From: Gemmatimonas sp.
GTDB taxonomy: Bacteria > Gemmatimonadota > Gemmatimonadetes > Gemmatimonadales > Gemmatimonadaceae
DNA: 64,000 nt
Assembly: GCA_025361705.1 (NCBI GenBank)
Contig: JANYJW010000008.1
Location: forward strand, 1-64,000
Direction: 5' to 3'
Shown one piece after another: positions 1 through 64,000 of this stretch (its first letter is position 1; each line of letters begins with the position of its first letter). A program made the translations under genes and the position numbers. The notes under the pieces were generated by a model. The model saw only the letters and a program-made list of their open reading frames with translations, ran no database searches and was not told the origin of the DNA.

Positions 1-1
1 C

Positions 2-29
2 GCCATCCGCCATCCGCCATCCGCCATCC
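2..29. repeat. Tandem heptamer array, four units
   Basis: Four consecutive GCCATCC units fill the first bases of the window and run to within a few bases of the stop codon of the minus-strand gene ending at 35. The array probably continues outside the window. The same heptamer family (GCCATCC, GCCATCT) recurs near 10861, 43534 and 59334. It is a simple tandem repeat without spacers, so it is not a CRISPR. Confidence 0.85.
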
Positions 30-34
30 GCCGT

Positions 35-1363
35 TTACCGCACCTTCGCCATCTCCAACCGCGCGCCCTTCTCATCCTGCACGCCCATGTACACCACACC
101 AGGGCCAAACCCGGAAATCACGCGGCCGAACGGCACCTTGACGCGATCCACCAGTTCGCCCTTGCTGTTCACGACATCATAGATCGCGCCTGCATCACTC
201 GGCTGCGTCGTGCGAATCCAGAGGTTGCCCTCGTGGTCAGCGCGCACGGCGCCCTGCTTGAATGCGGGGCGATAGTCGGGAAGCTCCTTGACGGGCACCA
301 TGTTGATTGCCGGCGCGCTGATCTGCTGCACGCCCTGCTGCGGACGTCCGCCACCACCACCGCCCGGGCCATCCATGCGCATTTCGATGCGCATGCCACC
401 GCCGCCGCCAGCACCGCCGCCCATCGCCTGCGCCGCGCCAGCGATGCCGCTGGCCAAGTTGCGATTCAAGGTTTCACGCTGCTTTTCGAGCTCCACCTTC
501 GTCGAGTCGAGGAACTTCTGCTTCCCCTCGTCGTCAATCCGCTCCCAGTTGTACGGGATCTTGGGCGTCGCCGACCACGTGCCGTCAAGGCCAAGCCAAT
601 CTACGTGATAGTCCTTGCCGCGCAGCACGGCAATGCGCCCGTCGGGCATCAGGGCCCAATCATCAACCGTCGGCATGGGATTGGTCATCAAGCTGATGCG
701 CATGGCGCCCTTGTCGTCCTGCGTCATGCTCACGCTGGAGCTGGGAATCTTGAAGTACGTTGCGGTATCGAGCGCGCGCGTCGCGAGGTTCACGCGATAC
801 ACCGGCGCGGTGTCGGCCATCTGCGGCGTGCGGAACGGCTGCCCAGGCTGCGGGGGGCCTCCCATGTTCATACCGCGCATGTTGGGCCGCACGAAGCCGC
901 GATACACAATGCGGCCCTGCGGGTCCACGCCCGGCGTGCCAAACGGCCCGCCAATCATGAAGTTGGCATCCTCGGGACGCGGCACCGCCATTACGCGAAT
1001 CACTTCGCCCTTGCCGTCGATCACCAGCATCGACAGCGACTGCGGGTCGACAAACAGCGATGAATCACCGCGGTACTGCATCAGGCCGGCGATGCGGCTG
1101 CTGTAGCTGTTGGCCGTGGCCGGCGTGGTGTCGGCGATTACCGATTTGACCTTGAAATCGGCATCGAGCACCAGCAACTGGCGACGCGTGAGATCATTCA
1201 CGATGGCGCCGCCATCGGGCAGCGGACGCACACTGGTCACCGATCCAAGCAACTCGGCGGGCGACACCTTGGTGACCGCGCCGAGCGGACGCACGGGCGG
1301 CAGCTGCTGCGCCGCGAGCGGAGCGGCGGCGCACAGGACAGACACAAGAAGACGAAGTCGCAT
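35..1363 (-). CDS. Secreted protein, propeller-like repeats with Gly-rich insert
   Basis: A protein of about 442 residues with an N-terminal signal peptide ending LAAQQ, so it is probably exported. The body alternates phrases such as VRPLPDGGAIV, SLFVDPQSLSMLVID, GVDPQGRIVYRG, ALMPDGRIAVLRG and VRADHEGNLWIRT. This spacing is typical of six-bladed beta-propellers of the NHL/TolB-like kind. That reading comes from the pattern only. A glycine-rich low-complexity stretch containing MRIEMRMDGP interrupts the last third. It lies 38 bases downstream of the TonB receptor and is probably co-transcribed with it. A start 30 bases earlier (1393, MSSSFSPHLS) is also open. I chose 1363 because the signal peptide is then of normal length. 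Function unknown; a role linked to the receptor is inference. Confidence 0.7.
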   Translation of the reverse strand: MRLRLLVSVLCAAAPLAAQQLPPVRPLGAVTKVSPAELLGSVTSVRPLPDGGAIVNDLTRRQLLVLDADFKVKSVIADTTPATANSYSSRIAGLMQYRGDSSLFVDPQSLSMLVIDGKGEVIRVMAVPRPEDANFMIGGPFGTPGVDPQGRIVYRGFVRPNMRGMNMGGPPQPGQPFRTPQMADTAPVYRVNLATRALDTATYFKIPSSSVSMTQDDKGAMRISLMTNPMPTVDDWALMPDGRIAVLRGKDYHVDWLGLDGTWSATPKIPYNWERIDDEGKQKFLDSTKVELEKQRETLNRNLASGIAGAAQAMGGGAGGGGGMRIEMRMDGPGGGGGGRPQQGVQQISAPAINMVPVKELPDYRPAFKQGAVRADHEGNLWIRTTQPSDAGAIYDVVNSKGELVDRVKVPFGRVISGFGPGVVYMGVQDEKGARLEMAKVR

Positions 1364-1401
1364 GGACAGATGAGGGCTGAAAGAAGAAGACATCACACGC
1401 A

Positions 1402-4400
1402 CTAGCGGCGAATCTCGATGGTCATGGCACCGCCGCCACCACCACCGCCGCCACCCATGAACATGAACGGTCCGCCCGAGGTGCCGCCAACGGTAGCCGA
1501 CCGAATCGACTGCAGGTACCACGGATCCAGATGCGCCGCGACGATGGACGGCAGCTTCCGCTGCTGTTCCTTGGTGAGCAGGGCCTTCACCCGCGGCGCC
1601 ACCTTGATCAGCACATCCACGCTCGCCTCGCGCGTCGCCTTGTACTTGGCGTACGCCTCGGCGCGACTGTAGTTGTCGGTGAGGCCGGCGAGCTCCTTGA
1701 TGATCGGCGCCCACATCCGATTGAGCTGAATGAGATACGCCCGATTGATCGTCGCCAGGCTGTCGCCCTGCGCCGACGTCAAATGCAGGCTGTCGGTCTG
1801 GCGCAGAATCATCGCCATCGGATTGATGGTCACGCCGCCGGCGCCGTACATCGCATTGAGCTGTGATTCGCTGGCCTTCTGCCCGGGCAGGCGACGCCCG
1901 CGATCGAGCTGCTGCGTGAGCAGCTGCTTCTCGCGCGCCGGGCCCAGATCGAAGCGCATCATCGCCGTCACCGTCACCGGCTGGCGAATGGAGTTCTGCG
2001 ACAGCTTCGTCGATCCAAATCGCTGATTGACTTCGTACACGTAGCGCTGCGTCGCCGGGTTGAAGCCGCGCACATACAGCAGCGTGGCGTCGGGCTGAAT
2101 GGTCTGCCCCCAGCCCTTGAGATTGCTCTCGCCGTTCACCAGCAGGTCGGCGGCGCCAATCGGGTTGCTCACCTGGAACTGGATGTTGGCGCGCTGCGGC
2201 AGGTGCAGCTTGATGGGGTTGAACGACACGCTCAGGAACGCCGAGTGCGTCCACGGCCCCTGGCAGCTGTTGCGGCCGGCCAGCTGGCCCAGCTGAGACT
2301 CGAGGCACTGCTTGGCCCCACCCGATGCACTGGTGAGCAGCGTCTGCATCGACGCGGCCAACGCGGGATCGCCGGCGGTCGCCGGATTCGCGATGAACGC
2401 ACGGTCGTTGGAGAGCCCGTCCCCGTTCACGTCGCCGCTCACTCCCGGCGTGTACATCGTGCCCGAGCGCAGGTTGCCGAACCAGTTGACGCGCACCGCG
2501 TCAAAGAAATTGTAGTTGAGCGTGTATTGCACCTGATGCCGGCTGGTCATCGCCGACCGCGACCACGCCACCGCGCGCGGATCGCCCGTGGTGCTCTGGA
2601 ACCCGCGGAACTGTTCGCGCACGTCACCAAACACGTAGCCGAGGTTCCAGCCCAGCTTGGAGCTGAACGTCATCGGCGACAGCCGCAGCGAGAGTTGCTT
2701 GGACTCCGACTGCAGGTCCGAGCGGTTCTCGTACACCGCATTGTACTCGGCGAACCGGCGCGACTCGCGCGGCGCGGAGATGCCGGTCACCGGGTCGATG
2801 CCGGCGACCGACACGAACACCGGCCGCCCCCCCTCACTCGCCAGGGTAAAGCGCGGCGCGCCCGAGAAATTCAGGTCGTAGTTGCCCGGCTGGTTGAGAT
2901 TGCGCGAATAGGTGAAGTCCACGGTCGCGGTGTAGCGGCCACTCGCCACCGGGCCGTTCCACTGCAGGTTGCCGCGGGCACTGCGCGTCGACTGCCAGTC
3001 CTTGCTGAACAGCGTGACGTTGGGCGACACATTGGTGAACTGTGAGCCCACGCTGCCGTCGGCACACGCCGACGGCACCGGGCTGGTGCCCGACGCCCAG
3101 TTGCTCCAGTTCTGCGTCGGCACCGTCGATCCCACGCAGTTCAACTGCTGGACGCCCGACGCCAGGCCGGTGTTGTCGAGCGCCGAGCCGAGCAGCGTGG
3201 CCTGCGGCAGGTTCTGGAAGATGCCAAAGCCGCCGCGCACCACGGCGCGCGGACCACGAATTGCGCCATCGAAGCCGGGGATCTGCGCGCCCTGCCCGTA
3301 CTGCCACGAGAATCCGAGGCGCGGGCTCACGTAGAGATGGTTGGGCGCGTAGCCATTGTCGGCGCCAAACTTCTGTTGAATGGCGGGATTCTCCGTGGGG
3401 CCGGCGCCGAACGCGTTGCCGTCGAGCCGCACGCCGTATTGAATCTGCAGGTCATTCGACGTGCGCCACGCATCGCCCAGCGACACGGCGCCCACCGTCT
3501 CCGCCCCGCTGCGCACGCGCGGCATCAGCTGCCGCGAATACGACGCGGCGCGCCCCGCCTCGAGGTCAGCGAGCGACAGATAGCTGAACGATCCCAGCTG
3601 GTTGGTGGTCTGGTCCTGGTCGAAGGCGTCGCGGCGCAGTTCGCTGGTGAACTTGATGCGGTGCTTGTTGTTCTTGGAGAACCACGAGAGCGTGTTGGTA
3701 TAGCCCACGCTCGAGTTGCTCTGCGAGTTGTCGAGGAACGTGCTGCCGCCAAACTGCACGCTGCGCACGCCAGAGGTGCCGTCGGGAAGCAGCGAGTTGA
3801 CGCGCACCGTGCCGCTGGGCATGTCGTAATACGGCGTGCCTTCGTTGCGCGACCCGCCGACCGTGATGTTCGTCTCGGTCAGGAAGCCCGCCAGGAGGCC
3901 CGACTCGAAATACGCCGAGTGCCGGAACTGCCCGCCCCCGTTGGTGCCGGTGCGCTCGCCGCTGTGCCCCGGAAGCTCGCTGATGGAGCCGCCCACGGGC
4001 GCACTGCGATTGGCCGACCCGTTGAATGTGAGCGCATACGCCGCGCCGGTACGCGAACCCAACGGCGCGATGTTGAAAGTCGCCAGCAGCGACCCGTTGT
4101 CCGTGACACGGCTGTTCACCACCGAGCGCGGCGACAGCGGAATGCCCTTGGCACGCAGGATGTTCAGCAGGCGCGCCGACGAATCTGGGCTGATGCCGCT
4201 GGTCACGAGGCCCGTCGTCGAGGTGTTCAGCAAGGTCTGCAGGTCGTTCGACCGGCGCCCGAGCTGGTACGAGAAGTTGTAGAACGCTTCGTCGATCTTC
4301 ACCGGCCCCGACAGCAGGCCACCGAGCGAGATATTCGTGAACTGCTGGCCCAGCGCCTGCGCGGCCTTGTCGGTCCACTGCAACGACGGATGGTCGACGT

Positions 4401-5157
4401 TCAGCGAGAGGGTCCGGGTGGTGAAGTTGTTGCCGGTTGGCGAGCGAATATTGAACACCGCGCCGCTGAAGCCGCCGCGCGACACGTCGTAGGGCGCCGT
4501 GGCCAGCGAACTCGACACGCCAGCGTCGCGCGGCACGTCGGCCCCGCCAAAGGACCCGCCGTTGAGCGTCGTTGCGTTCTGGTCGGGCGTCAGGCCAAGC
4601 ACCGAAAAGCCCGAGGCATCGCCGTTCGTACCCGGCACCAGCGTCACGCCCGGCAGCGAGGCCGCCATCGCCGCGAGATTGCCGGCGTCGCCCGCGAGCA
4701 CGTTGCCGGCATTCACGTTGCGCTCACTGCCAGAAATGTCTGCCTGGCGGTCGTCGCGGTTGGCCCGGGTGCGTTCCCCAGGCGTCACGCGCACTGCTTC
4801 GAGTTCCGTCATGGCGCGCGACAACTTGGCGTTGGCGATCAGGATCTCCTGATCGGCCGTGCGCTTCACCTCAAAGCGTTTCATCGAGAATCCCATGGCC
4901 TGCACGGTGACCATGTAGTCGCCGTCGCCGTTGGGAAACGTGATGGTGAAGCGGCCACTGTTGTCCGACATCGCCTTGCGCGCGACATTGCCGCTCAGCG
5001 ACACGGCCTGGATGCGCGCCCCCGCAATGGGCACGGAGTCCTCGCCGATCACCTTGCCGCGAATGACATCCACCCCTTGGGCGGAGCCAGAGGAAGGGAC
5101 GGACAGCAAGACCGCGAGGGCAAGCGCGACGAGGCGGAGGGCGTTCAACAGGCGCAT
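1402..5157 (-). CDS. TonB-dependent outer-membrane receptor (Oar-like) with C-terminal LTxxQ region
   Basis: A receptor of 1251 residues. The signal peptide ends SGSAQG. A carboxypeptidase-regulatory-like beta-sandwich follows at about 30-115 (VIRGKVIGEDSVPIAGARI), then a plug-like region near 140-240 and a long beta-barrel with many aromatic strands. This matches the Oar/CarboxypepD_reg class of TonB-dependent transporters, which take up large or unknown ligands at the outer membrane. It is unusual that the protein continues past the barrel. From about residue 1126 there is an alpha-helical segment with two LTxxQ motifs (LTSAQ at 1126-1130 and LTKEQ at about 1194-1198), as in Spy/CpxP-type periplasmic chaperones. 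It ends in a nine-glycine run followed by MTIEIRR. The substrate cannot be read from sequence. The start at 5157 gives a clean signal peptide. Confidence 0.88.
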   Translation of the reverse strand: MRLLNALRLVALALAVLLSVPSSGSAQGVDVIRGKVIGEDSVPIAGARIQAVSLSGNVARKAMSDNSGRFTITFPNGDGDYMVTVQAMGFSMKRFEVKRTADQEILIANAKLSRAMTELEAVRVTPGERTRANRDDRQADISGSERNVNAGNVLAGDAGNLAAMAASLPGVTLVPGTNGDASGFSVLGLTPDQNATTLNGGSFGGADVPRDAGVSSSLATAPYDVSRGGFSGAVFNIRSPTGNNFTTRTLSLNVDHPSLQWTDKAAQALGQQFTNISLGGLLSGPVKIDEAFYNFSYQLGRRSNDLQTLLNTSTTGLVTSGISPDSSARLLNILRAKGIPLSPRSVVNSRVTDNGSLLATFNIAPLGSRTGAAYALTFNGSANRSAPVGGSISELPGHSGERTGTNGGGQFRHSAYFESGLLAGFLTETNITVGGSRNEGTPYYDMPSGTVRVNSLLPDGTSGVRSVQFGGSTFLDNSQSNSSVGYTNTLSWFSKNNKHRIKFTSELRRDAFDQDQTTNQLGSFSYLSLADLEAGRAASYSRQLMPRVRSGAETVGAVSLGDAWRTSNDLQIQYGVRLDGNAFGAGPTENPAIQQKFGADNGYAPNHLYVSPRLGFSWQYGQGAQIPGFDGAIRGPRAVVRGGFGIFQNLPQATLLGSALDNTGLASGVQQLNCVGSTVPTQNWSNWASGTSPVPSACADGSVGSQFTNVSPNVTLFSKDWQSTRSARGNLQWNGPVASGRYTATVDFTYSRNLNQPGNYDLNFSGAPRFTLASEGGRPVFVSVAGIDPVTGISAPRESRRFAEYNAVYENRSDLQSESKQLSLRLSPMTFSSKLGWNLGYVFGDVREQFRGFQSTTGDPRAVAWSRSAMTSRHQVQYTLNYNFFDAVRVNWFGNLRSGTMYTPGVSGDVNGDGLSNDRAFIANPATAGDPALAASMQTLLTSASGGAKQCLESQLGQLAGRNSCQGPWTHSAFLSVSFNPIKLHLPQRANIQFQVSNPIGAADLLVNGESNLKGWGQTIQPDATLLYVRGFNPATQRYVYEVNQRFGSTKLSQNSIRQPVTVTAMMRFDLGPAREKQLLTQQLDRGRRLPGQKASESQLNAMYGAGGVTINPMAMILRQTDSLHLTSAQGDSLATINRAYLIQLNRMWAPIIKELAGLTDNYSRAEAYAKYKATREASVDVLIKVAPRVKALLTKEQQRKLPSIVAAHLDPWYLQSIRSATVGGTSGGPFMFMGGGGGGGGGAMTIEIRR

Positions 5158-5461
5158 GGGGAGTGGTCAGCGGAGGGGTCGACGGTCGCGCTACGGAGGC
5201 AGCGGCCCGGTCATTGGTCCCCATCGGGGTGCCAACGGTTTACGCACGTCCCGTCCGTACGCACCGGCGCGGGCAAGTGTTTCCACGTGCTGTACTACAA
5301 CGGTACCGGATGAAGCGTTGGCGCGGCACCCTGCGGGCCCCCCGGTGCCGCTCCGCATCGCCTCGCTCAGCGTGTTGACCCAGATGCCCGGATCGCCTGA
5401 GGATCGGCAATCACCGCTGGATGTTGACGCCAGACGCCGCTGCCCATCGTCGGCGATGCAA
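5158..5461. other. Intergenic region upstream of the TonB receptor
   Basis: About 300 bases lie between the receptor start and the terminator hairpin of the nitronate monooxygenase gene. They should hold the promoter and leader of the receptor transcribed leftward. I see no convincing sigma-70 boxes, no conserved ORF and no recognisable RNA gene. Open frames crossing it on both strands are fragments of antisense shadows. Confidence 0.5.
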
Positions 5462-5492
5462 AGCGGCGCCCCGGGATCACCGGGGCGCCGCT
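5462..5492 (-). terminator. Intrinsic terminator-like hairpin
   Basis: A perfect 13-bp stem (5462-5474 paired with 5480-5492) with a 5-base loop sits 3 bases beyond the stop of the minus-strand nitronate monooxygenase gene. The U-tract on that strand is weak (TTTGC). Position and stem strength support a terminator. Confidence 0.75.
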
Positions 5493-5495
5493 GGT

Positions 5496-6935
5496 TCATC
5501 CAGCCACTGCCGCAGCAGGTGGCGCGTCGCCGAGCAGGTATTTCAGCACGTCCATGGCGCTGTAGGACGTCCGCCCCTTTGCCACGGCGGCCAGTTCGCT
5601 CACCGTGTCGCCACTCGTCACCATCGGCAGCTCGACGGAGCCATCCTTGCGCAACTGCCCCAGGCCAATGACGGCCATGAGCCCGTTGCACAGGCAGCGG
5701 CGTCCCACGGTGTCCTCTTCCGTGCCACCGGAGTTGGTATACTCCGACACCGGCGCCGCCGAGCAGCGATAGATCGTCCGGCCGTCCTCGCGGCGCGCCG
5801 CGGAACGCAGGTAGCCCAGGTCGCACAGGCGCTCACGCGTGTCATCCTGCTGCGTGATGTTCGGAGACTCGAGGATCTTGAACGGAAATCCCGTGGGCGA
5901 CGCGCGCGGATCGGTGAACACACCCGCACGACCCTCAGCGACATCCGACAGGACCTGACGTTTGATCTCGGCGGTGAATCCCGACTCGTCAGAATACGCA
6001 AACGCGGTGCCCACCTGAATGCCGGCGGCGCCTTGCCGACGCGCCTCGGCGAGGCCTTCGGGCGTCCCGACGCTGCCCGCCAGCCAGAACGGAATGCCGA
6101 GTTCGCGCATGGCGCCCAAGTCGGCGGCATCGCGCTCGCCATAAATGGGCTCGCCGCGATCATTCAGCTTCACGGCGCCGCGGGGCGGCGCATTGTGGCC
6201 ACCCGCCGTGGCCCCTTCAACGACAAAGCCGTCGACCTTGCCCGTCGCCTTGCGCGCCAGATTGGCGGCGAGGGAATGGGCCGAGACGATGGCATAGAAA
6301 TCCGGGCGCTTGAGCGGCACATCGGTCATGCCATGGACGGACGGATCGAACGAGAGCGTCACCGGCTGATCCGACGGCTGACCTTCCACATCGAGGCGCA
6401 GCACGGCCGGCGCCTGAATGGCGAGCGCGTCGAGCGCGCCGGGAATCTCACGCGGGATGCCCGCGCCCATCAGCACCACATCGACGCCCGCCAGCATGGC
6501 CCCGTAGAGCGAAGCCAGGGTGGGCATCTGCACCTTGGTCAGCAGGTTGATGCCGACCTTGCCCTGATGGCCTTCCTTGGCCAGCCAGACTTCGACGTAG
6601 TTGGCCGCGATGGTGACCTGCTCGCGCACCGCACTTACCGCCTGCTTGTACATCGGGAGCGCGGTGTACGGTTCGTTGGGCGCACGACCACCAGGCTTGA
6701 AATATCGGCGCAGCATTTCAGCGGCGATTTCGGGCTTTGGGAAGCTGGCCAGTGCGCGACGAACCGCACCCGTGGGGTCGCCATCCTGCAGGCGACGCAC
6801 GAAAACCGAATCCAGCGCCGTTCCTGACACAACGCCCAACTGGCCCGCCATGGCGACTGCCTGCGCCAGCTTCCAGTTGGAGACGGCGATTCCCATCCCC
6901 CCCTGAATCACGAGGGGCAGCGTCCCAGCCGTCAT
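5496..6935 (-). CDS. Nitronate monooxygenase family flavoprotein
   Basis: 479 residues, of the FMN-dependent TIM-barrel family (formerly 2-nitropropane dioxygenase, COG2070) that oxidises alkyl nitronates. Visible features are the N-terminal IQGGMGIAVSN loop, VVEGATAGGHN in the middle, and the phosphate-binding end PFWLAGSVGTPEGLAEA with GAAGIQVGTAFAY. The protein is longer than the usual 320-360 residues. The extra C-terminal region carries RRCLCNGLMAVIGLGQ, seen in the longer subfamily, whose reaction is less certain. Relatives of this length include PfaD-like enoyl reductases, so the nitronate reaction is by homology only. AGGAG about 6 bases before the ATG at 6935 fixes the start; an in-frame extension to 7010 lacks such a site. 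A hairpin terminator follows the stop. Confidence 0.85.
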   Translation of the reverse strand: MTAGTLPLVIQGGMGIAVSNWKLAQAVAMAGQLGVVSGTALDSVFVRRLQDGDPTGAVRRALASFPKPEIAAEMLRRYFKPGGRAPNEPYTALPMYKQAVSAVREQVTIAANYVEVWLAKEGHQGKVGINLLTKVQMPTLASLYGAMLAGVDVVLMGAGIPREIPGALDALAIQAPAVLRLDVEGQPSDQPVTLSFDPSVHGMTDVPLKRPDFYAIVSAHSLAANLARKATGKVDGFVVEGATAGGHNAPPRGAVKLNDRGEPIYGERDAADLGAMRELGIPFWLAGSVGTPEGLAEARRQGAAGIQVGTAFAYSDESGFTAEIKRQVLSDVAEGRAGVFTDPRASPTGFPFKILESPNITQQDDTRERLCDLGYLRSAARREDGRTIYRCSAAPVSEYTNSGGTEEDTVGRRCLCNGLMAVIGLGQLRKDGSVELPMVTSGDTVSELAAVAKGRTSYSAMDVLKYLLGDAPPAAAVAG

Positions 6936-7044
6936 TCGGACTCCTAGTCGATGAAGAGCGTTGCCGCCGTCAAATGCGGCGAAACAGCGAAGTCTATCGG
7001 TCCCTCCCACCTCACTCAGTCAGGTATTCTCCGTAGGGCGCTGA

Positions 7045-7154
7045 CGAGGCGGCTCAGCAAGATATCGCCAAGCCGCCTCGAACGGTACCACACATCTGTT
7101 CCAGATCAGCCCCGACGCCGCACCGGCGCGGGAGAAACCGCGGGCTTGCCCGCG
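7045..7154 (-). terminator. Two hairpins downstream of the PLP enzyme gene
   Basis: A short GC stem (7139-7154, arms CGCGGGC and GCCCGCG) lies 7 bases beyond the stop at 7162. A perfect 10-bp stem (7045-7054 with 7071-7080, 16-base loop) lies further on. Neither has a good U-tract. They may terminate the PLP enzyme transcript or act in the leader of the next gene, nitronate monooxygenase. Confidence 0.35.
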
Positions 7155-7161
7155 CGCAGGC

Positions 7162-8382
7162 TCACCCCGCCAGCGCGGGAATCCGCTCCGTCGTGACCGC
7201 GTGTGACGGCACCGTCGCCAATGCCCGATCGAGGTCTCGCCAGAGGTCGCGCGCGTCTTCAAGCCCGACGCTCATCCGGAGCAGTCCCTGGCTGATGCCA
7301 GCGTCCTGTCGGGCATGCTGGTCGACCACGCGATGGGTCAGCGCGGCCGGCGGCTGGATGAGCGTGTCGGTGGACCCCAGGCTGACGGCCGGCGTGATGA
7401 GCTGAAGCGCGCCGACGAAGTTCCGCATCACCTGCGGATCATCGCTGGCCAGCTCGAAGGCGAGGATGCTTCCCGGCCCAAGCATCTGGCGGCCGATCAG
7501 CGTGCGCGGATCCTGACCAGGGAGGCCCGGGAATCTCACGCTGGCCACGCGTGAATCGGCGGCAAGCCGCGCGGCGAGGTCCCCCGCGGTGGCCTGCGCG
7601 CGCTCGACGCGCAGTTGCAGCGTGGGCAGACCGCGGTGGAGGAGGTACGACGAGAGCGGATGCAGCAGGCCTCCCGTGGCGGCGCGCACGTGCTTGATGT
7701 CGCGCACCATGGTGTGCGACCCGGCCACCACACCGGCAAGCACGTCGCCGTGCCCACCGAGGAATTTGGTGGCGCTGTGCAGCACGAGTGCGGCTCCGAG
7801 GGCAAGCGGCTGCTGCAGCACCGGCGTGGCAAACGTGGAGTCGACGAGCACCGGCACCGCGCCGGCCTGGCGCACCACGGATGCGATGTCGATGAGGTTG
7901 AGCGTGGGGTTGGCCGGCGTCTCGATGACGACGAGCGCCGTGTCGGGGCGGATGGCGTCGGCAATGTCGTCCTGCGTCGTCCATGTGACGCCGAGGCCGA
8001 GCAGGCGCGACGTCAGCAGATGGTCGGCCGTGCCGTACATCGGGCGCACGGCCACCACATGGGCACCGCGTGACTTGGCGGCCAGGAGTACCGCGCTGAG
8101 CGCCGCCATGCCCGACGAAAACGCCGCGGCATCTTCGGCGCCCTCGAGTTCGGCGAGCGCGCGCTCAAAGCGATCAGTGGTGGGATTGAACAAGCGCTGG
8201 TAGACGAAGCTTCCGCCCTGCGGCTCGTCCCCTGCGACCAGGCTGTCGAACGACCGCGCGGCCAGTTCGAGATCGGGCGTTGGATAGGTGGTGCTGAGGT
8301 CGAGGGGCGGCGCATGGACGCCCTTTTCAATGAAGTCACCGCGGCCGGCGTGCACTGCGCGCGTGGAGAATGCCTGATCCAT
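7162..8382 (-). CDS. PLP-dependent trans-sulfuration enzyme (cystathionine gamma-synthase / methionine gamma-lyase family)
   Basis: 406 residues, the normal length for the Cys/Met-metabolism PLP family. Visible motifs are YQRLFNPTTDRFE, the cofactor phosphate loop SSGMAA (89-94), D181 in LVDSTFATP, and the Schiff-base lysine K206 in LHSATKFLGGHGD. Family members catalyse gamma-elimination, beta-elimination or gamma-replacement on sulfur amino acids; sequence alone does not say which. The ATG at 8382 is preceded by GGAG with a 6-base spacer. The upstream ATG at 8394 has no ribosome-binding site and lies inside the palindrome at 8393-8407. It is divergent from an Lrp/AsnC regulator, with three palindromes between them, so regulation by that protein is likely (inference). 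Confidence 0.88.
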   Translation of the reverse strand: MDQAFSTRAVHAGRGDFIEKGVHAPPLDLSTTYPTPDLELAARSFDSLVAGDEPQGGSFVYQRLFNPTTDRFERALAELEGAEDAAAFSSGMAALSAVLLAAKSRGAHVVAVRPMYGTADHLLTSRLLGLGVTWTTQDDIADAIRPDTALVVIETPANPTLNLIDIASVVRQAGAVPVLVDSTFATPVLQQPLALGAALVLHSATKFLGGHGDVLAGVVAGSHTMVRDIKHVRAATGGLLHPLSSYLLHRGLPTLQLRVERAQATAGDLAARLAADSRVASVRFPGLPGQDPRTLIGRQMLGPGSILAFELASDDPQVMRNFVGALQLITPAVSLGSTDTLIQPPAALTHRVVDQHARQDAGISQGLLRMSVGLEDARDLWRDLDRALATVPSHAVTTERIPALAG

Positions 8383-8392
8383 CGTCGGCTCC

Positions 8393-8460
8393 ATATTCTG
8401 AGAATATGTGCTACATTAGCACTATCCTCAGTCAGGACCGATAGATGCAGAATAATATTC
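8393..8460. promoter_or_regulatory. Three palindromes in the divergent promoter (candidate Lrp operators)
   Basis: Perfect palindromes occur at 8393-8407 (ATATTCT-G-AGAATAT), 8408-8422 (GTGCTA-CAT-TAGCAC) and 8450-8460 (GAATA-A-TATTC). The first two abut. The first lies just upstream of the ribosome-binding site of the PLP enzyme gene, and the third overlaps the first codons of the Lrp-type gene. Sites 1 and 3 share the half-site GAATA. Repeated AT-rich dyads beside an Lrp family gene fit cooperative octamer binding and autoregulation. Confidence 0.65.
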
Positions 8461-8939
8461 GGAAACAGCCCGACGCTGCGCTCATCGACCGAATTGACCG
8501 CGACATCCTCGCCTACCTGCAGCACGATGCGCGGATAACGAACAAGGAACTCGCTGCCAAAGTGGGCCTGGCACCCTCGAGCTGCCTTGCCCGCGTGCGA
8601 CGGCTGGAAGCGTCCCACGCGTTGCTCGGCTACCATGCGGAGGTGGATCCGCGGGTGTACGGGGTCACGCTCGAAGCGCTCATCGCCGTGCGGCTGGAGA
8701 AGCACGCGCGCACCGCGATTGCGGCATTCGAGCGGCACATCGGTACGCTGCCCGAAGTGCGGGGCGCCTTTCACGTGGCGGGAGCCAACGACTACCTGGT
8801 GCACGTGGCAGTACGTGACGCGGAGCACCTGCGCGAGTTTGCGCTGTCGGCCTTTTCTACTCGGCCGGAGGTGGCGCACATGGAGACATCACTGATCTTC
8901 TCGCACAAGCGGAATGTGAGATTCGGGATTACCGCGTAG
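8445..8939 (+). CDS. Lrp/AsnC family transcriptional regulator
   Basis: 164 residues. The N-terminal winged helix-turn-helix starts at about 15 (IDRIDRDILAYLQ) with the recognition helix region around 31-57 (ITNKELAAKVGLAPSSCLARVRRL). A RAM/AsnC ligand-binding domain follows at about 78-155 (VRGAFHVAGANDYLVHVAV). The family forms dimers to octamers that sense amino acids. AGGA at 8434-8437 supports the ATG at 8445. It is divergently transcribed from a sulfur-amino-acid PLP enzyme, which is its most likely target, and the palindrome at its own start codon suggests autorepression. The effector is unknown; methionine or cysteine is a guess from context. Confidence 0.9.
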   Translation: MQNNIRKQPDAALIDRIDRDILAYLQHDARITNKELAAKVGLAPSSCLARVRRLEASHALLGYHAEVDPRVYGVTLEALIAVRLEKHARTAIAAFERHIGTLPEVRGAFHVAGANDYLVHVAVRDAEHLREFALSAFSTRPEVAHMETSLIFSHKRNVRFGITA

Positions 8940-8964
8940 GGCGTGCGTGCCAAGCACTCGCCGC

Positions 8965-9741
8965 CTACCCCTTGCCGAACTCCCGAATCGCCGCGCGCGT
9001 GTATTCGCTCAACACCAGGCGCCCTGAGGTCGCCGCGCGCTCGTCGAGCAGGGCTGGCCAATTGTCGGTCCCTTCCCAGAGCGTGCGCTTGATGGCTTGC
9101 ACCGCCTCGGGATTGGCGGCGGCCAGGTGTGCGGCGCGCGCCGCGACCGCCGCTTCGAGCGCTGTCGCATCGGCCACGACCTGGGCGTACAATCCGTGCC
9201 GCTCGGCCCACACGGCGTCGCGCCAGTCAGCGTCGAGCGCCATGGCACCGAAGGGCCCCATTCCGAGCTTGTGCGCCACCACCGGCCCCACCACGAACGG
9301 CCCGATGCCGATGGCGAGTTCGCTCAACTTGATTGACGCGCCCGCCACGCCGATGGCGTAGTCGGAGGCGGCCACCAGGCCCACGCCGCCGCCGACCACC
9401 TTGCCCTGAACGGCCGTCACGACGGGCACGGGCGCGCCGGTCATGGCCAGAATGACACGCGCGAAGCCAAGGAAGAACTCCTTTCCGCTGGACGCGTCGG
9501 CGATGGCCGCGAGTTCGTCAAATGACGCACCGGCGCAGAAGGCGCCCTTCCCTTCGCTGCGCAGCACGATCACGCGGACGTCGTCGCGCGCGCCAGCGTG
9601 CGTGATGGTCGAAGCCAGCGAGCGCAGCAGGGTGCCCGGCAGGGCATTGCTCTTCGCGTGCCCGAAGCGCACGGTCGCGATGCCCGCGTCGACGCGCAGG
9701 TCGACGGAGCCGTCATCGGAGAACATCGTCGTGGTGGTCAT
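8965..9741 (-). CDS. Enoyl-CoA hydratase/isomerase family protein (crotonase fold)
   Basis: 258 residues from the ATG at 9741 (MTTTTMFSDDG). The crotonase signature is present: oxyanion-hole loop KGAFCAGASFDEL, VVGGGVGLVAASD and KLSELAIGIGPFVVGPVV. In ordinary enoyl-CoA hydratase the loop GGGCEL supplies the first catalytic Glu. Here it reads GGGVGL, so that Glu is missing while the second (SELAIG) is kept. Methylglutaconyl-CoA hydratase-like (LiuC type) proteins show the same pattern. It is divergent from paaA across a 124-base gap. It could provide the PaaF step (2,3-dehydroadipyl-CoA hydration) or belong to leucine-type catabolism. An in-frame extension to 9954 overlaps paaA and has no support. 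Confidence 0.8.
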   Translation of the reverse strand: MTTTTMFSDDGSVDLRVDAGIATVRFGHAKSNALPGTLLRSLASTITHAGARDDVRVIVLRSEGKGAFCAGASFDELAAIADASSGKEFFLGFARVILAMTGAPVPVVTAVQGKVVGGGVGLVAASDYAIGVAGASIKLSELAIGIGPFVVGPVVAHKLGMGPFGAMALDADWRDAVWAERHGLYAQVVADATALEAAVAARAAHLAAANPEAVQAIKRTLWEGTDNWPALLDERAATSGRLVLSEYTRAAIREFGKG

Positions 9742-9865
9742 GGCGTGGCCCGGGCGAGATTCCGGATGAACGGCGCAGACGCTAGCTTGAAACGTCACCC
9801 CCCAAGATACGCTGTCGGTCCCGTGCGCGGCTGGTGCGACGACCGAACGCGAGGAGTCCCCCCGG

Positions 9866-10819
9866 ATGCCCCCATCCCCCGCGGTCGCCGAAGATCCCGT
9901 CCGGCTCGCCGAGTTCGAGGCGCGCATTGCCGCCGATGGATCGATTGAGCCCAAGGACTGGATGCCCGCGCGCTACCGGTCGCAGCTCGTCCGGATGATG
10001 TCGCAGCACGCGCATTCCGAGGTGGTGGGGATGCTCCCCGAGGGGAACTGGATCACGCGCGCGCCCAGCCTGCGGCGCAAGATGATTCTTCTCGCCAAGG
10101 TGCAGGACGAAGGCGGGCACGGGCTCTACATCTACTGCGGCACCGAGACGCTGGGCGTCGACCGGCACGACCTGGTGCAGCAGCTGCTCGACGGCAAGGC
10201 CAAGTACTCGAGCATCTTCAACTACCCCACGCTGACGTGGGCCGACATCGGCGCCATCGGGTGGCTGGTGGACGGCGCAGCCATCGTGAACCAGACGATG
10301 CTCGCCAAGGCGTCGTACGGGCCGTACGCGCGGGCGATGGTGCGCATCTGCAAGGAAGAGAATTTTCACAAGCGTCAGGGCTACGAGATCATGACCACCC
10401 TCGCGCGTGGCACGCCGGCGCAGCAGGCCATGGCACAGGAGTCGCTGAACCGCTGGTGGTGGCCGTCGCTGATGATGTTTGGCCCGCACGATGCGGATTC
10501 GCCAAACAGCGACGAGTTGAAGCGCTGGGGTATCAAGCGCAAGAGCAACGACGAACTGCGCCAGCGCTTCGTGAACCTGACCATCGCGCAGGTGAAGGCG
10601 ATCGGCCTCACAGTGCCCGACCCCGACCTCGCGTACGACGAGGCCACGGGTGACTGGAAGACCGGCCCCATCGACTGGGACGAGTTCTGGCGCGTGGTGA
10701 AGGGTGACGGGCTGTGCAACAAGGAGCGGCTGGACGCACGCCGCGCGGCGCACGCCGAGGGCGCGTGGGTGCGGGAGGCGGCAGTGGCGCACGCGGCTCG
10801 GCGGGCTGCTGGTGATTGA
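9866..10819 (+). CDS. paaA: 1,2-phenylacetyl-CoA epoxidase, catalytic subunit A
   Basis: 317 residues, close to the usual PaaA length of 309-330. PaaA is the diiron oxygenase subunit that epoxidises the aromatic ring of phenylacetyl-CoA in a complex with PaaC and PaaB. Diiron ligand motifs are visible: E52 in [14 protein letters not shown]82-x-x-H85 in KVQDEGGHG, and E165-x-x-H168 in [10 protein letters not shown]. The start at 9866 gives the family N-terminus. It is the first gene of a paaABCD block and is divergent from a crotonase gene; the gap 9742-9865 should hold both promoters. Confidence 0.96.
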
Positions 10820-10860
10820 GGATTGAACTGCCGCTGTGGGCGGTACGCCGTATGCCGTCA

Positions 10861-10923
10861 GCCCTCTGCCCTCTGCCATCTGCCATCTGCCATCTCTCAT
10901 CTCTCATCTCTCATCTCTCACCC
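10861..10923 (+). repeat. Nine-unit heptamer array forming the paaB leader
   Basis: Nine consecutive heptamers: two GCCCTCT, three GCCATCT, three CTCATCT and a final CTCACCC whose last base touches the paaB ATG at 10924. The array occupies the place where a ribosome-binding site should be, and no purine-rich site is present. A GTAC-rich stretch (10829-10858) precedes it. Confidence 0.88.
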
Positions 10924-11223
10924 ATGACCCCCGCCTCCCCCGAACAACCCTGGCCCGTCTGGGAAGTCTTCATCCAGCCGGCGGCCGGCGACCCGCACGA
11001 GCACGCGGGCAGCGTGCACGCGGTCGACGCGGAGCACGCGCTGCAGAATGCGCGCGACACCTACGCGCGCCGCAATGAGGGCGTCAGTCTGTGGGTGGTG
11101 CCTGCCGCGGCCATCACGGCATCGACGCCCGAGGACATGGGGCCGTTTTTCGATCCGGCCAACGACAAGGCGTACCGGCACCCGCAGTTCTACAAGGTGC
11201 CCAAGGGCGTGAAGGTCTTTTGA
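10924..11223 (+). CDS. paaB: 1,2-phenylacetyl-CoA epoxidase, subunit B
   Basis: 99 residues, the normal size for PaaB, the small subunit bridging PaaAC heterodimers. Visible signature: WPVWEVFIQPAAGDPHEHAG, HALQNARDTYARRNEG and SLWVVPAAAI. The ATG at 10924 is preferred; an upstream in-frame start at 10816 would translate the heptamer array. There is no Shine-Dalgarno sequence because the array abuts the ATG. The stop overlaps the paaC start (TGATG), so the next gene is translationally coupled. Confidence 0.95.
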   Translation: MTPASPEQPWPVWEVFIQPAAGDPHEHAGSVHAVDAEHALQNARDTYARRNEGVSLWVVPAAAITASTPEDMGPFFDPANDKAYRHPQFYKVPKGVKVF

Positions 11224-11978
11224 TGGCGCCCGCCGCATTGTTCACGGCGCTCTGCCGCGTTGGAGACGACCGGCTGATCCTCGGCCATCGCACGTCCGAA
11301 TGGTGCGGGCACGCACCGATCCTCGAAGAGGACATCGCGCTGGCCAATATCGCGCTCGACCTGATTGGCCAGGCGACCTTGGTCCTGCAGTACGCGAGCG
11401 CGGTGGAGGGCGCCGGGCGCACCGAGGATGCACTGGCCTATTTCCGCGAGGCCGTCGAATTCCGCAACGCGATGCTCTGCGAACTGCCCAGGGGCGACTT
11501 CGGGGTAACGACGGTGCGGCAATTCCTGCACGGCGTGTTCAGCGTGCTGCAGTGGGATGCGCTGTCGCGCTCGGTTGACCCGACGATCAGCGGCATTGCC
11601 GCCAAGGCGCTGAAGGAGAGCCGCTACCACGTGCGGCACGCGGGAGAGTGGGTGATTCGCCTGGGCGACGGCACCGCGGAGAGCCATGCGCGCACGCAGG
11701 CGGCAGTGGATGCGCTCTGGCCATACACCGGCGAACTCTTCATGCAGCCGACCGACGAGGCGGATCTCGTGGCCGGCGGCCTCACCGCCGACGTGTCGTT
11801 GCTTGCACCGGCCTGGCAGCAGCAGGTGCGCGACGTGCTCGCGCGTGCCACGCTGCAAGTGCCCGGGGACGGCTGGATGCATCGCGGCGGCCGTGACGGT
11901 CGGCACACGGAGCACCTGGGCCACCTGCTGGCCGAGATGCAGATCGTGGCCCGGTCGCATCCGGGCGCGCAGTGGTAG
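11223..11978 (+). CDS. paaC: 1,2-phenylacetyl-CoA epoxidase, subunit C
   Basis: 251 residues (E. coli PaaC is about 248). PaaC is the structural ferritin-like partner of PaaA. Characteristic segments are DRLILGHRTSEWCGHAPILE, DIALANIALDLIGQA, SRYHVRHAGEWVIRLGDGT and HTEHLGHLLAEMQIVAR. The ATG overlaps the last base of the paaB stop codon. A 34-base gap separates it from paaD. Confidence 0.95.
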   Translation: MAPAALFTALCRVGDDRLILGHRTSEWCGHAPILEEDIALANIALDLIGQATLVLQYASAVEGAGRTEDALAYFREAVEFRNAMLCELPRGDFGVTTVRQFLHGVFSVLQWDALSRSVDPTISGIAAKALKESRYHVRHAGEWVIRLGDGTAESHARTQAAVDALWPYTGELFMQPTDEADLVAGGLTADVSLLAPAWQQQVRDVLARATLQVPGDGWMHRGGRDGRHTEHLGHLLAEMQIVARSHPGAQW

Positions 11979-12012
11979 CCCGGCAGTCGCACGCGTTGAT
12001 CCGGGGCGCGGC

Positions 12013-12528
12013 GTGATCCGCGCGCTCAGTCGCGACGAGGTGCTGGCCATCCTCGAGGACGTCAAGGATCCCGAGGTACCGGTACTCTCGGTGGTGGAAC
12101 TCGGCGTCGTGCGCGACGCCGCCATCGACGGCAGCGGCCACGTGACGGTGACGGTGACGCCGACGTACAGCGGTTGTCCCGCGATGCGCCACATCGAGGA
12201 GCTGATCTGTGAGGCGCTGCAGCTTCGCGGCGCCAACGGCGTGACCGTGCGCACCGTGTTCACACCGGCGTGGACCACCGACTGGATGCCCGAAGCAGCG
12301 CGCGCCAAGCTCGAGGCGTACGGCATCGCGCCGCCCGGTCGCGCCGCGTCGGGTGACGCGCCTGACGACGCGCTGGTGCCGCTGCGGCGCGCGGGCGCCG
12401 GGCCGCGCTGTCCCTTCTGCAAGTCGCCCAATACGCAGCTGCGAAGCGACTTTGGCAGCACGGCATGCAAGGCGCTCTGGGTGTGCACGGCGTGCACGCA
12501 GCCGTTTGAGGCGTTCAAGGCGATTTAG
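12013..12528 (+). CDS. paaD: Phenylacetate degradation protein PaaD (MIP18/DUF59 family)
   Basis: 171 residues, GTG start at 12013 (reads MIRALSRDEVLAILEDV). The N-terminal MIP18/DUF59 domain has VKDPEVPVLSVVELGVVRD and TPTYSGCPAM. The C-terminal zinc-finger-like part has CPFC, ACKALWVCTAC and a final QPFEAFKAI, as in known PaaD. PaaD is required for epoxidase activity and probably helps iron or Fe-S maturation. The usual downstream partner paaE, the ferredoxin-type reductase, is absent: the next gene is convergent and unrelated. Confidence 0.94.
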   Translation: MIRALSRDEVLAILEDVKDPEVPVLSVVELGVVRDAAIDGSGHVTVTVTPTYSGCPAMRHIEELICEALQLRGANGVTVRTVFTPAWTTDWMPEAARAKLEAYGIAPPGRAASGDAPDDALVPLRRAGAGPRCPFCKSPNTQLRSDFGSTACKALWVCTACTQPFEAFKAI

Positions 12529-12606
12529 GTGCAGACGGGCGCGCGGCCATCGAAGCCAGCGCACCGCCCTGCAGGTGATCGTGCCCCGCTCATGGTCGTT
12601 CGGGCG

Positions 12607-14706
12607 TCAGACGCTCAACAGCCCCTCGATGCTCGCCGCGATACGCTCCACCGTCGGCACGATGGCGTTGAGCAGGTCCGTGTGGTACGCCACCGGGATG
12701 TCGGCGGGAGCGAGCCGCTGCACCGGCGCGTCGAGATGCCAGAAGGCATCGCTGGCTAGCGTGGCGGCGATCTCTGCGCCAAAGCCTGCCGTCATGTTGT
12801 CTTCGTGCACCACGAGGCAGCGGCCGGTCTTTTCCACCGACGCGAGTACCGCCGCCTTGTCCCACGGCGACACGGTGCGCAGGTCGACGAGTTCCACGCG
12901 CGTGCCAAAGCGCTCAGCCGCCTCGGCGCAGCGATGCACCATCGCGCCCCACGTCACGACCGTAATGTCCGTCCCCTCGCGCAGCACCCGTGCGCGGCCG
13001 AACGGAAGCACGTACTCATCACCCGGATACGGCGCACTGCCATCCGACGTCATCAGCAACGAGCGATGTTCGAAGAAGATTGCGGGATCGACGCCGCGCA
13101 TTGCTGCACGCAGCAGGCCCACGGCGTCGGCGGCGTTGGACGGCATCGCCACGTGCCAGCCGTAGGCGTGCGCAAAGCGCACTTCGTCGCTCAACGAGTG
13201 CCACGGATCGCCGACGTCCTTGCCGAAGCCGCCCGGCATCCGCACCACCATCGGCGCGGCAAAGCGGTTCTTGGTGCGCCACCGCATGGTGCCGGTGTTG
13301 TTGAGCTGCTCCGCAGCCGGGTCGGCGTACTTGCGGAACTGGATCTCGGCCACGGGCATCAGTCCGGCAATCGCCATCGCCGAGGCGCGGCCGATGATGC
13401 CCTCTTCGGACAGCGAAGTATCAAAGACGCGCGCTGCGCCGTGCTTCTTCTGCAGCCCCTCGGTGACGAGGTGCACGCCGCCCTTGCGGCCGACATCCTC
13501 GCCGAACACCAACAGGCGCGGGTTACGCGCCAGTTCCACGTCGAGCGTGCGGCGCACCGCTTCGGCGAAGCGCAGCACCGTACCGCCCGCCGCGGGCTCT
13601 GCGGAGCCGCCAAGCCGCCGGCGCTCCACCGACGGCAGGCCACCCATCTCGGCCGGCACGTCCGATTCGCCGTAGACGAAGCGCGCGACGTCGGCAGCGC
13701 TCGGATCGGGCCGCGCACGCGCGGCGTCCACGGCCACGCGCACTTCGTCGTCGACCTCGCGCACCATCTGGTCCCACGCCGTCGAGGTCATCAGCGCGGG
13801 CACGAGGTACGCCTTGAGCCGCGGCATGGGGTCACGTGCGAAGTCGGCCGCAATTTCGGCGTCGGTGCGATACCCCTTTTGGTTGTCCGGACCCGAGTGG
13901 CTATTGAGCCGCGGCACGGTGAGGCGCACGAGCGCCGGGCCCTGGCCGCCGCGCACATGCGCGACGCCCTCGGCGAGCAGCCGTGCAGTCTCGTGCGGGT
14001 CAGTGCCGTCGCCATCGCGCAGCAGCAGTCCGCCGAACGACGCGAGGTTGCCCGCGATGTTGGCACCCGGCGTCTGCATGGCACCGCGCACCGAAATGCC
14101 GAGGTCGTTGTCCTCGATGTAGAACAGCATCGGCAACGCGAGCGTGGTCGCCATCGTGAGCGCCGACCAGAAACCGTTGGCGGCCACCGAGGCGTCGCCT
14201 CCAAGCACGACGCCAATGCTGCTGGCCCACGCCGCATCACCGAGCACGTCGCGATGGTACGTGATGGACTGCGCCCAGCCCGCCACGGGCGTGTACTGCG
14301 AGCCGACGTCGCCCGCCATCGGCAGCACGGTGCAGCCTCCGTCGGGCCGCGGCAGGTTGCACACCACGCCAATGTCGCGGCCGTCGCTGAAGCCACCGGC
14401 GCGCCCCAGCGGACTGCCGTGCGCATCTTCGACGCTGAGTCCCAGCGAGAGGAGCAGCGGGCGCGACCGGTAGTATGCGCCGGCGGCGTCATGCGTGCCG
14501 GTGAGGAGCTGGCCGAGGATGACCTGCGCCACTTCGTGCCCGCGCGCCGAGAACTGGTACATGACCAGGTGCTCCCTGGGCGTCGTCGCCTTGCTCTTGT
14601 TGAGCAACTCCTCGAGGTCGTCGAGGGCGCGCGACGCAAGCGCGGTGCGGGCAATGCGGATCCAGTCGAAGCGCGGATCGGGCGAGATGATCTTCTTGGC
14701 GGCCAT
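12607..14706 (-). CDS. 2-oxoacid dehydrogenase E1, fused alpha and beta subunits
   Basis: 699 residues from the ATG at 14706 (MAAKKIISPDPRFDW). The N-terminal half is an E1-alpha: thiamine diphosphate motif GDASVAANG... ending EDN (about 183-213), plus RSRPLLLSLGL and a glycine-rich substrate region. The C-terminal half from about 385 is E1-beta: LVFGEDVGRKGGVHLVTEGL, DTSLSEEGIIGRASAMAIAG, then a transketolase C-terminal domain (VELVDLRTVSPWDKAAV, VHEDNMTAGFGAEIA). Fused E1s of this type oxidise branched-chain 2-oxoacids. E2 and E3 are not in the window. It sits convergent between paaD and paaG, which suggests, but does not prove, a role supplying acyl-CoA to the pathway. A GTG start at 14748 is possible. 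Confidence 0.88.
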   Translation of the reverse strand: MAAKKIISPDPRFDWIRIARTALASRALDDLEELLNKSKATTPREHLVMYQFSARGHEVAQVILGQLLTGTHDAAGAYYRSRPLLLSLGLSVEDAHGSPLGRAGGFSDGRDIGVVCNLPRPDGGCTVLPMAGDVGSQYTPVAGWAQSITYHRDVLGDAAWASSIGVVLGGDASVAANGFWSALTMATTLALPMLFYIEDNDLGISVRGAMQTPGANIAGNLASFGGLLLRDGDGTDPHETARLLAEGVAHVRGGQGPALVRLTVPRLNSHSGPDNQKGYRTDAEIAADFARDPMPRLKAYLVPALMTSTAWDQMVREVDDEVRVAVDAARARPDPSAADVARFVYGESDVPAEMGGLPSVERRRLGGSAEPAAGGTVLRFAEAVRRTLDVELARNPRLLVFGEDVGRKGGVHLVTEGLQKKHGAARVFDTSLSEEGIIGRASAMAIAGLMPVAEIQFRKYADPAAEQLNNTGTMRWRTKNRFAAPMVVRMPGGFGKDVGDPWHSLSDEVRFAHAYGWHVAMPSNAADAVGLLRAAMRGVDPAIFFEHRSLLMTSDGSAPYPGDEYVLPFGRARVLREGTDITVVTWGAMVHRCAEAAERFGTRVELVDLRTVSPWDKAAVLASVEKTGRCLVVHEDNMTAGFGAEIAATLASDAFWHLDAPVQRLAPADIPVAYHTDLLNAIVPTVERIAASIEGLLSV

Positions 14707-14799
14707 TGCGTGGAAATATCGAGACGGCGGCACGGCGGGGGAAGTCACGCCGGGTCCACGTCAGGTTTCGGTGGACGGACAATAGAAGCTTTATGCTCT

Positions 14800-14878
14800 A
14801 CGCTGTACGTTATAAGCCATCCGATCACCCACACCCTGTCCGCCCGGTGCGTACAGCGTACGGCGTACCGCGTGCCGC
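14800..14878. repeat. GTAC-rich inverted repeat upstream of paaG
   Basis: ACGCTGTACG (14800-14809) is the exact inverse of CGTACAGCGT (14850-14859), with further GTAC words up to 14867. Related words occur at 10829-10858, 32599-32640 and 34300-34356. It lies in the 208-base gap between the divergent E1 gene and paaG. Confidence 0.65.
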
Positions 14879-14914
14879 TCACTGCTGCTTTACCATTTCC
14901 CCAGGTGCCCCCCG

Positions 14915-15697
14915 GTGCCACCGCTCCTCATCGCGCACGCCTCCGGCGTTCGCACCCTGACGCTGAACCGGCCTGACGTCCTCAACAGCGTCACGCGCGA
15001 GCTGTCGCGCGAGTTGCAGCACGCGCTGCACGAGGCCGCCGCGGACGACACGGTGCGCGCCGTGCTGCTCACCGGCGCCGGTCGTGGATTCTGCGCGGGG
15101 CAGGACCTGGCCGAGGCGATGCCCGCGGTCGGAGCGCTGCCCGACCTGGGCGATTTTGTGCGCGAGACATGGAACCCGGTGATCAGCGCCATTCGACACC
15201 TGGAAAAACCGGTGGTGTGCGCCGTGAACGGCGTGGCGGCGGGGGCGGGTGCCAACCTGGCGTTCGCGTGCGACATCCTGTTCGCGTCAAGCACCGCGAC
15301 GTTTGTGCAGTCGTTCGCAAAGATCGGCGCTGCCCCCGACAGCGGCGGTACCTTCATCCTGCCGCGCCTCGTGGGCCTGCATCGCGCCACGGTGATGACG
15401 ATGCTCGCCGAGAAGATGTCGGCCGAGCAGGCGCACGCGTGGGGCCTCGTGTACCAGGTGGTGGCGCCCGACCTGCTGGTCGAGACGGCGTTCGCCACTG
15501 CAGCGCGACTCGCCACACAGCCGACGCGCGCGCTGGGGATGATCAAGCGCGGCTTTAATCACTCGCTCGGCGTCGACCTCGACGAGCAGCTGGGGTACGA
15601 GGAAGCGCTGCAGCGCGAGGCGGGGCGCACCGCCGACTACGCGGAGGGCGTGCGGGCCTTTCTCGAGAAGCGCGCGCCCAACTTCACGGGCAAGTAA
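14915..15697 (+). CDS. paaG: PaaG: 1,2-epoxyphenylacetyl-CoA isomerase (crotonase family)
   Basis: 260 residues, GTG start at 14915. PaaG isomerises the epoxide to oxepin-CoA and also moves double bonds later in the pathway. Visible: oxyanion loop RGFCAGQDLAE (58-68), NGVAAGAGANLAFACD, and FAKIGAAPDSGGTFILPRL. D142 of the PDSGGT motif is the expected catalytic aspartate of this subgroup. It opens the second paa block, with paaH four bases downstream. A GTG ten bases earlier is out of frame. Confidence 0.92.
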   Translation: MPPLLIAHASGVRTLTLNRPDVLNSVTRELSRELQHALHEAAADDTVRAVLLTGAGRGFCAGQDLAEAMPAVGALPDLGDFVRETWNPVISAIRHLEKPVVCAVNGVAAGAGANLAFACDILFASSTATFVQSFAKIGAAPDSGGTFILPRLVGLHRATVMTMLAEKMSAEQAHAWGLVYQVVAPDLLVETAFATAARLATQPTRALGMIKRGFNHSLGVDLDEQLGYEEALQREAGRTADYAEGVRAFLEKRAPNFTGK

Positions 15698-15701
15698 CAC
15701 C

Positions 15702-16919
15702 ATGCCGACCAGCCTGATGCAGGTGGGAGTCGTGGGCGCCGGCGCGATGGGACGCGGCATCGCACAGGTGGCCGCGGCCGCCGGCCATCAGGTGGTGCTG
15801 GCGGACGCCCGGCCCGGCGCGGCACCCGATGCGATTGCCGCCATGGGCGCCGCGCTGTCGACGCTCGTGGCCAGGGGCAAGATGGACGCACCGACGCGCG
15901 ACGCGCTGCTCGGGCGCATCACGGCCGTCGACGCACCACCCGAGGGGCGCAGCATCGCGCTGCGCGCGCCATTGGTGGACGTGAGCGCCTTCGCTGCGTG
16001 CGGCCTTGTCATCGAGGCGATTATCGAGGACCTCACCGCCAAGCAGCTGCTGCTCGGGCGGCTGGCGCACGCCGTGCCGGTTGGCGCGGTGCTCGCATCC
16101 AACACGTCGTCGCTCTCCATCACGGCCATCGCCGCCACGTGCCCACAGCCGGAACGCGTCATCGGCCTGCACTTCTTCAACCCGCCACCGGTGCTGCCTC
16201 TCGTCGAGGTGGTGCCGTGGGCGGGCACCAGCGACGCCGTGCGCGCAGCGTGCGTGGCACTGATGATCGCGTGGGGCAAGACCGCCGTCACCTGCACCGA
16301 CACCCCGGGATTCATCGTCAACCGCGTGGCGCGCCCGTTCTACGGCGAGGCCCTGCGCATCGCCGACGAGGGCATGGCAGACTACGCGACCATCGACTGG
16401 GCCATGCGCACCATCGGCGGCTTTCGCATGGGGCCGTTTGAGCTGATGGACTTCATCGGCAACGACGTCAACTTCGCGGTGACGCAGTCCGTGTACGCGG
16501 GCATGTTCCATGACCCGCGCTACCGGCCGTCGCTCACCCAGCAGCGGCTCGTGGCGGCCGGCTTGCTGGGCCGCAAGACGAAGCAGGGCTTCTACGACTA
16601 TCGCGACCGCGCCGCACCAGCAGCGCCGACCACCGACGAGGCACACGGCGCACGCATCGTCGCACGCATTCGCGCCATGCTCATCAACGAAGCGGTGGAC
16701 GCGCTGCGCCTTGGCGTGGCGAGCGCCGCCGATATCGACATGGCCATGACGGCCGGCGTGGCGTATCCCACGGGCCTGCTGCAGTGGTGCGACATGCTGG
16801 GCGCAGCCACCGTATTGTCCACACTCGACGCACTGCACGCCGAGTACGGCGAGGAACGATACCGGCCGTCGCCACTGCTGCGCCGGGCCGCGCACGAAGG
16901 AACGAGGTTCCGCACATGA
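15702..16919 (+). CDS. paaH: PaaH: 3-hydroxyadipyl-CoA dehydrogenase
   Basis: 405 residues. The Rossmann fold starts with VGVVGAGAMGRGIAQVAA (8-25). The catalytic region shows SNTSSLSITAIA and HFFNPPPVLPLVEVV (the conserved Ser and His), then DTPGFIVNRVARPFYGEA opening the C-terminal dimerisation domain. Like E. coli PaaH the protein carries a second C-terminal helical domain (INEAVDALRLGVASAADID). It oxidises 3-hydroxyadipyl-CoA with NAD. The stop overlaps the paaJ start by four bases (ATGA), indicating translational coupling. Confidence 0.92.
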   Translation: MPTSLMQVGVVGAGAMGRGIAQVAAAAGHQVVLADARPGAAPDAIAAMGAALSTLVARGKMDAPTRDALLGRITAVDAPPEGRSIALRAPLVDVSAFAACGLVIEAIIEDLTAKQLLLGRLAHAVPVGAVLASNTSSLSITAIAATCPQPERVIGLHFFNPPPVLPLVEVVPWAGTSDAVRAACVALMIAWGKTAVTCTDTPGFIVNRVARPFYGEALRIADEGMADYATIDWAMRTIGGFRMGPFELMDFIGNDVNFAVTQSVYAGMFHDPRYRPSLTQQRLVAAGLLGRKTKQGFYDYRDRAAPAAPTTDEAHGARIVARIRAMLINEAVDALRLGVASAADIDMAMTAGVAYPTGLLQWCDMLGAATVLSTLDALHAEYGEERYRPSPLLRRAAHEGTRFRT

Positions 16920-18124
16920 CTCACGCATTCCTTGCCGGCGGCGTCCGCACGCCCATCGGATCACTCGGCGGCGCGCTCAGCGCGGTGCGTGCCGACGACC
17001 TCGCGGCGCACGTCATCCGCGCGCTGCTGCAGCGGCACGCGACGCTCGACCCGGCCGCCATCGCCGACGTCATCCTTGGCTGCGCCAACCAGGCGGGCGA
17101 GGACAATCGCAATGTCGCCCGCATGGCCGCTCTGTTGGCTGGGGTGCCGGTGACCGTGCCGGGCGAAACGGTGAATCGCCTCTGCGCCTCGGGGCTCGCG
17201 GCCATCGCCCACGCGGCGCGCGGCGTGGCCGTGGGTGACGGCGACGTGTACGTGGCGGGCGGTGTGGAGAGCATGACGCGCGCGCCGTACGTGCTGTCCA
17301 AGGCCGGCAAGCCGTTCGCCCGCGACATGGAACTCTACGACACGTCGCTCGGCTGGCGCTTCGTGAATCCCGCCATGCAGGCGCTGTGCGGCACCGACTC
17401 CATGGGGCAGACCGCCGAGCACGTGGCTGAGGAGCACGGCATCAGCCGTGACGATCAGGACGCGTTCGCGCTGCGGTCGCAGCAGCAGGCCGCGGCGGCC
17501 CGCGATGCCGGGCGCCTCGCCGAGGAAATCGTGCCGGTGGTTGTGCCTGGCAAGGGTGGACCAACGACCGTCGCGCATGACGAGTTCATCCGCGCCGACT
17601 CCACGCTCGAGAAGCTCGCCCGCCTCACGCCCGCATTTCGCACCGACGGCAGGGGGTCGGTGACCGCGGGCAACGCGTCGGGGCTCAACGACGGCGCGGC
17701 CGCGACGTTTGTCTGCTCCGAGCGCGGCGCCGCGGCGCACGGCCTCACACCGATGGCTCGCGTCGTGAGCACTGCGGTGGCGGGTGTGGCGCCGCGCACG
17801 ATGGGCATCGGCCCGGTGCCTGCATCCCAGCTGGCGCTGGCGAAGGCCGGGCTGACCATTGGTCAGATGGACGTGCTGGAGATCAACGAGGCATTTGCCG
17901 CGCAGGTGTTGGCGTCGCTGCGCGCGCTGGGCGTGACCGACGACGATCCGCGAGTGAATGCCAACGGCGGTGCGATTGCGCTGGGGCATCCGCTGGGAAT
18001 GTCGGGGGCGCGGCTGGCCATCACGGCGGCGCACCAGCTGCAGCGCGGCGGCGGGCGATACGCGCTGGTGACGATGTGCGTCGGGGTCGGTCAGGGCATG
18101 GCCGCCGTGCTCGAGCGGGTATAG
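16916..18124 (+). CDS. paaJ: PaaJ: 3-oxoadipyl-CoA / 3-oxo-5,6-dehydrosuberyl-CoA thiolase
   Basis: 402 residues, a full-length thiolase. Nucleophile C90 is in NRLCASGL, H358 in GGAIALGHPLG and C388 in TMCVGVGQG; NEAFAAQ is also present. The start overlaps the paaH stop. The enzyme would cleave 3-oxo-5,6-dehydrosuberyl-CoA and 3-oxoadipyl-CoA to acetyl-CoA plus succinyl-CoA. Sequence alone does not separate PaaJ from PcaF; the name follows the neighbours. Confidence 0.92.
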   Translation: MTHAFLAGGVRTPIGSLGGALSAVRADDLAAHVIRALLQRHATLDPAAIADVILGCANQAGEDNRNVARMAALLAGVPVTVPGETVNRLCASGLAAIAHAARGVAVGDGDVYVAGGVESMTRAPYVLSKAGKPFARDMELYDTSLGWRFVNPAMQALCGTDSMGQTAEHVAEEHGISRDDQDAFALRSQQQAAAARDAGRLAEEIVPVVVPGKGGPTTVAHDEFIRADSTLEKLARLTPAFRTDGRGSVTAGNASGLNDGAAATFVCSERGAAAHGLTPMARVVSTAVAGVAPRTMGIGPVPASQLALAKAGLTIGQMDVLEINEAFAAQVLASLRALGVTDDDPRVNANGGAIALGHPLGMSGARLAITAAHQLQRGGGRYALVTMCVGVGQGMAAVLERV

Positions 18125-18126
18125 GC

Positions 18127-18723
18127 GTGGCGAACATCTTTTCGTTCGAGGGGTTCGTTCCCGTGGTGCACGAGAGCGCGTACGTGCATGCCAATGCGAC
18201 CGTGGTCGGCAACGTGGTGATCGGGCGCGACGTGTACGTGGGGCCCTCGGCCGTGATCCGCGGTGATTGGGGCGGTGTCGCAATTGACGATGGCTGCAAC
18301 GTGCAGGAAGGGTGCATCGTGCACATGTTCCCCGGCATCGTGGTGCGGCTCGAGGCGGGCGCGCACATTGGCCACGGCGCGGTCGTGCATGGCGCGCACA
18401 TCGGCCGCAACGTCCTCATCGGCATGAACGCGGTGGTCATGGACCGCGCCGACATCGGTGACGAGAGTATCGTGGGCGCGCTCTGCTTTGTGCCCACCGA
18501 CATGCAGGTGCCGCCGCGATCGGTGGTGGTGGGCAACCCGGCGAAGATCGTGAAGGCGGTGAGCGACGAGATGCTCGCGTGGAAGACCGCAGGTACGGAG
18601 CTGTATCAGACCCTGCCGGCGCGCCTGCGCGAATCGCTGCAGCCGTGCGAACCGTTGCGCGAGGTGCCGGCGGACCGCGCCGTGCAGGCGGCCACGTACC
18701 AGATCTGGCACGACACGCGATGA
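18127..18723 (+). CDS. paaY: PaaY: hexapeptide-repeat thioesterase (gamma carbonic anhydrase-like)
   Basis: 198 residues, GTG start (reads MANIFSFEGFVPVVHESA). Left-handed beta-helix hexapeptides run from about 18 to 135 (VVGNVVIGRDVYVGPSAVI, HIGHGAVVHGAHIGRNVLIG). Histidines in NVQEGCIVHMF and HIGHGAVVHGA fit the metal site of the gamma carbonic anhydrase fold. Known PaaY hydrolyses dead-end CoA thioesters such as ring-1,2-dihydroxy-phenylacetyl-CoA, rescuing the pathway. It is 2 bases from paaJ and overlaps paaZ by 4 bases. Confidence 0.9.
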   Translation: MANIFSFEGFVPVVHESAYVHANATVVGNVVIGRDVYVGPSAVIRGDWGGVAIDDGCNVQEGCIVHMFPGIVVRLEAGAHIGHGAVVHGAHIGRNVLIGMNAVVMDRADIGDESIVGALCFVPTDMQVPPRSVVVGNPAKIVKAVSDEMLAWKTAGTELYQTLPARLRESLQPCEPLREVPADRAVQAATYQIWHDTR

Positions 18724-20804
18724 CATTCCCCACCCTGCTCGACCCGACAGGCGCCGCGCCGCGCCAACTGTTCAACTACGCGGCCGGTGAATGGGTGCAC
18801 GGCACCGGCGCGACCGCGCCGCTGCACCACGCCGTCACGGGCCGAGTGATTGCCGAGGCCGGCAGCGGCGGCATCGACTTTGCCGACATGGTGCAGCACG
18901 CGCGCACCGTGGGCGGCCCCGCGCTGCGCGCCCTGACGTTTCACCAGCGCGCACGGATGCTCAAGGGGCTCGCCCAGCACCTGATGGCGCGGGTCGAGGG
19001 CTATTACGCGGTGTCGGCCGCCACGGGTGCCACGCGGCGCGACGGCTGGGTGGACATCGAGGGCGGCATCGGCACGCTGTTCGCGTACGCCTCGCGAGGG
19101 CGCCGCGAGTTTCCCGACGAGCCGTTCCACGTGGAGGGGCCGACCGAGACGCTGTCGAAGGGCGGGACCTTTGTCGGCCGGCACATCTGCGTGCCACTCG
19201 AAGGCGTGGCCGTGCACATCAACGCATTCAACTTCCCCGTGTGGGGCATGCTCGAGAAGCTGGCGCCCACGCTGCTGGCGGGCGTGCCGGCCATCGTGAA
19301 GCCGGCGACGATCACGAGCTTCCTCACCGAGGCGGTGTTCGCGGACATCATCGCCAGCGGCGTCTTGCCGGCCGGCAGCGTCCAGCTCATCTGCGGCAGC
19401 GCCGGCGACCTGCTGGATCACCTCGACGGACAGTGCGCCGTGGCGTTCACCGGCAGCGCCGACACGGCGCGCCTGTTGCGGCAGCGCGACGCGATCGTGC
19501 AGCACAACGTGCGGTTCAACGCCGAGGCCGATTCACTCAACTTCTCGATGCTGGGGCCCGATGCCACGCCCGGGACGGAGGAGTTTGCGCTGTTCATCCG
19601 CGAGGTGGCCAACGAGATGACATCCAAGGCCGGGCAGAAATGCACGGCCATTCGGCGCACGCTGGTGCCCGAGTCGCTGGTCGATGAAGTGGCGGCAGCG
19701 ATCGGCGCACGACTCGCCGGCATTGTCATTGGCGACCCCGCCGTTGAGGGCGTGCGCATGGGCCCGCTCGCGGCCCAGGCGCAGGTGGGCGAGGTGCAGC
19801 GCGCGGTGGATGCCATCGGCCATGACGCGGAGCTCGTGTACGGCGAGGTGGGCCTACCCGACGTCACGGGCGCCGACGCCGCGCGCGGCGCGTTCTACCC
19901 CATCTTGCTGTTTGCGTCGGCCGACCCGCTGCGCCGCACCGCACCGCACGATGTTGAAGCGTTTGGTCCGGTGAATACGCTGATGCCGTACCGGACGGTC
20001 GATGAAGCCATCGCGCTGGCGCGCCGCGGGCGCGGATCGCTGGTGGGGTCGGTGTTCACGGGTGACGATGCCGTGGCACGCACGATGGCGCTGGGCACGG
20101 CGGCGCATCACGGCCGCCTGCTGCTCGCCAACCGGCACACGGCCACGGAGAGCACGGGCCATGGTTCGCCACTGCCCGGGCTGGTGCATGGCGGCCCGGG
20201 CCGCGCGGGCGGCGGCGAGGAAATGGGCGGCGCCCGCGGTGTGCTGCATTACATGCAACGCACCGCGTTGCAGGGGTCGCCCACCACGCTGTCGCGCGTG
20301 GTGCACCAACACATGCCCGGCGCGGCACCGTGTGGCGATGCCGTGCATCCGTTCCGCAAGCACTTCGAGGAACTCGCGATTGGCGAGACGCTGATCACCG
20401 CGTCGCGCACCATCACCGCCGACGATGTCGACCGTTTCTCGGCGCTGTCGGGCGATCATTTCTACGCGCACCAGAGCGACCAGATGGCGCGACTGGGCGT
20501 CTTTGAACGCCGCGTCGCACACGGCTACCTCGTGTTGTCGGCATCGGCCGGACTGTTCGTCGATCCGGCACCAGGTCCGGTGCTCGCCAACTACGGGCTC
20601 GAGGGGCTGCGGTTCGTACAGCCGGTGCATCCCGGCGACGCGATCCACGCCCGGCTCACATGCAAGCAGAAGACGGCCAAGGACACACCGGCAGATGGCA
20701 TCCCGCAGGGCATCGTGGCCTGGGACGTTGAGGTGCGCAACCAGGCCGACGAACCGGTGGCGGTCTACACCATCCTGACGCTGGTGCGGCGGCGGCGCGG
20801 GTAG
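18720..20804 (+). CDS. paaZ: PaaZ: bifunctional oxepin-CoA hydrolase / aldehyde dehydrogenase
   Basis: 694 residues, full length for the two-domain enzyme. The N-terminal NADP aldehyde dehydrogenase (about 15-530) has [21 protein letters not shown]269 in [10 protein letters not shown] and catalytic C308 in GQKCTAIRR. The C-terminal MaoC-type hydratase (about 560-690) has [15 protein letters not shown] and [10 protein letters not shown]. It opens the oxepin-CoA ring and oxidises the resulting semialdehyde, preventing its cyclisation to a toxic dead end. The start overlaps the paaY stop (ATGA). It is the last gene of the paaGHJYZ unit. Confidence 0.95.
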
Positions 20805-20975
20805 CCCGTGCGCTTGGGTACTGGATGCTCGCTACAGGCCTGCGAAAGAATGCTATATTGAGAATCGAATGTCGGGTCTCCGCGGCTGGAACGGCCAGCG
20901 GTTTCACGACGTTCGGCTGACCGGGACGCCGCCGCGTGGGCGTTCCCCTCCCCCATCTGCAGGAGACCACCCTCG

Positions 20976-22004
20976 ATGCAACTTCGATTCGCTTCGCTCG
21001 CGCTGGCGCTCGCAGCGGCCGTGCCGCTGGCGGCGCAACAGCCCACCCTCGTACCCGTCGAGATTGGGGCCTACGCCCAGTTCACGAAGTTTGCCGACGT
21101 CACCAAGCTCGACAACGCGTATGGCATCGGTGGATTGATCAGCATCCCGCTGGTCAAGCGCCTCGCCTTCCAGTACGAAGGCGACTACGGCACGACGCAT
21201 AGCGCCCGCGTGGGTGACCTGAGCGCGCTGAACCACCGCTTTGACCTCATTTACCATTTCCCATGGGGCGACCGCCGGTCGTTCTTCGTGGGCGGTGGCT
21301 GGACCGGCTCGCAGTACAAGTCGGACACGACGCTCAACCAGTTCGACTCGGGCATGAATGCGCAGGTGGGCGTGCGGTGGTGCCTGGGCAACGACTGGGC
21401 GCTGCGCACGAGCGCGGTGATGGACTTCAAGGATCCGTCGGATCAGGTGCCGACGGGCGACCGTACACAGACGCTGAGCCTGCGCGCGGGTCTCAGCCGC
21501 TTCTTCGGCGGCAAGACCACGCCGTGCATGGTTGTGGCACCGGTCATCGCGCCACCCCCGCCACCGCCGCCGGCTCCCGCGCCGCCGCCGCCCCCGCCGC
21601 CGGCCCCGAAGGCCGAGCCGGCACCGGCTCCGGCACCGCCGCCGCCCGCTCCGGCCCCCAAGCCGCGCGAGATCTTCCGCATGAGCGGCGTGTACTTTGC
21701 GTTTGACAAGAGCGCCCTGACCAAGGCCGGCAAGGACACGCTGGAAATGGCGGTGAAGTACCTCAATGCCAACCCGGGCTCGAAGGTCGAGATCCAGGGA
21801 CACACCGACAGCCTCGGCACCGATGCCTACAACCGGTCGCTGTCTGACCGTCGCGCCACCACCGTGATGAAATATCTCGTGTCGCGCGGCATCGACCCCT
21901 CGCGCATGTCGGCGAAGGGGATGGGTGAGAGCGAGCCGACCGCCGACAACGGCACCAAGGCGGGACGTGCGCTGAACCGGCGGGTCGTGATCATCGAGTT
22001 GTAA
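20976..22004 (+). CDS. OmpA-family outer-membrane protein with proline-rich linker
   Basis: 342 residues. Signal peptide ending PLAAQQ. An eight-strand-type beta-barrel at about 25-175 (FDLIYHFPWGDRRSFFVGGGW), an unusually pure Pro/Ala linker at about 187-225, and an OmpA C-terminal peptidoglycan-binding domain at 226-342 (VYFAFDKSALTKAGKDTL, IQGHTDSLGTDAYNRSLSDRRA). It anchors the outer membrane to peptidoglycan. AGGAGA at 20961-20966 supports the ATG. TATATT at 20854-20859 is a possible -10 box without a clear -35. A strong terminator follows, so the gene is probably monocistronic. Confidence 0.92.
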   Translation: MQLRFASLALALAAAVPLAAQQPTLVPVEIGAYAQFTKFADVTKLDNAYGIGGLISIPLVKRLAFQYEGDYGTTHSARVGDLSALNHRFDLIYHFPWGDRRSFFVGGGWTGSQYKSDTTLNQFDSGMNAQVGVRWCLGNDWALRTSAVMDFKDPSDQVPTGDRTQTLSLRAGLSRFFGGKTTPCMVVAPVIAPPPPPPPAPAPPPPPPPAPKAEPAPAPAPPPPAPAPKPREIFRMSGVYFAFDKSALTKAGKDTLEMAVKYLNANPGSKVEIQGHTDSLGTDAYNRSLSDRRATTVMKYLVSRGIDPSRMSAKGMGESEPTADNGTKAGRALNRRVVIIEL

Positions 22005-22040
22005 CGACGACCTGGGATTTCGATTCGCGATCTCGTCAGG

Positions 22041-22072
22041 GAATGGGGGGAGCCTCCGGGCTCCCCCCATTC
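22041..22072 (+). terminator. Intrinsic terminator after the OmpA-like gene
   Basis: A perfect 14-bp stem, GAATGGGGGGAGCC with its exact inverse, closed by a TCCG tetraloop and followed by TCTCGTG. It shares the G6-AGCC / GGCT-C6 core with the hairpin at 38432. Confidence 0.9.
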
Positions 22073-22236
22073 TCGTGCGGCGCACGGCGGGGGTGCGCCA
22101 ACCCGCAGTCTCTCGGGACAGCCAATACCCTCACGCCTCGGCTGGCGTCACATCAAGGGCATGGTCGGCGAGGGGTTACCGACGCTGGCTTTACCTCCTA
22201 CTCTATAAGAAGTTGATTTTCCTTCTCATTTGGACG

Positions 22237-22266
22237 TTGACAGTCTTTTGCATCCGGCCTTACTCT
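22237..22266 (+). promoter_or_regulatory. Candidate sigma-70 promoter of the SusC-SusD operon
   Basis: TTGACA (22237-22242) with an 18-base spacer to TACTCT (22261-22266), in the most AT-rich stretch of the 314-base gap 22073-22386 before SusC. The -35 is a perfect consensus match and the -10 is weak. The rest of the gap holds no gene I can support. Confidence 0.5.
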
Positions 22267-22386
22267 ATCCCGGTTGCACGGCGCGTACCCACCCCGTTTT
22301 TCCACTCCCCCCGGAGACATCCGCCCGACAGCTCACGAGCGGATGGTTGTTGCCCGATTCACTGCCACCAGAACCCGGTACACCTC

Positions 22387-25300
22387 ATGATGAAACACAG
22401 AGCACTCATGGTGTTGATGGGAATAACCCTGTTTGCGGCGCAGGCGTTTGCGCAGCAGAAGACCGTGACCGGCAAGGTCACGGGTGACGTTGGTGCGCCG
22501 TTGTCCGGGGCATCGGTGGTCATCAAGGGGACCCGCTTCGGCACCCTGACCAATAATGACGGCAACTATTCCATTCGCGCCGAGGCCGGGCAGGTGCTGC
22601 AGTTCCGGCTCATTGGCAACGCGATGGAAGAGCGCACCGTCGGCGCCGCCGATGTCATCAACGTGACGCTCAAGAAGGTCGCCACGAGCTTGAACGCGAT
22701 GGTTGTGACGGCCCTGGGCCAGAGCACTCAGAAGCGTTCGCTCGGCACCGCGCAGCAGTCGATTGACGGCGTCGAGATTGCGCAGACCAACCGCGAGAAC
22801 TTCATCAATGCGCTGCAAGGGCGCGTGGCGGGCGTCGAAGTCTCGAGCAGCTCGGGCACCCCGGGCGCGTCGACGGTGATCACCATCCGCGGCGTCAGTT
22901 CGATCTCGAGCAGTAATCAGCCGCTGATGATCATCGACGGCCTGCCGCTGGACAACAAGACGCTCAACACGGGCGTGCTGGCGTCGGACAATCCCACGTC
23001 CGGCATCGCGTTCAGCAACCGCGGCCTCGACTTCACGAACCGCGCCGCCGACATCAACCCCGACGACATCGAGAGCATCGTGGTCCTCAAGGGACCCGAG
23101 GCCTCGGCGCTCTACGGCATCGACGCGGGCAACGGCGCCATCGTGATCACCACGAAGCGCGGCAAGCCGGGCACGGGCGGCTTCGAGTACAGCAACAGCT
23201 TCCGCACGGACAAGACGGGCAACTACCCGTCGCTCCAGCGCACCTATGGCCCGACGAACTCGCTCGGCACGACGACGACGGACTTCACCTATTGGGGCCT
23301 TCCGTACGCGGCCGGCACCACGTTCTACGATAACGTCCCCGGCTTCTTCCGCTCATCGCTGACGCAGAAGCACAACCTCAGCTTCAGCGGCGCCGCGCCG
23401 GACAACCGCATCAACTACCGCGTGTCGGTTTCAGAAGACAAGCAGCAGGGCGTCATTCCGAACTCGGACTACGGCCGCATCACGCTGATGGGCGCCACGC
23501 AGGGCGTCGTGAACTCGTGGCTCAAGGCTGACGCGACGATGACGTACTCGTACGCGACGAACAACCAGCCGTTCAAGGGCTCGGGCGGACCGCTGATCGG
23601 CCTGCTCATCTGGCCGCAGACGGACGCCGCCAGCCAGTGGTTGACGCCCACCGGACTGCGCCGCCGCCTGACGCTGGCCTCGTCGGCGACCGAGACGGAC
23701 AATCCGTACTTCAGCGTCAACAAGAACAAGATCAACTCGGTGAACAACCGCATCATGACGAACGTCGGCTTCACCATTGCGCCGTGGAGCTGGGGCAACC
23801 TGAAGACGAACGTCGGCGTCGACGCGTACACGAACAACAACCTCGTCCTGCGCCATCCGGAGAGCGTGCAGGGCTTCAGCAACGGCGGCGTACTCGACAT
23901 CGCCGACAACATGACGCGCAACATCTCGGCGCAGACGCTGCTGACGTTCAACAGCCGCCAGCTCTGGAAGGGGCTGTCGGTGAGCGGCGTGGTCGGCAAC
24001 GCCGTGAAGGACGAGAGCGACAACACGAACGCCGAGCGTGGCATCAAGTTCATGGACCCGAACTTCATCTCGATCAACAACACCGAGTTGAGCACCCGCT
24101 ACGCCTGGAGCAACCTGTTCCGCCGCCGCGTGGTCAGCGGCTTCGGCAGCGCGACGTTCGACTACCAGCACTACCTGTACGTGACCGTCACGGGACGCAA
24201 TGACTGGACGTCGACGATTCCGCCGGGGCGCAACTCGTTCTTCTATCCCTCGCTCAACTCGTCCTTCATCTTCACTGACGCCTTCCCGTCCCTTACCAAG
24301 TTCCTGACGTCGGGCAAGCTCCGCGCCGGTTGGGCGGAAGTGGGCAAGGACGCGCGGCCCTATTCGTATCTCCCCTCGCTTGAATCCAAGACGACGACCG
24401 GTGGCGGCTATGGCTATGGCTTCACCGGCCCGAACCCGCTCCTCAAGCCGGAGTTTGCGACCTCGAAGGAAATCGGCACCGAGCTGAGCTTCCTCGACGA
24501 CCGGCTCGGCATCGACGCGACGTACTACCGCAAGGAGACCCGCGACCAGATCGTCCAGGGCGCACGCGGCAGCTACGGCACCGGGTTCGTCCTGATGAAC
24601 CTGAACGGCGCGGCGACGCGCACGACCGGCTGGGAGTTCACGCTCCGCGGCACGCCGTATATGAAGAACGGCCTGACGTGGGACTTTGTGGCCAACTGGA
24701 TGCACGTGCGCGCCATCACGCTCTCCCTGCCGAGCAACTTGCCGGAAGCGTACAACTCCGACACGTGGCTGTACGGCAACGTCCGCAACGGCACGGTGCC
24801 GGGGCAGAGCCTGATGTCGCTGACCGGTCTCTTCTACCTGCGCAACAACGACGGGAAGATCCTGATCGAGCCGACGACGGGTCTCCCGCTGCGCGCGTCA
24901 AGCTTCATTGATCGCGGCTACGATCGTCAGCCGAAGTGGACGATGGGCGTGACGAACACGATCCGGTACCAGAAGTTCTCGCTCAACTTCCTGCTCGACT
25001 TCCGCCGCGGCGGCGACGTGTTCAACGCCACGGATCACTTCCTGACGGTGCGCGGGCTGGCGGAGCGCACGGCCGACCGCGAAGTGCCGCGTGTGATTCC
25101 TGGCGTGCTGCGCGACGGCAAGGAAAACACCGCGACGCCGACGATGAACAACATCGTCGTCATCCCGGCGCAGCAGAACGGGTACTACATCTTCATGAGC
25201 GAAGAGCTGTTCATCGAGAAGAACATCAACTGGGTGCGGCTCAAGGACATCACGCTTCGCTATCAGCTGCCGGGCCGGTATTTCGGCGCGCGCGACGCCA

Positions 25301-25470
25301 GCGTCTTCGTGACCGGCACGGACCTGTTCCTGAAGACCAACTACACGGGTCTGGACCCGGTCGTGAACGGCAATACGGCGGCGACGGGCGGTTCGAGCGG
25401 CGTCGGCATCGACTTCGGCAACTTCCCAATGCCGAAGGGTCTGGCGTTCGGTCTCAAGGTAGGGTTCTAA
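22387..25470 (+). CDS. SusC/RagA family TonB-linked outer-membrane transporter
   Basis: 1027 residues from the first ATG of ATGATG at 22387. Signal peptide MMKHRALMVLMG... ending AFAQ. A CarboxypepD_reg-like domain at about 25-105 (TVTGKVTGDVGAPLSGASVV), then the SusC plug with GRVAGVEVSSSSGTPGAST, IRGVSSISSSNQPLMIIDG and IESIVVLKGPEASALYG, then the barrel to the C-terminal FGLKVGF. With SusD, 2 bases downstream, it would form a pedal-bin importer for glycans or peptides; the ligand is unknown. An in-frame extension to 22075 runs through the promoter and is rejected. Confidence 0.95.
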   Translation: MMKHRALMVLMGITLFAAQAFAQQKTVTGKVTGDVGAPLSGASVVIKGTRFGTLTNNDGNYSIRAEAGQVLQFRLIGNAMEERTVGAADVINVTLKKVATSLNAMVVTALGQSTQKRSLGTAQQSIDGVEIAQTNRENFINALQGRVAGVEVSSSSGTPGASTVITIRGVSSISSSNQPLMIIDGLPLDNKTLNTGVLASDNPTSGIAFSNRGLDFTNRAADINPDDIESIVVLKGPEASALYGIDAGNGAIVITTKRGKPGTGGFEYSNSFRTDKTGNYPSLQRTYGPTNSLGTTTTDFTYWGLPYAAGTTFYDNVPGFFRSSLTQKHNLSFSGAAPDNRINYRVSVSEDKQQGVIPNSDYGRITLMGATQGVVNSWLKADATMTYSYATNNQPFKGSGGPLIGLLIWPQTDAASQWLTPTGLRRRLTLASSATETDNPYFSVNKNKINSVNNRIMTNVGFTIAPWSWGNLKTNVGVDAYTNNNLVLRHPESVQGFSNGGVLDIADNMTRNISAQTLLTFNSRQLWKGLSVSGVVGNAVKDESDNTNAERGIKFMDPNFISINNTELSTRYAWSNLFRRRVVSGFGSATFDYQHYLYVTVTGRNDWTSTIPPGRNSFFYPSLNSSFIFTDAFPSLTKFLTSGKLRAGWAEVGKDARPYSYLPSLESKTTTGGGYGYGFTGPNPLLKPEFATSKEIGTELSFLDDRLGIDATYYRKETRDQIVQGARGSYGTGFVLMNLNGAATRTTGWEFTLRGTPYMKNGLTWDFVANWMHVRAITLSLPSNLPEAYNSDTWLYGNVRNGTVPGQSLMSLTGLFYLRNNDGKILIEPTTGLPLRASSFIDRGYDRQPKWTMGVTNTIRYQKFSLNFLLDFRRGGDVFNATDHFLTVRGLAERTADREVPRVIPGVLRDGKENTATPTMNNIVVIPAQQNGYYIFMSEELFIEKNINWVRLKDITLRYQLPGRYFGARDASVFVTGTDLFLKTNYTGLDPVVNGNTAATGGSSGVGIDFGNFPMPKGLAFGLKVGF

Positions 25471-25472
25471 CC

Positions 25473-27122
25473 ATGACACATACTCTCAGCACTTCAGAGC
25501 GCGGCGGCACGCGCCGGACCTCCCTGATGGAACAGTCGATGAAACTCCTGCGTGGAGCAGTGCTCGCCGGCGGCCTGGCGCTATCGGTGACCAGTTGCAA
25601 AGTCAACGACTTCCTGGACGTCAACACCAACCCCAACGGCCCGTCGGCGACGACACTGTCGCCCTATCTGTACCTGCCGCCGATGGAGCATTGGATGGTC
25701 ACGGCGCCGCTGTATGACGGCCGGTTCATCGGCCGCTATACGCAGATGTGGAACCTCTGCTGCTCGAGCGTGCCAAGCACGTGGGACCGCATGGGCTACG
25801 ACCCGAGCAGCGACAACGGCGGCGAGCACTGGCGTGACGTGTACTGGTCGCTCGGCCAGAACATGCTGGACATGATCGCCAAGGCCGAAGCAGACCAGCG
25901 CTATGACATCGCCGGCGTGGGCTACGTCATGAAGGCCTGGGGCTTCATGACGCTCACCGACATCCACGGCGAGATCATCGTCAAGCAGGCGTGGGATCAG
26001 ACGCGCTACTACTTCGACTACGACTCGCAGGAGTACGCGTACACCGAGGCGCTGCGCCTGCTCGACGTGGCCATCGGCAACCTGCAGCACACGGACGGCA
26101 AGGTCGACGCGAACTACTGGAAGAGCGGCGACCCGATGTACAACGGCGATCGCACCAAGTGGCTGAAGCTGGCGTACGGCCTCAAGGCCATTGCGTTGAA
26201 CCACTTCTCCAACAAGTCGACGTACGCGCCGGCCAAGGTGATGGCGCTGGTGGATTCGTCGTTTGCGAGCAACGCCGACGACGCGTTGCTGTACTATGCG
26301 TCGCTGGGGGCAAACGACGACCGCAACTTCTGGGGCCCGACGCGCGGCAACCTGCCGTCGTACCGGCAGGGAGCATTCGCCGTGTCGCTGGTGAACGGCA
26401 CCGTGTTCAACGGCACCGTGGACCCGCGCATGAGTCGCATGATGTCGCCGTCGCCTGACGGCCTGTACCGCGGCTACTCGGTGGACGCCACCGCGGCGCT
26501 GACCCCCACGCAGGCCCCGAACAACCTCTGGGGATACGTCGGCACGGCGGGCCTCGGATTGCCGTCGCGCTACATCTTCTCCGACAAGACGCGCATGCCG
26601 TTCGTCACGTATGCCGAGTTGCAGTTCGTCAAGGCCGAGGCGGCCTTCCGGATGGGCGACAAGGCGAACGCGCTCACGGCGTACAAGAACGGCGTCGCGG
26701 CGCATCTCGACTTTGTGAACGCGCGCAACACGGACGACGGCCAGACACCGACGCAGATCTCGGCGACGGAAAAGGCGACGTTCCTCGCGGATCCGAATAT
26801 CGTGCCGGCGTCAGCCAGCGGCCTCACGATATCCCAGATCATGACGCAGAAGTACATCGCTCTGTGGGGCTGGGGCTTTGACGAGATCTGGATGGACATG
26901 CGTCGCTTCCATTACACCGACATCGACGCGGCGACGGGCAAGCAGGTGTACCCCGGCTTTGCCTTCCCGACGAACCTGTACCCGGACAACGCGAGCAAGC
27001 CCGTCTATCGCATTCGTCCGCGCTACAACTCCGAATACGTGTGGAACATCGCCACGCTGACGAACCTTGGCGCCATGGCGGCGGACTACCACACGAAGCC
27101 GACGTGGATCATCAACCCATAA
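25473..27122 (+). CDS. SusD/RagB-like nutrient-binding outer-membrane lipoprotein
   Basis: 549 residues from the ATG at 25473; an ATG at 25539 (MKLLRGAVLAG) gives a more typical lipoprotein signal. The lipobox is LSVTSC. The mature start KVNDFLDVNTNPNGPS is characteristic of the SusD-like subfamily, and TPR-type helices and FTYAELQFVKAEAAFRMG-like signatures follow in the C-terminal third. It caps the SusC barrel and delivers ligand. It lies 2 bases after SusC and abuts the next gene, so the three form one operon. Confidence 0.92.
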   Translation: MTHTLSTSERGGTRRTSLMEQSMKLLRGAVLAGGLALSVTSCKVNDFLDVNTNPNGPSATTLSPYLYLPPMEHWMVTAPLYDGRFIGRYTQMWNLCCSSVPSTWDRMGYDPSSDNGGEHWRDVYWSLGQNMLDMIAKAEADQRYDIAGVGYVMKAWGFMTLTDIHGEIIVKQAWDQTRYYFDYDSQEYAYTEALRLLDVAIGNLQHTDGKVDANYWKSGDPMYNGDRTKWLKLAYGLKAIALNHFSNKSTYAPAKVMALVDSSFASNADDALLYYASLGANDDRNFWGPTRGNLPSYRQGAFAVSLVNGTVFNGTVDPRMSRMMSPSPDGLYRGYSVDATAALTPTQAPNNLWGYVGTAGLGLPSRYIFSDKTRMPFVTYAELQFVKAEAAFRMGDKANALTAYKNGVAAHLDFVNARNTDDGQTPTQISATEKATFLADPNIVPASASGLTISQIMTQKYIALWGWGFDEIWMDMRRFHYTDIDAATGKQVYPGFAFPTNLYPDNASKPVYRIRPRYNSEYVWNIATLTNLGAMAADYHTKPTWIINP

Positions 27123-27920
27123 ATGACCATGACTAAGATCAGAACTCTCGCGTTGCTGTTCGGAGCGTCGCTGCTCGCGTCGTGTGGTGATTCCGCAGTT
27201 CAGGTGATTGCCGCCCCCGAGCCCAACGCGGGCACGCGCATCCGATTCTTCAACTTCGGCGTCAGTGCGCCAGGCGTGCACTTCTACGCCAATGACACCA
27301 AGGTGGCGGCCGCCGCCGAGGTTGGGTTTACCCAATCGCCGATTACGGGCGTCGCCACGGGTGGCACCGAGTCGGTGACGGGTACGGCCAGCGGCAGCGT
27401 CGCCGCTGGCGGCTACTACACGTCGATCGCGCCGGCCAGCTACAAGTTCAACGCCCGCATCGCCGCGGTCGTCGACAACGGCCTGCAGATCGCCTCGACC
27501 ACGACGGCCCTCGAGTCGGGCAAGCGGTACTCGTTCTACATCAGCGGCATCTACGACGCGACGGCCAAGACGGCCGATTCGTTCATCGTGGAAGACAAGT
27601 ACACGGACGCGTACGACTGGAGCAACGCCATGGTGCGGTTTGTGAACGCGAGCTCCAACTCGTCGCCGATGACGCTGTATGCGAAAAACCAGACCACCGC
27701 GGTGGAAAGTGCCGTCGGAGCGGACGTCGCGTATAAGGGCGCTGGGGCGTTCGTGACTCTGGCTCCGGGCACCTATGACCTCCGGTCGGCAGTCGCCGGC
27801 GCATCGACGAACGCAATCGCGCGCACCGGCGTGGCGTTCGTCGCTGGCAAGATCTACACGATCACGGCGCGCGGCAGCATCATCAGTTCGCCGGCGCTGG
27901 ACAATACGGCGAACCGGTAG
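27123..27920 (+). CDS. DUF4397 lipoprotein
   Basis: 265 residues beginning at the base after the SusD stop. Lipoprotein signal with lipobox LLASC at about residues 17-21. Two tandem DUF4397-type repeats: TRIRFFNFGVSAPGVHFYAN and AMVRFVNASSNSSPMTLYAK, each followed by Y-K-F/Y-D-L strands (PASYKFNARIA, PGTYDLRSAVAG). DUF4397 proteins are surface beta-sandwich repeats of unknown function. Position in the SusCD operon suggests a surface-exposed accessory, perhaps a ligand or polymer adhesin (inference). A nested inverted repeat and terminator follow. Confidence 0.85.
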   Translation: MTMTKIRTLALLFGASLLASCGDSAVQVIAAPEPNAGTRIRFFNFGVSAPGVHFYANDTKVAAAAEVGFTQSPITGVATGGTESVTGTASGSVAAGGYYTSIAPASYKFNARIAAVVDNGLQIASTTTALESGKRYSFYISGIYDATAKTADSFIVEDKYTDAYDWSNAMVRFVNASSNSSPMTLYAKNQTTAVESAVGADVAYKGAGAFVTLAPGTYDLRSAVAGASTNAIARTGVAFVAGKIYTITARGSIISSPALDNTANR

Positions 27921-27935
27921 GCAGATCGAGGATCT

Positions 27936-28069
27936 GGAATCCGGATTGCGATAGAGGATTCCGACACCGGCTTGCGATGGTCGATTGGTGTGGGGGGACT
28001 TCCTTCGGGGAGCCCCCCCATCGCCTATCGGTATCATGTATCGTAGTCCTTGATCGCAATCCGGATTCC
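27936..28069. repeat. 17-bp inverted repeat enclosing a terminator
   Basis: The 17 bases at 27936-27952 are the exact reverse complement of 28053-28069. Outer arms GATCGAGG (27924-27931) and CCTCAATC (28072-28079) extend the pairing with one mismatch. The core holds the G6/C6 hairpin at 27991-28020. The right arm resembles the sequence at 38497-38510 (TCCTGATCGCAATCC). Confidence 0.85.
27991..28020 (+). terminator. Intrinsic terminator with TTCG loop
   Basis: A stem of about 12 bp (TGGGGGG ... CCCCCCA, one mismatch and one G-U pair) closed by C-TTCG-G, the extra-stable tetraloop. It ends the SusC-SusD-DUF4397 transcript before dinB. Confidence 0.85.
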
Positions 28070-28086
28070 CTATCCTCAATCGTCCC

Positions 28087-29343
28087 GTGGGCAGAATCCT
28101 CCTCGCAGACGCCGACGCCTTCTTCGTGGCGGTGGCCCGCGCCGTCGATCCCGACGGCGCGGGGCGCGCCACGCGGCTGATTGTCGGGGGGCGCCCGGGA
28201 TCGCGGGGCGTGGTGTGCAGCGCGAGCTACGAGACGCGCGCGTTCGGCGTGCGCAGCGGCATGCCGATATCGCAGGCGCTGCGGCTCTGCCCGGACGCCA
28301 TGTGCGTGCCGGTGCCGCGCACGGCGTGCAGCGACACCAGTCGCGCCATCCGCGACGTGCTCGACGGCTTCACGCCGCTCGTCGAGGCGGCGAGCATCGA
28401 TGAGTGGTACCTCGACCTCTCAGGGACGGAGGCGCTGTACCATCACGAGCCCATCGGCGAGACGGCACGGCGCATCCGCGACGCGGTGTTCGCCAGCACG
28501 GGAATGCACGTGTCGATCGGCGTAGGCCCCAACAAGCTGGTGGCCAAGCTGGCAGTGGAGCGCGCCAAGCCGAAGCCCGGGACCGACGCCACGGGAGTGC
28601 ACGTGGTGCCCGAAGACGGCGTGCGCACGTTCATGGCCACGCTCGAGCTGGCTGATCTCCCAGGCATCGGCCCCAAACTGCAGGAGAAGCTCCGCAGCGT
28701 GGGCATGGTGCGCGTGCAGGACGTGCTGGACACTCCCGCCGCTGACCTGTCGCGCTGGTTAGGGCGCGAGACGGCGTACCGCGTACGCCGCAAGGCACAC
28801 GGCGAGAGCGACGCGGCCGTCGAGCCGCGCGCACCGGCCAAGCAGGTGAGCCGCGAGGAGACGTTTGACCGGGACATCGTCGACGCCGAGGCGCTGCGGC
28901 GCGAGTTGCGGCACCTGGCCCGACGCGTGGGGTCTGACCTGCGCGGCGATCGCCTGGCGGCCCGCACCGTGACGGTAAAGGTGCGCGACCAGCGCTTTGC
29001 CACGCGCACCGCGGGCCGAACCCTCGACGAGCCCATCGAATCGGACGCGGCCGTGTCGGCGGTCGCCGAGGGACTGCTCGACGCGCTGCGCGCGCGGTGG
29101 ACGGTACCAGCGCGGCTCGTCGGGGTGGCGCTGTCGAACTTCGTGCCAGCGCGCGATGCGGAGCAGCTGGTGATGTTCAGCGCGCCGGTGGCTGGCGCGC
29201 AGCCCGCCCCCGAGAGCCCGAAGGACCGCGCCCTGTCGCGCGCCGTGGACCGGGTACGCGAGAAGTTTGGCGATACATCCATCCGGGCCGGCGTGCCACG
29301 CACGGCCCCGCTGGGGGAGAAGGGGGCGCGGAAGCCACGGTGA
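28087..29343 (+). CDS. dinB: DNA polymerase IV (Y-family translesion polymerase)
   Basis: 418 residues, GTG start at 28087. Y-family signatures: LLADADAFFVAVA (metal-binding Asp), SASYETRAFGVRSGMPISQA, EAASIDEWYLDLSG (the catalytic D-E pair), GVGPNKLVAKLA and the helix-hairpin-helix ADLPGIGPKLQEKL. A little-finger domain follows at about 250-360. It copies damaged DNA with low fidelity. SIDEWYLD replaces the common SIDEAYLD. No LexA box is apparent in the gap, which is filled by the inverted repeat. It stands alone between a terminator and a DUF192 gene. Confidence 0.93.
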   Translation: MGRILLADADAFFVAVARAVDPDGAGRATRLIVGGRPGSRGVVCSASYETRAFGVRSGMPISQALRLCPDAMCVPVPRTACSDTSRAIRDVLDGFTPLVEAASIDEWYLDLSGTEALYHHEPIGETARRIRDAVFASTGMHVSIGVGPNKLVAKLAVERAKPKPGTDATGVHVVPEDGVRTFMATLELADLPGIGPKLQEKLRSVGMVRVQDVLDTPAADLSRWLGRETAYRVRRKAHGESDAAVEPRAPAKQVSREETFDRDIVDAEALRRELRHLARRVGSDLRGDRLAARTVTVKVRDQRFATRTAGRTLDEPIESDAAVSAVAEGLLDALRARWTVPARLVGVALSNFVPARDAEQLVMFSAPVAGAQPAPESPKDRALSRAVDRVREKFGDTSIRAGVPRTAPLGEKGARKPR

Positions 29344-29374
29344 GAGGTGGGGCGGCTGATGGGACCGTGGAAGG

Positions 29375-29400
29375 CAGTACTCCTGACCAGTACTCCTGAC
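29375..29400. repeat. Exact 13-bp tandem duplication
   Basis: CAGTACTCCTGAC occurs twice in direct contact (29375-29387 and 29388-29400), followed by GGCGCC-TCA-GGCGCC at 29404-29418. It lies between dinB and the DUF192 gene. Confidence 0.85.
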
Positions 29401-29440
29401 CGTGGCGCCTCAGGCGCCCAGGGCGCATTTTGAAGGTTCC

Positions 29441-29935
29441 ATGACACCAAATTCCGGACGCTTTCGCAGCCGCGCACTCGCCACGGCCGCCCTCGTCTTC
29501 TCGGCCTGCAAGGGCGACGCGACGCCCGTTGGACCGAGCCCGGTGGCGGCAAATACGGTGGCGTTCACCAGCGCGTCGGTGACCGTGGCGATTGCCTCGT
29601 CGGTCGCGTCGCGCGAACACGGACTGATGGGCGTCACCCGGATGGCCGCCGACAGCGGCATGCTGTTCGTCTTTGCCGACGACCGGCAGCGCGCGTTCTG
29701 GATGAAGGACACGCCGATGCCGCTGTCGATCGCGTTTCTCGACGCCAGCAAGAAAGTGATCTTCCTGGCCGACATGCCGGCCAACACGACGACCCTGTAC
29801 GGCGGGTTGAACGCCGCGCAGATGCGCTACGCCCTCGAGGTGAACCAGGGGTGGTTCGCCTCACACGGGGTGGCCGTTGGCACGTATGCCACGTTCACGC
29901 TGCCGTCGGGCATCGTCATCCAGCCGGACCCGTAG
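29441..29935 (+). CDS. DUF192 family lipoprotein
   Basis: 164 residues from the ATG at 29441. Probable lipoprotein (lipobox VFSAC at about 19-23). The DUF192 domain spans about 40-160: VTVAIASSVASREHGLMGV, MLFVFADDRQRAFWMKDTPMPLSIAFLD and ALEVNQGWFASHGVAVG. DUF192 proteins are small, widespread, exported beta-barrels of unknown biochemical role. A GTG at 29402 would extend the protein through a palindromic stretch and is less likely. Confidence 0.88.
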   Translation: MTPNSGRFRSRALATAALVFSACKGDATPVGPSPVAANTVAFTSASVTVAIASSVASREHGLMGVTRMAADSGMLFVFADDRQRAFWMKDTPMPLSIAFLDASKKVIFLADMPANTTTLYGGLNAAQMRYALEVNQGWFASHGVAVGTYATFTLPSGIVIQPDP

Positions 29936-29978
29936 GATTTCCTTCACCGCCTCCCCCTTTCACCACGAGACCTCGCCC

Positions 29979-32585
29979 GTGCGCAGACTCTCCCTCGCAG
30001 TTTCACTGGCGATGCTGGCCAGTTGCACCACGACGCCCACGCCGGCCTCGGCGCCACAGCCGGCTCGTGCCGCTGCTCCGGCGGCCGTTGCCGGCAATAC
30101 GGCAGCCGCTGCACCAGCAGGGGGCGTTGCCCGCCCCGACACGACACGTCCGGCCACGCCGGCCGCCGGCGCGCCGGCCTTCCCGGGTGCGCCCGGCGCG
30201 TCCGCCGAGCCGAGCCCCAAGCCGTACGCCACGGTGATCAAGGGCGACGTGAAGTCGAAGGCGGGGCTGTTCAAGACGCACCGCATCGGCAGCAAGCTGT
30301 ACTACGAGATTCCCAAGGCCGAACTCGGCCGCGACATGCTGCTCGTCTCGCAGATTGCCAAGACCAACGAGGGGAACGGCTACGGCGGCCAGGCGCTGGA
30401 CAATCGCGTGATCCGCTGGGAGCGCAAGGAACACCGCGTGCTGCTGAAGTCGGTGAGCTACGCGATCATCGCCGACCCGTCGAGTTCGGTGGCCAAGGCG
30501 GTGGATGCCGCGAACTACGACGTCATCCTGGCCGCGTTCAACGTCGAGGCGTACGGTCCGGACTCGGCCGCGGTGATCGAGGTGACGCGGCTGTTCACGG
30601 CGCCGCCGACGGAAATCAGCATCCTGCGCCGTTATCGCGGCGCGCTGGACGCGTCGCGCACGTTCTTTGAGCGCGTGGCGACCTTCCCGACGAACATCGA
30701 GACCGAAGCAACGCTGACGATCAACGCGACGCCCACGCCGACGCCGAGTCCGTTCGGCGGCGCGCCGACCGCCGGCCCGGGCGCCCCGCCGCAGAGTGAG
30801 ACCTACCTGGTGCACTGGTCGATGGTGAAGCTGCCCGAGAAGCCGATGATGCCGCGTCTCTGCGACTCACGGGTCGGCTACTTCCGCACGTCATCGGTGG
30901 ACTTCTCGCGCCCGGAGCAGCGGTCGCAGGAGCGCTGCTTCATCACGCGCTACCGGCTGGAAAAGAAGGATCCGTCGGCCGCGATGAGCGAGCCGGTGAA
31001 GCCGATCGTTTATTGGGTGGACCCGGCAACGCCGGAGTGGCTGAAGCCGTGGGTGCGCAAGGCGATCACCGATTGGCAGCCGGCGTTCGAGGCGGCGGGC
31101 TTCAAGAACGGCATCATCGCCAAGGACGCCCCGTCGATTGCCGAGGATCCCGACTGGTCGCCGGAGGATGCGCGCTATTCGGTGATCCGCTGGCTGCCGA
31201 GCACCATCGAGAACGCGGTGGGCCCGCATGTGCACGACCCCCGCTCGGGTGAGATCATGGAAGCCGACCTTCAGATCTACCACAACGTGATGAACCTGAA
31301 TCGCGACTGGTACTGGACGCAGGTCGGGGCGCTGGACCCGCGAGCCAAGAAGCTCCCCTTCCCCGATTCGCTCGCGGGGCGGCTGATGGAGTACGTCATT
31401 GCGCACGAGATCGGGCACTCGCTGGGCTTTGCGCACAACATGAAGTCGAGCTCGACCTATCCGGCCGACTCGGTGCGGTCGAAGACGTGGGTGGCCAAGA
31501 TGGGGCACGTGTCGACGCTGATGGACTACTCGCGCTACAACTACGTGGCGCAGCCGGAGGATGGCATCGCGCTGGGCGACCTGATTCCGCGCATCGGGCC
31601 GTACGACGTGTGGGCGACGCACTGGGGCTATGCGCCGATCGCCGGCGCGGCGACGCCGGATGCCGAGCGCGCGACGCTCGATGCGTGGGCCCGCGAGCAG
31701 GACAGGACGCCGTGGTTCCGGTTCTCGACCGTCGACGATTTCGGAGCGGATCCGGGCAGCCAGTCGGAGGCCGTGGGTGACGCCGACGCGGTGAAGAGCA
31801 CGGCGGCGGGCATCAAGAACATCCAGCGACTGGTGCCCATGGTGGCGCCAGCCGTGAACGAGGCGCTGGAGGACAACAGCGACCTCAAGGAGCTGTACGG
31901 CCGCCTGATCGGACAGTGGTCGACGGAGCTGCGGCACGTGGTGTCGATCGTGGGCGCCGCCGAGACGCAGGAGAAGTATGGCTCGCAGCCGGGCCCGCGT
32001 TTTGTACCAGTGAGTGCGGCGCGGCAGCGCGCGGCGGTGAAGTTCCTGGTGGACAACGCCTTTGCGACGCCGACGTTCTTCCTCGACCAGGCGATCCTGC
32101 GGCGCATGGAACCCGAGGGCGAGGTGGCGCGCATCAACCAGGCGCAGCGCGGCTTGATCACGGGGCTGATGAATGACGACCGCATGGCGCGGCTCATCGA
32201 GTTCGAGGCGATGGGCAAGCCCGGCGAGTCGTACACGCTGGCCGAGATGCTGGGCACGGTGCGCACGGGCATTTTCAGCGAACTGGGCGCCGGCACGGTG
32301 TCGATTGATGTGTACCGCCGGACACTGCAGCGCTCGTATGTGGAGGCGGTGAAGGGCAAGTTGTCGGCAACGCCCGCGCCGCGCGTCTCGTTCGGCCAGA
32401 CGGGACAGTTCACGCTGCTTCCGGCGCGCCCGACGAGCGACGCGCGCGCCCTGCTGCGCGCCGAGCTGCGCACGCTGGACGCGCAGGTGAAGGCGGCCAC
32501 GGGCAAGGCCGGCAATGCGGTGATCCGTGCACACCTGCAGGATTTGCACACGGAGATTGACGACATTTTGAATCCGAAGAAGTAG
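29979..32585 (+). CDS. Zinc-dependent metalloprotease, metzincin type (DUF5117/DUF4953-like)
   Basis: 868 residues, GTG start at 29979 (reads MRRLSLAVSLAMLASC, a lipoprotein signal). An Ala/Pro-rich linker follows to about 75. The DUF5117-like N-terminal domain has GLFKTHRIGSKLYYEIP. Catalytic HEIGHSLGFAH: H476, E477, H480 and H486 form the extended zinc motif, and the later STLMDYSRYNYVAQPED gives the Met-turn. Large secreted proteases of this family occur in Bacteroidota and Gemmatimonadota. It probably degrades extracellular protein. The substrate is unknown. A terminator follows. Confidence 0.9.
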   Translation: MRRLSLAVSLAMLASCTTTPTPASAPQPARAAAPAAVAGNTAAAAPAGGVARPDTTRPATPAAGAPAFPGAPGASAEPSPKPYATVIKGDVKSKAGLFKTHRIGSKLYYEIPKAELGRDMLLVSQIAKTNEGNGYGGQALDNRVIRWERKEHRVLLKSVSYAIIADPSSSVAKAVDAANYDVILAAFNVEAYGPDSAAVIEVTRLFTAPPTEISILRRYRGALDASRTFFERVATFPTNIETEATLTINATPTPTPSPFGGAPTAGPGAPPQSETYLVHWSMVKLPEKPMMPRLCDSRVGYFRTSSVDFSRPEQRSQERCFITRYRLEKKDPSAAMSEPVKPIVYWVDPATPEWLKPWVRKAITDWQPAFEAAGFKNGIIAKDAPSIAEDPDWSPEDARYSVIRWLPSTIENAVGPHVHDPRSGEIMEADLQIYHNVMNLNRDWYWTQVGALDPRAKKLPFPDSLAGRLMEYVIAHEIGHSLGFAHNMKSSSTYPADSVRSKTWVAKMGHVSTLMDYSRYNYVAQPEDGIALGDLIPRIGPYDVWATHWGYAPIAGAATPDAERATLDAWAREQDRTPWFRFSTVDDFGADPGSQSEAVGDADAVKSTAAGIKNIQRLVPMVAPAVNEALEDNSDLKELYGRLIGQWSTELRHVVSIVGAAETQEKYGSQPGPRFVPVSAARQRAAVKFLVDNAFATPTFFLDQAILRRMEPEGEVARINQAQRGLITGLMNDDRMARLIEFEAMGKPGESYTLAEMLGTVRTGIFSELGAGTVSIDVYRRTLQRSYVEAVKGKLSATPAPRVSFGQTGQFTLLPARPTSDARALLRAELRTLDAQVKAATGKAGNAVIRAHLQDLHTEIDDILNPKK

Positions 32586-32598
32586 GGGACGACGCATG

Positions 32599-32640
32599 GC
32601 GTACAGCGAGCTGCAGCGGTGGGCTGTACGCTGTACGCCG
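32599..32640. repeat. GTAC-rich inverted repeat before a terminator
   Basis: GCGTACAGCG near 32600 and CTGTACGCTGTACGCC near 32626-32640 are inverse copies of the GTAC-rich family seen at 14800-14878 and 34300-34356. It lies between the metalloprotease stop and the terminator. Confidence 0.6.
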
Positions 32641-32651
32641 TCATCCTGACG

Positions 32652-32681
32652 AGAGGGGGGCCCAACGGTGGGCTCCCCTCT
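32652..32681 (+). terminator. Intrinsic terminator after the metalloprotease gene
   Basis: A 13-bp stem (AGAGGGGGGCCCA with its inverse, one G-U pair) with loop ACGG, followed by TTCCGTT. It is the same G-run/C-run type as the other terminators of the window. Confidence 0.88.
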
Positions 32682-32735
32682 TCCGTTGCACTCCTGTTGG
32701 GCTGAGCTTCCACCCACACCCGCACCGAGCATTTC

Positions 32736-34286
32736 ATGATTCCACTGCTGCCGTTCCTGCTTGCCTGCACCATCGCCCGCGCCGACACGGTGGACGTCCT
32801 GGTGCGCGGCGGCACGGTGTACGATGGGTCGGGCGGCGCGGCACGGGTGACGGACATCGGCATCCGCGGCGATCGCATTGTCTTCATTGGCGACGCGGCG
32901 ACCGCGCGGCTGAAGGCGGGCCGCGTGATTGACGCCACGGGGTTGATCGTGGCGCCCGGATTCATCGACCCGCACACGCACTCGATGGAGGGCGTGGACC
33001 GCTATAACGACCAAAGCCGGCGCAACATCCCTGCGCTCATGCAGGGGGTGACCACGGTGACCGACGGGCCCGATGGCCGCGGCCCGTGGGACGTGGCGCG
33101 CATTCAGGGCGAGACGGAGAAGAAGGGGCTGGGCACCAACACCTTTGCCCTCGTGGGATTCGGCACGGTGCGCAGCAAGGTGATGGGCGCGTCGTCCGCG
33201 CCGGCGACGAAGGCGCAGATCGACAGCATGCGCGCGCTCGTCGACAAGGCGATGCGGGAAGGGGCGTTTGGCGTGGGCGGCGGACTGTTCTACGCGCCGC
33301 AGAGCTACGCCACCACCGAGGAAGTGATTGCCGTGGTGTCGGCCGCCAAGCCCTACGGCGGCGTATATGACTCGCACCATCGCGACGAAAGCTCGTATAC
33401 CATCGGCCTGATGAACTCCGTGCGTGAAGCGATCCGCATTGGCCGCGAGTCGGGGCTGATCACCAACATCGGGCACGTGAAGGCGCTGGGCGTGGACGTG
33501 TGGGGCTACGCCGACAGTGTGCTGCGGCTGATGCGCGAGGAGCGCGCCACGGGACACCTGGTGGTGGCCGATCAGTATCCGTGGACGGCGAGCGGCACGG
33601 CGTTGAGCGCGGCGCTGCTCCCGCGATGGGCGCAGGCGGGCGGGCGCGACTCGCTGCTGGCGCGCATCGCGGACCCGCCAACGCGGACGAAGATGCTGGC
33701 CCAGATGCGCGAGAACCTGCGGCGCCGCGGTGGCGACAGCACGCTGCTGCTCATCGACGGCGGCGCCAGCGCCACGCCATACATCGGCAAGACGCTCAAG
33801 GACGTTTCGGCCGCCAAGGGGACGCCGGCGGTGGAGACGGCGCTCGAACTGATTCGCACGGGCATCGACATGGGCGTGGCATCATTCAACATGACCGAAG
33901 CCGACATCGAGACGTTCATGAAGGATCCGTTCGTGATGACGAGCTCCGACGGTTCAGGAGGGCATCCGAGGCTGTACGGCACCTACCCGCGCAAGATCCG
34001 CCGCTACGTGCTCGACAAGCCGGTCATCACGATGCAGCGCATGGTGCAGGCGTCGTCGCAGCAGGTGGCCGAGGTGTACGGCATCACCGGCCGCGGCGCG
34101 CTGAAGACCGGATATTTTGCAGATGTCATCGTCTTCGACCCGAAGACGATTCGCGAAATGGCAACCTATCTGGAGCCGGCCAAACTGAGCGTGGGCATGC
34201 GGTGGGTGTTCGTGAACGGGCGCGCGGCTGTGGCGGAGGGAGAGGCGACGGGCGTCATGGCGGGGCGCGGGCTGAGGAAGCGGTGA
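32736..34286 (+). CDS. Amidohydrolase of the N-acyl-D-amino-acid deacylase family
   Basis: 516 residues with a short hydrophobic leader (MIPLLPFLLACTIARAD). Two-domain amidohydrolase: VDVLVRGGTVYDGSGGAARVTDIGIRGD opens the beta-sandwich, then APGFIDPHTHS (metal-binding HxH), TTVTDGPDGRG, and YDSHHRDESSYTIG with further histidines. The end is ALKTGYFADVIVFDPKTI. The family removes acyl groups from D-amino acids or cleaves related cyclic amides. Substrate is not determinable. The gene sits between a protease and an M20 peptidase, consistent with amino-acid salvage. Confidence 0.85.
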   Translation: MIPLLPFLLACTIARADTVDVLVRGGTVYDGSGGAARVTDIGIRGDRIVFIGDAATARLKAGRVIDATGLIVAPGFIDPHTHSMEGVDRYNDQSRRNIPALMQGVTTVTDGPDGRGPWDVARIQGETEKKGLGTNTFALVGFGTVRSKVMGASSAPATKAQIDSMRALVDKAMREGAFGVGGGLFYAPQSYATTEEVIAVVSAAKPYGGVYDSHHRDESSYTIGLMNSVREAIRIGRESGLITNIGHVKALGVDVWGYADSVLRLMREERATGHLVVADQYPWTASGTALSAALLPRWAQAGGRDSLLARIADPPTRTKMLAQMRENLRRRGGDSTLLLIDGGASATPYIGKTLKDVSAAKGTPAVETALELIRTGIDMGVASFNMTEADIETFMKDPFVMTSSDGSGGHPRLYGTYPRKIRRYVLDKPVITMQRMVQASSQQVAEVYGITGRGALKTGYFADVIVFDPKTIREMATYLEPAKLSVGMRWVFVNGRAAVAEGEATGVMAGRGLRKR

Positions 34287-34299
34287 TGCGGCACGAGGC

Positions 34300-34356
34300 G
34301 CTGTGGGCTGTACGTGCTCCGCTGTGGGCTGTACGCGCTACGCTGTAGGCTCTACA
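34300..34356. repeat. Three 21-bp-spaced copies of a GTAC-rich word
   Basis: GCTGTGGGCTGTACG occurs at 34300-34314 and 34321-34335, and a degenerate copy GCTGTAGGCTCTACA at 34342-34356. The period is 21 bases, two turns of the helix. It lies in the 168-base gap before the M20 peptidase gene. Confidence 0.8.
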
Positions 34357-34454
34357 CGGTATCTTTCGCGGGGTGGGGCCGCGGCGCTCCGTTTGCTTCG
34401 CGCCCGTTCTTGCCCCTTCACACGTTGCGGTTGACGTCAACCTTCGCACCGACC

Positions 34455-35990
34455 ATGCGCATCCGATCGCTTGCTTTGCTGCTGCTGTTCCCCGCCGCCG
34501 CCGGTTCCCAGACCATCCGCGATCAGGTGCGCGTGTGGCGGGAAGGGCGCGAGGTACAGATCGTGCGAGAGTACGCCGACTTCCTCGCCATTCCAAACGT
34601 CAAGAGCGACACGGCGAGCCTGCGGCGCAACGCCAACGCCATCGTCAGCATGCTGGCACAGCGCGGCGTGTCGGCCCGGCTGCTCGAGAACGGCCAGTGG
34701 CCGCCGGCGGTGTACGGCGAGCTGAAGTCCAAGGGCGCCACGCGCACGATCCTGGTGTACGCGCATTACGACGGCCAACCGGTGGACCCCACCGAGTGGC
34801 GCGGCGGCGCGCCATTCTCGGCGCAACTGCGCGAACTGCACGGCGCCGAGTGGGTGGACCTGGCCCTGCCCCAAGGCGGACGATTGAATCCCGAGGCGCG
34901 CATCTTCGCGCGCGGCGCCGGCGACGACAAGGCGCCGATCATCGCGCTGGTCAATGCGCTCGACGCGCTGAAGGCCACCGGACGGCAGCCGACGATCAAC
35001 ATCAAGTTCTTCTTCGAGGGCGAGGAGGAATCGGGTTCGGCGCATCTCGTGCAGATCCTGCAGGTCAACCGCGCGCTGCTGGCGGCCGATGCGTGGCTGT
35101 TCTGCGACGGCCCCACGCACCAGAGTCGCGAAATGCAGGTGGCATTCGGCGGCCGCGGGGCGATGGGCGTCGAACTGACGGTGTACGGCCCGGCCAAGGC
35201 GCTGCATAGCGGGCACTACGGCAACTGGGCCCCGAACCCGGGCATGCTGCTTGCCGACCTGGTGCGCTCGATGCGCGACCCCGATGGCCGCATCCTCATC
35301 AAGGGCTTCTACGAGGACGTCGTGCCGCCCACCGCGCGGGAGCTTGCTGCGGTGCGCGCACTTCCGCCGGTGGATTCGGCCCTGCGGCGCGACCTGCTGC
35401 TTGGCGGCAGCGAGGCCAACGACGCGCTGCTTGCGGAGCGCATCATGCTCCCGGGGCTCAACCTGCGCGGCATGCGCGTGGGACAGGTGGAAGGGCTCGC
35501 CGCCAATGCGATCTCCACGGAGGCCAAGGCGTCGTTCGATTTCCGGCTGGTGCCCAAGCAGACGCCGGCCCATGTGCAGCAACTCGTGGAAGCGCACCTC
35601 GCGGCCACGGGATGGTTCGTGACGCACGCGGCAGCCACCGACGCCGAACGGCTGGCGCACCGCAAGGTGGTGCGGGTGACCTGGGGCGCTGGCGACGAGG
35701 CAACCCGCGTAAGCCTCGACCAGCCCATTTCGCAGGCGCTCACGGCGACGCTCGACGAAATGCTCGGCAAGGCCGTGCTGCGCGTGCCCACGCTGGGCGG
35801 TTCGCTGCCCACGGGCGTGATCGAGCGCACGCTTGGCGTACCGCTGGTGATCTTTCCCATCGCCAACCACGACGACAACCAGCACGCCAAGGACGAAAAT
35901 CTGCGCCTGCAGAACCTCTGGGACGGCATCGAGGCGTATGCGGCCATCATGACGCGGCTGGACGCGCATTGGCCGCGAGTGACGCCGTGA
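34455..35990 (+). CDS. Secreted M20 family metallopeptidase
   Basis: 511 residues with signal peptide MRIRSLALLLLFPAAAGSQ. Dinuclear zinc motifs of M20 exopeptidases are clear: LVYAHYDGQPVDP, FARGAGDDKAPI and FFFEGEEESGS (general base and ligand Glu), and the last His in HDDNQHAKDENLRL. The dimerisation domain holds ALHSGHYGNWAPNP. Relatives are dipeptidases and carboxypeptidases. It probably trims peptides in the periplasm. The start at 34455 follows the GTAC repeats; upstream in-frame starts lack a signal peptide. Confidence 0.9.
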   Translation: MRIRSLALLLLFPAAAGSQTIRDQVRVWREGREVQIVREYADFLAIPNVKSDTASLRRNANAIVSMLAQRGVSARLLENGQWPPAVYGELKSKGATRTILVYAHYDGQPVDPTEWRGGAPFSAQLRELHGAEWVDLALPQGGRLNPEARIFARGAGDDKAPIIALVNALDALKATGRQPTINIKFFFEGEEESGSAHLVQILQVNRALLAADAWLFCDGPTHQSREMQVAFGGRGAMGVELTVYGPAKALHSGHYGNWAPNPGMLLADLVRSMRDPDGRILIKGFYEDVVPPTARELAAVRALPPVDSALRRDLLLGGSEANDALLAERIMLPGLNLRGMRVGQVEGLAANAISTEAKASFDFRLVPKQTPAHVQQLVEAHLAATGWFVTHAAATDAERLAHRKVVRVTWGAGDEATRVSLDQPISQALTATLDEMLGKAVLRVPTLGGSLPTGVIERTLGVPLVIFPIANHDDNQHAKDENLRLQNLWDGIEAYAAIMTRLDAHWPRVTP

Positions 35991-36006
35991 GCGCGACTGC
36001 GGCATT

Positions 36007-36084
36007 ATGATTCACGGATTCACCGAACGCCGCACGCCGAGACCCTTGCTGATCACGCCCGCTCTGCGGAAGGTCCAGGAATGA
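36007..36084 (+). CDS. Candidate 25-codon leader ORF overlapping the response regulator start
   Basis: An ATG at 36007 opens a 25-codon frame (starting MIHGFTERR, ending LRKVQE) whose TGA overlaps the response regulator ATG in an ATGA arrangement. Such a layout can couple translation. There is no homology argument and no strong ribosome-binding site for the small frame, so it may be chance. Confidence 0.3.
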   Translation: MIHGFTERRTPRPLLITPALRKVQE

Positions 36085-36479
36085 AGCGCCCTTTCACCGT
36101 CCTGCTCGCTGACGACGACAAGGTCCAGATGCTGATGCTCTCGGCCCAATTGCGGGCGTGGGGATACCAGACGGCCACGGCGTATGACGCCACGACCGCG
36201 TTCATGGTGGCGATCCGAAGCCCACTGGACGCCATCGTGCTCGACATTCAGATGCCGGGCGGCACGGGAAAGGGCGTCCTTGGCCGGCTGAAGTCGTCGA
36301 CCAAGACGATGCAGATTCCGGTGATCGTCCTCAGCGGATCGATCGACCCGAAGGCCGCGGACGAGGTGCGGGCGCTTGGCGCCGTGGACTACCTGACCAA
36401 GCCGGTGGACGTGGAGCTGCTGCACGCGGCACTCAAACGGGCGATGGGGATCTCGGACGAGCCGTCGCCGGTGGCGTAG
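36081..36479 (+). CDS. Single-domain response regulator
   Basis: 132 residues, receiver domain only. Acidic pocket D11-D12 (LLADDDKVQ), phospho-acceptor D55 (IVLDIQMPGG), S85 (VLSGS) and K107 (YLTKPVD). With no output domain it must act through a partner. GGAAGG ends about 8 bases before the ATG. A Ser/Thr kinase starts within about 10 bases of its stop, so the two probably form one operon and may share a pathway. No histidine kinase is present in the window. Confidence 0.92.
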   Translation: MKRPFTVLLADDDKVQMLMLSAQLRAWGYQTATAYDATTAFMVAIRSPLDAIVLDIQMPGGTGKGVLGRLKSSTKTMQIPVIVLSGSIDPKAADEVRALGAVDYLTKPVDVELLHAALKRAMGISDEPSPVA

Positions 36480-36489
36480 GTTGAGCCAG

Positions 36490-38370
36490 ATGTTGGACGA
36501 CCTGTTTGTCGCGTTCCAGACGGCCCTCGCGGGCCGCTATTCGATTGACCGCGAGCTCGGCCGCGGCGGCATGGGCGTGGTCTACCTCGCGCGCGAGGTG
36601 CAGCTGGACCGTCCAGTCGCCATCAAGCTGCTGCCGCCGGAGCGGGCGCTCGACCCGGCGCTGCGCGAGCGCTTTCTGCGCGAGGCGCGGCACGCCGCCA
36701 AGCTGTCGCACCCCAACATCATCCCCATCCACGCAGTAGACGAGACCGACGGCTTCGTCTACTACGTCATGGCGTACGTGGACGGCGAGTCACTCGCGCA
36801 GCGCGTGCGCACGCGCGGCCCGCTCCCGGCATCGGAGGGCATCCGGCTGCTGCGCGAGACGGCGTGGGCGCTGGCAAGCGCGCACGCACAGGGCATCGTG
36901 CATCGCGACGTGAAGCCGGACAACATCCTCATCGAGTCGGCCACGCAGCGCGTGCTGGTGGCCGACTTTGGGATCGCCGCGGCCGAGGGCGACGCCGCCA
37001 GCGACGGCATTTGCGGCACACCGGAATTCATGAGCCCCGAACAGGCGCTCGGCCAGGAGGTGGACGCGCGCAGCGACCTCTACTCGCTGGGCGCGACGGC
37101 GTTCTTTGCCTTCTCGGGGCGCCTGCTGTTCGAGGGCAAGACGCCGACCGAAGTGCTCGCCCGGCAGGTGACGGAGCAAGCGCCCGCGTTGTCGACGCTT
37201 GGGGTGTCGGTGCCGCGCAAGGTGGCCGCATTGGTGGACCGGTGCCTTGCCAAGGATCCGGCGCACCGCCCCGCGAGCGCGAGCGCGCTGGCCGAGCAGT
37301 TGGGCGTGTCGCTGGAGCAGCGTCGCGAGATGCCGGTGGCGCTTCGCGCGTTCGTGAAGCGCACTGGGCGACTGGACGGGGGCGGGACGGTGTTTGGCGC
37401 GGTAGTCGTGCTCTTTGTCTCCATCGGGATTGGCGCAGTTTTCGGTCTCGGCCCCGTGTGGGGATTCGGACTGCTCGGCGTTGGCGCCACGCTGCTGCCT
37501 TTCGCCGCTTTCGTTGCGTCAGCGCGCCGTCTGGCCCGGCTCGGGTTCGCCCACATCGACCTCGCGCCCGCGTTTCAGGCGGAGATCGAGTCGTCGCGCG
37601 AGGAGTACGCCGTGGAGCAGGCACACGGGCGGTCGCCGATGGAACGGATCTTCAAGTGGTTGGCCATTGCGGGAGTTGGGGGATCGTCCACCGCGGTCGG
37701 CAGTCTCCTTCTCTGGGTGTACCTGGGCAACCTCACCCGGGGCCCGGCGGATTGGGTCTATCAGTTGTTCCTCGGCTCATGGTCGACCATGATCTGCTCC
37801 ACCATCGGTTACCTCAGCGTGACAGGCCGCCGCAAGGACATCGATACGGGCTTCTGGGCGCGACTATGGAATGGGCGCATCGGGCGTGCGGCGTGGGCCA
37901 TCGGCAAGAAGCTGCTTTGGCGCGGCACGACCGCGTCGGCCATTACGCACCGCGCCACGGAGCTTTCGCTGGGGATGGCCGCTGAGAATCTGTTTGACAG
38001 CCTGCCGCGGTCCACGCGCGAGCAGCTGGGCGACGTGCCAGGCGTGCTGCATCGGCTGCAGGAGGACGCGCAGCAGCTGCGCGGTCATCTCGACGCCTTT
38101 CAGGACGTGCTCAACGAGGCCGGCGAGGACGCGACAACTGACGCCTACGCGCCGATTCGCCGCGACCGTGCCCTGATGCAGGCCACGCTAGCCGAGGCGG
38201 TGGCCGCGCTGGAGACCATCCGGCTGAACCTGCTGCGCCTGCATGCCGGCGCGACGACGGTGGCCGGGCTGACGACGCACGTGGGGCTGGCGGCCGATGT
38301 GTCGGCGGAAGTGGAGCGATTGCTGGCGGGGCAGGCGGAGGTGCAGCGGCTGCTTGGGAAGGCTGATTGA
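36490..38370 (+). CDS. Membrane Ser/Thr protein kinase with C-terminal helical domain
   Basis: 626 residues from the ATG at 36490; a TTG at 36481 is also in frame. Hanks-type kinase at about 15-275: GRGGMGVVYLA, K46 in VAIK, HRDVKPDN (138-145), DFG (159-161) and CGTPEFMSPEQ. After it come four hydrophobic segments (about 300-320, 323-343, 389-412, 425-444). The cytosolic tail from about 470 to the end is predicted as helical/coiled coil (LHRLQEDAQQLRGHLDAFQDVL). PASTA or other extracellular sensor domains are absent, so the signal may be sensed in the membrane or by the tail. It is preceded by a response regulator gene and followed by a strong hairpin. Confidence 0.9.
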   Translation: MLDDLFVAFQTALAGRYSIDRELGRGGMGVVYLAREVQLDRPVAIKLLPPERALDPALRERFLREARHAAKLSHPNIIPIHAVDETDGFVYYVMAYVDGESLAQRVRTRGPLPASEGIRLLRETAWALASAHAQGIVHRDVKPDNILIESATQRVLVADFGIAAAEGDAASDGICGTPEFMSPEQALGQEVDARSDLYSLGATAFFAFSGRLLFEGKTPTEVLARQVTEQAPALSTLGVSVPRKVAALVDRCLAKDPAHRPASASALAEQLGVSLEQRREMPVALRAFVKRTGRLDGGGTVFGAVVVLFVSIGIGAVFGLGPVWGFGLLGVGATLLPFAAFVASARRLARLGFAHIDLAPAFQAEIESSREEYAVEQAHGRSPMERIFKWLAIAGVGGSSTAVGSLLLWVYLGNLTRGPADWVYQLFLGSWSTMICSTIGYLSVTGRRKDIDTGFWARLWNGRIGRAAWAIGKKLLWRGTTASAITHRATELSLGMAAENLFDSLPRSTREQLGDVPGVLHRLQEDAQQLRGHLDAFQDVLNEAGEDATTDAYAPIRRDRALMQATLAEAVAALETIRLNLLRLHAGATTVAGLTTHVGLAADVSAEVERLLAGQAEVQRLLGKAD

Positions 38371-38397
38371 GCACGCGGACGCACGATGGCGACTCGG

Positions 38398-38515
38398 GAG
38401 TGCGATTGACACTCGCGATTGGCGATGCGACGGAGGGGGGAGCCTGGATGGGCTCCCCCCTCTGATGTCAATCGCCGATCGCACTCACGCATCGATGTCC
38501 TGATCGCAATCCTGC
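38398..38515. repeat. Imperfect inverted repeat around a terminator
   Basis: GAGTGCGAT (38398-38406) is inverse to ATCGCACTC (38478-38486), with several GGCGAT and TCGCAATC words around. The enclosed hairpin at 38432 and the right flank resemble the nested element at 27936-28069. Confidence 0.6.
38432..38463. terminator. Bidirectional terminator between convergent genes
   Basis: A 12-13 bp stem (GGAGGGGGGAGCC with GGCTCCCCCCTCT) with loop TGGATG. It lies between the kinase stop (38370) and the stop of the minus-strand M16 gene (38538), so it can serve both. Confidence 0.88.
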
Positions 38516-38537
38516 GTCCTCATCCTCACTTCGCCGT

Positions 38538-40628
38538 TCACCTGACTCGCTCAATGGTAATCGGCATCCCGGTCGGCACAATCTTGATGACCTTGTACGG
38601 CTTGGCCTTGGTGACATACAGCGTGATGGGCGCCTCACCGCCAAGGAAGTCGACCTTGTATGCGTCGAACTCGCCGAGTGGCACTTTCACCTTTTCTTCG
38701 CCGGCTACCGCGAGGGTGAGCTGGCCCACCGCGCCCTTGCCACCCTGGAATGCGGTGATCGTGAACGTGGCGCCTGGCGCCCACTTCATCGCGGCGACGA
38801 GTGGCGTGATGGCGTTGTCGTCAATCGCGCCGGCCGGCATCTCGGCGTCGACGTCCACGGACTTGGGGCCGGTTTGAGACGGCGTCACCGACTTCCCCTT
38901 CACGCGGCCGCCGGCGTATGTGAGGTCGACCTTGATCTGCTGGCCGCCCGCACTCCCCGATTGGTGCGTCTCCTGCATGGCAAGCGTGCTGCTGAACGTC
39001 AGCGTGGCGGATTGTGTCACGCCAGCCATCGGGATCGCCGTGGTCTCGGTGTACTTCCAGCCACCATCAACCATCTCGAGCTTTGCCACTTGTGCGCCGA
39101 TGGCATTGCCCTGATAGATGACGGCGAAGCTGTCGCTCTGCGCGGTGAGCGCCGAAAGGTCGAGGTCGAGCGGCGGCGCCTTCGCCGCGAGATCGGCGGG
39201 CGTCATGGGCGCACCGTCGACGCTGATGATCTTCACCGGCGCGATGGCCGAGAGCTTGTCGTAGATCTTCGCGCCGTCGCCCACCACGACCACGAGCGCC
39301 CCATCGCGCCTGATGCCGGCCGTCGCGGCGGCCTGCAGTTGCGCGGGCGTGACAGCGGCGAGCTTCTGGCGGTAGGTCTGCACGTAGTCGTTGGGGAGGC
39401 CCAGCAGGCGCGCCCTGGCCACCTGCGCCGCCACCTGGGTTGCCGTCTCCACCTCGAGCGGGAAGCGGCCGACGAGCGCCGACTTGGCATCGTCGAACTC
39501 CTTGGCGGGCACCGCTTCGGCGCCCAACCGCTGTTCCTGCTTCAGGATTTCGGCCAGCGATGAGTCGGTCACTTCAGTGCGCACCTCGGCGGTCGCCTGG
39601 AAACTGCCGACTCCCTTGTTGCGGTCGAACGACGAGTACGCGCCGTAGGTCCAACCCTTCGCCTCGCGCAGGATCATGAAGAGGCGCGAGTTGGCGCCCG
39701 CACCAAGTACCTGGTTGGCGACCGCCGCGCCATAGACCCGCTTGTCGCTGGCCGGCCAGGTGAGATTGCCGGCCACGATATTGCTCTGCACCGAGCCTGC
39801 GCGATGCACAAGAATGATCTCGGTGGCGGTCCGTGTGGGCGGCGCCTTGAACGCACCGGCGGCCGGCGCAGCACCGGTAAAGCCGGCAAACGCCTTGCTC
39901 GCGAGCTCCGTCGCCCTGGCCAGCGAAATGTCGCCGGCGAAGACGAGCAGCGCGCCGGCCGGCCGCAGGCGCAACGACTGATAGGCCACGAGGTCGGCGC
40001 GCGTGATCGACTTGACTGTTGCTGGGGTCGGGCGGCGGCCGTACGGATGATCGCCATACAGCCCCTTGTCGAAGAAGCGCGATGCCATGGAGCTGGGCTG
40101 CGACTGCTCGAGCTGCAGCGCCGAGAGCGTCTGCGTGCGCAGGAGCTCGACCTCCTTGTCGGCGAACGCCGGACGCATGATGGCGTCGGCGACAAGTCCC
40201 ATGGCAAAGGGCGCGTCGGCGGTGAGGAAGCTGGCGCTGACGGTCAGGAAGTCGGGATCGGTGCCGGCACCGATGGCGCCGCCGATGCCCTCAATGGCCG
40301 CCGCGAATTCGTCGGCGGTCCGCTTGCCCGCGCCCTTGGTGAGGAGCGCGGCGACGGCGTCGGCTGTGCCGGCCTTGGCCTCGAAGTCATGCACGCTGCC
40401 CGCCGGGAAGGCGAGCTGCATGGAGATGGTGGGCAGCTTGTGGTTTTCCACGACGAGCAGGCGCATGCCGTTGGGCAGCGTCGCCTCCCGGAACGGCGGA
40501 AACTGCGCCGCCTTCACCGGCATTGGCGCGGGGGGCGTGGCGGGAAAGTCCTGCGCGGCCAGCGGACCGGCCGTCACCGCCGAACAGGCCGCGGCGGCGA
40601 GCGCGAGCGTCACGAGTGTCGGGCGCAT
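38538..40628 (-). CDS. M16 family peptidase partner subunit, catalytic motif absent
   Basis: 696 residues from the ATG at 40628; signal peptide ending LAAQDFP. The M16 fold is evident (FREATLPNGMRLLVVENHKL, LREAKGWTYGAYSSF with the Arg/Tyr substrate pair), but the HxxEH zinc motif expected near residue 90 reads TADAVAALL. It is therefore the non-catalytic half of a two-chain M16B enzyme whose active chain is encoded just upstream. About 200 extra C-terminal residues (from about 480) form a beta-rich domain not found in ordinary M16B partners (MVDGGWKYTETTAIPMAG). Its ATG overlaps the stop of the active subunit by one base, fixing both start and coupling. Confidence 0.85.
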   Translation of the reverse strand: MRPTLVTLALAAAACSAVTAGPLAAQDFPATPPAPMPVKAAQFPPFREATLPNGMRLLVVENHKLPTISMQLAFPAGSVHDFEAKAGTADAVAALLTKGAGKRTADEFAAAIEGIGGAIGAGTDPDFLTVSASFLTADAPFAMGLVADAIMRPAFADKEVELLRTQTLSALQLEQSQPSSMASRFFDKGLYGDHPYGRRPTPATVKSITRADLVAYQSLRLRPAGALLVFAGDISLARATELASKAFAGFTGAAPAAGAFKAPPTRTATEIILVHRAGSVQSNIVAGNLTWPASDKRVYGAAVANQVLGAGANSRLFMILREAKGWTYGAYSSFDRNKGVGSFQATAEVRTEVTDSSLAEILKQEQRLGAEAVPAKEFDDAKSALVGRFPLEVETATQVAAQVARARLLGLPNDYVQTYRQKLAAVTPAQLQAAATAGIRRDGALVVVVGDGAKIYDKLSAIAPVKIISVDGAPMTPADLAAKAPPLDLDLSALTAQSDSFAVIYQGNAIGAQVAKLEMVDGGWKYTETTAIPMAGVTQSATLTFSSTLAMQETHQSGSAGGQQIKVDLTYAGGRVKGKSVTPSQTGPKSVDVDAEMPAGAIDDNAITPLVAAMKWAPGATFTITAFQGGKGAVGQLTLAVAGEEKVKVPLGEFDAYKVDFLGGEAPITLYVTKAKPYKVIKIVPTGMPITIERVR

Positions 40629-41974
40629 TACTTCTTCTCCGCGGGCACGATGGTGATGGTGAGCACGTTGTCGGCCGTGAGGTACGCGGCAGCCACGCGC
40701 TTGATGTCGTCGACGGTCACCTTGGCATAGCGGTCGAGGTCGGTGTTCACCGCATCTGGCCCGCCCAGATAGGTATTCGCAAACTGCACGGCCTCCGCCA
40801 ACGCGAACGCCCGCTGCCGTTCGTTGATCTTGCCGGCGCGGTATTGGTTCTTCGCCTTGGTCAACTCCTCGGCGGTGACGCCCGTCTGTGCGACGGCCGT
40901 GATCTCGCGCACCAGGAGGTGCTCCACGGAATCGGCGCCCACACCCTGATTGGCGATCGCCAAACCGAGCAGCATGCCCGGCCCGCGTCGCGGACCGAAG
41001 GGGTTGATCATGAGCTGCGCGGCCAGCGCGGCCTTGGTCTCGCGCGACAGCACCTTGTTGAGGCGCGAGCTTTCGCCCGTGCCGAGGATGGTGGAGAGCA
41101 GCTCGAGCGCGGGCAGGTCGGCGTGCGACGTCGACGGGATGCGGTAGAGCGCGATGACGGCGGGCAGCGTCGCCTTGTCGTCGGTAAACTGCTGACGCAT
41201 GGCGCCGGTGTGGAACTTCTGCTCGCACACGGCCACCGGCGGCGCCGGCTGGCGCGGAATGCCACCGAAGTAGCCCGCGATCATCTGCTTGGTCTCGACA
41301 ACGTTGAAGTCGCCGACCACCGTGAGCGTGACGTTGTTGGGCGCGTAGTACGTCCTGAAGAACGCCTGGATGTCCTCGACCTTGGCGGCTTCGAGGTCAC
41401 TCATTGAGCCGATGAGCGAATGGGCGTACCCAAAACACGTCGCCGGATCAAACGCCAGCAGCGTGCCCTCCCAGATGGCCTTGGAATACGGCTGGTTGTC
41501 GACGCGCAGGCGCCGCTCTTCCTTGACCGCATCCACCTGATTCTTGAGCCCTTCGGGCGTGACCGCGAGCCCGCGCATCCGTTCGGCCTCGAGCCAGAGC
41601 GCGAGGTTGAGCCGGTTGGACGGCACGAACTCGAAGTAGTTGGTGACGTCGTATTGCGTGGAGGCGTTGTCGCGGCCGCCTGCGCGTTCGAGCAGCGATG
41701 AGTGCTCCACCTTCTTCACGTTCCTGGAACCCTGGAACATCATGTGTTCAAAAAGGTGCGCGAAGCCCGTGCGACCCGCCACCTCGTTGCGCGCGCCGAC
41801 GTCATACCACAGGTCGACGGCAACCACCTGGCTCGAATGATCCTCCACGAGCTGCACGCGCAGTCCGTTGGGGAGGGCGTACGCATCGACCGTGATGCGG
41901 GCGGGGTCCTGCGCGAGCGCGCCGGTGGCCGCCAGGAGGAGGGCGGCCGCCACGGCGGCGGAGAGAGGACGCAT
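40628..41974 (-). CDS. M16 family zinc peptidase, catalytic subunit
   Basis: 448 residues from the ATG at 41974, preceded by AGGAG; upstream ATGs at 41989 and 42013 lack a site. Signal peptide ends ALAQDP. Inverted zinc motif HLFEH (H73, E76, H77) in GFAHLFEHMMFQGS, and VKEERRLRVDNQP later, where the third ligand is expected. This is a periplasmic M16B (pitrilysin/processing-peptidase-like) enzyme that degrades short peptides. It is co-transcribed with its non-catalytic partner. Confidence 0.9.
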   Translation of the reverse strand: MRPLSAAVAAALLLAATGALAQDPARITVDAYALPNGLRVQLVEDHSSQVVAVDLWYDVGARNEVAGRTGFAHLFEHMMFQGSRNVKKVEHSSLLERAGGRDNASTQYDVTNYFEFVPSNRLNLALWLEAERMRGLAVTPEGLKNQVDAVKEERRLRVDNQPYSKAIWEGTLLAFDPATCFGYAHSLIGSMSDLEAAKVEDIQAFFRTYYAPNNVTLTVVGDFNVVETKQMIAGYFGGIPRQPAPPVAVCEQKFHTGAMRQQFTDDKATLPAVIALYRIPSTSHADLPALELLSTILGTGESSRLNKVLSRETKAALAAQLMINPFGPRRGPGMLLGLAIANQGVGADSVEHLLVREITAVAQTGVTAEELTKAKNQYRAGKINERQRAFALAEAVQFANTYLGGPDAVNTDLDRYAKVTVDDIKRVAAAYLTADNVLTITIVPAEKK

Positions 41975-42068
41975 CGCGAGCTCCTGCATGGGAAATGGTG
42001 AGATCCTGGACACCCAGGCATTCAGGGCGCCGTGGAGCGCTGCACAATCCTAGCGCCAGCAGCCCCCT

Positions 42069-42953
42069 CTACGGAATGCGCCGGCGCGAGGTGTCACCCG
42101 GAGGCACGCTGGTGTCGGAGCGCCGAAGGACGTCGAGCAGCGTCCCCGCCGGGCCCTCGCCGAGGAAGCGTGCCGCGCGTTCCACCGCGTCGACGGCCAC
42201 GGCATCGGTGAAGTTGTGTCCCTCGCCCGGATACCGGTGCGTGACCACCCGCGTACGCCGCCGCGCGAGCAGGCGCAGCAGGTCGTCCTCCTCGGCAATG
42301 GTCACTTCGTCGTCGTCGATGCCGTGCAGCAGCAGCGTGGGCGGCAGGCGGCGTGTGCTGTCGGCAACGCCGGGCTCGAGGCCGCCGGCCACCAGCACCA
42401 TGCGCGTAATGCGCGGGTCGGTGGCGGCGGCGCCGACCGCCAGGTATGCCCCCATGGACACACCGAAAAGCCCGACGCGATTGGGCCGCACTTCGGGACG
42501 CGTGCGCACCCAATCGAGGGCGTCGCGCACGACGCGCACCCAGCGCCAATACTCGCGTCCCTCGGTGGAAATGCTCGCGATGAACGTGCCGGTGGCATCG
42601 AAGTAGTGGACGACGTACGCCGCAATGCCACGTCGGGCCAGCGCCTCGGCGTATCGATCGGAGGCGTCGCCGCTCAGCAGGTGGATGCCGCCAGAGCCGT
42701 GGAGCACGATGGCCGCCGGGTGGCGCTGCCCCCTGCCCTCTGGCACATACGCGTCAATGCGCACGCTGCGCCCGAGGCTCTCAAATACCATGGAGCTCTC
42801 CTCGATCGGATGGACGAAGCCGGGGAGGTGCAGACGCCCGACGCAGCCGGTGACCGCCAGCGTGGCGCACACCAGGCTGACGGTGGCGCGCCATCCGCTC
42901 CCGGTCGACCCGCCCCGATGCCCCGCCGAGGGCCGCGCCCCGCGCCCCGGCAT
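42069..42953 (-). CDS. Alpha/beta hydrolase (dienelactone hydrolase-like), probable lipoprotein
   Basis: 294 residues from the ATG at 42953, which overlaps the dut stop by 1 base (TGA at 42953-42955 on this strand). A hydrophobic segment ends LAVTGC at about residue 37, fitting a lipoprotein although the N-terminus is long. Nucleophile Ser in LFGVSMGAYLA, Asp in LLLHGIDDDEVT and His in YPGEGHNFTDA form the triad. An esterase or peptidase-like role is likely; substrate unknown. Confidence 0.8.
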   Translation of the reverse strand: MPGRGARPSAGHRGGSTGSGWRATVSLVCATLAVTGCVGRLHLPGFVHPIEESSMVFESLGRSVRIDAYVPEGRGQRHPAAIVLHGSGGIHLLSGDASDRYAEALARRGIAAYVVHYFDATGTFIASISTEGREYWRWVRVVRDALDWVRTRPEVRPNRVGLFGVSMGAYLAVGAAATDPRITRMVLVAGGLEPGVADSTRRLPPTLLLHGIDDDEVTIAEEDDLLRLLARRRTRVVTHRYPGEGHNFTDAVAVDAVERAARFLGEGPAGTLLDVLRRSDTSVPPGDTSRRRIP

Positions 42954-43456
42954 CAGCGTCCCGTCGATCCGAAGCCGCCGGCGCGGTCGGTCGTCGGCAT
43001 CACGACGCCGATGGTGAAGTCGAGCACCTCGTGGCGGGCAAGCACCATTTGCGCGATGCGTTCGCCGTGCGTGATGACGAGGTCTCGCGTCCCTCCGTGG
43101 CGCACGGGGACGCACCATTCGTCGGGATAGTCGGCGTCAATCGTGCCCGGGGCATTGGCAATCACGATATCGGTCTTGAGGCTCGTGCCGGACCGCGGTC
43201 GCACTTGCGCCTCGATGCCCACGGGCAGCCGTGCCTTGAAGCCCAGCGGGACGAGAGCTCGCTCGCCCGCGTGCAGCACGAGGACCGCCGTGCCGTCGCG
43301 CAGTTCCACCGCGCGCTGCGACATGACGCCGTCCACGAAGACGCGGACCGTGCGTTGCGTGAGGTATGCCGACACGTCGTAGCCCGCGCTATGGGCGGTG
43401 GCGCGGAGCGGCGGGGTAACGTCGGAATGGAGGGGCTCGAAGAGAATTTCCGGCAC
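42953..43456 (-). CDS. dut: dUTP diphosphatase
   Basis: About 167 residues if started at the GTG at 43456 (MPEILFEPLHSDV). All five dUTPase motifs are seen: AGYDVSAY, RPRSGTSLK, GTIDADYPDEW, ERIAQMVLA, and the C-terminal GGFGSTGR arm. The enzyme hydrolyses dUTP to dUMP, keeping uracil out of DNA. An open frame continues upstream to 43582, but those codons come from a heptamer-type repeat (MADGTRQ-like), so I reject them. No strong ribosome-binding site marks any start. It overlaps the hydrolase gene. Confidence 0.9.
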   Translation of the reverse strand: MPEILFEPLHSDVTPPLRATAHSAGYDVSAYLTQRTVRVFVDGVMSQRAVELRDGTAVLVLHAGERALVPLGFKARLPVGIEAQVRPRSGTSLKTDIVIANAPGTIDADYPDEWCVPVRHGGTRDLVITHGERIAQMVLARHEVLDFTIGVVMPTTDRAGGFGSTGR

Positions 43457-43476
43457 GTGATTGGGGTCGACGTGGT

Positions 43477-43561
43477 GGCAGATGGCAGTAGGAAGATCTA
43501 CCCAAGACCGTCCACCGTCTACGGCCTGCCGTGTGCCATCTGCCATCTGTCGTCTACCGTC
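43477..43561. repeat. Degenerate heptamer array with inverted copy
   Basis: TGCCATC units at 43534-43547 with degenerate TGTCGTC and TACCGTC after them, and an inverse copy GGCAGATGGCAG at 43477-43488. The two copies could pair as a long-loop hairpin between dut and the divergent gene at 43617. Confidence 0.65.
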
Positions 43562-43616
43562 TCCACGCCGTCGTCCCCTCACGGAACGCCCAGCCCCCCG
43601 TTAGAGTATCACTCCC

Positions 43617-45404
43617 ATGCGCCTCGCCTCCGCTCTTCTGATTGCCGCCGCGTTCATCGCGACCGCCGGCCCCGCCAACGCCCAGCGCCGCGGGAATCCG
43701 CCGGGTGGGGTGCCAGACCGCGCCCCGCCGATGCGCACCGAACCAGCACCCCTCCCGGAAATCACGGGCGACACGGCGTCCCCCGAGGGTGCAGCGCGCG
43801 CGGCGCAGATTCGCTTTGAGCAATATCGGCGCGCCCACCTGCCGAGCTCGCGCAGCGGGCGACCGGGGACGTGCGACGAGCAGGTGGGACGGTTCTGCTA
43901 CTGGTACGACGAACGCGCGCCGAAGGCCGTCGAGTTGCCGGTGGTGACCAAGGCGCGCACGACGCTCGTGCAGAAGCTCGATTCGCTGGCGCGCGTGGTT
44001 CCAGCCAATCGCTGGATTGCCGGCCAGCGCGTGCGCTACCTCGTCGAGTCGGAGCGCTATGACGACGCGCTCGCGGCGGCCCAGCAGTGCGAAGCCGATG
44101 GATGGTGGTGCGGCGCCCTGGCGGCATTCAGCCAGCACATGCTGCGCAATTACACGGCGGCGGACAGCGGATTCCGCGTGGTGCAGTCGCAAATGGCTGC
44201 GCGCGAACGCTGCACGTGGCGCGACATCTCCATGCTCATTGACGACGATTCGCGGCAGGAATACCGCCGACTGCCATGCGGCGCCGAGCGCGAGGCGTGG
44301 GAAGACCGCGTCTGGTGGTTTGCGCGCACGCTCTACGGCATGCGCGGCAACGACTCGCGCAGCGAGTGGAACGCGCGCCAGCTGATGGTACGGCTGTACC
44401 AAGACGCGCCGAGCGGGCTGCAGTTCGGGTTCGACGACGACGAGCGTGAGCTGCTGCTCCGCTTCGGGTGGCCGCGCACGTGGGCGCGCGGACCGGGCGA
44501 AGGGCGGGATGGCTTCAGCGTGGTCACCGACGAGGCGTCGCCGGCGTATCGGTACCTCCCGGCGGGCAACGTGTTGGGCAACCCGTCACTCTCCGACTCG
44601 TCGCACTGGCGGCTGCACCGTCCGCCCGTGATTGGCCGCTACGCGCCGCCGTACGCCCGCACGCTGGTGGCCCTCGAGCACCAGCAGGCGATGTTCCGCC
44701 GTGGCGACTCGGCGCTGCTCGTCATGGCGTACGACGTGTCGCAGGTGCGCGAGCTCGCCGCGGCCGCGCATCGGCGCGCAGCCATGGTGGTGGCACAGGG
44801 CGAGCAGCCGTCGCCGCGCATGTCGACGAGCAACCCGGCGCCCGCCACCGGCACCATGTCGGTGACCGGCGTGTGGGGGCCGCTGCTGTTCAGCGGCGAA
44901 GTCTGGGCACCAGACTCCAGCATCGTCGCCCGGGCCCGGTATGGCGTGCATCCGCCGTATGCCGTCGACACGCGGGTGACGGTGTCGGACCTGTTGTTCT
45001 TCAAGCCGTCCACCACGCCGCCCAACACGGTGGAGGAGGCGCTGGCGCTCGCCCTGCCCACCGAACGCGTGCGTTCCAGTGCGCCACTGGGCGTGTACTG
45101 GGAAACGTACGGAACCAATCCTGCGGGCGAGATGGTCAAGCTGACGGTCACGGTCGTGCGTGAGGTCGAGGAGGGCGGGTTCCTCAGGCGAAAGAACCAG
45201 AACCTGCGCCTGGTGCGCGAGGCCACCCCGGTGAGCGTGTCGGTGCAGGACATGACCGTGCGCGGCCGCAGCGTCTCGCCGCGCGCCGTGACGCTGGACA
45301 TCTCGACGCTCAAGAAGGGCGCGTACATCGTCCAGCTCGAGATTCAGGTGGACGGGCAATACCCGCTGCGCGCGGACCATCGGATTGAGATCATTGACAA
45401 GTAG
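43617..45404 (+). CDS. Secreted protein of unknown function (GWxTD-like features)
   Basis: 595 residues. Signal peptide MRLASALLIAAAFIATAGPANAQ. Cysteine-containing N-terminal half with paired cysteines (GTCDEQVGRFCYWY, QQCEADGWWCGAL, RCTWRDISM, LPCGAERE) that may form disulfides. A GWPRTW segment within ERELLLRFGWPRTWARG recalls GWxTD-domain secreted proteins. The C-terminal part is beta-rich (LKKGAYIVQLEIQVDGQYPLRADHRIEI). The resemblance to GWxTD is weak and I do not assign a function. It is divergent from dut; the gap holds the heptamer repeat. Confidence 0.75.
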   Translation: MRLASALLIAAAFIATAGPANAQRRGNPPGGVPDRAPPMRTEPAPLPEITGDTASPEGAARAAQIRFEQYRRAHLPSSRSGRPGTCDEQVGRFCYWYDERAPKAVELPVVTKARTTLVQKLDSLARVVPANRWIAGQRVRYLVESERYDDALAAAQQCEADGWWCGALAAFSQHMLRNYTAADSGFRVVQSQMAARERCTWRDISMLIDDDSRQEYRRLPCGAEREAWEDRVWWFARTLYGMRGNDSRSEWNARQLMVRLYQDAPSGLQFGFDDDERELLLRFGWPRTWARGPGEGRDGFSVVTDEASPAYRYLPAGNVLGNPSLSDSSHWRLHRPPVIGRYAPPYARTLVALEHQQAMFRRGDSALLVMAYDVSQVRELAAAAHRRAAMVVAQGEQPSPRMSTSNPAPATGTMSVTGVWGPLLFSGEVWAPDSSIVARARYGVHPPYAVDTRVTVSDLLFFKPSTTPPNTVEEALALALPTERVRSSAPLGVYWETYGTNPAGEMVKLTVTVVREVEEGGFLRRKNQNLRLVREATPVSVSVQDMTVRGRSVSPRAVTLDISTLKKGAYIVQLEIQVDGQYPLRADHRIEIIDK

Positions 45405-45531
45405 GTGAGAGACGAGGGACGGAGGACGAGGGGATCAACGCCGGGGACGCGACGGGCGCGGCTGTCATGCGGGCTGCATTATCTTTCCCGGTGCTCCATC
45501 GAACCTTCCGCCGTTCCCCCACCGATCGTCA

Positions 45532-46650
45532 ATGACCTCGCATCGTTCGCTCCTTCTGGCCGTCGCGGTTGTCGGCGTCGTGTCTTCCGTGGGCGCCCAG
45601 GGCGCCACGCCGCCGGCGGCGCCGCCCACCGTGGCGCCGGTCACCGTGGCGCCGGTCGCGGCGGTTGCCGATACTCAGCTGTCGGTGAAGGCGACGACAA
45701 AAGACGGCAAGCCGGTGAGCGCCGGCAAGCGCGCGGCGCGCAAGAGGCACGAAGCCAAGGGCGCCAAGGGCGCCAAGGGCGCCAAGGCCACCGCCGCTCC
45801 AGCGGACAGCGAGGCCAGGCTCGACTCGTTGCTCGACCTCCGCTGGCCCGTGAAGGGCCCAGAGCCGCTGCCCGGGTCGATTCTGCCCGGCAAGCGCATC
45901 GTGGCCTACTACGGCAACCCGCTGTCGAAGCGCATGGGCGTGCTGGGCGAGTACGCCCCCGACCAGATGCTCGCCATGCTCGACGCCGAGGTGAAGGCGT
46001 GGACACTGGCCGACCCGTTGACACCGGTGCAGCCGGCGCTGCATCTCATTGCCGTGGTGGCCCAGGGCGGCCCGGGGACAGACGGCAAGTACCGCGCCCG
46101 CATGCCCGACACGCTCGTCGAGCGCGTGGCGTCGTGGGCCGCCAAGCGCAACGCGCTGGTCTTCCTCGACATCCAGGTGGGCAAGAGTACGCTGCAGGAC
46201 GAGCTGCCGCGATTGGAGAAGTTCCTGTCGCGCCCCAATTTCCACCTCGGCATCGACCCCGAGTTCTCCATGAAGGATGGGGGCCTGCCGGGCAAGAAGA
46301 TTGGCACCTACGATGCGTCCGACGTGAACTACGCGTCCCGTTTCCTGCAGGACATCGTGACACGATACAAGCTGACGCCCAAGGTGCTCGTGGTGCACCG
46401 CTTTACTCGTAAGGGCGTGACGAACTCCAAGGACATCACGCTCGACCCGCGCGTGCAGGTGGTGATGGACATGGACGGCTTTGGCGCGCCGCACCTCAAG
46501 CGCTCCACCTTCCGTTCATGGATCAAAGCCGAGCCGGTGCAGTTTGTCGGATGGAAGCAGTTCTACAAGCCGCGCAATGACAATCCGCGCACGACGATCG
46601 CAGAGATCCTGCGGCTCAATCCGAAGCCGATCTACATACAGTACCAATAG
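45532..46650 (+). CDS. Secreted protein of unknown function, possible TIM-barrel hydrolase-like fold
   Basis: 372 residues. Signal peptide MTSHRSLLLAVAVVGVVSSVGAQG, then an Ala/Pro/Lys-rich spacer with a KGAKGAKGAKA repeat (three GGCGCCAAG-type nonamers at about 45760-45792). The folded part starts near 118: PGKRIVAYYGNPLSKRMGVLG, HLIAVVAQGGPG, ALVFLDIQVGKS, HLGIDPEFSM and VVHRF. The alternating beta-strand/acidic-end pattern suggests a (beta/alpha) barrel with DPE near a strand end. I do not recognise an enzyme activity. The gene is convergent with the isomerase-like gene at 46675, 24 bases apart. Confidence 0.75.
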   Translation: MTSHRSLLLAVAVVGVVSSVGAQGATPPAAPPTVAPVTVAPVAAVADTQLSVKATTKDGKPVSAGKRAARKRHEAKGAKGAKGAKATAAPADSEARLDSLLDLRWPVKGPEPLPGSILPGKRIVAYYGNPLSKRMGVLGEYAPDQMLAMLDAEVKAWTLADPLTPVQPALHLIAVVAQGGPGTDGKYRARMPDTLVERVASWAAKRNALVFLDIQVGKSTLQDELPRLEKFLSRPNFHLGIDPEFSMKDGGLPGKKIGTYDASDVNYASRFLQDIVTRYKLTPKVLVVHRFTRKGVTNSKDITLDPRVQVVMDMDGFGAPHLKRSTFRSWIKAEPVQFVGWKQFYKPRNDNPRTTIAEILRLNPKPIYIQYQ

Positions 46651-46674
46651 ACGGGAGCCTGCGGACGGCGTGGG

Positions 46675-47493
46675 TCAGCGCGTGTAGCAGTCGCGTACCA
46701 CGCCCACGGCGCGCGGAATTGCTTCGCCATACGGGCCGTCGCCGCCGAGCCGCATCTCCACGGAGTACCAGCCGTCATAGGCAAGGGCGCGCAGCGCAGC
46801 GCCGATGGCAGCATGCGGCACGGTGTCGGTGCTCCCCACCGGCGCGAGATCCACCTCGCTGACATGCACGTGGTGCACATGCCGCATGACGGGCGCCAGC
46901 GCGGCCTCGGTGGTCTCGCCGCTGAGCGCCAGCGCCGCCGTGTCGAGGTGCACGCCAAAATTCGGATGCCCCACGGATTCGGCGAGCACGGCAGCCTCCG
47001 CGGCCGTCGTCACAAAGTCGCATCCATAGCGCGGTGGGTTCGGTTCGATGCACAGCCGCACACCGCGCGCGGCGCACCCTTCGGCCACCGGCCGCAACGC
47101 ACGTGCGGCGGCGCTGACCGCCGACGGCATCGAGCGTTCACCCCGCTTGCGATTGCCCGGCGCGCCGAGCACCAGCACGCTGGCGCCGCAACGCTGCGCG
47201 AGCGCCCCCATGTCGAGCAGGTGCCGCTGCGTGGCGGCCACGACCGCTGCGTCACCGAAGAGCGACAGTTCCGCATGTCCGTACAGGATGGCCTGAAACG
47301 CAACCACGTCGCACCCGGCATCGCGCCACCACGCGGCGTACGACTCGGCGGCACCGTCGGCGACGCGCGGTGCCTTGCTCCACACTTTGGACGGTGCGAG
47401 CTCGACGCCCCGCACCTCTGCGGCGCGCAGCACCGTTGCGACCGCCGCATCGTCGGTGACCGGCCACGCAAGATTGGAGACGGCGATCTTCAC
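46675..47493 (-). CDS. Sugar phosphate isomerase/epimerase-like TIM barrel protein
   Basis: 272 residues. AP-endonuclease-2/xylose-isomerase-like TIM barrel (COG1082). Metal or substrate residues in CIEPNPPRYGCDF, FGVHLDTAAL, VMRHVHHVHVSEVD and DGWYSVEMRLGG. The family includes inosose, hydroxypyruvate and keto-sugar isomerases; the reaction cannot be read from sequence. It overlaps the upstream NAD-epimerase gene by 4 bases and is last in a seven-gene block. The short gap to the convergent gene at 46650 shows no hairpin. Confidence 0.82.
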   Translation of the reverse strand: MKIAVSNLAWPVTDDAAVATVLRAAEVRGVELAPSKVWSKAPRVADGAAESYAAWWRDAGCDVVAFQAILYGHAELSLFGDAAVVAATQRHLLDMGALAQRCGASVLVLGAPGNRKRGERSMPSAVSAAARALRPVAEGCAARGVRLCIEPNPPRYGCDFVTTAAEAAVLAESVGHPNFGVHLDTAALALSGETTEAALAPVMRHVHHVHVSEVDLAPVGSTDTVPHAAIGAALRALAYDGWYSVEMRLGGDGPYGEAIPRAVGVVRDCYTR

Positions 47494-48269
47494 GCCCCCT
47501 CCCCGCCGGCCGCACGCCGCTCGGTCGCAACAAAAGCGGTGATGGCATCGAGCGTCGACGCCGCGTCATACCAGTAGCCGTCGCGCCCGCCGAACTGCGC
47601 GGCGTACAGGCTGCGCATGTCGTAGCGCGCCGGCAGCACGCCGGCCGACGCCGTGAGTGCACGACCAAATGCGCGCGCGGCGACGTCGCGCATCGCGGTC
47701 GGCTCCACCGACAGATTCACCAGCGGAATGCCCGCCTTGCGCACGCGTGCGATGTCGCCCCACAGACGCTCGAGTTCATAGAATTGAAACTCGGCGTCCG
47801 GATGAATGGACTCCACGGCGTTGTCGTGCAGCAAGTCGAAGATCGCATTCTTCTTGAGCCCGGGTCCGAAGAGGCCTGGCAGGCGCACCACGGTACAGTC
47901 GAAGCGCTCCTGGCAGAACATCTCGAGCGCATACCGGTGCCTGCCGTACGCCTGCCCCTCTCCCGGCGCGATCAGCGTTCCCTCGTCGACGTCGATGGGC
48001 ATCGGGTACGCGTCGGCGCTCGAGATGAGCACCAGGTGGCCGATGTGCGCGGTCGCGAGGACGTCCGTGAGCCGCTCGATGCCCGCGCGGTCGCCTGCGG
48101 GATCGCGGTTGGCCTTCCACTTCTCGGCGCGCACGCCGGCGCAGAGCACCAGATCGAACTTCGCACCGCGCATGGCGTCGATGTCCGTGGACCGGAACAT
48201 CGCGTCAAACGTGTGCGCACGGCGCACGGTGCTGCCAATGAGTCCGGTCCAGCCGATCAGCGCATCCAT
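47490..48269 (-). CDS. NAD(P)-dependent epimerase/dehydratase-like protein
   Basis: 259 residues. The extended-SDR fold is abbreviated: the N-terminal glycine motif is GWTGLIGST, then LVLCAGVRAEKW, HLVLISSADAYP (the Ser), AYGRHRYALEMF (the Tyr-x-x-x-Lys has become Y-x-x-x-R) and VVRLPGLFGPGLK. The Lys-to-Arg change may lower dehydrogenase activity or alter substrate choice. It overlaps the isomerase by 4 bases and lies 4 bases after a GT2 gene. It likely modifies a nucleotide sugar for the adjacent glycosyltransferases (inference). Confidence 0.82.
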   Translation of the reverse strand: MDALIGWTGLIGSTVRRAHTFDAMFRSTDIDAMRGAKFDLVLCAGVRAEKWKANRDPAGDRAGIERLTDVLATAHIGHLVLISSADAYPMPIDVDEGTLIAPGEGQAYGRHRYALEMFCQERFDCTVVRLPGLFGPGLKKNAIFDLLHDNAVESIHPDAEFQFYELERLWGDIARVRKAGIPLVNLSVEPTAMRDVAARAFGRALTASAGVLPARYDMRSLYAAQFGGRDGYWYDAASTLDAITAFVATERRAAGGEGA

Positions 48270-48273
48270 GGCG

Positions 48274-49077
48274 TCACCGGGGATCGTAGATGCCGCGCAC
48301 CGATCGCCAGAGCGTGCGCAGGATCTTCAGGTTGCCGCGCCAGCCGCGGATCTTTGACGGCACCGGGCCGTCCGCCGGATAGGCGCGCGTCACCGGCAGT
48401 TCCTTGACGGAGAAGCCGAGCCGCCCGGCGCGGATGGCGAGGTAATAGTGCAGCTCGTAGCCCGCAAACACGTCGCGGAACGGCTGCACGCGCGCGTCGA
48501 GGAGCAGGCGACGGCTGTAGGCGCGAAATCCGTTGGTGGTGTCGGTGTACCGCGTGCCGGCCGCCAGCGAGATGAGCGGCGCATGCAGCAGCGTCACGCC
48601 CAGATGCCGCGCGATGGGTGTATTGACGCCTCGTCCGCCCGGCACGTAGCGCGAGCCCTGCACGTGATCGGCGCCTTCGCGCAGCGCCGCGACAAATGCC
48701 GGCACGGCGCGCGCATCGTCCTTGCCGTTGCCGTCGATCGTGACGATGCCCGCGTATCCCTCGCGCAGGCACCAGGCCAGCGCCATGCGCATCTGCGCCG
48801 ACAACGCCCCGGGCCCTCGCTTGACGAGCAGCGCACGCACGCCATGCGCCTGGAGGAATGCGGGGTCCAGCGCGCCATCGGTGCTTCCGCCATCTGCGAT
48901 GACCACGTCCACCGGCAGCTGCATGGCGGCCATGTCGCGCACCTGGGCGCGAACGCGCTCCCCTTCGTTGAGCACAAAGACGCACACGGCATAGTCGTGC
49001 CGACGCTCGCCGCACGCCACGACATCGCACGCGGGAAGCTCCCACGCCGCCATCAATGACGGGTCGACACCGAGCAT
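48274..49077 (-). CDS. Family 2 glycosyltransferase
   Basis: 267 residues from the ATG at 49077; a GTG at 49083 is possible, and an extension to 49152 overlaps the upstream gene. The GT-A fold shows YAVCVFVLNEGERV, VVIADGGSTDG, IVTIDGNGKDD (the metal DxD position) and VQGSRYVPGGRGVN. Aromatic residues near the end (FAGYELHYYLAIRAGR) are common in the family. No membrane helix is obvious. The GT2 pair suggests assembly of a lipid- or protein-linked glycan. Gap of 25 bases to the upstream GT2. Confidence 0.86.
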   Translation of the reverse strand: MLGVDPSLMAAWELPACDVVACGERRHDYAVCVFVLNEGERVRAQVRDMAAMQLPVDVVIADGGSTDGALDPAFLQAHGVRALLVKRGPGALSAQMRMALAWCLREGYAGIVTIDGNGKDDARAVPAFVAALREGADHVQGSRYVPGGRGVNTPIARHLGVTLLHAPLISLAAGTRYTDTTNGFRAYSRRLLLDARVQPFRDVFAGYELHYYLAIRAGRLGFSVKELPVTRAYPADGPVPSKIRGWRGNLKILRTLWRSVRGIYDPR

Positions 49078-49102
49078 GTTCACGCGGGCCCGACCCGGCC
49101 GC

Positions 49103-50077
49103 TCACGGCTCGCGCACCACGTTGGGGCGGTCGTCGCGCAGCAGCACGGCACTCGAGCGCTCCTCGCGCACGTAGTAGCCGGGTTCGGTGCCGAAGCGCC
49201 GCGGCAGCCGTCCCACGTATTCGCAGAGTACGGCGAGAATGATGGAGAGAAAGAAGAACTGCGCCGCGCTCGTCAGCGACATCGTCGCCCACCCCGGCGC
49301 GACGTCGTCGCGCACGGCGTAGACGGCGAGCACATACGCGGCATATGCCACGTTGAGCACCGCCGCCGCGACGCCCAGCAGGCTGGCGAGGCGCAAGGGA
49401 TGCGCCGTGTTGTCGAGCACCATGCCCAGGGCCAACGACACCGCCTCGCCCGGCGTGCGTGAGCGCGACCGGCGCGTGTGGCCGATGGGATCGTACGGAA
49501 ACGCCGCGCTGGCGTACCCGATGTATGTCGAGAAGACCCGCAGGCGCGAGCCAGTCTCGCGCAGCTTGTTCAGCGCGTTGAGCGCCTGCCGCGAGAGGCA
49601 GCGGAAATGCGTGGCGTTGGCCGGCACATCGAGCTGCATCACGCGTCGGGCATACCAGTAGAAGCCGGCAGCCCCGGCGCGCAGCCACCACGGATCGCCG
49701 GCGCGCGACCGCCGCACGCCAAGCACCACGTCGGCGCCCTCGCGGGCTCGCTGCACGAGCGCCGGGATAAGCGCCAACGGATCGGCCCCAGGCGAGAGCG
49801 TCACCACGAAGTCGCCAATGGCGCTATCGAGGCCGGCGGCGATGGCCTGCTCTTCGCCGAACTCGCGCGACAGGTGCAGCACGCGCACGCCGTCATGGCG
49901 CGACAGCACGGCATCCCACAGCGTCGGGTCGATGCGCGACCCGTCGTCGACGAGGATCAGTTCAAAGTGCCGATACGTCGCCCGCAGCAGCTCGACCGCC
50001 TCGGCGACGAACGGCGCCAGCATAGCGCCGGGATCGTGCACCGGCGCGACGACCGACACAAAGACATCGGCCGTCAT
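49103..50077 (-). CDS. Family 2 glycosyltransferase with C-terminal membrane helices (GtrB/DPM-like)
   Basis: 324 residues from the ATG at 50077. GT-A domain: VSVVAPVHDPGAML, LILVDDGSRIDP and VLHLSREFGEEQAIAAGLD. Two hydrophobic segments follow (LASLLGVAAAVLNVAYAAYV and AAQFFFLSIILAVLCEYVG), the architecture of polyprenyl-phosphate glycosyltransferases such as GtrB. It would make a lipid-linked sugar at the inner membrane. The start overlaps the stop of the FAD oxidoreductase by 4 bases. Confidence 0.88.
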   Translation of the reverse strand: MTADVFVSVVAPVHDPGAMLAPFVAEAVELLRATYRHFELILVDDGSRIDPTLWDAVLSRHDGVRVLHLSREFGEEQAIAAGLDSAIGDFVVTLSPGADPLALIPALVQRAREGADVVLGVRRSRAGDPWWLRAGAAGFYWYARRVMQLDVPANATHFRCLSRQALNALNKLRETGSRLRVFSTYIGYASAAFPYDPIGHTRRSRSRTPGEAVSLALGMVLDNTAHPLRLASLLGVAAAVLNVAYAAYVLAVYAVRDDVAPGWATMSLTSAAQFFFLSIILAVLCEYVGRLPRRFGTEPGYYVREERSSAVLLRDDRPNVVREP

Positions 50078-51237
50078 CGGATTCCGTCGCTGTCGAGCAT
50101 TGCCGTGAGCGCCTCCTCCACGTCGTATACGCTGTCGATCTTGGCGCCGACCACGGTGACCAACCCCGGCGCTCCATCGACCGGCCGCGCCAGGATGGGT
50201 CGGCTGTCGTCCACGTCGCTGCGCGGGAGGATGGTCTTCACCTCCCACAGCGACTTGAGATAGCGCGCCGCCGCCATTTCCGGAAGGTAACGCGCGGCGT
50301 CGCGCTGCATGTGCGGCGCGTGCGACGGCGGCAGGGCGCGCAGGACGGCGTCACCGCGCACCGCGTGGCCGTCGGCGCCGCCGTCGGGCCAGCGCGCGTG
50401 CGGCGTGTAGCGCACATGGCTCAGCGAATGCACGCCGGCGGCAGGAAACGGCATCGCCGACCAGAACGGGCCGTCCATCACCGTGACCCCCAGACCGCGC
50501 AATGCCGGCGGCGGCTCGATGAGCGCCAGTTCGGTGAGCTCGTGGACGAGCGGCACCAGCGGCAGGCCAGAGTCGGCCAACAGGTCGTTGAGCGCCGAAT
50601 ACGTGCAGAGCACGACGACATCGGCGTCCGTGGCTTCGCCCGGCGCGTCGCCCCACTGAACGCGCAGTCGCCGCGCGCCGCCCGGGAGCACCGCGCGCAC
50701 CGCGCGCACCGCGCGCACCGCGCCGCCGGTGCACACCTGCACGCCGGCGGCGTCCATGGCGGCCGACACCGCCTGCGCCAGCGCGGTGGCATCAAAGGCG
50801 CACTCTTCCACCTCAAAGACGGCCTCCACGTGGTCCGCATCGAAGCGGCGCGCCTGCGCGGCGTCTGCCGGTTGCACGGGCGCGCCGATGCGGCGACAGA
50901 ACTCGGCAAATTGCCCCGCCGTGACCTTCGACTGCCGGCGCGCGATGGCGTACAGCTTGGTGAAAGACCGATCGATGGCCGCGGGGTACGCGGCAATGAA
51001 GCGCGGATAGTTGGCACGCGAACGCAGCGACGTGAGGATGCTGCGCGGATAGTGGTAGCCGCCGTGCACCCGCGCCTGATTGTTGTATGAGGCCCGGGTG
51101 AGGAGGGCGGGTGCGCGCTCGCACAACGTGACCGTGCGCAGGCGGCGCGCAAGAAACGCCGCAATGTGGGCACCGTAGAAGCCGCCTCCCACCACCACGG
51201 CATCGGCATCGCGCGGCGGCCGCTGGACCTCAGTCAC
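50074..51237 (-). CDS. FAD-dependent oxidoreductase (DAO-like)
   Basis: 387 residues from the GTG at 51237, which overlaps the HD-GYP stop (GTGA). The dinucleotide motif VVVGGGFYGAHIAAFLARR (14-32) and a C-terminal GAKIDSVYDVEEAL segment where the flavin often contacts. It contains three tandem AVR units (GGAVRAVRAVRAVLPGG) from nonamer repeats at about 50695-50725. Similar oxidoreductases appear in O-antigen and surface-glycan clusters, where they may oxidise amino groups or hydroxyls. The substrate is unknown. Confidence 0.82.
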   Translation of the reverse strand: MTEVQRPPRDADAVVVGGGFYGAHIAAFLARRLRTVTLCERAPALLTRASYNNQARVHGGYHYPRSILTSLRSRANYPRFIAAYPAAIDRSFTKLYAIARRQSKVTAGQFAEFCRRIGAPVQPADAAQARRFDADHVEAVFEVEECAFDATALAQAVSAAMDAAGVQVCTGGAVRAVRAVRAVLPGGARRLRVQWGDAPGEATDADVVVLCTYSALNDLLADSGLPLVPLVHELTELALIEPPPALRGLGVTVMDGPFWSAMPFPAAGVHSLSHVRYTPHARWPDGGADGHAVRGDAVLRALPPSHAPHMQRDAARYLPEMAAARYLKSLWEVKTILPRSDVDDSRPILARPVDGAPGLVTVVGAKIDSVYDVEEALTAMLDSDGIR

Positions 51238-52700
51238 GAGACGAAATAGTCGCCGACGCGAATACTGTAGTACTCGGCGTCCACGGTCTCCACAATGGAC
51301 CGCACAAAGCGGCCGCTCGCGTCGGTGTCGCCGAGGTCGGCGGCGATCCCGGGATGGAGGAGATTGCCCTCGGCGTCGCTGATGACGTAGACGAGCGGAC
51401 GATTGCCGAGTTCGGGATCGGGATTCACGCCGCGCGACACCGCCAGCTCGAAGCTGTCGAGCAGCAGCACCGTACCCACAGGATACACGCCAAGCATCTC
51501 GACGAAGGCGCGCACGCACGTCGCGTCGAGAAAGCTGTCGGCCGTGTCGCGCATCTCGGCCACGTACTCCGCCGGCCGCTTCGACGGCGTGCGATAGCCG
51601 AGGTTGGTGGTGGCCGCGTCGAACTGCTCGATGACGCTCACGATGCGGCTGTACAGCCCCACCGGCCGCGGGCGCAGGCGCCGCGGGTAGCCGCCGCCAT
51701 CGGGCTTCAGATGGTGCTCGTACGCGACGAGCATCGCGTGGTATGGATATTCCCCGCCCTCTCGCACCTGGAACAGCGTGAGCACGCCGAGCCACGTGTG
51801 CCCGGTGATGATGCGCCACTCGTCCGCCGTCAGCGTGCCCTTGGCGTGCAGCACCTCATCCGCAATGCGTGCCTTGCCGCAGTCGTGAAAGAGCGCGGCC
51901 AGCCCGAGATCGTACAGCTGCCCGCGGGAGAGTCCGAGCCGGCGGCCCAGCGCGACGGCAAAGATGCAGACATTCACCGCGTGCGTGAACGTGGGATCCT
52001 CGTAGTCGCGCACCGTGGTGAGGCCAAGCATCGACGCTTCATCGGTGAGAATGCGGTCGACGATGAGCTGCACCGTGCGCTTGAGCGCGCGCAAGTTGGG
52101 TCCTTGCCCCTGGGCAATGGCGCGCATCACGTCGGCCGCGGCGGCCACCGAGCGCGCGTATGCGCCCTTGGCGAGCGCCGAGGGCGCGGCGTCCACACCG
52201 CCGCCGCTCTCCTCGGCCTGCACGGGCGGCTCGAGCTCGAACACCCGCACCCCGGCCGCGTGCAACCGCTGGCGCAGCGCGTGGTGCCGCACCGTGGCCG
52301 AATCGCCGGCTGGCGCATTGAGCGCGGCGATGAGCGCCATCCAGTCCGCCGCCGTGGCCGCGCGGTCGGCGCGCAGCACGCCGGTGCCGCTCGCCCGACA
52401 CTGCGCAATGAGGTACGCGACCATCGCGTAGTTGTCGAGGTCGAGGCGCAGCCGCGTCTGATTCACAAAGAGGAATTCGCCGGCAATGCGCAGCTCCATT
52501 CCACCGTCGCCCGCGCCGAGCATGGCGGCCGCCAACTGAAGGTCGCGCACCGACTTCTGCACCACCGGGTTGTCGGCCGGGTAGAGCCGGGCACAGCGCA
52601 TGGCCCCGCAAAAGGCCTGCACCAGCGCGCGGCCGACGGCGCGCACGGCAGCATCGCCGCCGTGGTCGCCCATCGCGGTCGCGCGGCTGGGACGCGTCAC
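51234..52700 (-). CDS. HD-GYP domain protein with N-terminal LYPxxNP domain
   Basis: 488 residues, GTG start at 52700 overlapping the HEAT gene stop. The C-terminal HD-GYP domain has H240, H272-D273 in FHDCGKARIADEVL, H301 (ITGHTW), H329/H330, and GGGYP (335-339), followed by D361. HD-GYP proteins hydrolyse c-di-GMP or related dinucleotides, so a second-messenger phosphodiesterase role is expected. The N-terminal region (about 15-130) has CARLYPADNPVVQKSVRDLQ and ELRIAGEFLFVNQTRLRLD, resembling the N-terminus of the upstream HEAT protein. Position inside a glycosylation operon suggests control of that pathway. Confidence 0.87.
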   Translation of the reverse strand: MTRPSRATAMGDHGGDAAVRAVGRALVQAFCGAMRCARLYPADNPVVQKSVRDLQLAAAMLGAGDGGMELRIAGEFLFVNQTRLRLDLDNYAMVAYLIAQCRASGTGVLRADRAATAADWMALIAALNAPAGDSATVRHHALRQRLHAAGVRVFELEPPVQAEESGGGVDAAPSALAKGAYARSVAAAADVMRAIAQGQGPNLRALKRTVQLIVDRILTDEASMLGLTTVRDYEDPTFTHAVNVCIFAVALGRRLGLSRGQLYDLGLAALFHDCGKARIADEVLHAKGTLTADEWRIITGHTWLGVLTLFQVREGGEYPYHAMLVAYEHHLKPDGGGYPRRLRPRPVGLYSRIVSVIEQFDAATTNLGYRTPSKRPAEYVAEMRDTADSFLDATCVRAFVEMLGVYPVGTVLLLDSFELAVSRGVNPDPELGNRPLVYVISDAEGNLLHPGIAADLGDTDASGRFVRSIVETVDAEYYSIRVGDYFVS

Positions 52701-54442
52701 GCGCCTTCTCCGGCACGCGTGAGCGCGGCACGTACCGCGCGCCGCACGAGCGGCTCGTCGCTGTCGGCCCCAGCGTGCAGCGCCGCTCGCGCCGATGGCG
52801 AGTTGATGCGCGCAAGGGCGGCCGCGGCGCAGGCGCGCGTTTCGGGGTCTGACTTGCGCTTGAAGAAACCCTTGGGCCCCACGAGCTGTGCCTCGAGCCA
52901 CGGCACGCCCGCCTCGCCGCTCAGCACGCCGAACAGCTCGAACAGCGCCCGCCGCTCGTTGGCGTCCATGTCGCGCACGTCGCGCCCCTGCGTCCACTCG
53001 GCGATGCGCGGCAGCACCGCCCGATGCACGCCGGTGGCAAGCACGCGCAGCGCCGTGGTGCGCAACGCCGCACTGGTGTCCGACAGCGCGCGCTCCACCC
53101 CGGCAAGCGCCCGCGAGGTGCCGATGGCGGCAAGGGCAGCGAGGGCCGCCGCGCGGCGCGGCTCTGCGTCGTGCCCGAGCTGCCGCACCAGCGCCACCAC
53201 CGCCCCCTCCAGCCGTTCGGCGCCACACCGGTGCATCGCCTCGAACGCCACGGTGTCGTGCTCGGCGTTGACGAGCTTTACCAGCTGCGCGGGATCGGCG
53301 ATGGCCAGCCGCTCTGCGGCCGCGGCGTACAGCGGCCGCAGGTCGTGGTGCCGCGACTCCGCGCTCCACTGCAGCATGGCGCCAAGTGCGCCAGCCTCCA
53401 GGCGCGCCAGCAGCTCCGCGACCTCGGCCGCCGACGGACGTTCGTCCGCCGAGTCCAGGGATTCGAGCAGCGGCCCCAGCAGCGCCCCGTCGCTCAGGCG
53501 CGATGCCAGCCGCTCGACGGCAGCGCGCGTTTCGGGGACAACCGCCGGCGCGCGACGCACGGCAACTGCCGACTCGCGCAGCAGGTGCGCCAGCGCGCCA
53601 AACGACCGCGACGACAGGTGCAACAACATCATCGCGTCGAGGTGGCGCACCACCTCGTCCCGCACCGCCGCATCGCGCTGCACCTCGAAGATGTCGAGCA
53701 GCACGTCGGTCACGTCGCGCCGCAACTCGGCGTCGTACTCTCCGGCAATCCCTTCGCGCAGGTGGCGCATCGCCTCGACGCGTGCAAGCTCGGCGGTGGC
53801 ATCATGCGACGCTGCCACGCGCATCACGTTGGCCAGCCCGTCGGCACGGGCGGCGGCGCGCTGCCTCCCCGCCTCCACGGCCGCGCGCGGATCGGCGCGG
53901 ATGACCGTGGTGGCCGGCCAGCGCCCCGGCGTGGCCGAGGGATCGAGCGGTACGCCCTCGCTGCTGATGGTGTCGACGTACCGGTACGAGAGGCACTCGA
54001 ACTCCTGCATCCAGAACAGGGTGAGCACGTCATCGTCGGCGTCCTGCAGGCGGCGCACCTTGGGGATGATGCCCAGCAGCGCATCGAGTTCGTCGCCCTC
54101 GAACCCGCGCGCCAGCACCAACTGACGCACGCCGTCCTTGAACAGCGTCCACGGGAGCGAGTCGGAGGCCTTCTCGGACTCCTCGAGCACCACGACGCCC
54201 CCGCAGGTGAACTGCGTGTCCGATACCTGGAGCGTGATGGCGTCGGCGTGAGCCCACACGGCGCGGAATGCTGCGCGCAAGGACTCAAGCGCCTTCAGGT
54301 ACGTCGGATTGGTGACCGGATACAGCTGGTGCATGCGCACCGTCTTGTCGAGCTGGCGCAGGACGTCCTGCACCAGCTCCGGCGCACACGGAAGCTCCCC
54401 CGTCTCCGCCACATCGTCGTGGTCGCCCTCGTCGCTCGCCAT
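52697..54442 (-). CDS. HEAT-repeat protein with N-terminal LYPxxNP domain
   Basis: 581 residues. The N-terminal region (about 25-130) has VRMHQLYPVTNPTYLKALES and ITLQVSDTQFTCGGVVVLEE, the same pattern as the HD-GYP neighbour. From about 220 to the end, helical repeats with charged hairpins (HDAEPRRAAALAALAAIG, LSDTSAALRTTALRVLA, GADSDEPLVRRAVRAAL) are HEAT-like. HEAT repeats usually bind proteins. It is the first gene of the seven-gene minus-strand unit. The ATG at 54442 is well placed; the upstream gap to the divergent KAS III-like gene should contain its promoter. Confidence 0.85.
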   Translation of the reverse strand: MASDEGDHDDVAETGELPCAPELVQDVLRQLDKTVRMHQLYPVTNPTYLKALESLRAAFRAVWAHADAITLQVSDTQFTCGGVVVLEESEKASDSLPWTLFKDGVRQLVLARGFEGDELDALLGIIPKVRRLQDADDDVLTLFWMQEFECLSYRYVDTISSEGVPLDPSATPGRWPATTVIRADPRAAVEAGRQRAAARADGLANVMRVAASHDATAELARVEAMRHLREGIAGEYDAELRRDVTDVLLDIFEVQRDAAVRDEVVRHLDAMMLLHLSSRSFGALAHLLRESAVAVRRAPAVVPETRAAVERLASRLSDGALLGPLLESLDSADERPSAAEVAELLARLEAGALGAMLQWSAESRHHDLRPLYAAAAERLAIADPAQLVKLVNAEHDTVAFEAMHRCGAERLEGAVVALVRQLGHDAEPRRAAALAALAAIGTSRALAGVERALSDTSAALRTTALRVLATGVHRAVLPRIAEWTQGRDVRDMDANERRALFELFGVLSGEAGVPWLEAQLVGPKGFFKRKSDPETRACAAAALARINSPSARAALHAGADSDEPLVRRAVRAALTRAGEGA

Positions 54443-54572
54443 GACGGAAGGTAGTGCGCAAATGGCCGGGCGGCACGCCCCGGGGCATTGTGGAATTCGC
54501 GCGCCACGCCATCTTCAGCGGCATTGCTCCGGGCAGACCAGCTGCCGTTCACCCTCTCCGCGCCGACTCTCG

Positions 54573-55703
54573 ATGTCAACGACCTACGCGGCCATTACCG
54601 GCTGGGGCAAGTGCATGCCGCCCGCCGTCCTGACCAACGACGATCTTTCGACGTTCCTCGAGACCAATGACGAGTGGATCACCTCGCGCACCGGCATGAA
54701 GGAGCGCCGCGTCTCGCATGTCCCGGCCATGGAACTGGCCACCGTCGCCGCGGCGCGCGCCCTGGCGTGTGCTGGCCTGGACGTGGGCGACGTGGACCTC
54801 ATCGTATACGGCAGCACCAGTTACGAGGAGCAGGCGCCCAACAGCGCGTCGGGCGTGCAGTTCGCGCTTGGGGCCACGCGCGCGGCCGCCATGGACGTCA
54901 ACAGCGCCTGCACGAGCTTCCTGTACGGCCTGTCCTCCGCCACAGCGATGATCCGCACCGGCATGGTACGCAACGCCGTCGTCATCGGCGTCGAGCTCGT
55001 CAGCCGGTACATGGACTGGAGCAACCGCAATGTGGCCGTGTTGTTCGGCGACGGCGCCGCCGCGGTGGTGCTGCAGGCCAGCGACCGCGAAGAAGGGGTG
55101 CTCGGCAGCGTGCTGGGCTGCGATGCCGAGGCGCGCGCCACGCTGCGCATCCGCGGATTCGGCTGCGGCTACGCCAATCGCGGCATCACCCTGGGCGACA
55201 CGCTGTGGGATTTCGACGGCCCGCAAATTTTCAAGCGCGCGGTCAAGGGCATGAGCGAAGCGTCGGCCAAGGTGATGGCCCTGTGCGGCGTCACGGCCGA
55301 CCAGGTGGATCTCTGCATCCCGCATCAGGCAAACCTCCGCATCATCGAAGGCGTGGCCAAGTACGCCGGCGTGCCGATGGAGAAGGTGATGCTCACAGTG
55401 CACAAGTACGGCAACATGAGCGCCGCCACCGTGCCCGTGGCGCTGGTCGACGCGCTCGAGGAAGGACGCGTGCGCCCAGGCGCCACGCTGCTGATGCCGG
55501 CATTCGGCGCGGGCCTCACCTTCTGCTCCCTCGTGGTCAAGTGGGGCGATCGCGTGACGCCACGCGGCACCTCCGACCGCGCGCTACCGCCCGCCACGCA
55601 GACCGCGCTGGAGATGGTCAATGACATCCGCGCGCAGCAGGACGCACATGGCCGGTCGCACGCCGGGCTGACGTCGATGGTCTTTGTGGAATCGCAATCC
55701 TGA
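54573..55703 (+). CDS. 3-oxoacyl-ACP synthase III-like ketosynthase (FabH/OleA type)
   Basis: 376 residues from the ATG at 54573; longer open frames upstream are antisense to the HEAT gene. The Cys-His-Asn triad of KAS III is present: C113 in DVNSACTSFLYGL, H251 in CIPHQANLRI and N281 in KYGNMSAATVP. Length exceeds the typical 317-340, with extra residues around YEEQAPNSASGVQFALG and a C-terminal tail. It condenses an acyl-CoA starter with malonyl-ACP, or two acyl chains as in OleA. With the GMC oxidoreductase convergent next to it, a lipid or specialised metabolite role is possible; housekeeping fatty-acid initiation is equally possible. Confidence 0.85.
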   Translation: MSTTYAAITGWGKCMPPAVLTNDDLSTFLETNDEWITSRTGMKERRVSHVPAMELATVAAARALACAGLDVGDVDLIVYGSTSYEEQAPNSASGVQFALGATRAAAMDVNSACTSFLYGLSSATAMIRTGMVRNAVVIGVELVSRYMDWSNRNVAVLFGDGAAAVVLQASDREEGVLGSVLGCDAEARATLRIRGFGCGYANRGITLGDTLWDFDGPQIFKRAVKGMSEASAKVMALCGVTADQVDLCIPHQANLRIIEGVAKYAGVPMEKVMLTVHKYGNMSAATVPVALVDALEEGRVRPGATLLMPAFGAGLTFCSLVVKWGDRVTPRGTSDRALPPATQTALEMVNDIRAQQDAHGRSHAGLTSMVFVESQS

Positions 55704-55742
55704 CCGGGCGCGCCACACGGACGCCGTCGCGCCCCGCGCGCG

Positions 55743-57371
55743 CTACGTCTTGGCGGGCACCTGCGCCATGGCGTGCTCGGCCAGCGCGGTGATGGTGAGC
55801 GACGGATTGACGCCGGGGTTGGCTGGCATCGCCGAGCCGTCGCAGATCATCAGGTTGACGTAGCCGAAGACACGCTGGTCGCGGTCGATCACGCCGCACG
55901 ACGCGTCGGCGCCAATCACGGCGCCGCCAAGGATGTGCGCCGTCGTGGGAATGTTGGCGGCCGACTCGAGCACGCTGCTCTGCGCCACGCCGCCGGTGTG
56001 CCGGGCAAAGAACTCGGCGGCCGCGTTGGCCAGCGGAATGAAGGTCGGATTCGGCGTGAGCGGGTCCTGCTCGGTGCCGATCGCCACGCCGCGCCCGAAC
56101 CAGCGCTTGCGCGCGCGGAACGCCATCGCGTTGTCGCTCGACTGCATCACGAGGATGATCATTGAGCGCCGGCTCCACCCGAAGGGCCACAGCGTGCCGA
56201 ACGAACGCACCGGATGGCGAAGGAACTGCCAGAGGAGCATGAGCGGACGCGTGCGCCGCGTGCCGTTGCCCGTCAGCGGCGCCTGCAGCAGCGAGATGCC
56301 GTCGCCGTGCTTGCCGTACGTGCACAACTCGATGTGCGTGTCGGCGTCGGGGTGAATGCTGCCGCTGATCGCCACGTCGGCCCACAGTTTCAGCTTGTCG
56401 TCGGGGACCGTGATGGCAAGAATCGACTCGCTGTTGCTGCGCACCAGTGCGCCGAGGCGGTCGCTGAGGCCTGGCAGCGCGCCCCCGTGCTTGAGCGACG
56501 CCAGCAGTTCGCCCGTGCCGAGTGCGCCGCCCGCAAACACCACGCCGCGCGCGGTGAACGTGCGGCGCTCCTTGCGCACCCACGCGCCCGGACGCTGAGT
56601 GGTTACCACGTACCCGTCGCTGCCGTCGGCGGCGCCGATGGGACGCACGTCCACCACGCCGTGCTCCGCGAGCACCGTGGCGCCCTGCTTTTCGGCGAAC
56701 CACAGGTAGTTCTTGAGCAGCGTGTTCTTTGCGCCGTCACGGCATCCGACCATGCAGCTGCCGCAGCGCGTGCATCCCGTACGCGGCGGGCCGGCGCCAC
56801 CGAAATACGGGTCGGGCACTTCCTCGCCCGCCTTGCCGAAGAAGACGCCAACCGGCGTGCGGGTAAAGGTCTCTTCGACGCCGAAGTGCCTGGCCGCCGC
56901 CATCAGCAGGTCCTGGCCGTCACTCCCGAACGGAACAGTCGCCACACCCAGCATGCGCTCGGCGGTGTCGTAGTGCGGCGCCAGTTCGGCGGCCCAGTCG
57001 GCGAGCCCCCGCCACTGCGGATGCTCGAAGAACGCCGGCTTGGCGCGATAGAGCGTATTGGCGTACACCGCGCTGCCGCCGCCCACGGCCGTGCCGCTCG
57101 CGATGAAGATGTCCTTGAACGGCGTGAGTCGGAAGATGCCGCGCATGCCCAGCGACGGCGCCCACAGCCAGCGGCGCAGCTGCCACGTCGTCGCAGCATA
57201 GTCTTCGTCGCGAAAACGCCGGCCCGCTTCGAGCACCGCGACGCGATAGCCCTTGTCCGACAGGCGCAACGCGGAGACGCTGCCACCAAAGCCGGACCCG
57301 ACAATGATCCAGTCGAAGTCGAAATCCGGCGTCACGGCGTGGCCCGGGACGACCCGCCACGCGCCATCCAA
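55743..57371 (-). CDS. GMC family oxidoreductase with cysteine cluster
   Basis: 542 residues. FAD motif WIIVGSGFGGSVSALRLS (21-38). A cysteine cluster C200-x2-C203-x2-C206-x3-C210 (in TGCTRCGSCMVGCRDGAKN) sits inside the substrate domain, as in cholesterol-oxidase-like bacterial proteins; it resembles an Fe-S motif. The C-terminal GMC region has HILGGAVIGADASCGVID and DGSAMPANPGVNPSLTITALAE (conserved catalytic area). It oxidises an alcohol, perhaps a sterol- or hydroxylipid-like substrate. The annotated start is uncertain: GTG at VTPDFDFDW would shorten it by 12 residues. Convergent to the KAS III-like gene, 39 bases apart. Confidence 0.85.
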   Translation of the reverse strand: MDGAWRVVPGHAVTPDFDFDWIIVGSGFGGSVSALRLSDKGYRVAVLEAGRRFRDEDYAATTWQLRRWLWAPSLGMRGIFRLTPFKDIFIASGTAVGGGSAVYANTLYRAKPAFFEHPQWRGLADWAAELAPHYDTAERMLGVATVPFGSDGQDLLMAAARHFGVEETFTRTPVGVFFGKAGEEVPDPYFGGAGPPRTGCTRCGSCMVGCRDGAKNTLLKNYLWFAEKQGATVLAEHGVVDVRPIGAADGSDGYVVTTQRPGAWVRKERRTFTARGVVFAGGALGTGELLASLKHGGALPGLSDRLGALVRSNSESILAITVPDDKLKLWADVAISGSIHPDADTHIELCTYGKHGDGISLLQAPLTGNGTRRTRPLMLLWQFLRHPVRSFGTLWPFGWSRRSMIILVMQSSDNAMAFRARKRWFGRGVAIGTEQDPLTPNPTFIPLANAAAEFFARHTGGVAQSSVLESAANIPTTAHILGGAVIGADASCGVIDRDQRVFGYVNLMICDGSAMPANPGVNPSLTITALAEHAMAQVPAKT

Positions 57372-57404
57372 CCCGCAATGAACACGCCCCGAGCGCGACG
57401 CACG

Positions 57405-58199
57405 CTAGGCTTTCTTCGCGCTCCGACCGCGTCCGCCGCGACGCGTCCGCTTCTTCTTCTTCGGCGCGAGGGCGGTGGGCTCAGTCGCCGCGCGGGCGGC
57501 CGGCGCCTTGGGCATCTGCGCCTTGGGCATCTGCGCCTTGGGCACCTGCGCCTTGGGCACGGGCGCCTTGGACGTGGGCGGCCGAAGGACGGGTATCACC
57601 GGCGCTGGCACGAGAGGTGGCACGGCGTGCGTGACGTGCCTGAGGTGCGTCACGTGCCGCGAGTGCGCCACGGGTGCGTCGTCGAGATATGGCGAGGCGC
57701 CGCGATCGCTGTCGCCAAAGACCTCGGCGGCCGTCTTGCGGTGCACCCGCTTGGCGTGCGGCACGGTCGCCAGCGCCGGCCGCTCATCGGCCGGCAGCAG
57801 GTCCTTGACCATTTCCACGAGCTGGTGGCTGAGATGCTGGCCGTACTTGTACAGCGCAATCACCCGCTGCTTGTTGCCGAGCAGGAACGCGAGGATTGCA
57901 CGGTCCTTCTTGGCCGCGTTGCACGCCTTGCAGCAGAGCACCAGGTTGTCGCGCCGGTCGTACGCCGTCTGGCCCCGTCGCGGCGTCACGTGATCGAGCG
58001 TCACCGAGCGCACGGGGATGATGCTCTCGCAATACGCGCACACCGGCCCGTGCTGCGCGAGGAGCCACTCGCGCGTGTCGGTGTACGCCGCGCGACCCGT
58101 GGGCACCGACGTGAGCGTCACCTTGGGTGCGGCGGAATACGCGCCGCGCTTGCTGCGGCGGGACCGGCGGCGTGGGCCGGTGGGCGGCTTGGCCGTCAT
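57405..58199 (-). CDS. HNH endonuclease with basic low-complexity tail
   Basis: 264 residues. HNH fold: paired cysteines C54/C57 (CAYC), D69-H70 in TLDHVTPRRGQ, N85, and CCKAC (C90, C93). The N-terminus is very basic (RRRSRRSKRG). The C-terminal half contains consecutive PKAQM-type pentapeptides (PKAPVPKAQVPKAQMPKAQ and continuing), then a Lys/Arg tail. This HNH subgroup with a zinc knuckle is common in phage and genome-defence loci, but many are standalone and of unknown role. The repeat and tail may bind nucleic acid nonspecifically. No partner genes for restriction are visible. Confidence 0.85.
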   Translation of the reverse strand: MTAKPPTGPRRRSRRSKRGAYSAAPKVTLTSVPTGRAAYTDTREWLLAQHGPVCAYCESIIPVRSVTLDHVTPRRGQTAYDRRDNLVLCCKACNAAKKDRAILAFLLGNKQRVIALYKYGQHLSHQLVEMVKDLLPADERPALATVPHAKRVHRKTAAEVFGDSDRGASPYLDDAPVAHSRHVTHLRHVTHAVPPLVPAPVIPVLRPPTSKAPVPKAQVPKAQMPKAQMPKAPAARAATEPTALAPKKKKRTRRGGRGRSAKKA

Positions 58200-58334
58200 C
58201 GACGGACTCGAACGAGTGCAGGCATGATACGAGGAAGATAGGTGCCCGCGCCGCTCATGGATAGGAATTGCGAACAGCGCCGGGCGTGTGATCGCCCGGC
58301 GCTGCCCGCAGTGCTGCCTGGGCCCGCCCGTGGC

Positions 58335-59261
58335 CTACGGCTTCTTCGGCGCGGCCGCGGTGGCCTGGCCCTTGGTCTTGTACGCCAGGTCGGGCGGTGC
58401 ATCGCCCTTGGGCCAATCGAGCTCCTTGCCGGCAAAATCCGGGCGCGGCCGCGTGAGGATGAACCCGGCCACGTCGTACGAGATCGAATCAGCCACGAAG
58501 CCTGGCGCATCGAACGGCATGTGGTGGTGCACAAAGGCGGCTACGATACGCGAGCGCGACATGTCCGATCCCACGCTGAACGAGCCCTTGCCCCACAGCG
58601 GCGGGCCGGGATTGGCGATGCCCAGGCTCTTCCCGCTCTGGCCATCGGCGCCGTGGCACCGCGCGCAGTACATGGCAAACTGCGACTTCCCGCGCACGGT
58701 GTCGGGCGGCAACGGGGCCAGAGAGTCGACCGCGAGGCCCCACCGAACACCGCCAGCGGGCACCATGCTCGACAGCCATGTCATGTACGCCACGATGTCA
58801 CGCAGGTCGGCACTCCCGGCGGCGAGCGCCTTGCCGTTCAGGCTGCGCACAAAGCACTCGTTGATGCGGTCCTCGAGCGAGACCGTCGCGCCAACGCGGG
58901 CGAAGTAGCTCGGATACCGGCCCGACACGCCAACCCAGGTATTGCCGAACGGCTTGCGCCCCTTGTTCAAGTGGCACGAGGTGCAACGCAACTCGTTGCC
59001 CACGTGCGCCGGCAGCGAATCCCGTGTGGCCGTCAGCAGCGCCAACCCGCGCACCACCGATGCCGACGCGGACCCGTTGGTCAGCAGGGACTCGGCCGGC
59101 GTCGGGAGAATGGTGTCGACGGTGGCGGCGGTCTTGGCGGCCGGAACGCTCGAACCGCCACCGCAGGATGCCGCAAGCATGAACCCGAGCACGAGAATGG
59201 CACCGAACCGCACGCGTGGAACGGTGCGCGCGAACACCACATGACTCGCCGTGATATGCAT
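58335..59261 (-). CDS. TsdA-like dihaem cytochrome c, copy 1
   Basis: 308 residues from the ATG at 59261. Lipobox LAASC (C33). Two haem motifs CTSCH (93-97) and CARCH (199-203). The segment SLEDRINECFVRSLNG carries C136, the position that provides the unusual Cys haem ligand of thiosulfate dehydrogenase TsdA; MPF near 240 resembles the second-haem Met area. TsdA interconverts thiosulfate and tetrathionate, but electron-transfer roles are also possible. The open frame extends to 59402 only by translating the heptamer array (MADGRWQ repeats), so I trim it. Paralogue of the gene at 59410. Confidence 0.85.
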   Translation of the reverse strand: MHITASHVVFARTVPRVRFGAILVLGFMLAASCGGGSSVPAAKTAATVDTILPTPAESLLTNGSASASVVRGLALLTATRDSLPAHVGNELRCTSCHLNKGRKPFGNTWVGVSGRYPSYFARVGATVSLEDRINECFVRSLNGKALAAGSADLRDIVAYMTWLSSMVPAGGVRWGLAVDSLAPLPPDTVRGKSQFAMYCARCHGADGQSGKSLGIANPGPPLWGKGSFSVGSDMSRSRIVAAFVHHHMPFDAPGFVADSISYDVAGFILTRPRPDFAGKELDWPKGDAPPDLAYKTKGQATAAAPKKP

Positions 59262-59333
59262 CGACCACACCCCTGAACCAAGAAGAGATGAATGAACTTG
59301 CCAGAACTCCCGCCCCACAACCAGCCCGTAAGT

Positions 59334-59417
59334 TGCCATCTGCCTTCTGCCATCTGCCATCTGCCATCTGCCATCTGCCATCTGCCATCTGCCTTCTGCC
59401 ATCTACCTTCTACCGTC
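59334..59417. repeat. Twelve-unit heptamer array
   Basis: From 59334 come TGCCATC, TGCCTTC, six TGCCATC, TGCCTTC, TGCCATC, and two degenerate units (TACCTTC, TACCGTC) that run into the stop codon of the gene ending at 59410. It separates the two TsdA-like genes. Because 7 bases times 3 is 21, the array reads as an open frame of repeated MADGRWQ in reverse, which creates a false N-terminal extension. Confidence 0.92.
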
Positions 59418-60318
59418 TCGTCTTCCCCACCCCTCGCGTGGCATACGCTACATCCACCGGCGGATCCCCCTTGGGCCAGTCGAGTTCCTTGCCCGGCAGG
59501 TCAGGGCGCGGCCGCGACGTCACGTACGCCGCCACGTCAAAGGCGTCCTGATTGGCCATCGTTCCCGGCTGATCAAACGGCATGTGCCGGTGCACGAACG
59601 CCGCCATTACCCGCACACGCGCCATCCCCGCCCCGATGTTGAATGACCCGCTCCCCCACAGCGGCGGGCCGGCATTGACCATCTTTGTCGCCAGCATCCC
59701 CTGCCCGTCCGTCGCGTGGCACCGGGCGCAGGACAGCAGATAGACCTGTGACCCGCGCGCCGTGTCTCCGGGCAGCACGGCCAGCGAGTCGATGCCGTTG
59801 CCCAGCGTGCGCTGCCCCGATACGGAGCCGCGCGACAGCCACGAGATGTACGACACGATGTCGCGCATGTCATCACCGTCCACGGCAAGCGCACTCCCGT
59901 TCAGGCTGCGGCGAATACAGTCGTTAATGCGGTCCTCCAGACGCATCACCGCGCCAGCGCGCGACCGATACTGCGGGAAGCGCCCATACACGCCCACCCA
60001 AGGCATCGCGAAGGCGCGGCGCCCCTCGTTGAGGTGGCACGACACGCAACGCAGCTGGCTGCCCACGTTATGCGGCAGCGAATCGCGCGTGGCCGTCACC
60101 AGCGCCAACCCGCGGCGGATCGACGCCGACATTGGGTCCGCATGCAGCGACGTGTCCGACGGCGCGGCCAGCAACAGCGTATCACGGGCCGTCGTCACTC
60201 GGCCGCGCGCGGCCGAGCCGCCGTCGCACGCCACCGACAGCGGGAGCACCGCCGCGGCTAGCAGCGCCGTCGTCACGCGCCACCGCGCCCCACCGCGCTG
60301 AACGTGTGCAATTCGCAT
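59410..60318 (-). CDS. TsdA-like dihaem cytochrome c, copy 2
   Basis: 302 residues. Lipobox LSVAC (C31). Haem motifs CVSCH (91-95) and CARCH (197-201), and C134 in RLEDRINDCIRRSLNG, so the Cys ligand position is conserved here too. The C-terminal segment RPRPDLPGKELDWPKGDPPV is nearly identical to that of copy 1, showing a tandem duplication. Both are probably periplasmic lipoproteins in thiosulfate/tetrathionate or related electron transfer. The order is copy 2 first, then copy 1. The start at 60318 lies 87 bases from the divergent gene at 60406. Confidence 0.86.
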   Translation of the reverse strand: MRIAHVQRGGARWRVTTALLAAAVLPLSVACDGGSAARGRVTTARDTLLLAAPSDTSLHADPMSASIRRGLALVTATRDSLPHNVGSQLRCVSCHLNEGRRAFAMPWVGVYGRFPQYRSRAGAVMRLEDRINDCIRRSLNGSALAVDGDDMRDIVSYISWLSRGSVSGQRTLGNGIDSLAVLPGDTARGSQVYLLSCARCHATDGQGMLATKMVNAGPPLWGSGSFNIGAGMARVRVMAAFVHRHMPFDQPGTMANQDAFDVAAYVTSRPRPDLPGKELDWPKGDPPVDVAYATRGVGKTRR

Positions 60319-60405
60319 GGCGCAATCTTCGCCACCAGCACCGCATCCGGCAACACGCGCCGCGGTAAGCTTTGCGCGCGCCGCGCGCCGCTGGCAACTT
60401 CAGGG

Positions 60406-63168
60406 ATGCTCATTCCCCTCGTACTCGCCCTCCAGGTCCGCGCCGCGGCCCCGCCGCCCCTTCCCCAGCGCAATGTGCCCGACCCGGGCGTCATCGCCAC
60501 CGACCAGCGCGTCACGCCAGCCGGCGTGCAGTCGGTCTTCAAGGGACGCGTGGGCGGCGTGCGCTTTGGCGCGACCAGCAGCGTACTCTGGGTCGCCGCG
60601 CCGGGCGGCGCATACCTGCTCAACTGGACCGACAACCGCGTGATCGCGCATGGCGCCTACGACGGTCGGCCCGGCGTGCACGGCGTGGCGTACGACGCGA
60701 GAACCGACCGCACGTACGTCACGAGCGTGGGCCGTCTGCCAGCGGCGGTCGCCAACAACCGGCTCCCCGGCGCTAAGGAGCAGCCGGGCGCGCGCGTCAT
60801 CGCGCAGGTGCGCGCGTTCACCAGACGGACCGAGCCGCTGGATACCTTGACCCCGACGCCGCAGGCGGATCGTGCGTTCGCCTCCGATTCGTTGGGCGAC
60901 TACATGGCCGGCGCGCCGTCGGTGGCCGCCGCAAGAAACAGCACCGGGCATCGCCCGCTCATCGTGCCCCTGCCGGCCAACGACCAGATCGCCGTGCTCG
61001 ACGCCGACAACGGCGCTCGCCTGGGCATCGTCGCCCTTGGCGTGCTGCCCGTGGCCAGCGTCACCGCGACCGACGGCGCCACCGCGTGGGTGAGCGTCTT
61101 CGGGGGCGCCAAGCCCACGGGGAGAGAACGCGCCGCCATGCAATGCTGCGACCCGCGCGTCGAGCCAGTGCGCGTGGACGCGCGCGGCATCGCGCTGCGC
61201 GGCAGCGTGGTGCAGGTGAACCTCGTCACGCTGCGCGTGACCGCCACCGTCGAGACGGGCCTGCACTCCACGGGCCTGGCGTGGGACCAGTCGCGCGGCC
61301 TGCTGTACGTGGCCAACGGCAACTCCGACGATGTCTCGCTCATCGACACCCGCACGGCCAGGAGCCTGGGCACCATCAGCATCGCGCCGTTCCACGAGCG
61401 GAAGATCGGCCTCGCCCCCACCGCCGTGGCGCTCACCCCCGACGGCCGCACGCTCTTTGTCGCCCTCGGCGGCATCAACGCCGTGGCGCAGTTCGACGTC
61501 AGCGGCGGCACGGCCGCGTCGGCCAGGCTGCGTGGACTCATCCCCACGGGCTGGTATCCCACGTCGCTCGACATCAGCGCCGACGGCACCACGCTCGCCG
61601 TCGGCACGCTCCTCGGCGTCGGCTCGGGACAGGGCGAGACCTCCGGCCATCCGGGGGCGACGGGGGGTTACGTGCATGCCAATCGCGGGTCGGTGAACGT
61701 CATCGCCCTGCCGGGCGCCGCGCAGCTCACGGCCTACACCACGAGCGTGGCGCAGAACAACCGGCTGACCCTCACCGGGGACGCCGCACGTGACATCGCC
61801 CCGCGCCGAAACCTCGCCGCGCGGGCCGTGCCCGATCGCCCCGGCGAGCCGAGCGCCATCCAGCATGTCGTCTTCATCGTCCGCGAGAACCGCACCTACG
61901 ATCAGGTGCTGGGCGACCTCGGCAAGGGCGCCAGCGATCCCGCGCTCACGATGTATGGACGCGACGTCACGCCCAATGCGCACGCGCTGTCCGAGCAATT
62001 CGTGACGCTCGACCACTTCTTTGCGAGCGGCGGCAACAGCGCCGACGGACACCAGTGGCTCACGCAGGCCAATGAGACGGAGTATCCGTACTGGCCGCTC
62101 TATCTCGGGCGCAGCTACCCCAGCGAGGGCGAGGACGCGCTCACGTATTCCAGCGGCGGCTTCTTGTGGGAGGCCGCGCAGCGCCTGCACAAGACCGTCA
62201 GCATCTTCGGCGAGTACGCCCCGTCACCCAAGAACGAGACGGCGAAGATCCGCAGCGATGTGCTCGCCGAGTGGAAGGACCGCGCCGCGCTTCCGGCGGG
62301 CCACTTCCGCACGCGCTTCAAGGGACTGTACGACACGCACAGCGACATCCCGTCGCTCGACCGCGCGCTCGTGCGCGAATATCCCGGCTGGTCGCAGGGC
62401 GTCCCCGACGTCGCCAAGGCCGAGGTGATCCTCGACCATTTGCGCGACTGGGAGACGGCCCGCGCGATGCCCGACCTCGTGATGGTCATCTTGCCCAGCG
62501 ACCACACCGTAGGCACCAGCGAGGGATGGTGCACGCCCAAGGCGTGCGTGGCCGACAACGACCTTGCGCTCGGCAAGATCGTCGAAGGGCTCAGCCGTTC
62601 GTCCTTCTGGCCCTCGATGGCCATCCTCGTCGTCGAGGACGACGCGCAGGACGCCGTGGACCACATCGATGGCCACCGCACGGTGGCGCTCGTCGCAAGT
62701 CCGTACGCGCGGCGCGGCATCGTCGACAGCACGTTCTACAGCCAACCGTCCATGGTGAAAACCGTGGAGCTGATGCTCGGCCTGCCGGCGCTGTCGATGT
62801 TCGACCTCGTGGCCACGGACATGCGGGCGAGTTTCATCGCCGAGGGCGCGACGCCCGATCCCACCCCGTACACGGCGCTCGAGCCGCAGCAGAGTGTGTA
62901 CGAACGCAATCTCAAGGTCGGCGCGATCACCGGGCCGCACGCTGCCGAACGCCGTGCGGCAGCGCGGGCGAGCGCGCGCATGAACTTCGCCGAACCCGAC
63001 GCCGCGCCGTCAGGGGCGCTGAATGAGATTCTCTGGCACGATGCGCGCGGATGGAACGTGAAGTATCCGGGCGTGAAGCGCGCTGTCTTCTTCCCGCTCA
63101 CCATCGACCTCACGGACGATGAGCGAGAGGAGCGCAACGAACGACGCCCAGTTCCGCCACGTCGCTAG
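60406..63168 (+). CDS. YncE-like propeller fused to alkaline-phosphatase-like phosphoesterase
   Basis: 920 residues from the ATG at 60406 (MLIPLVLALQVRAAAPP); an upstream GTG at 60304 would overlap the neighbouring gene start. The N-terminal half (about 40-485) is a seven-bladed-type propeller: LIVPLPANDQIAVLDADNG, LLYVANGNSDDVSLIDTRT, ALTPDGRTLFVALGGINAVA. The C-terminal half begins HVVFIVRENRTYDQVLGDLG and has FASGGNSADGHQWLTQA, VMVILPSDHTVGTSEG and ILVVEDDAQDAVDHIDGHR (metal-binding Asp/His cluster), as in phospholipase C/acid phosphatase relatives. It is secreted and likely hydrolyses a phosphoester. Convergent with the truncated gene at 63176. Confidence 0.88.
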   Translation: MLIPLVLALQVRAAAPPPLPQRNVPDPGVIATDQRVTPAGVQSVFKGRVGGVRFGATSSVLWVAAPGGAYLLNWTDNRVIAHGAYDGRPGVHGVAYDARTDRTYVTSVGRLPAAVANNRLPGAKEQPGARVIAQVRAFTRRTEPLDTLTPTPQADRAFASDSLGDYMAGAPSVAAARNSTGHRPLIVPLPANDQIAVLDADNGARLGIVALGVLPVASVTATDGATAWVSVFGGAKPTGRERAAMQCCDPRVEPVRVDARGIALRGSVVQVNLVTLRVTATVETGLHSTGLAWDQSRGLLYVANGNSDDVSLIDTRTARSLGTISIAPFHERKIGLAPTAVALTPDGRTLFVALGGINAVAQFDVSGGTAASARLRGLIPTGWYPTSLDISADGTTLAVGTLLGVGSGQGETSGHPGATGGYVHANRGSVNVIALPGAAQLTAYTTSVAQNNRLTLTGDAARDIAPRRNLAARAVPDRPGEPSAIQHVVFIVRENRTYDQVLGDLGKGASDPALTMYGRDVTPNAHALSEQFVTLDHFFASGGNSADGHQWLTQANETEYPYWPLYLGRSYPSEGEDALTYSSGGFLWEAAQRLHKTVSIFGEYAPSPKNETAKIRSDVLAEWKDRAALPAGHFRTRFKGLYDTHSDIPSLDRALVREYPGWSQGVPDVAKAEVILDHLRDWETARAMPDLVMVILPSDHTVGTSEGWCTPKACVADNDLALGKIVEGLSRSSFWPSMAILVVEDDAQDAVDHIDGHRTVALVASPYARRGIVDSTFYSQPSMVKTVELMLGLPALSMFDLVATDMRASFIAEGATPDPTPYTALEPQQSVYERNLKVGAITGPHAAERRAAARASARMNFAEPDAAPSGALNEILWHDARGWNVKYPGVKRAVFFPLTIDLTDDEREERNERRPVPPRR

Positions 63169-63175
63169 GCGCTGG

Positions 63176-64000
63176 TTACTTCCGGTAATCCAGCGCCGGC
63201 TTCTGCACGCCAAGCCGCGTGGCGTACACGAAGTTCGGGCCGCGCGCCTTCTCAAATTCGGCACGCGCCGCCGAGACCGTCGCCGGATTCAAGAACAACT
63301 CGGCCGCCGTGAGCGCTATCGTCTTGGCACCGACGATCATGCCCTTGGCGCCAATCGACATCCCGCCCGCTGCCACCGCCTGCCATGAGTGCGCCGGCGT
63401 TCCCGGCACCCACGTGGCCGCGCTCATCTGCACGGTGGGCACGCGCCAGCTCACGTCGCCCACGTCGGTCGACCCGCCACCCGCGGGCGGCGTGAAGTCG
63501 AGCGGCTGCACAACGCCCACGGCCGCAAGCGGGATCTTCGACGGCGGCAACGTGGCGCGCAACCGCTCCGCCCACGCGCGTTCCGCCTCGGTGTACGCGT
63601 AGCCGCCCACCCGCTCCAGCGCCCGCTGCTGCACCGTGGCGAGCGTCTGGTTGATGAGCAGGTTGTACACCGCGCCGGTGACCACCACTTCGCTCGTTGT
63701 TCCGGTGCCCAGCGCCGCACCCTGCGCCGCCTTCAGCACGCGCTCCCAGATGCCGTCAACCACCTTGATGTCGGGGTGCCGCACGACGTAATACACCTCG
63801 GCGAAGTCGGGCACCACGTTGGGCGCCTTGCCCCCATTGGTGATCACGTAGTGCATGCGCGTCTCCTGCGGCACATGCTCGCGCATCATGTTCACCATGA
63901 CGTCCATCGCTTCCACGGCGTCGAGCGCCGACCGCCCGAGTTCCGGCGACGCCGCGGCGTGGGCGCTCACCCCGTGAAACCGGAACTTGCCCGAGATGTT
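63176..64000 (-). CDS. M20 amidohydrolase (AbgB-like), N-terminus outside the window
   Basis: About 275 C-terminal residues are visible; the frame stays open to the window edge, so the gene is partial. The visible part reads RFHGVSAHAAASPELGRSAL, MHYVITNGGKAPNVVPDFAE and TPPAGGGSTDVGDVSWRVP, typical of the M20D / p-aminobenzoyl-glutamate hydrolase (AbgB) group, including the dimerisation domain and the C-terminal metal-ligand region (PAHSWQAVAAGGMSIG). The family hydrolyses amide-linked amino acids. It ends 7 bases from the stop of the convergent phosphoesterase gene. Confidence 0.88.
   Translation of the reverse strand, partial: NISGKFRFHGVSAHAAASPELGRSALDAVEAMDVMVNMMREHVPQETRMHYVITNGGKAPNVVPDFAEVYYVVRHPDIKVVDGIWERVLKAAQGAALGTGTTSEVVVTGAVYNLLINQTLATVQQRALERVGGYAYTEAERAWAERLRATLPPSKIPLAAVGVVQPLDFTPPAGGGSTDVGDVSWRVPTVQMSAATWVPGTPAHSWQAVAAGGMSIGAKGMIVGAKTIALTAAELFLNPATVSAARAEFEKARGPNFVYATRLGVQKPALDYRK

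Follow-up and report, generated by a model that had tools for sequence, protein, structure and literature searches.

DprE1 and DprE2 carry out the redox epimerisation of decaprenyl-phosphoryl ribose, and DprE1 is a VAO-type FAD enzyme. In the pentofuranose system of C. youngae O1/O2, which is of the three-component GtrABC kind, auxiliary redox/epimerase enzymes are considered to work on the lipid-linked form of the sugar (PMC11127046). Here we consider a 64,000-nucleotide stretch of a Gemmatimonas sp. contig (JANYJW010000008.1; hereafter the window), in which five genes comparable to these systems lie directly behind genes for a HEAT-repeat protein and an HD-GYP protein. An initial annotation had read the seven genes as a dedicated surface-glycan system with built-in second-messenger control. 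Based on the comparative evidence presented here, the unit is very probably a fusion of two independent modules, a duplicated HEAT/HD-GYP pair and a widespread five-gene cassette. The features of the locus are as follows:

54576..55703, plus strand: divergent gene, FabH-like on visual inspection, bounding the locus upstream in relatives
52697..54442, minus strand: HEAT-repeat protein, 581 aa (Pfam HEAT_2, C-terminal HEAT repeats), paralogue of the trp-operon HEAT protein
54059..54370, minus strand: N-terminal domain of the HEAT protein, aa 25-128 (hhalign of family profiles)
51234..52700, minus strand: HD-GYP protein, 488 aa, GTG start (Pfam HD_5, 1.2e-15, also HD)
52314..52631, minus strand: N-terminal domain of the HD-GYP protein, aa 24-129 (hhalign of family profiles)
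51489..51992, minus strand: HD-GYP catalytic domain, aa 237-404 (ligand alignment, numbering after PmGH, PMC4159591)
50074..51237, minus strand: DAO-type FAD-dependent oxidoreductase, first cassette gene, GTG start (Pfam DAO, 6.4e-23)
49103..50077, minus strand: GT2a, membrane GtrB/ArnC-type polyprenyl-phosphate glycosyltransferase, ATG start (Glycos_transf_2; NCBIfam PgfS, 2.6e-31)
48274..49077, minus strand: GT2b, second GT2, AglJ/dolichyl-phosphate hexose transferase-like, ATG start (Glycos_transf_2)
47490..48269, minus strand: SDR/NAD-epimerase-fold protein, ATG start (Pfam Epimerase, 1.7e-4, weak)
46675..47493, minus strand: TIM-barrel sugar isomerase/3-epimerase-like protein, GTG start (Pfam AP_endonuc_2, 1.4e-25)
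45532..46650, plus strand: convergent flanking gene without assigned function; in relatives it bounds the cassette site downstream

The sequence bears out the seven minus-strand ORFs and their order, the four 4-base GTGA or ATGA overlaps (52697-52700, 51234-51237, 50074-50077 and 47490-47493), and the gaps of 25 bases between GT2a and GT2b and of 4 bases between GT2b and the epimerase-like gene. The domain calls of the initial annotation agree with Pfam and NCBIfam for all seven genes, the Epimerase match being the weak one. Since every ORF has conserved homologues, the genes are real and chance gene calls are ruled out. The seven-gene unit is probably a single operon, its co-transcription being predicted from this arrangement. 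Scanning the window against Rfam and for tRNAs gave no matches; the sigma-70 scan returned 0 promoter-like sites and the terminator scan 2 terminator-like sites, below shuffle expectation. A recent foreign insertion was also considered on grounds of composition and left no signal, the GC content of the cassette (0.68-0.71) being equal to that of its flanks (remaining genes at the locus, 0.67-0.72). Overlaps of 4 bases are common in this genome, and the 12-kb stretch L045 holds several of them (gene/trpD, trpB/HEAT, trpA/chemotaxis receptor and receptor/yqeK).

This second stretch carries the order trpC-trpF-trpB-HEAT-HDGYP-trpA, followed by the chemotaxis receptor and yqeK, and its HEAT/HD-GYP junction is likewise a 4-base overlap, as in all five of the core loci examined. 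The window's genome thus encodes a second HEAT copy (G000:C34), which shares 46% identity with that of the window. A HEAT homologue was found in 57 of 60 relatives. In a sample of 121 Gemmatimonadota genomes, 80 have an HD-GYP homologue and 81 a HEAT homologue; trpA lies directly downstream of the HD-GYP gene, 4-100 bp away, in 70 of the 80 genomes with the pair, an arrangement that spans families f1, f2, f4, f5 and f6. The pair and the trp genes can nevertheless be separated in both directions. In three genomes that lack the pair (G025, G088, G097; L170-L172), trpB adjoins trpA and the surrounding order is unchanged; six others (G071, G037, G058, G130, G135, G054; L160, L161, L163-L166), with their trp genes lost or relocated, keep the pair beside yqeK or a chemotaxis receptor. 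The packing is therefore best seen as a position kept by descent, which says little on function. The copy between trpB and trpA is the ancestral one, and the window pair is a duplicated copy, a separate paralogue of the trp-operon pair: in the gene tree, window-type pairs form a fully supported clade apart from the trp-type copies. No earlier description of the trpB–HEAT–HD-GYP–trpA nest was found, nor any paper on Gemmatimonadetes with HD-GYP or Gemmatimonas with the trp operon, in a literature search that covered subscription journals thinly; by title, papers joining HD-GYP, HEAT repeat and c-di-GMP were only genome papers or a phage overview.

The site of the window pair occurs both with the cassette and lacking it. 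Neither G003 nor G009:C37 (L041, L042) has the five cassette genes, and in each the same flanking genes enclose the pair; about 27 bp separate the HD-GYP match from the convergent gene in G009:C37, and an unrelated DUF4136 gene lies between the two in G003. Conversely, in G004 and G009:C17 the HD-GYP and FAD genes are joined by the GTGA overlap seen in the window (GT2b is cut by the contig end in G004, and its match in G009:C17 is partial). At least one further lineage of the genus thus retains the gene order, and the persistence of the same overlap there indicates that the fused order has lasted some time. G009 probably mixes two strains, and its contig C17 is nearly identical to G004. In G007, the pair and the cassette both lie at contig ends, and adjacency of HD-GYP and FAD was not seen there, given the contig break. 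A simple history with a single gain was examined and set aside: the cassette-free G009:C37 falls among cassette bearers in the paralogue gene tree (support 92 and 98), and a flanking gene groups the cassette-free copies differently from the pair tree. Because the bearers do not form a clade in the pair tree, gain followed by loss and recombination are both possible. Instead of being a late insertion, the cassette may be the older state and have disappeared from the two relatives that lack it.

The cassette itself is far more widely distributed than the pair. Scanning genome contigs with the FAD enzyme yielded 80 loci, several of them cut by contig ends, in which GT2a is present in 79, the epimerase and the TIM barrel in 68 and GT2b in 65. 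HEAT/HD-GYP genes accompany it only in two loci of the same genus and are absent from all 77 loci outside the genus; G023, a member of the window's family, carries the cassette with no pair next to it. Carriers include Pseudomonas, Burkholderia, Azotobacter, cyanobacteria and others. On an Azospirillum plasmid, the same five kinds of gene belong to a polysaccharide locus that also carries gmd and further glycosyltransferase genes; there the gene at the epimerase position is annotated as hypothetical, the others as TIM barrel, GT2, FAD and glycosyltransferase. The Paraburkholderia version adds a small ArnE/F-like transporter and a large membrane protein, likely a GT-C. As judged by titles, and with subscription journals thinly covered, no description of the FAD/SDR/TIM-barrel/GT2 cassette as a unit was found. 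The association of pair and cassette is, on this gene-order evidence, local and lineage-restricted.

What the cassette might do is suggested by its enzymes. GT2a matches the profiles of GtrB sll0501 (5eke; E 1.9e-51) and ArnC (E 2e-35), and GT2b gives NCBIfam matches to AglJ (3.2e-12) and DPhHxTase (7e-10). The model of the FAD enzyme (pLDDT 85) is nearest in fold to glycine, glycerophosphate and sarcosine oxidases, and that of the SDR protein (pLDDT 92) to RmlD and GalE. The SDR protein has GxxGxxG, and its catalytic YxxxK is replaced by YxxxR, invariant in 12 aligned sequences. The TIM-barrel protein is related to ketose 3-epimerases, and of its metal site (E150, D184, H210, E246) the first three residues are invariant and E246 nearly so. 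By analogy with the three-component systems that include auxiliary epimerases (PMC11127046), synthesis and redox isomerisation of a polyprenyl-phosphate sugar are our best guess; most likely the cassette makes and redox-modifies such a sugar. The window cassette contains neither a flippase gene nor a GT-C gene, and PMT_2-type genes, which are GT-C candidates, are found elsewhere in the window's genome.

As for the pair, the HEAT and HD-GYP proteins have homologous N-terminal domains of about 105 residues (hhalign of family profiles, probability 92.5%, E 4.9e-7), which correspond to no Pfam family; this homology suggests that the two proteins work together by way of this domain. The best solved-structure matches of the window HD-GYP protein are the HD-GYP phosphodiesterases 5z7c, 4mcw and 4r8z (PDB). 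Compared with PmGH (4mcw), V-cGAP3 (5z7c) and PA4781 (4r8z), the HD dyad, most of the His/Asp ligands (H240, H272, D273, H301, H329 and H330), the conserved K and GYP are alike, and the domain could plausibly be a cyclic-dinucleotide enzyme or sensor. It differs from these phosphodiesterases in that its N-terminal domain is common to a separate HEAT protein, in that HHE is changed, and in that the equivalent of PmGH E185 is absent in the HD-GYP copies here. The trp-type copies checked keep the His/Asp ligands, including the last Asp, as well as GYP, and have HHM (HHK in one) in place of HHE. In the window, the motif HHExxDGxGYP reads HHLKPDGGGYP, with E changed to L, and the last metal ligand, equivalent to PmGH D305, is changed from Asp to Glu (E358) in all window-type copies. 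These two substitutions raise the possibility, to which we give less than even weight, that the window HD-GYP is no longer an active phosphodiesterase and persists in a binding or regulatory capacity, the role of the pair here being unrelated to c-di-GMP turnover. The D305A mutation strongly lowers the activity of PmGH but does not abolish it (PMC4159591); Glu is able to ligate metal, and the remaining ligands, K and GYP are intact. Since even the alanine mutant at the same ligand retains some activity, that of the window protein is not predictable. Such a loss would be compatible with the fusion of two independent modules. Less probable is a broader proposal, which we regard as improbable: that the two proteins constitute an undescribed Gemmatimonadota cyclic-dinucleotide module acting through the N-terminal domain, and that its Asp-to-Glu copy would have been recruited in one genus to control the cassette, much as the original was coupled to trp.

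The reading of the initial annotation, a dedicated surface-glycan operon in which the HD-GYP and HEAT proteins would sense or degrade a cyclic dinucleotide and so tune the GT2, FAD and epimerase enzymes, can draw on the tight packing, including the 4-base overlap with the FAD gene in the window and in G004/G009:C17, and on the distinctness in sequence of the window paralogue from the trp copy. These genomes also encode GGDEF proteins (6 matches in the window's genome; GGDEF genes in 31 of the 31 genomes searched), and in another genus a GGDEF gene lies directly upstream of a copy of the pair (G028:C6), a hint that the pair operates in a c-di-GMP setting. Yet the regulator and the cassette do not co-occur across lineages, whether judged from the 80 cassette loci or from the site comparison: the pair stands at the same site without the cassette, and the cassette outside the genus without the pair. 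Nor is the packing evidence of co-evolved function, as had been proposed, for the same pair is joined just as tightly to trpB and trpA across the phylum. We thus consider a dedicated system with built-in control unlikely; what stands of that proposal is a probable single operon, five downstream genes compatible with lipid-linked sugar metabolism, a plausible cyclic-dinucleotide role for the HD-GYP domain and an order shared with another lineage of the genus. That c-di-GMP acts on the cassette enzymes is possible, is not indicated here and finds no comparative support beyond the genus. Even less likely, in our opinion, is that the trp-nested pair regulates tryptophan synthase or answers tryptophan supply, and that the window paralogue would likewise have been recruited to control its new neighbours. 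The synteny kept in most genomes with the pair, over at least five families, would favour such a role, but the pair is kept where trp is gone or moved, and trp is kept where the pair is gone.

The fusion of two independent modules accounts for the locus as follows. The pair would most likely consist of a cyclic-dinucleotide phosphodiesterase or sensor (HD-GYP) and a scaffold partner (HEAT), acting together. GT2a, and probably GT2b, would charge polyprenyl phosphate with a sugar, and oxidation, isomerisation and reduction of the lipid-linked sugar may fall to the cassette's FAD, SDR and TIM-barrel proteins; enzymes encoded at other places in the genome would presumably then flip the product and carry out its transfer outside the cytoplasm. 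Within part of a single genus, the cassette lies directly behind the paralogous pair, and a shared transcript is likely. Weighing against this account are the persistence of the fused order in G004/G009:C17, a gene tree in which the cassette bearers are not a clade, and the lack of any compositional difference between cassette and flanks. This is a clear case of tight operon packing being misleading, one pair being tied by 4-base overlaps to tryptophan genes or to glycan genes, and the comparative data separate the signalling pair from both sets of neighbours. More surprising is the trpB–HEAT–HD-GYP–trpA nest, conserved in much of the phylum. The FAD/SDR/TIM-barrel/GT2 cassette, for its part, is probably the source of a modified polyprenyl-phosphate sugar in a wide range of bacteria, including Pseudomonas and Burkholderia.

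The two modules can finally be placed beside known systems. In the Gemmatimonadota trp operon the ancestral pair remains between trpB and trpA, whereas the window copy is a paralogue linked to other genes. The three-component systems (GtrABC; C. youngae) and the cassette both include a polyprenyl-phosphate sugar synthase of the GtrB/ArnC type. An ArnE/F-like flippase and a likely GT-C are present in a proteobacterial version of the cassette and not in that of the window, which has a second GT2, and the DAO-type FAD enzyme and TIM-barrel isomerase of the window are not among the described parts of such systems. With DprE1/DprE2, the cassette has in common an FAD enzyme and an SDR protein beside a polyprenyl-phosphate glycosyltransferase; however, its FAD enzyme has the DAO fold (glycine oxidase-like), its SDR protein is without the catalytic Lys, and the TIM-barrel enzyme is an addition.

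A gene pair encoding a HEAT-repeat protein and an HD-GYP protein is nested between trpB and trpA in 70 of the 80 Gemmatimonadota genomes with an HD-GYP homologue (from a sample of 121), as well as on contig C34 of the window's own genome (L045:5710-14999), and is often followed downstream by a chemotaxis receptor gene and then yqeK. Our literature search found no description of this nesting. Directly upstream of the second copy of the pair in genome G028 lies a GGDEF diguanylate cyclase gene (L043:7130-8260).

The site occupied by the five-gene cassette is taken in G003 by a DUF4136 gene (L042:4074-4643), which suggests variability at the position downstream of the pair. G009 carries the locus in two versions, on contigs C17 and C37 (L038, L041), one of them nearly identical to that of G004; G009 is probably a mixed assembly.

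No description of the GT2a/FAD/EPI/TIM/GT2b cassette as a unit was found among the papers searched. In its epimerase-like protein (window:47490-48269), the catalytic Lys of the YxxxK motif is replaced by an invariant Arg in all 12 aligned family members (alignment A3). The cassette is widespread, occurring in Pseudomonas, Burkholderia, Azotobacter and other bacteria, in the order GT2a-FAD-EPI-TIM-(small DMT transporter)-GT2b-(large membrane protein) (L087-L159, L182).
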